A stretch of DNA of 33,951 nucleotides, taken from the NCBI GenBank assembly GCA_025361365.1, contig JANYAM010000030.1:1-33951 (forward strand), given 5' to 3'. Position 1 is the first letter of the stretch; each line of letters starts with the position of its first letter. The notes below the pieces were generated by a model. That model did no database searches, was not told the DNA's origin, and worked only from the letters and a program-made list of their open reading frames with translations. Shown one piece after another: positions 1 through 33,951 of this stretch. The position numbers and the translations under genes are program-made. Source of the DNA: Opitutus sp. (GTDB lineage: Bacteria > Verrucomicrobiota > Verrucomicrobiia > Opitutales > Opitutaceae).

Positions 1-3142
<3,142 letters not shown>

Positions 3143-3270
3143 GGAATTTCCCGTTTAAGTGTGAGACGAAAAGAAAGAGACAGAACTCAGCGGTTCAGGA
3201 GTGAACCACCGGCAATGGTGCGCACGGACGCAAAGGCCTCAATGCGCGGAAAGAACGGAAGAAAGCCGAA

Positions 3271-3300
3271 GGACAGGCCGCGGTTGAACACGGCCTGTCC
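3271..3300 (-). terminator. Hairpin in the rplL-rpoB gap, possible attenuator
   Basis: A perfect 10-bp inverted repeat (GGACAGGCCG / CGGCCTGTCC) with a 10-nt loop. It lies 42 bp past the rplL stop and 128 bp before the rpoB start. On the transcribed strand it is followed by TTCGGCTTTCTTCC, a broken U-rich stretch, so termination would be partial at most. In E. coli the same gap holds a partial terminator and an RNase III site that set the ribosomal protein to polymerase ratio. The same role here is inference. Confidence 0.55.
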
Positions 3301-3342
3301 CGGCGAATTGAGATGCTTTGCGGAAGAAAGCGTCAAGTGGAG

Positions 3343-3726
3343 TTACTTGAGCTCCACTTTGGCACCGGCGGCCTCGAGCTTCTTCTTGAGCTCGTCGGCC
3401 TCGGCCTTGTTGACGCCTTCCTTGACGTTCTTCGGCGCGGCCTCGACGAGATCCTTGGCCTCCTTGAGGCCGAGACCCGTGATGGCACGGACTTCCTTGA
3501 TGACGCCAATCTTGTTCGCGCCGGCCTCCTTGAGGACGACGGTGAACTCGGTCTGCGCCTCGGCAGCCGGAGCGCCGGCAGCAGCAGCGCCCGCGGGAGC
3601 GGCGGCGACGGCAGCGGCGGCGGACACGCCCCACTTCGTCTCGAGATCCTTGACGAGGGCGGCGAGTTCGAGAATCGGCTGGGCGGACAGCCATTCAATG
3701 ACTTGGTCTTTGGTGATGTTGCTCAT
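3343..3726 (-). CDS. rplL: Ribosomal protein bL12 (L7/L12)
   Basis: A 127-residue acidic stalk protein of the 50S subunit that recruits translational GTPases such as EF-Tu and EF-G. Residues 1-33 form the dimerisation domain that docks on L10 ([20 protein letters not shown]). Residues 34-58 are an Ala/Pro/Gly-rich hinge, and residues 59-127 are the globular factor-binding domain with the conserved segment [14 protein letters not shown]. The length is normal for the family. The start is supported by CAGGAG about 6 bases upstream of the ATG. It lies 126 bp downstream of rplJ. The GC-rich hinge is strongly alanine-biased, which is usual for bL12. Confidence 0.98.
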
Positions 3727-3852
3727 GGTATTTTCTCCTGAGGCGGATAGCAGTCCCGGTTGGAACGTGTTTAAGGGACGTATCCCCTAGCCGCTTCGTT
3801 GGATGTTTTGCCTCCCGGCTTGCGCCGGAAAAATTGGGTTGGATGGGTTGAT

Positions 3853-4350
3853 TTAGGCGGCGGGAGCAGCTGGCTGCTCCTTCTTGATCTTGGCGTCGAG
3901 CAGGCGGACGAAGGCCGCGCCCTGCATGGTGAGCAGGCCGAGGAACATCGAGCGCAGGACGTCGAACGAAGGCAGGTCGGCGAGTTTCGCAAGGTCGGCG
4001 GCCGTCATGAGCTTCTTGTCCAGGACGCCCACCTTCACTTCGAGCTTCTGCTTTTCCTCGAAGAATTTCTTCAGGGTCTTGGCGACGCCGGCGGGATTTT
4101 TGCCGCCGACAACGATGGCGGTCTGGCCACTGAGAGACTTCTCCAGGTCGGGCAGGCCCAGGGCCTTGGCCGCGACACGGAAGGAGCTGTTCTTCACGAC
4201 GTGGAACTCGGCCTTCTCGGGTGTGAGGCGCTTGCGCAGCTCAGCGGCATCCGCGACGGTGAGTTTCGTGAAGTTGGTGAGGATGACGTAGTCCGACTTC
4301 TTCAGGTGCGTGCTGACCTCGTCGATCAAATATTGTTTTTCGGCTCTCAT
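3853..4350 (-). CDS. rplJ: Ribosomal protein uL10
   Basis: A 165-residue base of the 50S stalk. It binds 23S rRNA together with L11 and anchors L7/L12 dimers through its C-terminal helix. The N-terminal globular part (about 1-130) includes YVILTNFTKLTVADAAELRK, typical of L10, and the C-terminal helix ends in an Ala-rich tail. AAGGAG precedes the ATG. The gene starts only 10 bp after the rplA stop. The separate long L10-binding mRNA leader known upstream of rplJ in E. coli therefore has no intergenic room here and would have to lie inside rplA, if it exists. Confidence 0.97.
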   Translation of the reverse strand: MRAEKQYLIDEVSTHLKKSDYVILTNFTKLTVADAAELRKRLTPEKAEFHVVKNSSFRVAAKALGLPDLEKSLSGQTAIVVGGKNPAGVAKTLKKFFEEKQKLEVKVGVLDKKLMTAADLAKLADLPSFDVLRSMFLGLLTMQGAAFVRLLDAKIKKEQPAAPAA

Positions 4351-4360
4351 GGTGGGCTCC

Positions 4361-5056
4361 TTAGAATTTGTTGAACTCGGTGGCCGCGAGCTTGACGCCC
4401 GGGCTCATGGAGGACGAGAGCGTGACGCTCTTGATGTAGTGGCCCTTGAACGCGGCCGGCTTGGCCTTGCCGATCGCCTCGAGGACGGCGGCGACGTTCT
4501 CGGTGATCTGGTCGGCGGTGAACGAGCGCTTGCCGACGCCGACGCCGATGTTGGCGGTCTTGTCGACCTTGAATTCGACGCGGCCGGCCTTCACGGCCTT
4601 GATGCCCGCGGCGATGTCGTCGGTGACGGTGCCGGACTTGGGGTTCGGCATGAGGCCCTTGGGGCCGAGGACGCGCGCCAGGGTGCGGACCTGCTTCATG
4701 GCCTCGGTCGTCGCGATCGCGACGTCGAAGTCGAGCCAGCCGGCGTTGATCTTGGTCATCAGCTCGGCGAGACCCGCATGGTCGGCGCCCGCGGCGAGGG
4801 CCTTGTCGGCATCATCCGTGAAGACGACGACGCGGACCTTCTTGCCGGAACCGTTGGGCAGCGGCGTGGTGCCGCGCACCATTTGGTCGCCCTGGGCGGG
4901 ATCAACGCCGAGGCGGAAGGACAGCTCGACGGTCTCGTCGAATTTGGCCTTCGGGAATTTGGTCAGGATCTCCACGGCTTCCTTGAGGGGATATTCCTTG
5001 GAGAGGTCAGCGGCGCTGACGGCGCTGCGGTATCTTTTGCTTTGTTTGACGGGCAT
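4361..5056 (-). CDS. rplA: Ribosomal protein uL1
   Basis: A 231-residue protein of the mobile L1 stalk near the E site of the 50S subunit. In many bacteria it also represses translation of the L11-L1 mRNA. The family signature GPKGLMPNPKSGTVTDD is present in the second domain, and the two-domain length is normal. The N-terminus MPVKQSKRYR is basic, as usual. It lies 63 bp downstream of rplK in the same direction. L1 binding to its own mRNA is known elsewhere but was not identified in this sequence. Confidence 0.98.
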   Translation of the reverse strand: MPVKQSKRYRSAVSAADLSKEYPLKEAVEILTKFPKAKFDETVELSFRLGVDPAQGDQMVRGTTPLPNGSGKKVRVVVFTDDADKALAAGADHAGLAELMTKINAGWLDFDVAIATTEAMKQVRTLARVLGPKGLMPNPKSGTVTDDIAAGIKAVKAGRVEFKVDKTANIGVGVGKRSFTADQITENVAAVLEAIGKAKPAAFKGHYIKSVTLSSSMSPGVKLAATEFNKF

Positions 5057-5119
5057 TTTGGACTCCTTGCGGTGCGAACGTCCGTGAGGACTCCCGCGGT
5101 GAGTTATGGTTGAGGGAAA

Positions 5120-5545
5120 TTAGTCGACGACTTCGATACCCATGTTACGGGCGGTGCCGGCGATCATGCGGATGGCGGCCTCGTCGCTGTTGGCGTTGAG
5201 GTCGGCCTTCTTGATTTTGATGATCTCGAGGATCTGCTTCTTCGTGACCTTGCCGACCTTGTCCATGTTGGGCTTGGCCGAGCCGGCCGCGATGCCGGCG
5301 GCCTTCTTGAGGAGCACGGACGCCGGGGGCGACTTGAGGATGAAGGTGAAGGACTTGTCGGAGTAGACCGTGATGACGACCGGAATGATCATGCCATTCT
5401 GGTCCTTGGTCTTCGCGTTAAACTCCTTACAGAAGCCCATGATGTTGACGCCTTGGGCGCCGAGGGCGGGGCCGACCGGGGGCGCCGGATTGGCGGCACC
5501 GGCGGGGAGCTGGAGACGGACGTAACCTTGAATTTTCTTGGCCAT
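5120..5545 (-). CDS. rplK: Ribosomal protein uL11
   Basis: A 141-residue 50S protein that binds the GTPase-associated region of 23S rRNA with L10. The N-terminal domain carries the Pro-rich [20 protein letters not shown] stretch, characteristic of L11 and the thiostrepton-contact region. The C-terminal rRNA-binding domain includes [18 protein letters not shown] and ends with the conserved [10 protein letters not shown]. The length matches the family. The 41-bp gap from nusG is pyrimidine-rich on the coding strand (CCTCCCTCCC) and shows no Shine-Dalgarno sequence, which is unusual for such a highly expressed gene. Confidence 0.98.
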
Positions 5546-5586
5546 GGTAAGGGAGGGAGGACTGGTTGGTAGGGAGGGCGGCTGGA

Positions 5587-6162
5587 TCAGCTTTCAGAGG
5601 CGCGCTGGACCTGCCAGTATTCGAGTTCGACGGGCGTAAACCGACCGAAAATGGAGACGGAAATCTTGAGCTTGCCGCGGGCGGGGTCGACCTCGTCGAC
5701 GCGGCCCGTGAGGTTGGCGAAGGCGCCGTCGGTGATCTTCACTTCCTCGCCGACCTCGAACGTGACCTTCGGGATTTCCTTGCCGGAGGCGGCCTCGATG
5801 CGGGCCTTGATCTCGTCGATCTCGGCCTGGCGGAGCGGCGCGGGCTTGTCGCCGCCGACAAAACCGATGACGCCACCGGCGTCCTTGACGAAGTAGAACG
5901 GCTTGATGATCACCTGGCCGTTCTCGTCGAACAGCTTCATGTTGATGAACACGTAGCCCGGATAGAGCTTGCGGACCTTGGTCGACTTCTTGCCGCCCTT
6001 GACCTCGGACACGACCTCGGTGGGCAGCAGCACCTCGGCGATGAAGTCATCGAGTTCCTCCGCTTTGCGGAACTTCTCGATGTAGTTCTTCACCTTGTTC
6101 TCCTGGCCGGAGAGGGTGTGGAGCGCGAACCATTGGGCGCCGGTGGAAGTCTGGGTGGGCAT
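5587..6162 (-). CDS. nusG: Transcription termination/antitermination factor NusG
   Basis: A 191-residue general elongation factor that binds RNA polymerase and links it to Rho or the ribosome. An NGN domain occupies about residues 9-125 ([29 protein letters not shown]). A KOW domain follows from about 133 to the end ([20 protein letters not shown], then [15 protein letters not shown]). Neither domain carries an insertion, so this is the housekeeping NusG rather than a specialised paralogue. It sits 13 bp downstream of secE, the usual bacterial order. Confidence 0.98.
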
Positions 6163-6175
6163 CGGAGCGGGAGGT

Positions 6176-6382
6176 TTAGCGGCTGACGAGCGAGGTCACG
6201 GCGTCGACCACGTTGTAGAGGGCGAAGTCACTGATGCTGGTGAACAGGCCGAGCAGCACGCACGCGACGATCACGACGATCGTCGAGTCCTTGAGCTCGG
6301 ACTTGGTCGGCCAGCTGGCTTTCTGCAGCTCGCCAACGAGCTCGCTGGCGAAAATGCGGACGGTGCGGAAGGGATTGGCCAT
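6176..6382 (-). CDS. secE: Preprotein translocase subunit SecE
   Basis: A 68-residue inner-membrane subunit of the SecYEG channel. It has the short single-helix form usual outside enterobacteria. A cytoplasmic amphipathic segment contains the conserved VGELQKASWPTKSEL (about 16-30). One membrane helix follows (about 34-50, TIVVIVACVLLGLF). The start MANPFRTVRIF at 6382 is chosen because the longer open frame would run into the tRNA-Trp gene 29 bp upstream. It is followed directly by nusG. Confidence 0.95.
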   Translation of the reverse strand: MANPFRTVRIFASELVGELQKASWPTKSELKDSTIVVIVACVLLGLFTSISDFALYNVVDAVTSLVSR

Positions 6383-6411
6383 GGGAGCGGAAGTGAGAGG
6401 AAGGCGGGAGG

Positions 6412-6487
6412 TGGCAGGCGCGGAGGGAATCGAACCCCCAACCAACGGTTTTGGAGACCGCTACTCTACCAATTGAGCTACGCGCCT
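6412..6487 (-). tRNA. trnW: tRNA-Trp (anticodon CCA)
   Basis: A 76-nt cloverleaf. The acceptor stem AGGCGCG pairs with CGCGCCT, the D-arm is GCTCAATTGGTAGAGT, and the anticodon loop CTCCAAA gives CCA. The T-arm is GGGGGTTCGATTCCCTC. The discriminator base is G, and the terminal CCA is encoded in the DNA (6412-6414). It lies between tuf and secE, as in many bacteria, and is probably co-transcribed and processed out. Confidence 0.96.
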
Positions 6488-6520
6488 GTGGTTATGATTC
6501 TATTTCTTTTAGACGACACA

Positions 6521-6547
6521 GCCGGGACCCCAAAAAGGAGCCCCGGC
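6521..6547 (-). terminator. Strong hairpin between tuf and tRNA-Trp
   Basis: An inverted repeat on the transcribed strand, GCCGGGGCTCC / GGGGTCCCGGC with a TTTTT loop. It makes 11 pairs including two G-T wobbles. It begins 29 bp after the tuf stop and ends 33 bp before the tRNA. The following sequence is not a continuous U-tract, so it may be a partial terminator, an mRNA 3'-end stabiliser or a processing structure. Confidence 0.5.
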
Positions 6548-6576
6548 AGCGTCAGTCGGAAGAGGTTAAGGGACGC

Positions 6577-7767
6577 TTATTCGACGATCTCGGTCACGCG
6601 GCCGGCACCGATGGTGCGGCCACCCTCGCGGATGGCGAACTTCTGGGTCTTCTCCATGGCGATCGGCACGATCAGGTCGATGTCGACGGCGATGTTGTCG
6701 CCCGGCATGATCATCTCCACGCCCTTCGGCAGGTTGACGACGCCGGTCACGTCCGTGGTGCGGAAGTAGAACTGGGGACGATAGCCGTTGAAGAACGGCG
6801 TGTGGCGGCCACCCTCGTCCTTCGAGAGGACGTAGATCTCGGCCTTGGCCTTCTTGTGCGGCTTGATGGACTTCGGGGCGGCGATAACCTGGCCGCGCTC
6901 GATGCCTTCCTTTTCAATACCGCGGAGCAGGATGCCGACGTTGTCGCCCGCCTGGCCCTGATCGAGGAGCTTGCGGAACATCTCGATGCCGGTGACGACA
7001 GTCGTGGTCGTGTCCTTGAGGCCGACGATCTCGACGGTGTCGTTGAGCTTGCAGATGCCGCGCTCGATACGACCGGTGGCGACGGTGCCGCGGCCGGTGA
7101 TCGAGAAGACGTCCTCGACGGACATCAGGAAGGGCTTGTCGAGCTCGCGCAGCGGCTCGGCGATCTCGCTGTCGAGAGCCTCCATCAGCGCCTGAATGGC
7201 GGCCAAGCCCTCGGGCTTGCCCTCGAGGGCGGCGGTGGCGGAACCCCGGATGATCACGGCGGCCTTGCCGTCGAATTGATACTTGGTGAGGAGATCGCGG
7301 ATTTCCTCTTCGACGAGCTCGATGAGGTCCTTGTCGTCGATGAGGTCGACCTTGTTCAGGAAGACGACCAGCTTCGGCACGCCAACCTGGCGGGCCAGGA
7401 GGATGTGCTCGCGGGTCTGCGGCATCGGGCCGTCAGCGGCGGAGACCACGAGGATACCACCGTCCATCTGGGCGGCACCGGTGATCATGTTCTTGACGAA
7501 GTCGGCGTGGCCGGGGCAGTCGACGTGCGCGTAGTGGCGCTTGTCGGACTCATACTCCACGTGGGCGACCGAGATCGTGACGATCTTGGAGGCGTCACGC
7601 ACGGTGCCGCCCTTGGCGATGTCCGCGTAAGTCTTGACCTCAGCGAGACCCTTGCGGGCCTGCGCGGAGAGAATCGCGGTCGTCAGGGTCGTCTTGCCGT
7701 GATCGACGTGACCGATGGTGCCGACATTGACGTGCGGCTTTTTGCGTTCGAACGTTCCTTTAGCCAT
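6577..7767 (-). CDS. tuf: Elongation factor Tu
   Basis: A 396-residue translational GTPase that delivers aminoacyl-tRNA to the ribosome. The P-loop GHVDHGKT is at 19-26, DCPGHADF is at 83-90 with the catalytic His at 87, and NKVD is at 138-141. Domains 2 and 3 follow (about 205 to the end, with [13 protein letters not shown] and [15 protein letters not shown]). Switch I is atypical. Residues 51-65 read [15 protein letters not shown] where most bacteria have a sequence ending in RGITI. The Mg-binding Thr is kept (Thr64). The frame is intact on both sides, so this is not a frameshift. It lies between tRNA-Thr and tRNA-Trp. Confidence 0.98.
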
Positions 7768-7837
7768 ATGGAGTAGTAGTTTAGTTAGGTATTGAAGTTG
7801 TTGATCTTGATTAACGTCGGAGATCAGCGACGTCCCC

Positions 7838-7913
7838 TGGAGCCCAGAACCGGATTCGAACCGGCGACCTCGTCCTTACCAAGAACGTGCTCTACCAACT
7901 GAGCTATCTGGGC
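7838..7913 (-). tRNA. trnT: tRNA-Thr (anticodon GGT)
   Basis: A 76-nt cloverleaf. The acceptor GCCCAGA pairs with TCTGGGC, the D-arm is GCTCAGTTGGTAGAGC, and the anticodon loop TTGGTAA gives GGT. The T-arm is CCGGTTCGAATCCGG. The discriminator is T, and CCA is encoded (7838-7840). It lies 70 bp upstream of tuf, a classic thrT-tuf arrangement, and appears to be the first gene of the cluster. Confidence 0.96.
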
Positions 7914-7949
7914 AGACCAAGTCACTGGCAAAAAACAAAGAGAACGACG

Positions 7950-7978
7950 AAGAAACGCGCCCTAAAATGGACCGTCAA
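7950..7978 (-). promoter_or_regulatory. Candidate sigma-70 promoter of the tRNA-Thr/tuf cluster
   Basis: On the minus strand TTGACG (7973-7978) is a near-perfect -35. A 17-bp spacer leads to TTTCTT (7950-7955), a poor -10. Transcription would begin about 30 nt before the tRNA. The surrounding stretch is clearly AT-richer than its neighbours. The weak -10 keeps this tentative. Confidence 0.35.
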
Positions 7979-8007
7979 CTAGATTCTAACAAATTCCCCA
8001 AAAAACC

Positions 8008-8739
8008 CTACGGCCCCACTAACACGCGGTAGCGCCCGGGATTCAGGCGTTCGCCCACGCGGAGGGTTTTTACAAGATAGGATCGGAAGAAAGCATCTAC
8101 ATCGTCCCACCCCGACCCGCTCGTCAGGACCGGCTCCCCGACCACTCCACCGCTGCCGACCAAGACCACAAATTCCATCGGGGCGTAATCCAAGCGCGGC
8201 GGCAAAAATCCATTAAGAGCCTGCACCACAATGGGTTTGCTGTCCTTAAAATTCCTAATTTCCAAGAAAACGACCCGGGCGGGCAGAGGCGGCCGGGCGA
8301 TGTCGACCTGCCCAAAACCAGCGAATGGCGCCTCGTTGCCCTGGGCGAGCACATCCGACAGTTTTTCCGGCGCGGGCGTGGATTCGGCGCCATAGAGCTT
8401 CAGCTTCTGATCGGCAAAGGTCATGACCGGGTCAAAACTGCCGAAAACCTGCCCCGGCTGCCGGCGCAGCCGGACCGGTAACGGCCGCTGGCCGTAATTC
8501 CATTCTGTCGGGAAAAACAAGGGCCGCGGGTCGAACAAATCCGCCCGCTCCCGCAAAATCTGGTCGGTCGTGCCCTGACCCACGCCCGTAAGCTGCACAA
8601 ACGGATGTTGAGCGGCAGGCGCCGGGACCACGGCGGGTGGCGTGGCCCGTGTCCAACTCCACCACGCGCCGGTCACACCTAACGCGCACCCCAGCGCGAC
8701 CCAAACGCGCCGCTTCACTTCGATCGTTCCGATGCGCAC
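8008..8739 (-). CDS. TonB-like energy transducer protein
   Basis: A 243-residue protein with an N-terminal membrane anchor (about 12-29) and the rest probably periplasmic. The last 55 residues (about 187-241) resemble the TonB C-terminal domain. They contain EFVVLVGSGGVVGEPVLTSG, then an acidic helix WDDVDAFFRSYLVKTL, and end in GRYRVLVG. The Pro-rich linker of classical TonB is missing; the middle (about 45-180) is unfamiliar. A GTG start is preferred because AGGAGG lies 5 bases before it. It is the last gene of an operon after ExbB- and ExbD-like genes, which supports the TonB-like reading. The substrate or receptor served cannot be told from the sequence. Confidence 0.6.
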   Translation of the reverse strand: MRIGTIEVKRRVWVALGCALGVTGAWWSWTRATPPAVVPAPAAQHPFVQLTGVGQGTTDQILRERADLFDPRPLFFPTEWNYGQRPLPVRLRRQPGQVFGSFDPVMTFADQKLKLYGAESTPAPEKLSDVLAQGNEAPFAGFGQVDIARPPLPARVVFLEIRNFKDSKPIVVQALNGFLPPRLDYAPMEFVVLVGSGGVVGEPVLTSGSGWDDVDAFFRSYLVKTLRVGERLNPGRYRVLVGP

Positions 8740-8744
8740 AAAGA

Positions 8745-8750
8745 CCTCCT
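8745..8750 (-). promoter_or_regulatory. Perfect Shine-Dalgarno deciding the GTG start of the TonB-like gene
   Basis: AGGAGG lies 5 nt upstream of the GTG at 8739 and overlaps the end of the ExbD-like gene. It is the strongest ribosome binding site seen in this region, where most genes lack one. It fixes the start and suggests translational coupling. Confidence 0.7.
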
Positions 8751-9189
8751 ATTTCTGCGGGCTGTCCGGTGCCGGCTGGTTGCCGCCCAAAAGCATCCTC
8801 GAAAAACCCGCCGACGCCGCCATGGCGCCCAAGTCCGCGAGCGCCTGCGCCGACACCTGCTTGTCCGCGTTCACCTGCAGCACGGAGCCGGGGTATTTTT
8901 TAGCGTAGCTCTCCATGTGGCCGCGCAGCTCGACCAGGGTATACATGCCACCGTCAAACAGGATCACATTGTCCCGGCGATAACTGATGACGACTGACGT
9001 GGGCACCAAAGCAACCGAGGCTGGCTCAACCACCGGCAGCTCGACCAACAAACCCGGCGCCAGCACGAAGCGCGATCCCAGCAGGTCGAAAAACAGCACG
9101 ATCAGCCCGACGTTCACCCACGCGACGAAATTCAGGTCGCGCGGCGGCGGACTCATCCGCGATTCCAGGTCGAGCGGTCGCGTGATCAT
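8749..9189 (-). CDS. ExbD/TolR-like biopolymer transport protein
   Basis: A 146-residue single-pass protein with a short cytoplasmic N-terminus, a membrane helix at about 20-40 and a periplasmic domain. It aligns with ExbD over the helix: NFVAWVNVGLIVLFFDLLG against the usual pattern with a P-F-I-D-V core. The essential proton-carrying Asp of that pattern (Asp25 in E. coli ExbD) is replaced by Asn26. A different Asp occurs at position 35, deeper in the helix. The periplasmic part keeps ExbD features, including an LVELP segment and a C-terminal LQVNADKQVSAQALADLGAM stretch. Its ATG overlaps the ExbB-like stop by 4 nt, so the two are translationally coupled. Confidence 0.8.
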   Translation of the reverse strand: MITRPLDLESRMSPPPRDLNFVAWVNVGLIVLFFDLLGSRFVLAPGLLVELPVVEPASVALVPTSVVISYRRDNVILFDGGMYTLVELRGHMESYAKKYPGSVLQVNADKQVSAQALADLGAMAASAGFSRMLLGGNQPAPDSPQK

Positions 9190-9830
9190 TTTTTCTCCCC
9201 GGCGTCGTGGCGGTATTCACGCAGCAAAAAGCGCATGAGCTCGCTGCCCGCCCACTCCATGTCCTGCACGAGCGCGCGGACCCGGCCCGTGAGGAAATGC
9301 CGCGCGAGGTGCGCCGGGATCGCCACGGCCACGCCGGCTGCCGCCGTGAGCAGCGCCTCCCACATGCCGCCGGCCAGCACGGCCGGCGTCGCGTAGTTGC
9401 CGCCCTGGTTGAAGAGCCAGAAGGTCTTGATCATCCCGAGGAGCGTGCCCAGCAGGCCGAACAACGGCGCGATCTGCGCGATGGCTGCGAGCGCGCTGAT
9501 GCGCCGCTCGAGCACCGGAAGCTCCACGAGGGCCGCTTCCTGGATGGCGAAGCGCATCGCCTGCTCGTCGTCCGTGGCGTGGCGCAGCCCGGCCTTCACG
9601 ACCTTGGCCACCGGCCCGGGCGTTTCCTCACACAGGGTCAGGGCCTCCATCAACCGCTGCTTCTGCAGCAGGTTCTTGATGCCGCCAAGGAATTCCGTCG
9701 AGCGGATCTGCCCGCGGTGCAGGAACAGCGCGCGCTCGATGAAGAGCACGATCGCCGCCAGCCCGAGCAGGATGAGCAGCCACATCACCGGGCCGCCCTT
9801 GGCGAAGACGTTGTAACTGAAAACCGTCAT
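9186..9830 (-). CDS. ExbB/TolQ/MotA-family proton channel protein
   Basis: A 214-residue inner-membrane protein with three membrane helices (about 14-32, 115-138 and 153-175), the ExbB/TolQ topology. It keeps APLFGLLGTLLGMIKTF (121-137) in helix 2 and MWEALLTAAAGVAVAIPAHL (156-175) in helix 3. The helix-3 Glu is retained (Glu158). The Thr that corresponds to E. coli ExbB Thr181 is Ala163; a Thr sits one residue earlier (162). It would form the motor with the overlapping ExbD-like protein. Family membership is clear. Which of the TonB, Tol or other systems it powers is not, although the downstream TonB-like gene favours TonB-type transport. Confidence 0.9.
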   Translation of the reverse strand: MTVFSYNVFAKGGPVMWLLILLGLAAIVLFIERALFLHRGQIRSTEFLGGIKNLLQKQRLMEALTLCEETPGPVAKVVKAGLRHATDDEQAMRFAIQEAALVELPVLERRISALAAIAQIAPLFGLLGTLLGMIKTFWLFNQGGNYATPAVLAGGMWEALLTAAAGVAVAIPAHLARHFLTGRVRALVQDMEWAGSELMRFLLREYRHDAGEKK

Positions 9831-9882
9831 GGGGTGGCGCTCATCATGCGGCGGGGCCGGCGCGCGTAAATGCCAAAGCTGA

Positions 9883-12489
9883 TCACGGCTTGGTCCCTCC
9901 CGCCGCGCCGAACCGCGCGAGCTTGGCCTGCGCCTGCGCCGCGCCGGCGAGCTTGTAGTCCACGATCAACTGGTAGGCGTGGCGCGCCTCGTCGAGCCGG
10001 CCGGCATCCTCGTGGAGCTGGCCGAGCTCGAGCAGCGCGCGGGTAATCCAATAGCGCCCCGTCGCGCCGAGCTTCGCCGCCTGCGCCGGGTCGAGCAGGA
10101 ACGCATCCACCACTGACCAGAATACGGTCTGCGCTTTGGCGGGTTGCGCGCGCTTGGCCAGGGCGTAGCCCCATTTGTAGCCCGCCTCGGCGCGCAAGTC
10201 GACCGGTGCCGACGGCAGGTCACGCAGCCGCTCGAAGATCGTCGCGGCGCTCTCGTAGTTCACCACGCTGTTGGTGCCCTGCGCGAAGAGGCTGTCGGCC
10301 AGCGCGAGCTGCGCGAGCAACACATCCGGATGCAGGCTGTAGTTGTAGATGAGATCGTCATACACCTGCCGGGCCTGCGGGAAGAAGTTCAGTTTCCGCA
10401 GCAGGTTGCCCTGCTTCAGGCGCGCATAAAACACCAGTTCGTCCCGCGGGTAGGTCTTGATCAAGGTCTCGAGCAGCTTGTTGGCTTCCTCGAGTTGCCG
10501 GTCGAGCCCCTGAAGCTCCAGGTTGAGTGCCGCCTCATACAGCGCCAGCGGGGCGTATTCGCTCTGCCGGTATTCCGGCGTGTCCACGAAACTGATGAGC
10601 ACGCGCTGCGCCCCGGCCATGTCGCCGCGTTGCGTCAGGTGACTGGCCTGCACCAGATAGGAATACTGGGCGGCGGCGGTGGTGTGATAATCCGCGCGCA
10701 GCTTGTCGAGCAGCGCCATGCCCTCGGCATCGCGGCCGAGCGCGAGCAGCGCCTGGGCTTTCAAGAGTTGCGCCGTGCTGGTGACATTGACGCGAAGCAC
10801 CTCCTCGAGCGCCCCGCCCTTTTGCAGCCGCGCCAGCAATTCGTCCGCCTGCCGCAGCGCCGTCTCGGGCTGGCCGTTGTCGAACGAGAGCTTGGCCCGC
10901 AGCCACATCAGCCGGATGCGCAATTCCTCCGGCACGCCCTGGGCGCCGCCCGCCAGCAACCGCTCCACCCGGGCCTGGGCCGCCGCCGCCTGGCCGTGCA
11001 CCTGCATCTCCTTGACCAGGTTCCATTCCGCCTGCCAGCGGCTCACCGCGTCGAAGCCCGGTGCCGCAGCGGATTCATCCAGCTGCCTGGCCGCCGCGTC
11101 GAGCTGATCCGCCCGGATGTCCGAAAGGACACGTTGGAAAATCAGCGTGCCCGCCGGGACCACGGCCGGCAGCTCGTGCAGCGCCGCCGCATAGGCGTCG
11201 GCCGCATTCTTGTAATCTTCCGAGCGGAAAAACGCCTCGGCGAGCAGCACGCCGAGCTCGGCATGCTCCCGCCCCTCGGGGAGGGCCGCGCGCAGTTGCA
11301 CGGCAACGTCTGCCGCCGAGCGGTAGCGCTTCAAGTCCCACGCCACCGCCAGGCGCACGCCCAGCGCCTTGGCCTTCAGGGTCGAGCCGGGATAGCGCTC
11401 GAGCAGCGCCCGGGCATCCTCTTCCGCCGGGGCATAGTCCTGGTCGAGCAACGCGGTCTGCGCCCGGGCCAGGATCAGGTCCTCGATGATCGGGTGCTGC
11501 GTGGGCGCGATAATGAGATCACTCAGGTCGCGCCGCAGCTGCAGGCGCTCCGCCGGCGTCTTCGCGCCGCGCGCCAGCAGTTGCAAAGCCAGGCGCTGCG
11601 TGTCCGGCCGCTGACCGTCGCGCAGCAGCTGCCGGAAGGCTTGCCGGCCCGCCACGCTGCCTTCCCCGGCGATGAGGCCCAGCATCAGGCCGAGCTGGTC
11701 GGCGGCATCGCGCTCCGTCGGTGGCAGCACGGACAACTGGCGCTGCAGCACCGCCTGCGCCTCCGCGGCCCGGCCGAGGCCGGCCAGCGCCGCCGCGTAG
11801 GTGCGCACGTAGGTGTAGCCGGTGCGCTGGCCTTGGAAACGTTCCATGTTGCCGCGCAGGGTCGCGAGCTGGGCATCGTTGGCCGGCACCAGGCGCAGCC
11901 GCGACTGTTCCTGGCCGAGAGTAAAGCGCGCGCGCTGCAGGTCCGAGACCGCAGCCCGCCCCGCCTGGTCATAAAGGTTGTTCGCCGGCGCGATCTCGCC
12001 CTCCGCATCGGCGACGCTGGCCTGCAGGAAGAGCCACCAGCCGCGATCAGCCACCGGCAGGTCATCGGCCTTGCCCGCCGCCAGCGCGGCCTTGGCCGCC
12101 GCAGTGCGCCGGGCCGTCACGGCGATGAGACCCACGCGGAGCTGATAGGGGGTATTGCGCGGGCCGTCGTAGCCTTGCAGCGCGCTTTCCGCCGCCGGGA
12201 GGCCGCCGGCATCCAGCAGGGCCGTCACCAGCGAGAGGGTCACCCGCTGCCTCGTCTCGGCCGGCAGCGCCGGGTCGCGCAGCAGTTCGCGGAAGCCCGC
12301 GGCCGCCGTCGCGGGGAAGCCCGCCTGCAGCGCGGCGTTGGCCCGTCCCTCGGCCACGATCCAGCCGCCCGGCACCAGCTGGACCGTGGCCGAGTCGGAG
12401 ACCAGCGGACTCGGCCCGGCCACCTGGGCTGCGAGTCGCGCGGCGGCGAGTGACAGCAGAAGCAAAAGACGGCGCGCCAACTTCATCAT
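9883..12489 (-). CDS. Secreted tetratricopeptide-repeat protein
   Basis: An 868-residue protein with a signal peptide (MKLARRLLLLLSLAAARLAA, cleavage likely near AAQ). It is then almost entirely helical repeats rich in Ala, Leu, Arg and Gln. Many 34-residue TPR-like units are visible, for example LLERYPGSTLKAKALGVRLA, ELGVLLAEAFFRSEDYKNAA and ELVFYARLKQGNLLRKLNFF. Two adjacent ATGs at 12489 and 12486 give the likely start; the open frame upstream lacks a signal peptide. It ends 52 bp before the ExbB-like gene and reads the same way, so it is probably first in the operon. A periplasmic scaffold for the motor complex is plausible but inferred. Confidence 0.8.
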   Translation of the reverse strand: MMKLARRLLLLLSLAAARLAAQVAGPSPLVSDSATVQLVPGGWIVAEGRANAALQAGFPATAAAGFRELLRDPALPAETRQRVTLSLVTALLDAGGLPAAESALQGYDGPRNTPYQLRVGLIAVTARRTAAAKAALAAGKADDLPVADRGWWLFLQASVADAEGEIAPANNLYDQAGRAAVSDLQRARFTLGQEQSRLRLVPANDAQLATLRGNMERFQGQRTGYTYVRTYAAALAGLGRAAEAQAVLQRQLSVLPPTERDAADQLGLMLGLIAGEGSVAGRQAFRQLLRDGQRPDTQRLALQLLARGAKTPAERLQLRRDLSDLIIAPTQHPIIEDLILARAQTALLDQDYAPAEEDARALLERYPGSTLKAKALGVRLAVAWDLKRYRSAADVAVQLRAALPEGREHAELGVLLAEAFFRSEDYKNAADAYAAALHELPAVVPAGTLIFQRVLSDIRADQLDAAARQLDESAAAPGFDAVSRWQAEWNLVKEMQVHGQAAAAQARVERLLAGGAQGVPEELRIRLMWLRAKLSFDNGQPETALRQADELLARLQKGGALEEVLRVNVTSTAQLLKAQALLALGRDAEGMALLDKLRADYHTTAAAQYSYLVQASHLTQRGDMAGAQRVLISFVDTPEYRQSEYAPLALYEAALNLELQGLDRQLEEANKLLETLIKTYPRDELVFYARLKQGNLLRKLNFFPQARQVYDDLIYNYSLHPDVLLAQLALADSLFAQGTNSVVNYESAATIFERLRDLPSAPVDLRAEAGYKWGYALAKRAQPAKAQTVFWSVVDAFLLDPAQAAKLGATGRYWITRALLELGQLHEDAGRLDEARHAYQLIVDYKLAGAAQAQAKLARFGAAGGTKP

Positions 12490-12643
12490 GAATGGCTTGA
12501 GCGTGCAGCCCCGGCCCCGGGTGGCAAGCCTCGGGCGGCGGCGGATCGGTTGAAATTCTCCCCCGCCGTGTAACGGAAAACTTCTCGCGCCACCCGGTGG
12601 CATCCGGCAACCTGCCTGCCGTTAGCTCCAACCCAACCACCCT

Positions 12644-13246
12644 ATGAGTGCTGTCCTGATTGTCCTCGGAGTCCTGCTCCTTGTCGCTGTTGTCCTCGGC
12701 CTGTGGGTCGCGGGCATCTACAACTCGCTCGTCACCCTGCGCAACCGTTTCAAAAACGCCTTCGCCCAGATCGACGTCCAGCTCAAGCGCCGCTACGACC
12801 TCATCCCCAACCTCGTCGAGGTCGCCAAGGGTTACATGAAGCATGAGAGCGGCACGCTCGAGGCCGTCATCAAGGCCCGCAACGTGGCCTACGCCGCCTC
12901 CCAGACCGCCGCCGCCAATCCCGCCGACGCCGGCGCGATGAAGAACCTCCTCGGCGCCGAGTCCGGCCTCGCCGGCGCGATGTCCCGCCTCATGGTCGTC
13001 TCCGAGCAATACCCCGACCTCAAGGCCAACCAGAACATGATGCAGCTCACCGAGGAGATGACCTCCACGGAGAACAAGATCTCGTTCGCCCGGCAGGCCT
13101 ACAACGACTCGGTCATGGTCTACAACACGACCCGCGAGTCCTTCCCGACCAACGTCCTCGCCGGCATGTTCAACTTCGCCGAGGCTCAGCTGTTCCAGAT
13201 CGACAACGCCGCGGAGCGCGCCGCCCCGCAGGTCAAGTTCACCTGA
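12644..13246 (+). CDS. lemA: LemA family protein
   Basis: A 200-residue protein with an N-terminal membrane helix (about 3-24) and a long helical domain. The family hallmark [20 protein letters not shown] (about 38-57) is followed by [18 protein letters not shown]. The C-terminal part has [20 protein letters not shown]. LemA proteins are membrane-anchored helical bundles of unclear function, often found beside M48 proteases, as here. It is divergent from the TPR operon and 2 bp before the YbjQ-family gene, so it probably leads a three-gene operon. Confidence 0.95.
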
Positions 13247-13248
13247 GC

Positions 13249-13572
13249 ATGCACAACACGACCAACCCTTCCCTCGCCGGCCAGCGCGTCGTCCGGGAAC
13301 TCGGCACGGTGCGCGGCATCGTCGTCCGCTCGCGCTCGGTCATCGGCAACATCGGCGCCAGCATCCAGACGATCTTCGGCGGCGACATCACGCTCTACAC
13401 CGAGCTCTGCGAGCACGCCCGCCAGGACGCCTATGAGCGCATGTGCGCCCACGCCGCCGCGCTGGGGGCCAACGCCATCATCGGCCTCCGCTACGATGCC
13501 ACCGAGATCGGCGCGGGTATCACCGAGGTGCTTTGCTACGGCACGGCCGTCATCGTCGAGCCGACCGGCTAG
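13249..13572 (+). CDS. YbjQ/UPF0145 (DUF74) family protein
   Basis: A 107-residue protein matching the YbjQ family. It contains [20 protein letters not shown], then a helix with [20 protein letters not shown], and finishes with [13 protein letters not shown]. Members form pentameric rings and have no settled biochemical role. The size is normal. It starts 2 bp after lemA and ends 17 bp before the M48 protease, so it sits inside a tight operon and presumably acts with them. Confidence 0.92.
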
Positions 13573-13589
13573 AAACCCCTGTCGCGGGC

Positions 13590-15605
13590 ATGGATTTTTT
13601 CGAGGCCCAGGAGCGCGCCCGGAAACGAACCCACCGGCTCGTGATGCTTTTCGTGCTCGCCGTGCTGGGCACGGTGCTGGCCGGCTACGTCGCCAGCTGG
13701 CTGGTCCTGAACAATGCGGGCGCCTACCAGGGCTACACCCGGGACCGCACCGGCCGGCGCGTTTACCGGGAAGCCTCGGCTCCCCGGCCGATTTTTGATC
13801 CGAAGCTTTTCCTCCTCGTCACGGGCGGCACCCTCGCCGTGGTCGGCGGGGCCTCTCTCTACAAGTGGTCGCAGATGCGGGAAGGCGGCTCCGCCATCGC
13901 GGAAATGGCGGGCGGGCGGCTCGTCGACCTCAAGACCACCGACCTGCGCGAGCGCAAGCTGCTCAATGTCGTCGAGGAGATGTCCATCGCCTCCGGCATC
14001 CCCATGCCCGCCGTCTATGTGCTGGAGGACGAGCCGGGGCTCAACGCCTTCGCCGCCGGCCTGACCACGAGCGACGCCGCGGTGACCGTCACCCGCGGCA
14101 CGCTCGACAAACTCTCCCGCGACGAGTTGCAGGGCGTCATCGCCCACGAGTTCAGTCACATCCTCAATGGCGACATGCGGCTCAACGTGCGCATCACCGC
14201 CATCGTCTTCGGCATCCTGGTCATCGGCCTGCTGGGCCGCGGTATCCTGCAATCCCTCGGGCGCGCGCGGGTCAGCAGCGGCGACAGCAAGAAGGGCGGC
14301 GGCCTGCCCGTGCTCCTCGCGGTCGGCCTCGCGCTGATGATCATCGGCTACGTCGGGTATTTCTTCGGCCGCCTGATCCAGGCCGCGGTGTCCCGCCAGC
14401 GCGAGTTCCTTGCCGACGCCTCCGCCGTGCAGTTCACCCGCAACCCGGGCGGCATCACCGGCGCGCTGAAAAAGATCGGCGGCTACGCGCTCGGCGGCAA
14501 CGTCATCGGCGCGAACACCGCCGAGCTCGGCCACTTCTTCTTCGCCCAGGCGTTCAAGTCCAACTTCGGCGGCCTCTGGGCGACGCACCCGCCGCTCGAC
14601 GAGCGCATCCGCGCGGTCGACCCGACGTGGGACGGCAAGCTCTTCGAGCCCGAGCAGGTCGTGGACATCGCCCATGAATCCTCGGCCGTCGCCGGCTTCG
14701 GCGGGGGCCAGCGTTTTGGCACCGACGAGACCCTGCGGCGCGTGCACGAGGCCCAGCCCGACCTCCCCCGCCCCCGCACCTTCGTCAGCGTGCCATTCAA
14801 GCCCGTCAAGATCGTCGCCGACATCGGCGCTCTCACCGAGTCGCATTTCCGCAATGCCCAGCTGCTGCTCGACACGATCCCCACCCGCCTGCGCGAGTCC
14901 ACCCGCGATACCGCCGCGGCGCAGGTGCTCGTCTACGGTTTGCTGCTCAACGGCGACAAGGCCGCGCGCGACGTGCAGCAGGCTCTCGTAGCCCAGCACG
15001 CCGGCCCGGAAGCCGCCACCGCCCTCGCCGCGCAGCGCTCCGCGCTCAGCGTGCTCGACCCCGCCGCGCGGCTGCCGCTGCTGCAACTTTCCCTGCCTGC
15101 ACTCCGGTCGCTCGACGGCGCCGCCCTCGACCGCTTTTTCACGACGCTCGACGAACTCGTCCACGCCGACCAGCAGGTCACCCCCTTCGAGTATGCCGTG
15201 CAGAAGATGCTGCTGCACCAGCTGCAACTGGCGCAGAAACCCGCCGGGCGCGTGTTATACGACTCGTTCGACGGCCTGCGGGGCGAGATCGCCGTCATTC
15301 TCTCTTCCCTGGCTCATCTCAGTCCCAAGGATTCCGCCGCCGCCTTTGCCGAGGGCGCCGCGCAGATTCCCGTCATCCGCGACCAGCTCGCACTTCTCCC
15401 GCCGGCCGAGAGCGGCCTGGAACAGGTGGACGCCGCGCTGGACAAGCTCGCGCTGGCCAGCCTCCCCATCAAACAGCGCCTTCTGGTGGCCGCCGGCCAC
15501 GTCATCGCCAGCGACGGCACGGTCAGCGTGGAGGAAGGCGAACTCTACCGGGCCTTCGCCGCCACGCTGGACTGCCCGATGCCCACCCTGGGCCAGGCGG
15601 CGTGA
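13590..15605 (+). CDS. M48 family membrane zinc metalloprotease with TerB-like C-terminus
   Basis: A 671-residue protein. Two helices lie near the N-terminus (about 16-41 and 72-91). A peptidase M48 domain follows (about 120-345) with the zinc motif HEFSH at 186-190 and the third-ligand region REFLADASAVQFTRNP (Glu272). Two more helices lie between them (about 202-220 and 239-262). The domain resembles HtpX/Ste24-type membrane proteases. The C-terminal 300 residues are helical. They contain two stretches with a TerB-like look, DELVHADQQVTPFEYAVQKM and VIASDGTVSVEEGELYRAF. The ATG at 13590 is chosen because the upstream open frame overlaps the YbjQ gene. A role in membrane protein quality control is likely from the family. 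The substrate is unknown. Confidence 0.9.
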   Translation: MDFFEAQERARKRTHRLVMLFVLAVLGTVLAGYVASWLVLNNAGAYQGYTRDRTGRRVYREASAPRPIFDPKLFLLVTGGTLAVVGGASLYKWSQMREGGSAIAEMAGGRLVDLKTTDLRERKLLNVVEEMSIASGIPMPAVYVLEDEPGLNAFAAGLTTSDAAVTVTRGTLDKLSRDELQGVIAHEFSHILNGDMRLNVRITAIVFGILVIGLLGRGILQSLGRARVSSGDSKKGGGLPVLLAVGLALMIIGYVGYFFGRLIQAAVSRQREFLADASAVQFTRNPGGITGALKKIGGYALGGNVIGANTAELGHFFFAQAFKSNFGGLWATHPPLDERIRAVDPTWDGKLFEPEQVVDIAHESSAVAGFGGGQRFGTDETLRRVHEAQPDLPRPRTFVSVPFKPVKIVADIGALTESHFRNAQLLLDTIPTRLRESTRDTAAAQVLVYGLLLNGDKAARDVQQALVAQHAGPEAATALAAQRSALSVLDPAARLPLLQLSLPALRSLDGAALDRFFTTLDELVHADQQVTPFEYAVQKMLLHQLQLAQKPAGRVLYDSFDGLRGEIAVILSSLAHLSPKDSAAAFAEGAAQIPVIRDQLALLPPAESGLEQVDAALDKLALASLPIKQRLLVAAGHVIASDGTVSVEEGELYRAFAATLDCPMPTLGQAA

Positions 15606-15941
15606 TCAGCGGTGCTGGCCGGGCGGCTCGGGCGGCTCCGGCTTGGGCTCCGGCCGCAGCCACGCGATCAGCAGCACCACCACGATCGACCCGATGATCA
15701 GGCTGCGGGCGTAAAGCTTCCGCTTCGCCTCGTCCGGAATCCAGAGCGGCTCCTTTTTGCTGAGCCACGAAAACAGGAAGATCGGGATGAGGAGCACGTA
15801 GAGCCAGTGGATGCCGAGCGCCGCGAGCAGGTGGTGAAAGCCGCCCGCGATCGACGCCCCGAGCAGCACCGAGGCGAACAGCAGCGCGAAAGTCACGCTG
15901 TTGCCCTTGAAGCCGCGCCACAGCCAGAGAGGGTTGACCAT
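15606..15941 (-). CDS. Small three-helix membrane protein, unknown function
   Basis: A 111-residue protein beginning MVNPLWLWRGFKGN. It has three predicted membrane helices (about 16-36, 42-60 and 79-96) and a Pro/Glu-rich tail (RPEPKPEPPEPPGQHR). Its stop codon abuts the stop of the M48 protease gene with no bases between. Its start codon overlaps a possible start of the SufE-like gene on the other strand. A longer frame to 15995 exists but adds only a basic, unhydrophobic extension. I do not recognise the family. A basic residue cluster (KKEP, KRK) between helices 2 and 3 suggests a cytoplasmic loop. Confidence 0.6.
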   Translation of the reverse strand: MVNPLWLWRGFKGNSVTFALLFASVLLGASIAGGFHHLLAALGIHWLYVLLIPIFLFSWLSKKEPLWIPDEAKRKLYARSLIIGSIVVVLLIAWLRPEPKPEPPEPPGQHR

Positions 15942-15993
15942 GCGGCGATCCAAAACGCCTGCCGCCCTGCTTGCAAGCCACCGGCAAGCGGCC

Positions 15994-16425
15994 ATGCTGG
16001 CGGCCGTGTCACTCGCCGAAAAGCAGTCGCAGCTCGTGGCCGACTACTCGATCATCCCTGATCCGCAGGAACGCCTGGCCGCCGTCGTCGACCAGGCCCG
16101 CCAACGCCCGCCGCTGCCTGACACCGAGCGCACCGAGGCGAACCGCGTGCGGGGCTGCGTGTCCCTCGCGTGGGTGATCGGCGAACGGCGCGACGGCCGG
16201 TGCTTTTTCCGCAGTGACGCCGATTCGCCGCTCGTGCGGGGCCTGCTCGTCTTGCTTTGCGATTTCTACAGCGGCGGCACGCCGGCCGACGTGGCGGCCA
16301 CCGAGCCCGCCCTGCTCGAGGAGCTCGGGCTGGCCCGCAACCTCTCGCCCACCCGGCTCAACGGGTTGCGCTCGGTTCGCGCAAAAATCCGTGAATTCGC
16401 CACGGCCGCCGTCCCGGCCTCGTAG
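15994..16425 (+). CDS. sufE: SufE-like sulfur acceptor protein
   Basis: A 143-residue protein of the SufE family, which takes sulfur from a cysteine desulfurase and passes it on for Fe-S cluster assembly. The acceptor Cys is in RVRGCVSLAWV (Cys55 with this start). The family pattern continues with FFRSDADSPLVRGLLVLLCD and FYSGGTPADV, and then the C-terminal LSPTRLNGLRSVRAKIREF. An upstream in-frame ATG at 15940 would add 18 residues and overlap the divergent membrane gene. The start at 15994 gives a typical SufE N-terminus. No sufBCDS genes are nearby, so it is a lone copy here. Confidence 0.88.
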   Translation: MLAAVSLAEKQSQLVADYSIIPDPQERLAAVVDQARQRPPLPDTERTEANRVRGCVSLAWVIGERRDGRCFFRSDADSPLVRGLLVLLCDFYSGGTPADVAATEPALLEELGLARNLSPTRLNGLRSVRAKIREFATAAVPAS

Positions 16426-16476
16426 TGCGAAACCTTTCCCCGGTCCACCCGTCATAAGGCTCAACCTGTCACCCAG

Positions 16477-17916
16477 ATGTCCGACGACCATCATCACCAC
16501 CACCCCTGTTGCGGCATTTCGACCAACCTCGCGGATTACTTCCTCACGCGCCGCCAGTTTCTCAATCGCGTCGGCATGGGCCTCGGCGGCCTGAGCCTCG
16601 CCGCGCTGCTTGATCCGCTCAACCTCGTGGCCGCGCCCAACGACATCGTCACGTCGGCCGGCAACCCCCTGGCGCCCCGTGCGCCGCAGTTCGCGGGCAA
16701 GGCCAAGGCCGTCATCCACATCTTCGCCCAGGGCGCCCCGTCGCACGTCGATACGTGGGACTACAAGCCGATGCTGACGAAGATGAACAACAAGACCATC
16801 GGCGGCGATGGCGTCGCGATGGGCTCCCCGTTCAAATTCTCGCCCTACGGCAAGTCCGGCCTCGAGGTGAGCGAGCTGTTTGCCAAGACCGCCGCGCATG
16901 CCGATGACCTCGCCGTTATCAAGTCGATGTATACCGACATCCCGGCGCACGAGGTCGCCACGGTGTTCATGAACACCGGCTCGCTCCGCATCGCCAAGCC
17001 GAGCCTCGGCGCGTGGACGGTGTATGGCTTGGGCAGTGAAAATCAAAATCTCCCTGGTTTCATTTCCCTGCGCACCGGCGGGCTGCCCCCCGGTGGCGCC
17101 ACGAACTACGGCTCCGCCTTCCTCCCCGGTGTTTACCAGGGCACCAGCGTCAACACCCAGGCGCAGAACGTGCAGCAGATGATCCAGAACATCCGCAACA
17201 ATTACGTCTCCAAGGCCGAGCAGCGCCGCCAGCTCGACTTCATCCACTCGCTCAATTCCATCCACGAGGAAAACCTGCAGAAGGACGCCGCGCTCGAGTC
17301 GCGCCTTCAGGCTTCCGAGATCGCTTTTCGCATGCAGGCGGAGGCCACTGACGTGTTCGACATCAACAAGGAGCCCGCCGATGTCCGTGCCGCCTACGGC
17401 AACAGCCAGGCCGGCAAACAGCTGCTCATCGCGCGCCGCCTCGTCGAACGCGGCGTGCGCTTCGTCCAGGTCTGGCACACCGGCTGGGATCATCACCAGG
17501 ACCTGGAGGACCGCATCACCGCGAAGGCCGGCGAGATCGACCAGCCGCTGGCTGCGCTCCTCACCGACCTCAAGCAGCGCGGCCTGCTCGACTCCACGCT
17601 CGTCATCTGGGGCGGCGAGTTCGGCCGCAAGCCGACCAAGGACAAGAACGGCGGCGAGAATCCCGGCCGCGACCACAACGCCAAGGCCTTCTCCGTCGTC
17701 ATGGCGGGCGGCGGCGTGAAGGGCGGCGTGGTCCACGGCGCGACCGACGAGTTCGGCGCCGCCGCGGTGAAGGACAAGGTGCACGTCCACGACCTGCACG
17801 CCACCATCCTCCAGTGCATGGGCTTCGACCACACGAAGCTCACCTACCGTTTCAACGGCCGCGATTTCCGGCTCACCGATGTGGCCGGCAACGTGGTGAA
17901 GCCCATCCTCGCCTGA
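16477..17916 (+). CDS. DUF1501 family protein with Tat signal
   Basis: A 479-residue exported protein. A Tat-type signal is visible at about 24-52 (TRRQFLNRVGMGLGGLSLAA). The DUF1501 domain, a sulfatase/phosphatase-like fold, fills the rest: HIFAQGAPSHVDTWDYKP (81-98), VEVGVRF-like RLVERGVRFVQVWHTGWDHH, TLVIWGGEFGRKP, GRDHNAKAFSVVMAGGGVKG and DLHATILQCMGFDHTKLTYR. The extreme N-terminus reads MSDDHHHHHPCCG, a natural cluster of five His and two Cys. Such proteins are abundant in Planctomycetes and Verrucomicrobia, typically paired with PSCyt1/DUF1549/DUF1553 genes. Here the partner starts 2 bp downstream. The biochemical role of the pair is unknown. Confidence 0.92.
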   Translation: MSDDHHHHHPCCGISTNLADYFLTRRQFLNRVGMGLGGLSLAALLDPLNLVAAPNDIVTSAGNPLAPRAPQFAGKAKAVIHIFAQGAPSHVDTWDYKPMLTKMNNKTIGGDGVAMGSPFKFSPYGKSGLEVSELFAKTAAHADDLAVIKSMYTDIPAHEVATVFMNTGSLRIAKPSLGAWTVYGLGSENQNLPGFISLRTGGLPPGGATNYGSAFLPGVYQGTSVNTQAQNVQQMIQNIRNNYVSKAEQRRQLDFIHSLNSIHEENLQKDAALESRLQASEIAFRMQAEATDVFDINKEPADVRAAYGNSQAGKQLLIARRLVERGVRFVQVWHTGWDHHQDLEDRITAKAGEIDQPLAALLTDLKQRGLLDSTLVIWGGEFGRKPTKDKNGGENPGRDHNAKAFSVVMAGGGVKGGVVHGATDEFGAAAVKDKVHVHDLHATILQCMGFDHTKLTYRFNGRDFRLTDVAGNVVKPILA

Positions 17917-17918
17917 CC

Positions 17919-20456
17919 ATGCGCCGCATCCTTGTTGGAGCCAGTCTGCTCGCGGCCCTGATCGCCCGCGCCGCGGATATGCCGGGGACCATCGCACCCG
18001 CCCCGGCCATCTCGACCGCCGACTTGCAGTTCTTCGAGACGAAGATCCGTCCCGTGCTCACCGAGCAATGCTACCAGTGCCACAGTCACCAGGCGGACCG
18101 CATCAAGGGCAAGCTCATGCTCGATTCGCGCGACGCCGTGCTGCTCGGCGGTGTCACGGGCCCGGCCCTCGTCCCGGGCAAGCCCGACGACAGCCTCCTC
18201 ATCCAGGCCATCCGCTATACCGACGAGGATTTGATGATGCCCCCGAAGGATCACGGCGGAAAGCTGAACGAGCAGCAGATCGCCGACCTCACCGAGTGGG
18301 TGCGGCGCGGCGCCCCCGACCCGCGCGTGCCCGTCATGGCCGCCAGCGGCAAATCCTACGGCGGCGTCGGCAAGGCCCACTGGGCTTTCCAACCCGTCAA
18401 GCAACCCGCCGTGCCGGTTGTGAAGGACAACGCCTGGACGCAGTCGCCTCTCGACAATTTCGTATTGGCAAAACTCGAGTCCGTCGGCCTGCACCCGAAT
18501 CCGCTCGCCGACAAGCGCACGCTCATCCGCCGCGTCACCTTCGACCTCACCGGCCTGCCGCCAACCGAGCCGGAAATCCAGCGCTTCATCGCCGACGGCT
18601 CGCCCGACGCCTACGCCAAGGTCGTCGACCGCCTGCTCGATTCCCCGGCCTACGGCGAACGCTGGGCCCGCTACTGGCTCGATGTTGCCCGCTATTCCGA
18701 CACCAAGGGCGACGCCCCGAAACGCAACGACCCGCGCTACCCGCACGCCTGGACCTACCGCGACTACGTCATCGACGCCTTCAACCACGACAAGCCCTAC
18801 AGCCAGTTCATCCTAGAGCAACTCGCCGCCGACCGCCTCGTCGTCGACCAGGAGGACAAGGCCAAGGCGAAGAAGGTCGAGCCACCGGTGGACCGCACCG
18901 TGCTCGCGGCCCTGGGTTTCCTGACGCTCGGCAACCAGTTCGACGGTCGCCGGGATGACGTGATCGCCGACCAGATCGACGTCACGACCAAGGCCTTCCT
19001 CGGTCTCACTGTCGCCTGCGCGCGCTGCCACGACCACAAGTTCGACCCAATTCCCACCAAGGATTATTATTCACTCTACGGCGTGTTCGCCAACACGGTC
19101 GAGCCGCCGCGCATCACCGCCGAGCCTACGCTTTTCACCAAGCTGCCCAAGACCCCCGAGCTGGTCGACTACATGGCCAAGTCCGAGGAGCTGAAGAAAA
19201 AAGAGGAGAACGTGCAGGCCCAATACGCCGAGTTCCGCCGCAGCCGCGACAAAGACCCGCAGAAACGCCGTGATCTCGCCCGCGAGGAGGGCCTGCTCCA
19301 GCGCCAAGTCGGTGACCTGGAGATCGAGCATCCCGGTGCACCGGCCCGCGCCAACGTCGTGTTCGATGTGCCCCGTTCGCATGATTATCCCGTGCTGGTG
19401 CGCGGCGAGGTGCAGAACAAGGGCGACACGGTGCCGCGCCGCTTCCTCGAGTGCCTCGCGCCCGATCCCAAGCACCGCCCGGAATGGAACAAGGGCTCCG
19501 GCCGCGTCGACCTGGCCAAGGCCATCGCGGACCCGAAGAACCCGCTCACCGCCCGCGTGTTCATGAACCGGCTGTGGCAGCAGCATTTCGGCGCCGGCTT
19601 TGTCGCCACGCCTGACGACTTGGGCAACATGTCCGTGCCGCCCGCCAACCCCGAGCTGCTCGACTGGCTCGCCTCGCGGTTTGTCGAGTCCGGCTGGTCC
19701 ATCAAGCAGCTGCAGCGCACGATCGTGCTCAGCAGCACCTACCAGCAGTCAAGTGCGGCCAATCCCGCCGCGGTCGCCCTCGATCCCGACAACAAGCTGC
19801 TCTGGCGGGCTAACCTCCGCCGCCTCGAGTTCGAGGAAGTCTACGACTCGCTCCTCGCCATCGCCGGCACGCTCGATCGCACGGTGGGCGGCAAGTCCGT
19901 CATGCCCTCCAGCGACACGTTCGGCACGCGGCGCTCGCTCTACACCTATATCGACCGCCGCAATCCGCCGGAACTGCTCACGCAGTTTGATTTCCCCAAT
20001 CCCGACACGCCCTCCGGCAAGCGCTACGAGACCACCGTGCCGCAGCAGGCCCTTTTCCTGATGAACAGCCCGCTGGTCATCGAGACGGCGCGCAAGCTCA
20101 CCCACCGGCCCGAGTTCGCCGCGTTGAACACCGACGCGAACCGCGTCACTTCGCTCTACCTCGCCATCTTCCAGCGCCCGCCGACCGACCAGGAGGTCGA
20201 CATCGGTGTCCGCTATGTGCGCGCCAACCCGGCCGGCAAGGCGCTGGACGTGCCCGAACCGGTGGCGCAGAAGACCGCCCGCGAGAAAGCCATCGAGGAC
20301 CGCAAGGCCCGCCAGGCCGCGCTCAATCCCAAGATCAAATACGCCGCCGACCAACGCCCGATCGGCAGCAACATCTCGCCCCTGGGTCCGGAGGATGCCT
20401 GGACCAAGCTGGCCCACGCCCTCTTCCAGACCAACGAGGCGATGTTCGTGAATTGA
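17919..20456 (+). CDS. PSCyt1/DUF1549/DUF1553 cytochrome-like secreted protein
   Basis: An 845-residue protein with an N-terminal signal peptide (about 1-19, ending ARAAD). A Planctomycete-type cytochrome c domain (about 35-135) has the haem motif CYQCH at 51-55. A DUF1549 domain (about 175-390) has YGERWARYWLDVARYSDTKG and a second CxxCH, CARCH at 367-371. A helical linker with many charged residues lies at about 415-470. A DUF1553 domain (about 525-770) has NPLTARVFMNRLWQQHFGAG and VPQQALFLMNSPLV. The ATG at 17919 is 2 bp after the DUF1501 stop; the longer open frame is antisense to nothing real but overlaps DUF1501. Covalent haem at CYQCH is expected. The enzymatic activity is not established for the family. 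Confidence 0.92.
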   Translation: MRRILVGASLLAALIARAADMPGTIAPAPAISTADLQFFETKIRPVLTEQCYQCHSHQADRIKGKLMLDSRDAVLLGGVTGPALVPGKPDDSLLIQAIRYTDEDLMMPPKDHGGKLNEQQIADLTEWVRRGAPDPRVPVMAASGKSYGGVGKAHWAFQPVKQPAVPVVKDNAWTQSPLDNFVLAKLESVGLHPNPLADKRTLIRRVTFDLTGLPPTEPEIQRFIADGSPDAYAKVVDRLLDSPAYGERWARYWLDVARYSDTKGDAPKRNDPRYPHAWTYRDYVIDAFNHDKPYSQFILEQLAADRLVVDQEDKAKAKKVEPPVDRTVLAALGFLTLGNQFDGRRDDVIADQIDVTTKAFLGLTVACARCHDHKFDPIPTKDYYSLYGVFANTVEPPRITAEPTLFTKLPKTPELVDYMAKSEELKKKEENVQAQYAEFRRSRDKDPQKRRDLAREEGLLQRQVGDLEIEHPGAPARANVVFDVPRSHDYPVLVRGEVQNKGDTVPRRFLECLAPDPKHRPEWNKGSGRVDLAKAIADPKNPLTARVFMNRLWQQHFGAGFVATPDDLGNMSVPPANPELLDWLASRFVESGWSIKQLQRTIVLSSTYQQSSAANPAAVALDPDNKLLWRANLRRLEFEEVYDSLLAIAGTLDRTVGGKSVMPSSDTFGTRRSLYTYIDRRNPPELLTQFDFPNPDTPSGKRYETTVPQQALFLMNSPLVIETARKLTHRPEFAALNTDANRVTSLYLAIFQRPPTDQEVDIGVRYVRANPAGKALDVPEPVAQKTAREKAIEDRKARQAALNPKIKYAADQRPIGSNISPLGPEDAWTKLAHALFQTNEAMFVN

Positions 20457-20500
20457 GCCGGACCCTTTGACTTTCGGCCCGGTGGCGGCTTCTGTGGGCG

Positions 20501-21343
20501 TTGCCCGTGAATTTCTACGACGCTCACCAGCATTTTCATTTCGCCCAGCTGACGCCGCACCGCGCAACGATCCTCCGCGACCTCCAGACGGCCGGCGTGA
20601 AGGGCGCCGTTGTCAATGGCACTAACGAGGAAGAGTGGCCCGTCGTGGCCGCACTGGCCAAGGAATATCCGTGGGTCGTGCCGAGCTTCGGCGTCCACCC
20701 GTGGGACGCGGGCAGCCGCTCGCCGGACTGGCTCGCGAAGCTGCGCGCCGCGCTCGCGGCGGATCCCCGCGCCGGCGTCGGCGAGATCGGCCTCGACCGG
20801 TGGCTGCTTGAGCTCAAACCGGACGATCCCCGCGTCGCCGGGCTGCGCGTGGCGCCGCTCGAGGAACAGACCGAGGTCTTCGCCGCGCAGCTGGCCCTCG
20901 CGGCCGAGCTCAACCGCGCACCGTCCATCCACTGCGTGCAGGCCTGGGGCGCACTGCACGACGTGCTGAAGAAGGCGAAGCTACCGGCCCGCGGTTTCCT
21001 GATCCATGGCTACGCCGGCCCGGCCGAGATGATCCGGCAGTTCACCGACCTCGGTGCCTATTACTCCTTCAACATCCAGCTGCTGGAACCGCGGCACAAG
21101 AGCCGGCTGGAAAATTTCCGCCACATCCCGGTCAAGCGCCTGCTGGTCGAGACCGACGCCCCGACCAAGCCGCCGGCGGGCGAACTCAACCGCTTTCCCC
21201 TGCCACCGGCCGCCGACGGTTCCGTGGTCAACAATCCCGCCAACCTTGCCGTGACCTACGAACAGCTGGCGAAGCTCCGCCATGCACCGCTAGCCGACCT
21301 CGCTGCCAGGATCGAAGGCAATTTTCAGCGGCTGTTCGGCTGA
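20501..21343 (+). CDS. TatD family metal-dependent hydrolase
   Basis: A 280-residue TIM-barrel hydrolase related to TatD deoxyribonucleases. Metal ligands can be placed: the HxH motif in YDAHQHFHF (His9, His11), Glu in GVGEIGLDR, His in APSIHCVQAWGAL, His in LIHGYAGPAEM, and Asp in RLLVETDAPTKPP. Usual TatD proteins have HCFSG where this has HGYAG. The open frame starts with TTG at 20501; a GTG at 20507 is equally possible. It lies 44 bp after the DUF1553 gene. The last 19 bp overlap the 3' end of the convergent membrane gene. DNase or other phosphodiesterase activity is inferred from the family. Confidence 0.88.
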   Translation: MPVNFYDAHQHFHFAQLTPHRATILRDLQTAGVKGAVVNGTNEEEWPVVAALAKEYPWVVPSFGVHPWDAGSRSPDWLAKLRAALAADPRAGVGEIGLDRWLLELKPDDPRVAGLRVAPLEEQTEVFAAQLALAAELNRAPSIHCVQAWGALHDVLKKAKLPARGFLIHGYAGPAEMIRQFTDLGAYYSFNIQLLEPRHKSRLENFRHIPVKRLLVETDAPTKPPAGELNRFPLPPAADGSVVNNPANLAVTYEQLAKLRHAPLADLAARIEGNFQRLFG

Positions 21344-22935
21344 GGCGGGATTCGGAACAGATAGCCCAGGCCGGGCACCCACTCGACCAATTCCATCCGG
21401 GCGACCAAATCATGCCCGAAAGCCGGATCGACCGGCATGGTCAGGGAAACCTGTTCCGCCGGCACGCGCGGCACCGGTTCCGGATAAAGGAAATATTGCA
21501 GCAGCAACTCGTGCCGGGAGAGATCCGCGACCACCTGGGCGGTTTCCCACGGGCGGACGAATTGCGGCAGATACCACCAGTGCCGCCCCACCCGGTCGGC
21601 ATTGAAGAAATGCAGCACCCCGCCGCCGGCCCCGAGCACGACCAGCTTGCGCCGGGCGCCCTCCGCCAATGGCGCCGGCTTTTCCTGGATGAGGCGCGCC
21701 AGGTTGCCGATCCGCGCAGCCTCGGAACCGTGAAACCACAAGTGCTGGCCGTTGGGCAAACGCAGCGACTCCGCCTGCCATTGCTTTTCGACGCTCCAGG
21801 TATCGAGCCACTTGCCCGCCTGCCAGGCCACCACGGGCAACAAGGCCACGATGATCAGGCCTCGGCCCCAGCGAAAACGCACCTCACCCACCAGGGCGAT
21901 TGCCGGCCAAACCATCCACGTGTGCGCCAGGATGTTCGACGGCGTTCGGAAGAGGAAGGTGCCGCCCACGGCAAAGTAGAGCGGCAGAAATAACAGCGCA
22001 CAATCAATGCGATCCGGCGCCACTCTGTTTTTAAGTGCCCGCACGACGACGAAAATCGCCAGCGCCAGGCCGATGACCACCGACACATAGTGGAGATAGG
22101 ACTCGCCCCCGGACTCGAAGTGCGGCCAGCGGCCGCTGGTGATTTCCTCATAATGCGCGACCATGTGCGCGGGCCACAATTGCTCCCCCACCGCAACGGG
22201 GCGCAGGCGGGCCAGCAACCAGCCGCCATAAGCGAGCACCACCGCCGTGTAACCGACCAGCATCATCCCCAATCCCTGGACCAGCCGCGGTCGGCGATCC
22301 GCCGCCGATTGATCCAAGCCGATCCGCAGGCACCACAGCAAGACCACCACGACGCCCGCCGCAGCCTGCGGCCCGAAACGGACCAGCTGGATCGCGCCCA
22401 GCGCCAGGCCCAGGCCGAGCGCCCGCCGGGCCGTGGGGCGCTCCGCCGCCAACAGCCAGGCCACCAGCACGAGCAGCATCGCCTCCACGGCACTGTGCGG
22501 ACCCGTGAAGTGACTCAGCAAACCCGGAACGGTGATCGCCGGCAGCAAACCAAGCAGCCCGCCCAGCCAGGCGGCCAACGGGCCCACCTTACGCGCGGCC
22601 ATGACCACCAGTCCCGTCCAGGCCAGGGCGGTGGCTACGCCGGCCGCGAGCACTAGGACCAGCGGGGTATTGCCGGCCACGAAAGCAAACGCCGCATACC
22701 ACCCGAGAGCCAGTGGCCCATATTGCCAGGCCAGCTCACTATACAGGTGCTCGCCGGCCAGCACCCGGCCATTCGCATACATGAAAGATCCCTGGTCGAA
22801 AAAAATGAACCGCGTGGCGTCGAAAGTCTGGCCGGGAATGCAGCCGAGGTAATAGACCAGCCACAGGACCAGCGTGCCGCCAAGCAGCAGGCCGAAAACC
22901 AGCGGGGTTCGTATCACGCCCTTGGAACTGAACAT
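21325..22935 (-). CDS. Polytopic membrane protein, GT-C glycosyltransferase-like
   Basis: A 536-residue integral membrane protein with about nine to eleven hydrophobic helices over residues 10-385 and a soluble C-terminal part of about 140 residues. The first periplasmic loop has IFFDQGSFMYANGRVLAGEH and LYSELAWQYGPLALGW. It resembles the acidic loop and WQYGP-type motifs of GT-C (PMT/ArnT-like) glycosyltransferases. No sure catalytic pair can be named, so transfer of a lipid-linked sugar is inference. The ATG at 22935 gives MFSSKGVIRTPLVFGLLLGG. It is a lone gene on minus between two plus-strand genes. Confidence 0.65.
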   Translation of the reverse strand: MFSSKGVIRTPLVFGLLLGGTLVLWLVYYLGCIPGQTFDATRFIFFDQGSFMYANGRVLAGEHLYSELAWQYGPLALGWYAAFAFVAGNTPLVLVLAAGVATALAWTGLVVMAARKVGPLAAWLGGLLGLLPAITVPGLLSHFTGPHSAVEAMLLVLVAWLLAAERPTARRALGLGLALGAIQLVRFGPQAAAGVVVVLLWCLRIGLDQSAADRRPRLVQGLGMMLVGYTAVVLAYGGWLLARLRPVAVGEQLWPAHMVAHYEEITSGRWPHFESGGESYLHYVSVVIGLALAIFVVVRALKNRVAPDRIDCALLFLPLYFAVGGTFLFRTPSNILAHTWMVWPAIALVGEVRFRWGRGLIIVALLPVVAWQAGKWLDTWSVEKQWQAESLRLPNGQHLWFHGSEAARIGNLARLIQEKPAPLAEGARRKLVVLGAGGGVLHFFNADRVGRHWWYLPQFVRPWETAQVVADLSRHELLLQYFLYPEPVPRVPAEQVSLTMPVDPAFGHDLVARMELVEWVPGLGYLFRIPPQPNSR

Positions 22936-23121
22936 CGTCAGACTCGATCTAGGCCGCCCGCGGAAGCATGTCGAAAGTTTCCTTTCCGCCGCCCGTTCGC
23001 CTGGGCCGTCGCCGGCCGCCACCGGGCCACTGCGCGTATTTTGGCAAATGCTGGTCCGGGCCCACTCGCGCCTTTCCATCCGGCCCGGCGTGGAGGATTA
23101 TGGGGGAGCTTCACCCGCATC

Positions 23122-24549
23122 ATGGCAAATCCAACCATCATCCAAGGCGGCATGGGCGTGGCCGTTTCCGGCTGGCGGCTCGCCGGCGCGGTGGCCCGGA
23201 CCGGCCAGTTGGGCGTCGTGTCCGGCACGGCCCTGGCGAGCGTTCTGGTCCGGGAGCTGCAGCTCGGCGACCGCGGCGGCCATCGCGCCCGCGCCTTCGC
23301 CCGTTTTCCCCTGCCGGCGGTGGCCGACCGCATCTGGCGCCAATACCACATCGCCGGCGGCAAGGCCGCCACGGCCCCGTTCAAGCTGACCCCGCTGCCC
23401 ACGCTCTCGCCCGGTCCGGCCTTCCATGAACTCACCGTTCTGGCCAATTTCACGGAGGTCTTTCTCGCCAAGGAAGGACACCCCGGCCGCGTCGGCATCA
23501 ACTTCCTCGAGAAAATCCAGCTGCCCACCCTGCCCTCGGTCTATGGCGCCATGCTGGCCGGCGTGGATTATGTGCTGATGGGCGCGGGCATTCCCCGCTC
23601 CATTCCCGGGGTGCTCGACCACTTCGCCCGCGGCGAGCCGGCGGAGATCAAGATCGATGTCACCGGCGCAGCCCCCGGCGACGACTGCCTCGCCACCTTT
23701 GACCCGGCCAGCCTGTTCGGCGGTCCCGCCCCCGCCCTCATGCGGCCGCAGTTCCTCGCCATCATTTCCTCCGCCACGCTCGCGCTGACGCTGGCCCGCA
23801 AGTCCAACGGCCGCGTCGACGGCTTCATCGTCGAGGGCGCGGTGGCCGGCGGCCACAACGCGCCGCCCCGCGGCCCGCTGCAGTTGAGCGCGACCGGCGA
23901 ACCCATCTACGGCCCGCGCGACGTGCCGGAGCTGGCCAAGATCCGCGAGCTCGGGCTGCCCTTCTGGCTGGCTGGGGCCTACGCCCGGCCGGAAAAAATC
24001 GCCGAGGCCCGCGCACTCGGCGCCGCCGGCGTGCAGATCGGCACGGCGTTCGCCTTCTGCGAGGAGTCGGGCATCACCCCGGCGTTGAAACGCGAGGTGC
24101 TCCGCCTCAGCCGCGCCGAGGCGCTGCGAGTGTTCACCGACCCGTTGGCTTCGCCCACCGGCTTTCCGTTCAAGGTGCTCCAGCTGCTCGGCACGGTGGC
24201 CGACGAGGCGCGCTATCTGGCCCGCCCGCGCATCTGCGATCTCGGCTACCTCCGCGAAGCCTACCGCAAACCCGACGGTTCCACCGGCTACCGCTGCCCC
24301 GGCGAGCCGGTCGAGGACTATGTCCGCAAGGGCGGCGCCGTGGCCGACACGGTCGGCCGCAAGTGTCTTTGCAACGGCCTGATGGCGACGGTCGGACTCG
24401 GCCAGCCCCGGCCCGGCGGCACCGAGGACCCGATCCTCACCGCCGGCGACGAGGTCATGCATCTCGCCCGTTATCTCCCCTCCGCCGGCGATTCCTATGA
24501 GGCGGCCGACGTGATTCAGTGGCTGCTGGGCAAACCCGCCCCGGCCTGA
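23122..24549 (+). CDS. Nitronate monooxygenase-family FMN enzyme
   Basis: A 475-residue TIM-barrel flavoprotein. The N-terminus NPTIIQGGMGVAVSGWRLAG and GQLGVVSGTAL are typical of nitronate monooxygenase / 2-nitropropane dioxygenase. FIVEGAVAGGHNAPP (235-249) holds the conserved His245, and LGAAGVQIGTAFAF (299-312) binds the FMN phosphate. It is longer than the usual 320-360 residues. The C-terminal extension (about 360-475) has four Cys (372, 392, 415, 417) in RPRICDLGYL, YRCPGEP and KCLCNGL. Substrate oxidation with FMN is expected; the true substrate is unknown. The start at 23122 is chosen because the family motif begins at residue 4. The last 34 bp overlap the tcdA 3' end. Confidence 0.82.
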   Translation: MANPTIIQGGMGVAVSGWRLAGAVARTGQLGVVSGTALASVLVRELQLGDRGGHRARAFARFPLPAVADRIWRQYHIAGGKAATAPFKLTPLPTLSPGPAFHELTVLANFTEVFLAKEGHPGRVGINFLEKIQLPTLPSVYGAMLAGVDYVLMGAGIPRSIPGVLDHFARGEPAEIKIDVTGAAPGDDCLATFDPASLFGGPAPALMRPQFLAIISSATLALTLARKSNGRVDGFIVEGAVAGGHNAPPRGPLQLSATGEPIYGPRDVPELAKIRELGLPFWLAGAYARPEKIAEARALGAAGVQIGTAFAFCEESGITPALKREVLRLSRAEALRVFTDPLASPTGFPFKVLQLLGTVADEARYLARPRICDLGYLREAYRKPDGSTGYRCPGEPVEDYVRKGGAVADTVGRKCLCNGLMATVGLGQPRPGGTEDPILTAGDEVMHLARYLPSAGDSYEAADVIQWLLGKPAPA

Positions 24550-25328
24550 CCCAAGGCGATCTGTCGCACCACCTCGCCGGCCGCGGCGAAACCGAACGCG
24601 CCGGTGATGAACACCGCCGTGCCGAAGCCCGTCGCGCAGTCGAGCCGCAGGTTCGAACCTTCCTCCGGCTCCGTCGAGCAAGAGCCATCGGCCAAGGGAA
24701 AAACCGGCTGCTCCTGCGAGGAAACGCACGGGATGCCGTAGTGGTTGCCCTCGCCCTTCGCAAAACCGTAGTCGCGGCGCAACTTCTTGCGCACCTGCCG
24801 CAGCAGTTCGTCGCCATGCCCGTCGCCGAAGTCGGTCACGACAATCCGCGTGGCGTCGCGCTTGCCCCCGGCGGAGCCCACTGTGAGCACGGGCTGGCCG
24901 CGCCGGGTGCACTCCGCGATGAGCAGCGCCTTGTTCGACATCAGGTCGATGCAGTCCACCACCCAGCTGAAGCGCGTCGCCAGCAGCGCCTCCGCCGTCT
25001 TGGCCGTGAAATACTCGCTGACGGTCGTGACCGCGCAGGCCGGGTTGATCAGCTTCACGCGCTCGGCCAGCGCCGCGACCTTGGGGCGGCCGATGTTGCC
25101 ATCGAGCGCGGGGAGCTGGCGGTTGACGTTCGTCAGGCACACGTCGTCGAGGTCGATCAACGTGAGGGCGCCGATGCCTGAGCGCGCCAGGCCCTCGACC
25201 ACCCACGAGCCCACGCCGCCCACGCCCACGACGCAGACGTGCGCCGCCTGCAGCCGCGGCAGGGCCGCCACGCCGTAGAGCCGGCTCAAGCCGCCAAACC
25301 GCTGTTGATAATCGTCACTCAGTGTCAT
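24516..25328 (-). CDS. tcdA: tRNA threonylcarbamoyladenosine dehydratase
   Basis: A 270-residue E1-like ATP-dependent enzyme that cyclises t6A37 to ct6A in tRNAs. The nucleotide loop CVVGVGGVGSWVVEGLARSG (about 32-51) is clear. It is followed by LIDLDDVCLTNVNRQLPAL (57-75), the usual E1/TcdA ATP-binding segment, and CIDLMSNKALLIAECTRRGQ around 125. The size matches E. coli TcdA (YgdL). The C-terminal region VPCVSSQ-like IPCVSSQEQPVFP and CATGFGTAVFITGAFGF are typical. It is convergent with, and overlaps by 34 bp, the nitronate monooxygenase-family gene. It belongs to a lone transcription unit as far as is visible. Confidence 0.93.
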   Translation of the reverse strand: MTLSDDYQQRFGGLSRLYGVAALPRLQAAHVCVVGVGGVGSWVVEGLARSGIGALTLIDLDDVCLTNVNRQLPALDGNIGRPKVAALAERVKLINPACAVTTVSEYFTAKTAEALLATRFSWVVDCIDLMSNKALLIAECTRRGQPVLTVGSAGGKRDATRIVVTDFGDGHGDELLRQVRKKLRRDYGFAKGEGNHYGIPCVSSQEQPVFPLADGSCSTEPEEGSNLRLDCATGFGTAVFITGAFGFAAAGEVVRQIALGQAGAGLPSSH

Positions 25329-25382
25329 TCTGGGCGAAGCGAAGAATTCAGCGGCGCAACCGCAAGCGAATAGCGCACCGGC

Positions 25383-26450
25383 CTACTTCTTGCGCTTGAT
25401 GCCGAGCTGCATGACCTCGGGCTCGAGCTGGCTGGCCTTGACCCCGGTGCTCACCAGCGTGCCCTGCTGGTTGAAGAGCGCCGAGGCCGGCAGGTTGTGC
25501 GCATTCACCTTGTCGCTGAACGCGCCCTTGTCCCCCTGACCGTCAAAGAGCACCGGCCAGGCGTAGCCCTTGTCCTTCACGAATTTTGCCAGCGCCGCCT
25601 GGTCCGTGTCGTGGGACACGGTGACAATCTCCACCCCCAGTTTCTGGTAGGGCTTGTATAAGTCCTGCAGCGCGGCGAGCTCCTTGACGGAGGCCTCGTT
25701 GGCGGTGGACCAGAACACAAAATAGACCACCTTGCCGCGCAGCGGGGCGGCGTCGAACTCCCCGCCGCCGAGCGTGGCGGCCTTCAGCTCCAGCGGCGCG
25801 CGACCCAGCTCGATCAAATTCATTTCCTCGCGACCGACGGCGGCAATTTTCTTGTCCCGGCTTTCCATGAGTTTCGTGGCCTGCACCTCCGCCTGCCGGC
25901 CGCTGGTATTCTGCAGCGCGTGGATGTAATCCCGCTCCAAGCCCGGCAGGTAGCGGCCGGCTCCTTCCAGGTCGTTCAGCCGGTCGATCTTGGCCCGGAA
26001 ATTATCCAGGCTTTCGCGCGAGGTCGCCGTGCGCGCCACGTAGCCGGCGTAGGTCGCGTCCACGGCGCCCAGCACGGCCTTGGCCTCGTCGGTGGCATCG
26101 GACTTCGTGCGGCGGTTGAGGATCTCGTAGTTCAGCTGCGAGCCCCAATACTCGCGCATGGGCAGGAGCTTCTTGTCCTTGATCGTGCCGCCGAAGTTGG
26201 CCAGGGCGGTGATCACGCTGCCGGCCTTGGCGTGCGTCGGGTAGGCCACGAGGAAATCCAGCCCGCTTTTCTGCAGCTGCTGGATCCGGGTGCCATCGAG
26301 CGTGGCGTCCTTGTCGTCGCGCAGTTTGAAGAAGGCCTCGGCGGCGACATCGCCGGGGGATTTGTCCTTGGCGGACTTGGTCTGGGCCGAAAGCGGGCCG
26401 GCCAGGATCATGGCCAAGCCCACAGCCGCGAGAGTGAGCGAGCGGTGCAT
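25383..26450 (-). CDS. Secreted thioredoxin-fold (TlpA-like) protein lacking the CxxC motif
   Basis: A 355-residue protein with a signal peptide (MHRSLTLAAVGLAMILAGPL, cleavage near SAQ). A helical N-terminal part spans about 25-215. A TlpA/ResA-type thioredoxin domain spans about 220-350 with LRGKVVYFVFWSTANEAS (237-254), HDTDQAALAKFVKDKGYAW and LPASALFNQQGTLV (cis-Pro321). The usual WCxxC active site is replaced by ANEAS, so both redox cysteines are gone (Asn251, Ser254). It cannot do thiol-disulfide exchange in the normal way and may be a binding protein. The ATG at 26450 is chosen because it begins the signal peptide. Confidence 0.85.
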   Translation of the reverse strand: MHRSLTLAAVGLAMILAGPLSAQTKSAKDKSPGDVAAEAFFKLRDDKDATLDGTRIQQLQKSGLDFLVAYPTHAKAGSVITALANFGGTIKDKKLLPMREYWGSQLNYEILNRRTKSDATDEAKAVLGAVDATYAGYVARTATSRESLDNFRAKIDRLNDLEGAGRYLPGLERDYIHALQNTSGRQAEVQATKLMESRDKKIAAVGREEMNLIELGRAPLELKAATLGGGEFDAAPLRGKVVYFVFWSTANEASVKELAALQDLYKPYQKLGVEIVTVSHDTDQAALAKFVKDKGYAWPVLFDGQGDKGAFSDKVNAHNLPASALFNQQGTLVSTGVKASQLEPEVMQLGIKRKK

Positions 26451-26556
26451 GGGGGTGTGGGTTGAGGGGTGTCGGGCCTGACGCCAGGCCCGGCGGGGTG
26501 GGTGCAGACGCATGTCTAGCGCCGCGATCGGACCGGACAAGCCGCAATCTGCCGGA

Positions 26557-27081
26557 TCATCTCACCAGCAGCTGCTGCACGGCGTCTATCGCCGCCACCT
26601 CGCGCTGCGCCCAATCGCCGCGGATGTCGACGAAGGGCAGTTGGCGCCGCTCGAGGGCGCCGCGCCAGACGCGCCGGCATTTCTCGCGGTCGGCCGGATC
26701 AGGAAAGCAGCGCTGCGGATCGGGCGCGAACGGCACGTCGATGTCGAGTAGCAGGTAGAGCGCGTAATTCTTGCAGCGCTGCTCCGCCCCGCGCCGCAGT
26801 TCGTCGGGCGTTGTGCCATAGAGCAGGTCGCTCCAGAGCAGCGTGGTCAGCGCGTCGGTGTCGCAGATGACCAGCCGGCTGCCGGCCGCCGCAGCGGCGT
26901 CCTCGCGCCGCCACTGCTCGCGGGCAATGGGCAGCATGTCCTCCAGGCCCAGCGCGCCCTGCTGGTCCCAGCGCTCCCGGGCATACTCGGCCACCAGCGG
27001 CGCGGCAAAATGTGCGGCCAGCCTCTCCGCCAGCTTGGTCTTGCCCGTGGATTCCGGGCCGTAGAGGGCGATGCGTTTCAT
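26557..27081 (-). CDS. NadR-type nicotinamide riboside kinase-like ATPase
   Basis: A 174-residue P-loop kinase. The Walker A motif GPESTGKT is at 8-15, typical of the ribosylnicotinamide kinase domain of NadR. AEYARERW follows at 31-38, and an acidic ICDTDALTTLLWSDLLYG at 72-89 may be the Walker B region. The nucleotidyltransferase and HTH domains of full NadR are absent. Its ATG overlaps the pnuC stop by 4 nt. A transporter and a kinase so coupled would trap nicotinamide riboside as NMN after import, feeding NAD salvage. This role is inferred from the pair and the motif. Confidence 0.85.
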   Translation of the reverse strand: MKRIALYGPESTGKTKLAERLAAHFAAPLVAEYARERWDQQGALGLEDMLPIAREQWRREDAAAAAGSRLVICDTDALTTLLWSDLLYGTTPDELRRGAEQRCKNYALYLLLDIDVPFAPDPQRCFPDPADREKCRRVWRGALERRQLPFVDIRGDWAQREVAAIDAVQQLLVR

Positions 27082-27719
27082 GCGGCGACCCTGAACACTT
27101 TTTTCCACTGCCACCAACCGACAAAGGCCATCCCGAGATAGACGGCGTAGAGCAGGGCGGTGAAGGCCAGCTCCGCGCTCCAATACGACGCCACGGCGAC
27201 CAGGTTGACGACCACCCACACCACCCAGTTCTCGATGTTTTTTCTCACCTGCAGCACCTGGGCCGCGACACTGAAAATAGCGATGAATGCGTCGCGCCAC
27301 GGCATGGCCGCGTGCATCGCAGGAGCGACCGTCAGCGCCCAGCCCGCGGTCACCGCTGACGCCGCGGCGAGGGTGAGGACCCGGCCGCGGGTCGAAAGCG
27401 ACGTCACCGGCAGCTCGGGTGCCGCCCCACGATCCCGCACCCAATGCCACCAACCCCAGACAAAACTCGCAAAGTAGAACACCTGCAGGATGGCGTCCGT
27501 CGGAAAATACGTCTGGTAGAACAACACGCCCTGCACCGTCACCGCCGCCAGCCCGACCGGAAACGCCCACAAGCTGCGCCGGATCATCAGCCAGACGCCG
27601 AGGATGCCGAAGACAAGGTTGGCCTGATCGAGCGGCGAGGCCGTGGTGAGACCGGACTGGATGTTCTGCCAGATGGCGTGCACGCGCGGAGTCAATCGCC
27701 GCGCCCCGGCCCGACGCAA
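27078..27719 (-). CDS. pnuC: PnuC family nicotinamide riboside transporter
   Basis: A 213-residue membrane protein with about seven helices. PnuC hallmarks are ILQVFYFASFVWGWWHW and an aromatic C-terminal region (YAVYLGMAFVGWWQWKKVF) with VRKNIENWVVWVVVNLVAV. The longest frame begins with TTG at 27719. A GTG at 27683 gives the more typical N-terminus MHAIWQNIQSG, 201 residues. PnuC proteins facilitate entry of nicotinamide riboside, which is then phosphorylated. The kinase gene follows with a 4-nt overlap. The gap to the Hsp33 gene upstream is 13 bp, so the three probably share a message. Confidence 0.92.
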   Translation of the reverse strand: MRRAGARRLTPRVHAIWQNIQSGLTTASPLDQANLVFGILGVWLMIRRSLWAFPVGLAAVTVQGVLFYQTYFPTDAILQVFYFASFVWGWWHWVRDRGAAPELPVTSLSTRGRVLTLAAASAVTAGWALTVAPAMHAAMPWRDAFIAIFSVAAQVLQVRKNIENWVVWVVVNLVAVASYWSAELAFTALLYAVYLGMAFVGWWQWKKVFRVAA

Positions 27720-27732
27720 ACCCTCAGTGCGG

Positions 27733-28539
27733 TCATCCCTTGAGCGTCTCCGCCAGGTAGGCCTCCATCGCCTCGCGGGTCAGGGTGTGGGCGGCGGCGC
27801 AGCGCGGGCATTCCACCCGGATGGTCTCGCCGTCGCCAAACAGCGCCTCGGGATCGGTGCGGAACGCCGGGGCGATGGCGCCGAGGATTTTCTGCTGGGT
27901 GCAACCGCAGTGCCAGCCGTAGTTGCGGCTCTGGATGCGCCCGACCGTCTCGGCCGCGCCGGGATTGCGCACGCCCTCGACATCCACGGAGGCAAACCAA
28001 GCCAGGTCACAGTCGGGCTGCGCCACGAGCATGGCGTAGCTGTCGTTCCCCAGGTCGAAGAAACGCACGGGCTGCTGCTCGCTGCGGGCGTAGTAGCCGC
28101 CCACGGCGGCGAACACGTCGCTGCCCTGGAAATTCACCACACTGCGCCGCGGCTCGGCCCCGCGCCGGTGCACAATGTCGCTGAAGAAGACGTTTTCGGC
28201 GGCCTCGCGCACGTTCTCGGTGAAGAGCCGCCCGGTGACCGTGCAGTCCTCGTTGTCGCCCGCGAGGAAGAGGTTCAGGCGCGGCTCCTGGAAATTGAGG
28301 GTCCAAGCGATGTGCTCGTTCAGCGGCCGCGAGGCGCAGTGCAGCGTGAAGGCCGCCAGCGCGGTTTTGAAGAGAGCCGCCTGCTCCGGGGTGTAGTGCA
28401 GCTTGTTATCCGCGACGTGCAGGTAAAAGTCGGTGAACAGCGGGCAAAGGTCGGCGCGCACGAGCATGGCGTTGCGGTGGCGGACGAAATCCACCGTCAC
28501 GATCACTCCATTCAGTTCCTGGGCTGGTTGGTCGGGCAT
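27733..28539 (-). CDS. hslO: Hsp33-family redox-regulated chaperone
   Basis: A 268-residue protein with the Hsp33 zinc/redox-switch motif near the C-terminus: HCGC (Cys211, Cys213) and CPRC (Cys244, Cys247). The spacing matches Hsp33 (C-x-C, then C-x-x-C about 30 residues later). The N-terminal domain has NGVIVTVDFVRHRNAMLVRA and the middle FFDLGNDSYAMLVAQP, typical of divergent Hsp33 forms. Oxidation of the four Cys releases zinc and activates holdase function in known members. The start MPDQPAQEL (28539) is chosen; an upstream frame exists but reads through repeat-like non-coding DNA. It is first in a unit with pnuC and the NadR-type kinase. Confidence 0.88.
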   Translation of the reverse strand: MPDQPAQELNGVIVTVDFVRHRNAMLVRADLCPLFTDFYLHVADNKLHYTPEQAALFKTALAAFTLHCASRPLNEHIAWTLNFQEPRLNLFLAGDNEDCTVTGRLFTENVREAAENVFFSDIVHRRGAEPRRSVVNFQGSDVFAAVGGYYARSEQQPVRFFDLGNDSYAMLVAQPDCDLAWFASVDVEGVRNPGAAETVGRIQSRNYGWHCGCTQQKILGAIAPAFRTDPEALFGDGETIRVECPRCAAAHTLTREAMEAYLAETLKG

Positions 28540-28572
28540 GCCTGCAGTGTATTCAGAACTGGCCAAAGTCCA

Positions 28573-28601
28573 GCCGGCCTCCAGCGAAGCTTGAGGCCGG
28601 C
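28573..28601. repeat. Perfect 9-bp-stem palindrome
   Basis: GCCGGCCTC and GAGGCCGGC flank an 11-base loop. It lies between the divergent Hsp33 and fatty-acid-hydroxylase genes. The next 40 bases contain GAAGTAGGGCGACGAG, which shares GTAGGGCG with the larger palindrome at 29551. It may be the remains of a related dispersed repeat. Confidence 0.5.
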
Positions 28602-28685
28602 CCTGCGAAGCCTCGGCGAAGTAGGGCGACGAGCCGGGTTTTCCGCGATTGCCAACCGGCAAAAAAATGTGGACTTTACTGGCTA

Positions 28686-29549
28686 ATGTCCGAACGCATT
28701 TCCTCAAACCCCCACACGGAGGAAGAGTTCTCCCTGCCGTTGTTCCTCTTCGTCGTCGCAGCCTCCTTTGGCGGCGCTTTGGCTCTAGTCTGGCTGCTTT
28801 CCCCCCACGCTGTCTGGCATGCCCAGGTGGGCGGGCCGGCCTGGAAGCTGCTCGCCGGCTTCCTCGCCTTCTCGCTCTTCAACTGCTTCATGGAATTTTT
28901 CTTCCACCGCTACGTGCTGCACAAGCCGGTGGCGCCCTTCCTCAGCTATTTCTACAAGCAGCACACCCACCACCACAGCCTGACGCGCATCACCCGGCGC
29001 CGGACGCCCGGCGGTATGGAGGTCAACTTCGTCGAAAACTTCTACCCCATCCTGAAGGACGAGCAGAAGGAGGCCTCGTTCTTCCCCTGGTATACCTTCA
29101 TCATCTTTGCGGCCATCCTCACGCCCTTCTTCGCCCTGCTGCAGTGGCTGGCCCCCTCCTACCCGTTGTTTGTCACCGGTTATGCTTCGCTGGCTTGCTC
29201 CCTGTTCATCTACGAGATCTTCCACGCCATCGAGCACTGGTCCTTCGAGAAATGGGGCCCGCTCATCGACAGCCCCGTCTGGGGCGGCCTCTGGCGGAAG
29301 GTCTATAGTTTTCACCTGCGCCACCATGCCGTTATCGATTGCAACGAGGCCATCTCGGGCTTCTTCACCCTGCCGGTGGCGGACTGGGTCTTCGGCACCT
29401 GCATCCTGCCCGGCGTCCTCTACCAGCACGGGCAGACGGTGAAGGAGGACAAGGAATTCCTTAGCCCCCACCCCATCGCGCCCATCCGCTGGCTCGACCG
29501 CCTGACCGACGACATCGTCAAGGCCCGCCGCACGCGCGCCCGGGCGTGA
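28686..29549 (+). CDS. Fatty acid hydroxylase superfamily membrane protein
   Basis: A 287-residue membrane protein with four or more hydrophobic segments (about 18-38, 55-72, 137-156 and 163-180). It carries the di-iron His boxes: HRYVLH (74-79), HTHHH (93-97), HAIEH (180-184) and HLRHH (210-214). This is the pattern of the sterol desaturase / fatty acid hydroxylase superfamily, which uses O2 and two irons. Substrate is unknown: hydroxylation or desaturation of a membrane lipid is a fair inference. It starts at ATG 28686, after a 146-bp gap from the divergent Hsp33 gene. The C-terminal region includes GTCILPGVLYQHGQTVKEDK and ends basic. Confidence 0.85.
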   Translation: MSERISSNPHTEEEFSLPLFLFVVAASFGGALALVWLLSPHAVWHAQVGGPAWKLLAGFLAFSLFNCFMEFFFHRYVLHKPVAPFLSYFYKQHTHHHSLTRITRRRTPGGMEVNFVENFYPILKDEQKEASFFPWYTFIIFAAILTPFFALLQWLAPSYPLFVTGYASLACSLFIYEIFHAIEHWSFEKWGPLIDSPVWGGLWRKVYSFHLRHHAVIDCNEAISGFFTLPVADWVFGTCILPGVLYQHGQTVKEDKEFLSPHPIAPIRWLDRLTDDIVKARRTRARA

Positions 29550-29604
29550 GGTAGGGCGCGGACTCCGTCCGCGCCGCGGCGGCGAAGGGACTCGCCGCCC
29601 TACC
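29550..29604. repeat. Palindromic two-hairpin repeat between convergent genes
   Basis: A 55-bp element. GGTAGGGCG and CGCCCTACC are perfect 9-bp inverted ends. Inside lie two further hairpins: GCGCGGAC / GTCCGCGC with loop TCC, and GGCGGCGA / TCGCCGCC with loop AGGGAC. It fills the whole gap between the hydroxylase stop and the msrA stop. It could act as a two-way terminator or be a REP-like dispersed element; copies elsewhere cannot be checked here. Confidence 0.65.
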
Positions 29605-30210
29605 TTACTTCTTCTGGATCACGCCGTGGTCCTGAAGCTTCTTGACCTTCGGCTTGATGACGAAAGTGCAATAGCCCTGGTTCGGGTGCTGGTTGAAGTA
29701 GTCCTGGTGGTAGGCCTCGGCACGCCAGAATTTCTTGAGCGGCACGATTTCCGTGACGATCGGGTCACTGTAGTGCGCCTGCGCGGCGAGCTTGGCCTTG
29801 CCGGCCGCGACCTGCTGGGCCTCGTTCTCGTAGAGGATGATTGACCGGTATTGGTCGCCCTCGTCGGCGCCCTGGCGGTTGAGGGTGGTCGGATCGTGCG
29901 CCTCGAAAAAGACTTCGAGCACCTTGTCATAGCTGATAACCGTCGGGTCGAACTCCACCCGGATGACCTCCGCGTGGCCCGTGCCGTGGCCGCAAATGTC
30001 CTCGTAGGTGGGATCCTGGGTTTTGCCGCCGGAGTAGCCACTCACGCTATGAATGATGCCCGGCAGCCGTTGAAAGACGGCCTCCATGCACCAGAAGCAG
30101 CCGCCTCCGAAGGTGGCGAACTCATGTTTGGACGCGGGTTTGGTTTCGGCCTGGAGGGTCGTCATGGCGGTGAAGAGGGTCAGGAAGGCGAGTAAAGGGC
30201 GGACGTTCAT
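29605..30210 (-). CDS. msrA: Peptide methionine sulfoxide reductase MsrA, secreted
   Basis: A 201-residue repair enzyme that reduces methionine-S-sulfoxide in proteins. The active site is FGGGCFWCMEAVF with catalytic Cys38. GYSGGKTQDPTYEDICGHGTG and AEVIRVEFDP follow, and the C-terminus has QGYCTFVIKPKVKKLQ with a likely resolving Cys. An N-terminal hydrophobic stretch (about 5-21) ending near LQAE looks like a signal peptide, so it is probably periplasmic. The length is normal for a secreted MsrA. It is convergent with the hydroxylase gene, with only the palindrome between. Confidence 0.97.
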   Translation of the reverse strand: MNVRPLLAFLTLFTAMTTLQAETKPASKHEFATFGGGCFWCMEAVFQRLPGIIHSVSGYSGGKTQDPTYEDICGHGTGHAEVIRVEFDPTVISYDKVLEVFFEAHDPTTLNRQGADEGDQYRSIILYENEAQQVAAGKAKLAAQAHYSDPIVTEIVPLKKFWRAEAYHQDYFNQHPNQGYCTFVIKPKVKKLQDHGVIQKK

Positions 30211-30273
30211 CGACGTGGGAGCAGGCTAGCCGGTTTTTATTCCGGCGCAACCGGTCAAACAACCAAACCTTTC

Positions 30274-30335
30274 CCGCGGATTACACGGATTAATGCCGGA
30301 TGAACTTTATCCGCGTCAATCTGCGCTATCCGCGG
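30274..30335. repeat. Imperfect palindrome with CCGCGGAT / ATCCGCGG ends
   Basis: A 62-bp AT-richer element upstream of the S4 gene. The perfect 8-bp inverted ends enclose further matching blocks, including ACGGATT and CCGGAT against ATCCGCGT and CAATCTG. Sequences of this kind occur as dispersed copies in some verrucomicrobial genomes, from memory only. It lies 29 bp before the S4-domain gene and may be a repeat or part of its leader. Confidence 0.5.
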
Positions 30336-30363
30336 AAATTCCGTTCCTTGTCTTTTTCAGGCG

Positions 30364-30759
30364 ATGGATTTGCCTTGGCCCATGGATGATCCCCGCCTCG
30401 ACAAATGGCTTTGGAGCGTGCGCGTCTTTAAGACCCGCGCCGCGGCCACCGCCGCGTGCCGTTCCGGTAAGGTCCTGATCGGCGAACTCGAGGCCAAACC
30501 CGGCCGCGATGTCCACGTCGGCGAGATGGTCACTGTCCGGGTCGGCGCCATTACGCGCATCCTAAAGGTCGTCGCCCACCCCCGCTCGCGCGTCAGCGCT
30601 AAGCAGCTGCCAGAATTCATGACCGACCTCACGCCCGCCGCCGAATACGAACGCGCCCGGCAGGCCGGCATCGAGCACATGCTGGCCCGGGAACGCGGCA
30701 AGGGCCGCCCGACGAAGAAGGACCGCCGGGAGATGGGCCGGCTCTTCGGCTACGAGTGA
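30364..30759 (+). CDS. S4-domain RNA-binding protein, Hsp15/HslR-like
   Basis: A 131-residue protein. An S4 domain occupies about residues 8-70 (DDPRLDKWLWSVRVFKTRAA, then GKVLIGELEAKPGRDV). A basic tail follows with RERGKGRPTKKDRREMGRLF. This matches heat shock protein 15, which binds free 50S subunits that carry nascent chains. The ATG at 30364 is used; MDDPRLDKW at 30382 is a likely alternative. Its stop is 1 bp from the stop of the convergent PEP-CTERM gene. Confidence 0.87.
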   Translation: MDLPWPMDDPRLDKWLWSVRVFKTRAAATAACRSGKVLIGELEAKPGRDVHVGEMVTVRVGAITRILKVVAHPRSRVSAKQLPEFMTDLTPAAEYERARQAGIEHMLARERGKGRPTKKDRREMGRLFGYE

Positions 30760-30760
30760 C

Positions 30761-33370
30761 TCAGGCCGTCGCGCGGCGCCGGCGGATTATCACCAGTCCG
30801 AGCGCGCCGAGCCCCACGAACGCCGCATACGTCGACGGCTCGGGGATGGCGGTGCCTGTGACACCCAGCAGGCCGGAGGAGGCCAGCGCACTGGTGTCCC
30901 AACTCAGGCCATTTGCCAGCGTAGGCATGCTCATTGAATTGAAGGTGCCGTTGAAGGACGCGGCATCGAACAGGTTGAACGTTGCTCCCGTCATCGGCGA
31001 AAATCCGTTCACGAACGTGACGTTCAGCGCCCCACCCAACGACAGCACGCCGCCCACGTCGATGCTATCATAGCTGACCCCCTCGACCAGACCACCGAGT
31101 TCCATCACCAACACCGAGGAGCCTTGCAGCGTGAGGTTGCCGGTCACGGTCAGCAGCCCGGGCGAGTTGCCGGGAGACAGCGTGCCGCTGTTGGTGAGGC
31201 TGCTGGTAAATGTGCCACTACCTCCCAGCGTTCCGGTATTGGTCAGGCCTCCGCCTGCCGTGAAACCGCCGTTCACATTGAGGGTGCCGCTATTGGTGAA
31301 GGTCGAGGTCGTGGCGAAGCTGCTGCCCGCGCTCACGATGAGCGTGCCGGCATTGGTGAACGCGGCGCCCGTCGAAAAGGCGCGTCCGCCCTGCAGGCTG
31401 AATGTGCCGTCGTTCAGCGTGAGACTGTTGATGCCGTTGAACACCGAGCCCGCCCCCGTAAGCACGACCGTCGCGGAGTTGTGTGTGATCGCCGCGTCGC
31501 CGGCGAGATTGAGCCGCGCGCCGTCCCCCACACGCCACGTCCCCGCAGACAAAGTGCCTCCACTCACATTTCCATCGAGCTGCAGCGTGCCGGCCTGCAC
31601 GTTCACAGTGCCGGTATTGGCGAACGGAATGCTGATGGTCGTCGTGCCTGCGGCGGTCTTGTTATACGTGCCCGTGTTGGTGAAGTTGAACGCGCCACCG
31701 TAGTAGCCGGATGCATAAATGGAATTGGAGGCGGCGTCGTTGAACGTGCCGTCATTGGTGATACTGCCACCCAGGCCGGACTGCAGCCCGCCGCCATTCC
31801 AATTTACTGTGCCGCTGTTAGCAATCGCGCGGCTGAGGAAGTCAAGCCCGGCCGCCACATTGAGCACGCCGCTGCCGGCGATCGTGCTGGTGCCGCCGAA
31901 GTTCCAGTCGGTGCCGCTCATATCGAAGGTGCCGGCGAGGGTGTAGGTGCCGGCGAGCCGGCCACCGGTCTGCTGGAAGTGGGGCGCCGCCAGCGTGCCC
32001 GTGAGTGAGAGCGTGCCGCCCGAAAGCGAGAAGAGGCCCGGGCCGCTGAGCCGGGCCGCATCGTCAATGGTGTAGCCGTTGGTGAAAACCAACTGGGTGC
32101 CCGCGCCAGCGACGAACGTGCCGGCAGCGGTGAGCGTGCCGCCCGCGCGCAACTCGACATTGCCGGCCGTGAGGTTGAGCGTGCCGCTGTTAGTGAAGGG
32201 TACCTCGATAGCCGTGGTCCCGGCGGCGGTCTTGTTATACGTGCCTGCGTTGGTGAAACTGAACGGGCCGCCCCAGTAGCCGGACGTGAAAATGGAACTG
32301 GAGGCCGAGTCGTTGAACGTCCCGTTGTTGGTGATGCTGCCGCCCGCGCCGGATTGCAGCGCCCCACCCGTCCATTCCACCGTGCCGTTGTTCACCAGGG
32401 CCCGGAAGAGAAAATCGTGCGAACCACTGCCGCTCATCGTGAGCGTGCCAGCCGACCCGATCGTGGTCGTGCCGCCACTGTTCAAGTTGCCGCCGTTCCA
32501 CGTCACCGTGCTATTGAAAGTCTGCGTGCCGGCAAGCGAGCCGGCAGTCACCCGGAAACCGGACGCGTTGATATTCCCCGAAATATTCAGGTTGTTGGTA
32601 AAGGTGAAAATGCCGGCACCGGTCAGCCCGCTCGCATCCGCAATCGTATAACTGCTGTTGAACAGGAGCGTCGTGCCCGCGGCGGCGCTCGCCGTGCCCG
32701 TGCTGTCGAACGAGCCGCCGCCGTCGAAGCTGAGCGTGCCGGCCGTGAGAACGACAGCTCCTGAGTTGGCGAACGGAATACTGATCGTCGTCGTGCCCGC
32801 GGCGGTCTTGTTATACGTGCCAGTGTTGATAAAATTGAAAGGGCCGCCCCAGTAGCCGGACGTGAAAATGGAACTGGAGGCCGAGTCGTTGAACGCGCCG
32901 TTGTTGGTGATACTGCCACCGGCACCGGATTGGAGGGATCCCGTTGTCCAGTTCACCGTCCCGTAGTTCACCAGCGCCCGAAAGAGAAAATCGTTTGAAC
33001 CGCTGACGCTCATCGCGAGCGTGCCCCCGCCCTGCACGGTGGTCGTCCCGCCGCTATTCCAGTCACCACTCGTCCAACTAAAGGCACCGCCGATTGCCGT
33101 GTCCCGGGCCAGCGAGCCGCCAGTTTGATTGAAGGTGGCACCCGAGAGGATGGTAAGCGCGCCCGAGCCATTCAAAGTCCCGACCGACCAGGTCACGCTC
33201 CCACTGCTGACTTCCGCATCGGTGGAACTGCCGGGCACGCCATTACTCCAATTTCCCGGGGTCGCCCAATTGCCAGTGCCGGTCCACGCGGACGTTTGCG
33301 CCATCGCCGGATTTACGCCCAGGAGAAAGAACAAAACCCCGACAACCCCGAACGACGCTTGCGATTTCAT
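30761..33370 (-). CDS. PEP-CTERM exported repeat protein, autotransporter-type passenger
   Basis: An 869-residue secreted protein rich in Gly, Thr, Ser and Asn. A signal peptide ends near NPAMAQ (about 25). An AWTGTGNWATPGNWSNGVPG motif (28-47) is common in verrucomicrobial exported proteins. Three repeat units begin near residues 99, 291 and 483 with a period of about 192. They share GAGGSITNNG, NDSASSSIFTSGYWGGPF and TYNKTAAGTT segments, and the third is shorter and more diverged. The C-terminal part has SGTLSPGNSPGLLTVTGNLT and GVSYDSIDVGGVLSLGGALN. The last 28 residues are the PEP-CTERM sorting signal: IPEPSTYAAFVG, a hydrophobic helix, then IIRRRRATA. Exosortase-dependent attachment to the cell surface is predicted; no exosortase gene lies in this window. 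Confidence 0.93.
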   Translation of the reverse strand: MKSQASFGVVGVLFFLLGVNPAMAQTSAWTGTGNWATPGNWSNGVPGSSTDAEVSSGSVTWSVGTLNGSGALTILSGATFNQTGGSLARDTAIGGAFSWTSGDWNSGGTTTVQGGGTLAMSVSGSNDFLFRALVNYGTVNWTTGSLQSGAGGSITNNGAFNDSASSSIFTSGYWGGPFNFINTGTYNKTAAGTTTISIPFANSGAVVLTAGTLSFDGGGSFDSTGTASAAAGTTLLFNSSYTIADASGLTGAGIFTFTNNLNISGNINASGFRVTAGSLAGTQTFNSTVTWNGGNLNSGGTTTIGSAGTLTMSGSGSHDFLFRALVNNGTVEWTGGALQSGAGGSITNNGTFNDSASSSIFTSGYWGGPFSFTNAGTYNKTAAGTTAIEVPFTNSGTLNLTAGNVELRAGGTLTAAGTFVAGAGTQLVFTNGYTIDDAARLSGPGLFSLSGGTLSLTGTLAAPHFQQTGGRLAGTYTLAGTFDMSGTDWNFGGTSTIAGSGVLNVAAGLDFLSRAIANSGTVNWNGGGLQSGLGGSITNDGTFNDAASNSIYASGYYGGAFNFTNTGTYNKTAAGTTTISIPFANTGTVNVQAGTLQLDGNVSGGTLSAGTWRVGDGARLNLAGDAAITHNSATVVLTGAGSVFNGINSLTLNDGTFSLQGGRAFSTGAAFTNAGTLIVSAGSSFATTSTFTNSGTLNVNGGFTAGGGLTNTGTLGGSGTFTSSLTNSGTLSPGNSPGLLTVTGNLTLQGSSVLVMELGGLVEGVSYDSIDVGGVLSLGGALNVTFVNGFSPMTGATFNLFDAASFNGTFNSMSMPTLANGLSWDTSALASSGLLGVTGTAIPEPSTYAAFVGLGALGLVIIRRRRATA
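31925..33076 (-). repeat. Two in-frame tandem units of 576 bp in the PEP-CTERM gene
   Basis: Units 1 (about 32501-33076) and 2 (about 31925-32500) each span 192 codons. Residues 147-177 and 339-369 are nearly identical. A block of 55 bases is identical at 32265-32319 and 32841-32895, exactly 576 bp apart. A third, more diverged unit runs to about 31565. Confidence 0.85.
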
Positions 33371-33689
33371 GGGGTTGAAGTAGGAACGCAGGTGGTCGGG
33401 TTACCGCGAAATACGAATGCCACCTAGTCCAAACGAGGGCGACCACTCGGGCCCGAACGGCTGCGCGTCGCCTGACAAGGCGGAACAGCCACCGGTCGCA
33501 TTCATCCCATGCCGGGCGGAGCGCAGAACGAAATTCACTGACCGGATGGTTGATTGGATCATGGGTGCAGGACAAAACAGATTACTCGCCCGCTGCACAG
33601 AAACTTACCGATCAGGGCCTTAGTCGGAAGCGCAAAGTTCGACTGATTTTCCAGTCGCTTAAAATTATTAAACCCTGACTGACTGCTGG
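33371..33689. other. Intergenic stretch upstream of the PEP-CTERM gene
   Basis: 319 bp between the PEP-CTERM start and the stop of the ABC-F gene, both on minus. It should hold the PEP-CTERM promoter and the end of the upstream message. No clear promoter, terminator hairpin, tRNA or small gene was recognised. Its left part is GC-rich, and the last 60 bp (about 33630-33690) are AT-rich with TTAAAATTATTAAAC. Confidence 0.6.
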
Positions 33690-33951
33690 TTACCGAGTCA
33701 GTTTTCGGTACTTGATGCGATGCGGCTGCTCGGCGTCCTTCCCCTTCCGCTTCTTGAAATCCTCGAGGTAGGCCGAGTAGTTACCTGCGAACCAGTGCAC
33801 GTAGCTGTCGCCCTCGAAGGCCATGATGTGCGTCGCCGTGCGGTCGAGGAACCAGCGGTCGTGGGAGATGATCACCGCGCAGCCGGCAAAGCTCTCCAAC
33901 GCCTCCTCCAGCGCGCGGATGGAGTTCACGTCGAGGTCGTTGGTCGGCTCG
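33690..33951 (-). CDS. ettA: ABC-F translational throttle EttA (3' end only)
   Basis: The last 86 residues of an ABC-F ATPase; the 5' part lies beyond the right edge. It begins in the Walker B/D-loop region (EPTNDLDVNSIRALEEAL) and continues with the His-switch segment AVIISHDRWFLDRTATHIMA. The C-terminus VHWFAGNYSAYLEDFKKRKG and ending QPHRIKYRKLTR is the signature of EttA rather than Uup or YheS. EttA binds the ribosomal E site and gates the first peptide bond according to ATP/ADP. The stop is a TAA at 33690. Confidence 0.9.
   Translation of the reverse strand, partial: EPTNDLDVNSIRALEEALESFAGCAVIISHDRWFLDRTATHIMAFEGDSYVHWFAGNYSAYLEDFKKRKGKDAEQPHRIKYRKLTR

Follow-up and report, generated by a model that had tools for sequence, protein, structure and literature searches.

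An ExbB-ExbD pair of Opitutus sp. carries Asn at the position of the proton-binding Asp of ExbD and Ala at the position of E. coli ExbB Thr181, and the same Asn is nearly fixed in the Opitutaceae clade to which the pair belongs. The genes lie in a stretch of 33,951 nucleotides, referred to here as the window. Judged from sequence, the complex of ExbB, ExbD and a TonB/TolA-like protein would, with reasonable probability, no longer be a proton-driven motor, having been retained for another job as an envelope scaffold independent of the proton-motive force (PMF). By sequence the two proteins are members of the ExbB and ExbD families, and they depart at the residues tested from the proton-driven 5:2 motors (ExbBD, TolQR and MotAB). 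Motors of this class are usually defined by the Asp of ExbD, TolR and MotB.

The operon and its products

In a 3.56 Mb genome assembled in 297 contigs, the window makes up contig C21. It encodes an ExbB/TolQ-like protein of 214 aa (9186..9830, minus strand), scoring 97.7 bits against PF01618 (gathering score 22.9), and an ExbD/TolR-like protein of 146 aa (8749..9189, minus strand), scoring 37.2 bits against PF02472 (gathering score 25.4), in reading frames that share a 4-base overlap. The first gene of the operon encodes a large TPR protein (9883..12603, minus strand, 906 aa as an ORF), whose signal-peptide-like stretch from about residue 39, recognised by inspection, suggests a true start near 12489. 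The gene after exbD, orf3 (8008..8739, minus strand), encodes the TonB/TolA-like protein, and tuf (EF-Tu, 6577..7767, minus strand) is the first protein gene 3' of the operon. Along the minus strand the order is TPR gene, exbB, exbD, orf3, tRNA-Thr, tuf, tRNA-Trp, nusG and rplK, the protein names, including that of tuf, having been given by inspection. This arrangement is well conserved: exbB adjoins exbD in all 89 of the family loci first collected, a TPR match stands beside exbB in 87 of them (it is missing in L074 and L079), and the third gene is missing in one (L081). Among the larger loci of named relatives, which comprise Lacunisphaera, Oleiharenicola, Candidatus Didemnitutus and other Opitutaceae/Opitutia MAGs, the four genes occur together in 25 of 25 and are followed by tuf in 24, the exception (L126) having too little downstream sequence. 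Divergently from the operon start genes for a putative LemA-like and a putative M48-type metalloprotease-like protein (12644-15605, plus strand); the LemA-like gene is in the same place in 20 of the 25 named loci, the remaining five being short there.

The 243-aa product of orf3 matches nothing in Pfam or NCBIfam at E values of 1 or less and comprises a membrane helix (about residues 10-32), a linker and a C-terminal domain (about residues 157-242). Its AlphaFold model contains one N-terminal helix and a C-terminal domain mostly above pLDDT 90. The six top VIA-align matches of this model were TonB, TolA and HasB domains with modest Z scores (5.2 to 2.9, unrelated rows reaching at most 2.7), and Foldseek returned nothing at E 0.001. 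The N-terminal helix and the C-terminal fold are thus consistent with a TonB/TolA-like protein, at the level of a modest Z score. The TonB-type membrane His, within a Ser-His-Leu-Ser motif, is absent from the helix; passages of PMC12204202 describe this His as essential to the motor interactions of TolA and TonB.

Ion-path residues of ExbD and ExbB

Asn26 of the window ExbD (codon 9112-9114, minus strand) occupies the position of the proton-binding Asp, as the sequence-only reading had proposed. Asp stands in this column in the genome's remaining four ExbDs and in the Asp-bearing orthologues from the same operon. The register was settled by these Asp-bearing orthologues, since they share a similar SRFV-APG tail. 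A HMMER profile alignment to two solved ExbDs shifts the start of the helix, and that register was set aside; the best solved match to the ExbD profile was 7ajq ExbD (E 6e-9). A sequencing error, named beforehand as something that would overturn the claim, can be dismissed because Asn26 recurs in 94 of the 121 family rows with a letter there. The sequence-only reading had also offered Asp35 (codon 9085-9087) as a substitute proton route. This did not survive the comparison, as no aligned family or order row other than the window has Asp or Glu at position 35, and apart from Asp35 residues 21-45 contain no acidic residue in the Asp-less family rows. Asp20 was considered as a relocated acid and rejected: of the 96 Asp-less family rows 87 have Asp (or Glu) there, but so do the Asp-bearing relatives compared, and the window itself carries Asn (Asn20).

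In ExbB, Ala163 (codon 9342-9344, minus strand) lies at the position of E. coli Thr181. The earlier assignment is borne out by alignment to solved TolQ chains, in which Glu158, Thr162 and Ala163 of the window fall on Glu, Ala and Thr, so that Ala163 sits at the Thr. The adjacent Thr162 is retained, as are Thr129 and Glu158, which we take to be E. coli Thr148 and Glu176. Of the two ExbB threonines that face the Asp in the proton-driven 5:2 motor, Thr148 and Thr181, the window thus has the former, as Thr129, and Ala163 in place of the latter. Passages of PMC12204202 describe a ring of threonines around the Asp.

Distribution, phylogeny and selection

The window ExbD was matched in 188 of 200 family genomes, of which 121, including that of the window, were read, giving 122 rows (the window and 121 loci, from 121 genomes), 121 of them with a readable position 26. 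The residue is Asn in 94, Asp in 25, Ser in one and Ala in one. The remaining row (L231, genome G052) has no letter at the position and was left out of the family counts; its ExbD match spans query residues 1-48 only, at 67% identity, and this copy may be frameshifted. In the order, 126 genomes had a match, and the 55 loci read outside the family have Asp in 44, Asn in seven, and Thr, Ala, Ser and Leu in one each. A tree of 173 rows was built without the trait columns and without three loci that have no ExbB (L120, L161 and L176, also excluded from the class-level tree described below). The 96 Asp-less family rows formed one clade (SH-aLRT 99) beside a clade of the 25 Asp-bearing rows (99). 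The simplest account is a single loss of the Asp at the base of the larger family clade, with Asn retained thereafter in 94 of its 96 rows.

All four further ExbDs of the window genome bear the Asp, and the three neighbouring ExbBs carry Thr at the position of Thr181, as do the ExbBs of canonical paralogues in 31 of 31 loci with an ExbB. On another contig of this genome (G000, C17; L003/L004), an exbB-exbD-exbD-tonB-like operon contains two tandem Asp-bearing ExbDs.

The exbB, exbD and TonB-like genes are under purifying selection. Values of dN/dS were 0.10-0.45 in three pairs involving the window, 0.02-0.45 across 11 Asn-clade pairs, and 0.01-0.45 for the three genes when two Asp-clade pairs were added to these 11, with dS near saturation in several. 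The window ExbD gave the high-end values, 0.40 and 0.45, against L008 and L009. The open frames and the values for the window pairs uphold the earlier judgement that the genes are intact and their decay unlikely.

Changes in ExbB and in the TonB/TolA-like partner

Loss of the Thr181 equivalent comes repeatedly after loss of the Asp. Among family and order rows with an ExbB (L231 excluded), the Thr181 equivalent is Thr or Ser in 67 of 67 Asp-bearing rows vs 59 of 106 Asp-less rows. Counted on the tree by midpoint rooting and simple parsimony, on which all these branch counts rest, Thr/Ser at this position was neither lost nor regained on any Asp branch (branch lengths adding up to 46.9), against 15 such changes on Asp-less branches (59.6; p 1.7e-4). 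The corresponding numbers were 0 and 17 for Thr180 (p 5e-5) and 0 and 4 for Thr148 (p 0.1), the p values quoted being those of chosen Thr/Ser-or-not tests. A smaller first tree gave 0/14 changes for Thr181 and 0/16 for Thr180. When all ExbB columns with at least eight changes were scanned for an excess of change on Asp-less branches, position 166 came first, 162 third and 163 fourteenth, none of them persuasive once the number of columns had been corrected for, and an independent-pairs test of Asp against Thr181 was underpowered. Glu176 showed no link to the Asp state (10 changes on Asp and 8 on Asp-less branches) and is variable in canonical paralogues, and its coupling to the Asp was rejected; the Glu158 position is Gln in 63 of 96 Asp-less and 22 of 25 Asp-bearing family rows.

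Of the 96 Asp-less family rows, 13 have lost both hydroxyls of the Thr180/Thr181 pair, 60 retain one and 23 retain both. Thr129 is near-fixed (85 of 87 Asn rows). The notion that Asn26 and Ala163 constitute a joint pair held in part, the two not being fixed together: Asn is near-fixed in the clade (94 of 96), but position 163 is Thr or Ser in 53 and Ala, Val, Leu or Phe in 43 of the same 96 rows. ExbB His174 (window 9309-9311) is found in 85 of 96 Asp-less vs 2 of 25 Asp-bearing family rows.

The requirement for the second Thr is less strict than that for the Asp, as four distant Asp-bearing loci are without it. In these loci (L305, L306, L307 and L310), the ExbB partner of an Asp-bearing ExbD has Val where Thr181 would be, which departs from the textbook pathway in a second way and breaks a strict rule that the Asp needs Thr181.

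The membrane His of the TonB-like protein was scored on the family and order rows, 11 of which yielded no TonB-like gene. A mid-helix His is present in 24 of 24 scored Asp-bearing rows of the family and in 53 of 65 of family and order together; it was flagged in 2 of 96 Asp-less family rows and in 2 of 100 scored Asp-less rows of family and order, both off-centre by eye. Inspection of the tree places the change of the Asp and that of the His on one and the same Opitutaceae branch; only three supported independent pairs were available, too few for a test.

Class-level relatives and reduced genomes

At the level of the class we read 25 loci outside the order, drawn from 138 matching genomes, a count that includes the order. 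Position 26 is Asn in 16, Asp in six, Gly in two and Thr in one, a share of Asn biased upward because the loci were picked by their score to a profile of Asn rows. Against the subfamily profile, 22 of these loci have an ExbB scoring 175-246, and the other three, with a partial ExbB, score 50, 50 and 74 (at L295 and L296, the two with 50, roughly 2 kb separate the ExbB piece from exbD); the ExbBs of canonical paralogues reached at most 113 in one set of loci and 129 for one paralogue of another set. At the position of Thr181, all six Asp-bearing class-level loci and 16 of the 19 Asp-less ones have Thr or Ser. A tree of 118 rows with a canonical outgroup required 13 changes of Asp state; it used 24 Asp-less and 11 Asp-bearing family rows, most family rows being left out, and four long branches (L179, L183, L187 and L189) were dropped. 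The Asp has thus been lost recurrently, or lost and regained, within one ExbBD subfamily. Judged by eye, the helix of the protein encoded after exbD, TonB-like by position only, has a His in 15 of the 19 Asp-less class-level loci and in three of the six Asp-bearing ones, so that the Asp can go while the His stays. A rule that loss of the Asp goes with loss of the His is therefore true on the Opitutaceae branch and fails at class level.

Fourteen small genomes (0.7-1.1 Mb, from three families of the order) were picked by size, four of them already known to be Asp-less; further small genomes (among others G224, G232, G241, G255, G257, G281, G322, G347 and G355) lay outside this search of ExbD number. 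Thirteen of the 14 each yielded a single ExbD above the Pfam cut-off and a single ExbB, and G205 yielded neither; G339 has a second ExbD match, below the cut-off. Position 26 of the 13 ExbDs is Asn in eight, Ser in three, Ala in one and Cys in one, with no Asp. Scores against the subfamily profiles were 195-264 for ExbB and 92-149 for ExbD, except for L318, whose ExbB scored 122 near a contig end, and L331, with no ExbB on the locus. Values of dN/dS were 0.04-0.31 where dS was finite (ten pairs among 12 reduced genomes). These genomes are drift-prone and 68-95% complete, so absence from them is not proof, and their rows form long branches; even so, each of the 13 assemblies would need to have missed a canonical ExbD.

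Matches to PF03544 (TonB_C) and PF13103 (TonB_2) were found in none of the 13 genomes. Both profiles also miss the window's own TonB-like protein, and a diverged TonB-like partner encoded elsewhere in the reduced genomes is therefore possible. A TonB-dependent receptor barrel was found in one of the 13 and an OmpA domain in four. In six loci from genomes of 0.8-0.9 Mb (L335-L340; G223, G240, G282, G302, G227 and G270), the sole exbB-exbD appeared by inspection as a two-gene unit with no visible TPR or TonB-like neighbour, the contig of L338 ending directly after exbD. A gene named mutS-like by inspection lies 3' of exbD in G223 and G240.

Discussion

The sequence-only reading had left two outcomes for the window motor, another proton route or no proton movement, and the latter fits best. 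Asn26 would mimic a permanently protonated Asp, and the ExbD pair could therefore not run a protonation cycle within the ExbB ring. The ring and the periplasmic domain of ExbD may then constitute a static inner-membrane platform that would hold the TonB/TolA-like arm and the periplasmic TPR protein, serving passive tethering or organisation of the envelope without proton flow. In the reduced genomes just the ExbB-ExbD platform was seen. Across much of the family the complex is kept without the acidic residue regarded as essential for its power supply, and in some reduced relatives it is seemingly the sole such complex; a function independent of proton flow is therefore probable. Against a de-energised complex it may be said that the near-fixed Thr129 looks as if the geometry of the ring lumen still matters, that His174 could in principle be a new proton site, and that the losses of Asp and His are uncoupled outside the order.

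The same residue change as in the window is found in laboratory mutants: passages of PMC11658791 call ExbD(D25N), as well as TonB(H20A), inactive, and passages of PMC9389320 call MotB D22N protonation-mimetic. The window variant differs from the MotB and ExbD mutants in being natural, conserved, under selection and followed by relaxation of ExbB. Our searches of open-licence papers in PubMed Central turned up no ExbD that we recognised as a natural Asp-less form. With the Ton motor (ExbB-ExbD-TonB) the window shares both Pfam families, 7ajq ExbD as its best solved match and a downstream protein whose N-terminal helix and C-terminal domain are TonB/TolA-like, but it is without the proton-binding Asp, the Thr181 equivalent and the TonB-like membrane His, and it scores far below the NCBIfam equivalog cut-offs for ExbB and ExbD. 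Some features recall TolQ-TolR-TolA of the Tol-Pal system, since the window ExbB scores 74 bits with TolQ vs 44 with ExbB (both below cut-offs) and part of the TPR protein resembles YbgF/CpoB (51 bits, cut-off 90). However, no tolB or pal was seen in the operon, and the genome has on contig C32 a further exbB-exbD operon with a TolA-like gene, together with an OmpA-domain match. The TPR-tolQ-tolR-tolR-vWA clusters of PVC bacteria, as presented in passages of PMC12204202, likewise bring together a TPR gene, a tolQ-like gene and a membrane-anchored transducer, but the window has one exbD rather than two and a TonB/TolA-like instead of a vWA C-terminal domain; those passages mention no Asp-less variant.

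Other explanations have to be weighed against loss of proton drive. The Asn26 ExbD might act as a modulating subunit in mixed complexes, with an Asp-bearing ExbD from another operon supplying the proton site. The four Asp-bearing ExbDs of the window genome would provide such partners, and C17 carries a tandem exbD pair. We nevertheless consider this unlikely, given that every canonical exbD locus of the genome has its own exbB and that in the 13 reduced genomes no second ExbD exceeds the cut-off. The ExbB of the Asp-less members is moreover relaxed at Thr180/Thr181, which an Asp-bearing partner within that ring should need, an argument tempered by the four loci with Val. Continued use of the PMF through another titratable group, such as Glu158 or a new His174 of ExbB, seems a little less likely still. 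The enrichment of His174 in Asp-less rows and the retention of Glu158 in the window would favour it, but the Glu158 position is mostly Gln in Asp-less and Asp-bearing family rows alike, Asp35 is unique to the window, and His174 would lie 11 residues, or about three turns, cytoplasm-ward of position 163 and not mid-membrane.

That the gene pair is decaying, or that the Asn is an assembly or sequencing error, is very improbable. Some Asp-less lineages do have reduced genomes and fast-evolving copies, and the residue of L231 is unreadable; set against this are the recurrence of Asn across the family, the open frames, dN/dS below 0.5 in the pairs tested, and a conserved operon and synteny. We thus retain, as the reading that these comparisons favour, a complex that would have given up proton drive and been kept as a scaffold.

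Extended beyond the window, the data raise the prospect, which we put at somewhat below even, that a Verrucomicrobiota ExbB-ExbD subfamily has repeatedly lost its Asp and persists as a PMF-independent scaffold, being the sole ExbBD kept in the reduced genomes of the order, and that the ring thus has a second, energy-independent function. A large natural Asp-less group under selection would show that such rings can be used apart from proton-driven motion. It would also offer a natural series of mutants in which to follow which residues relax once the Asp is lost, as well as candidate minimal ExbBD pairs.
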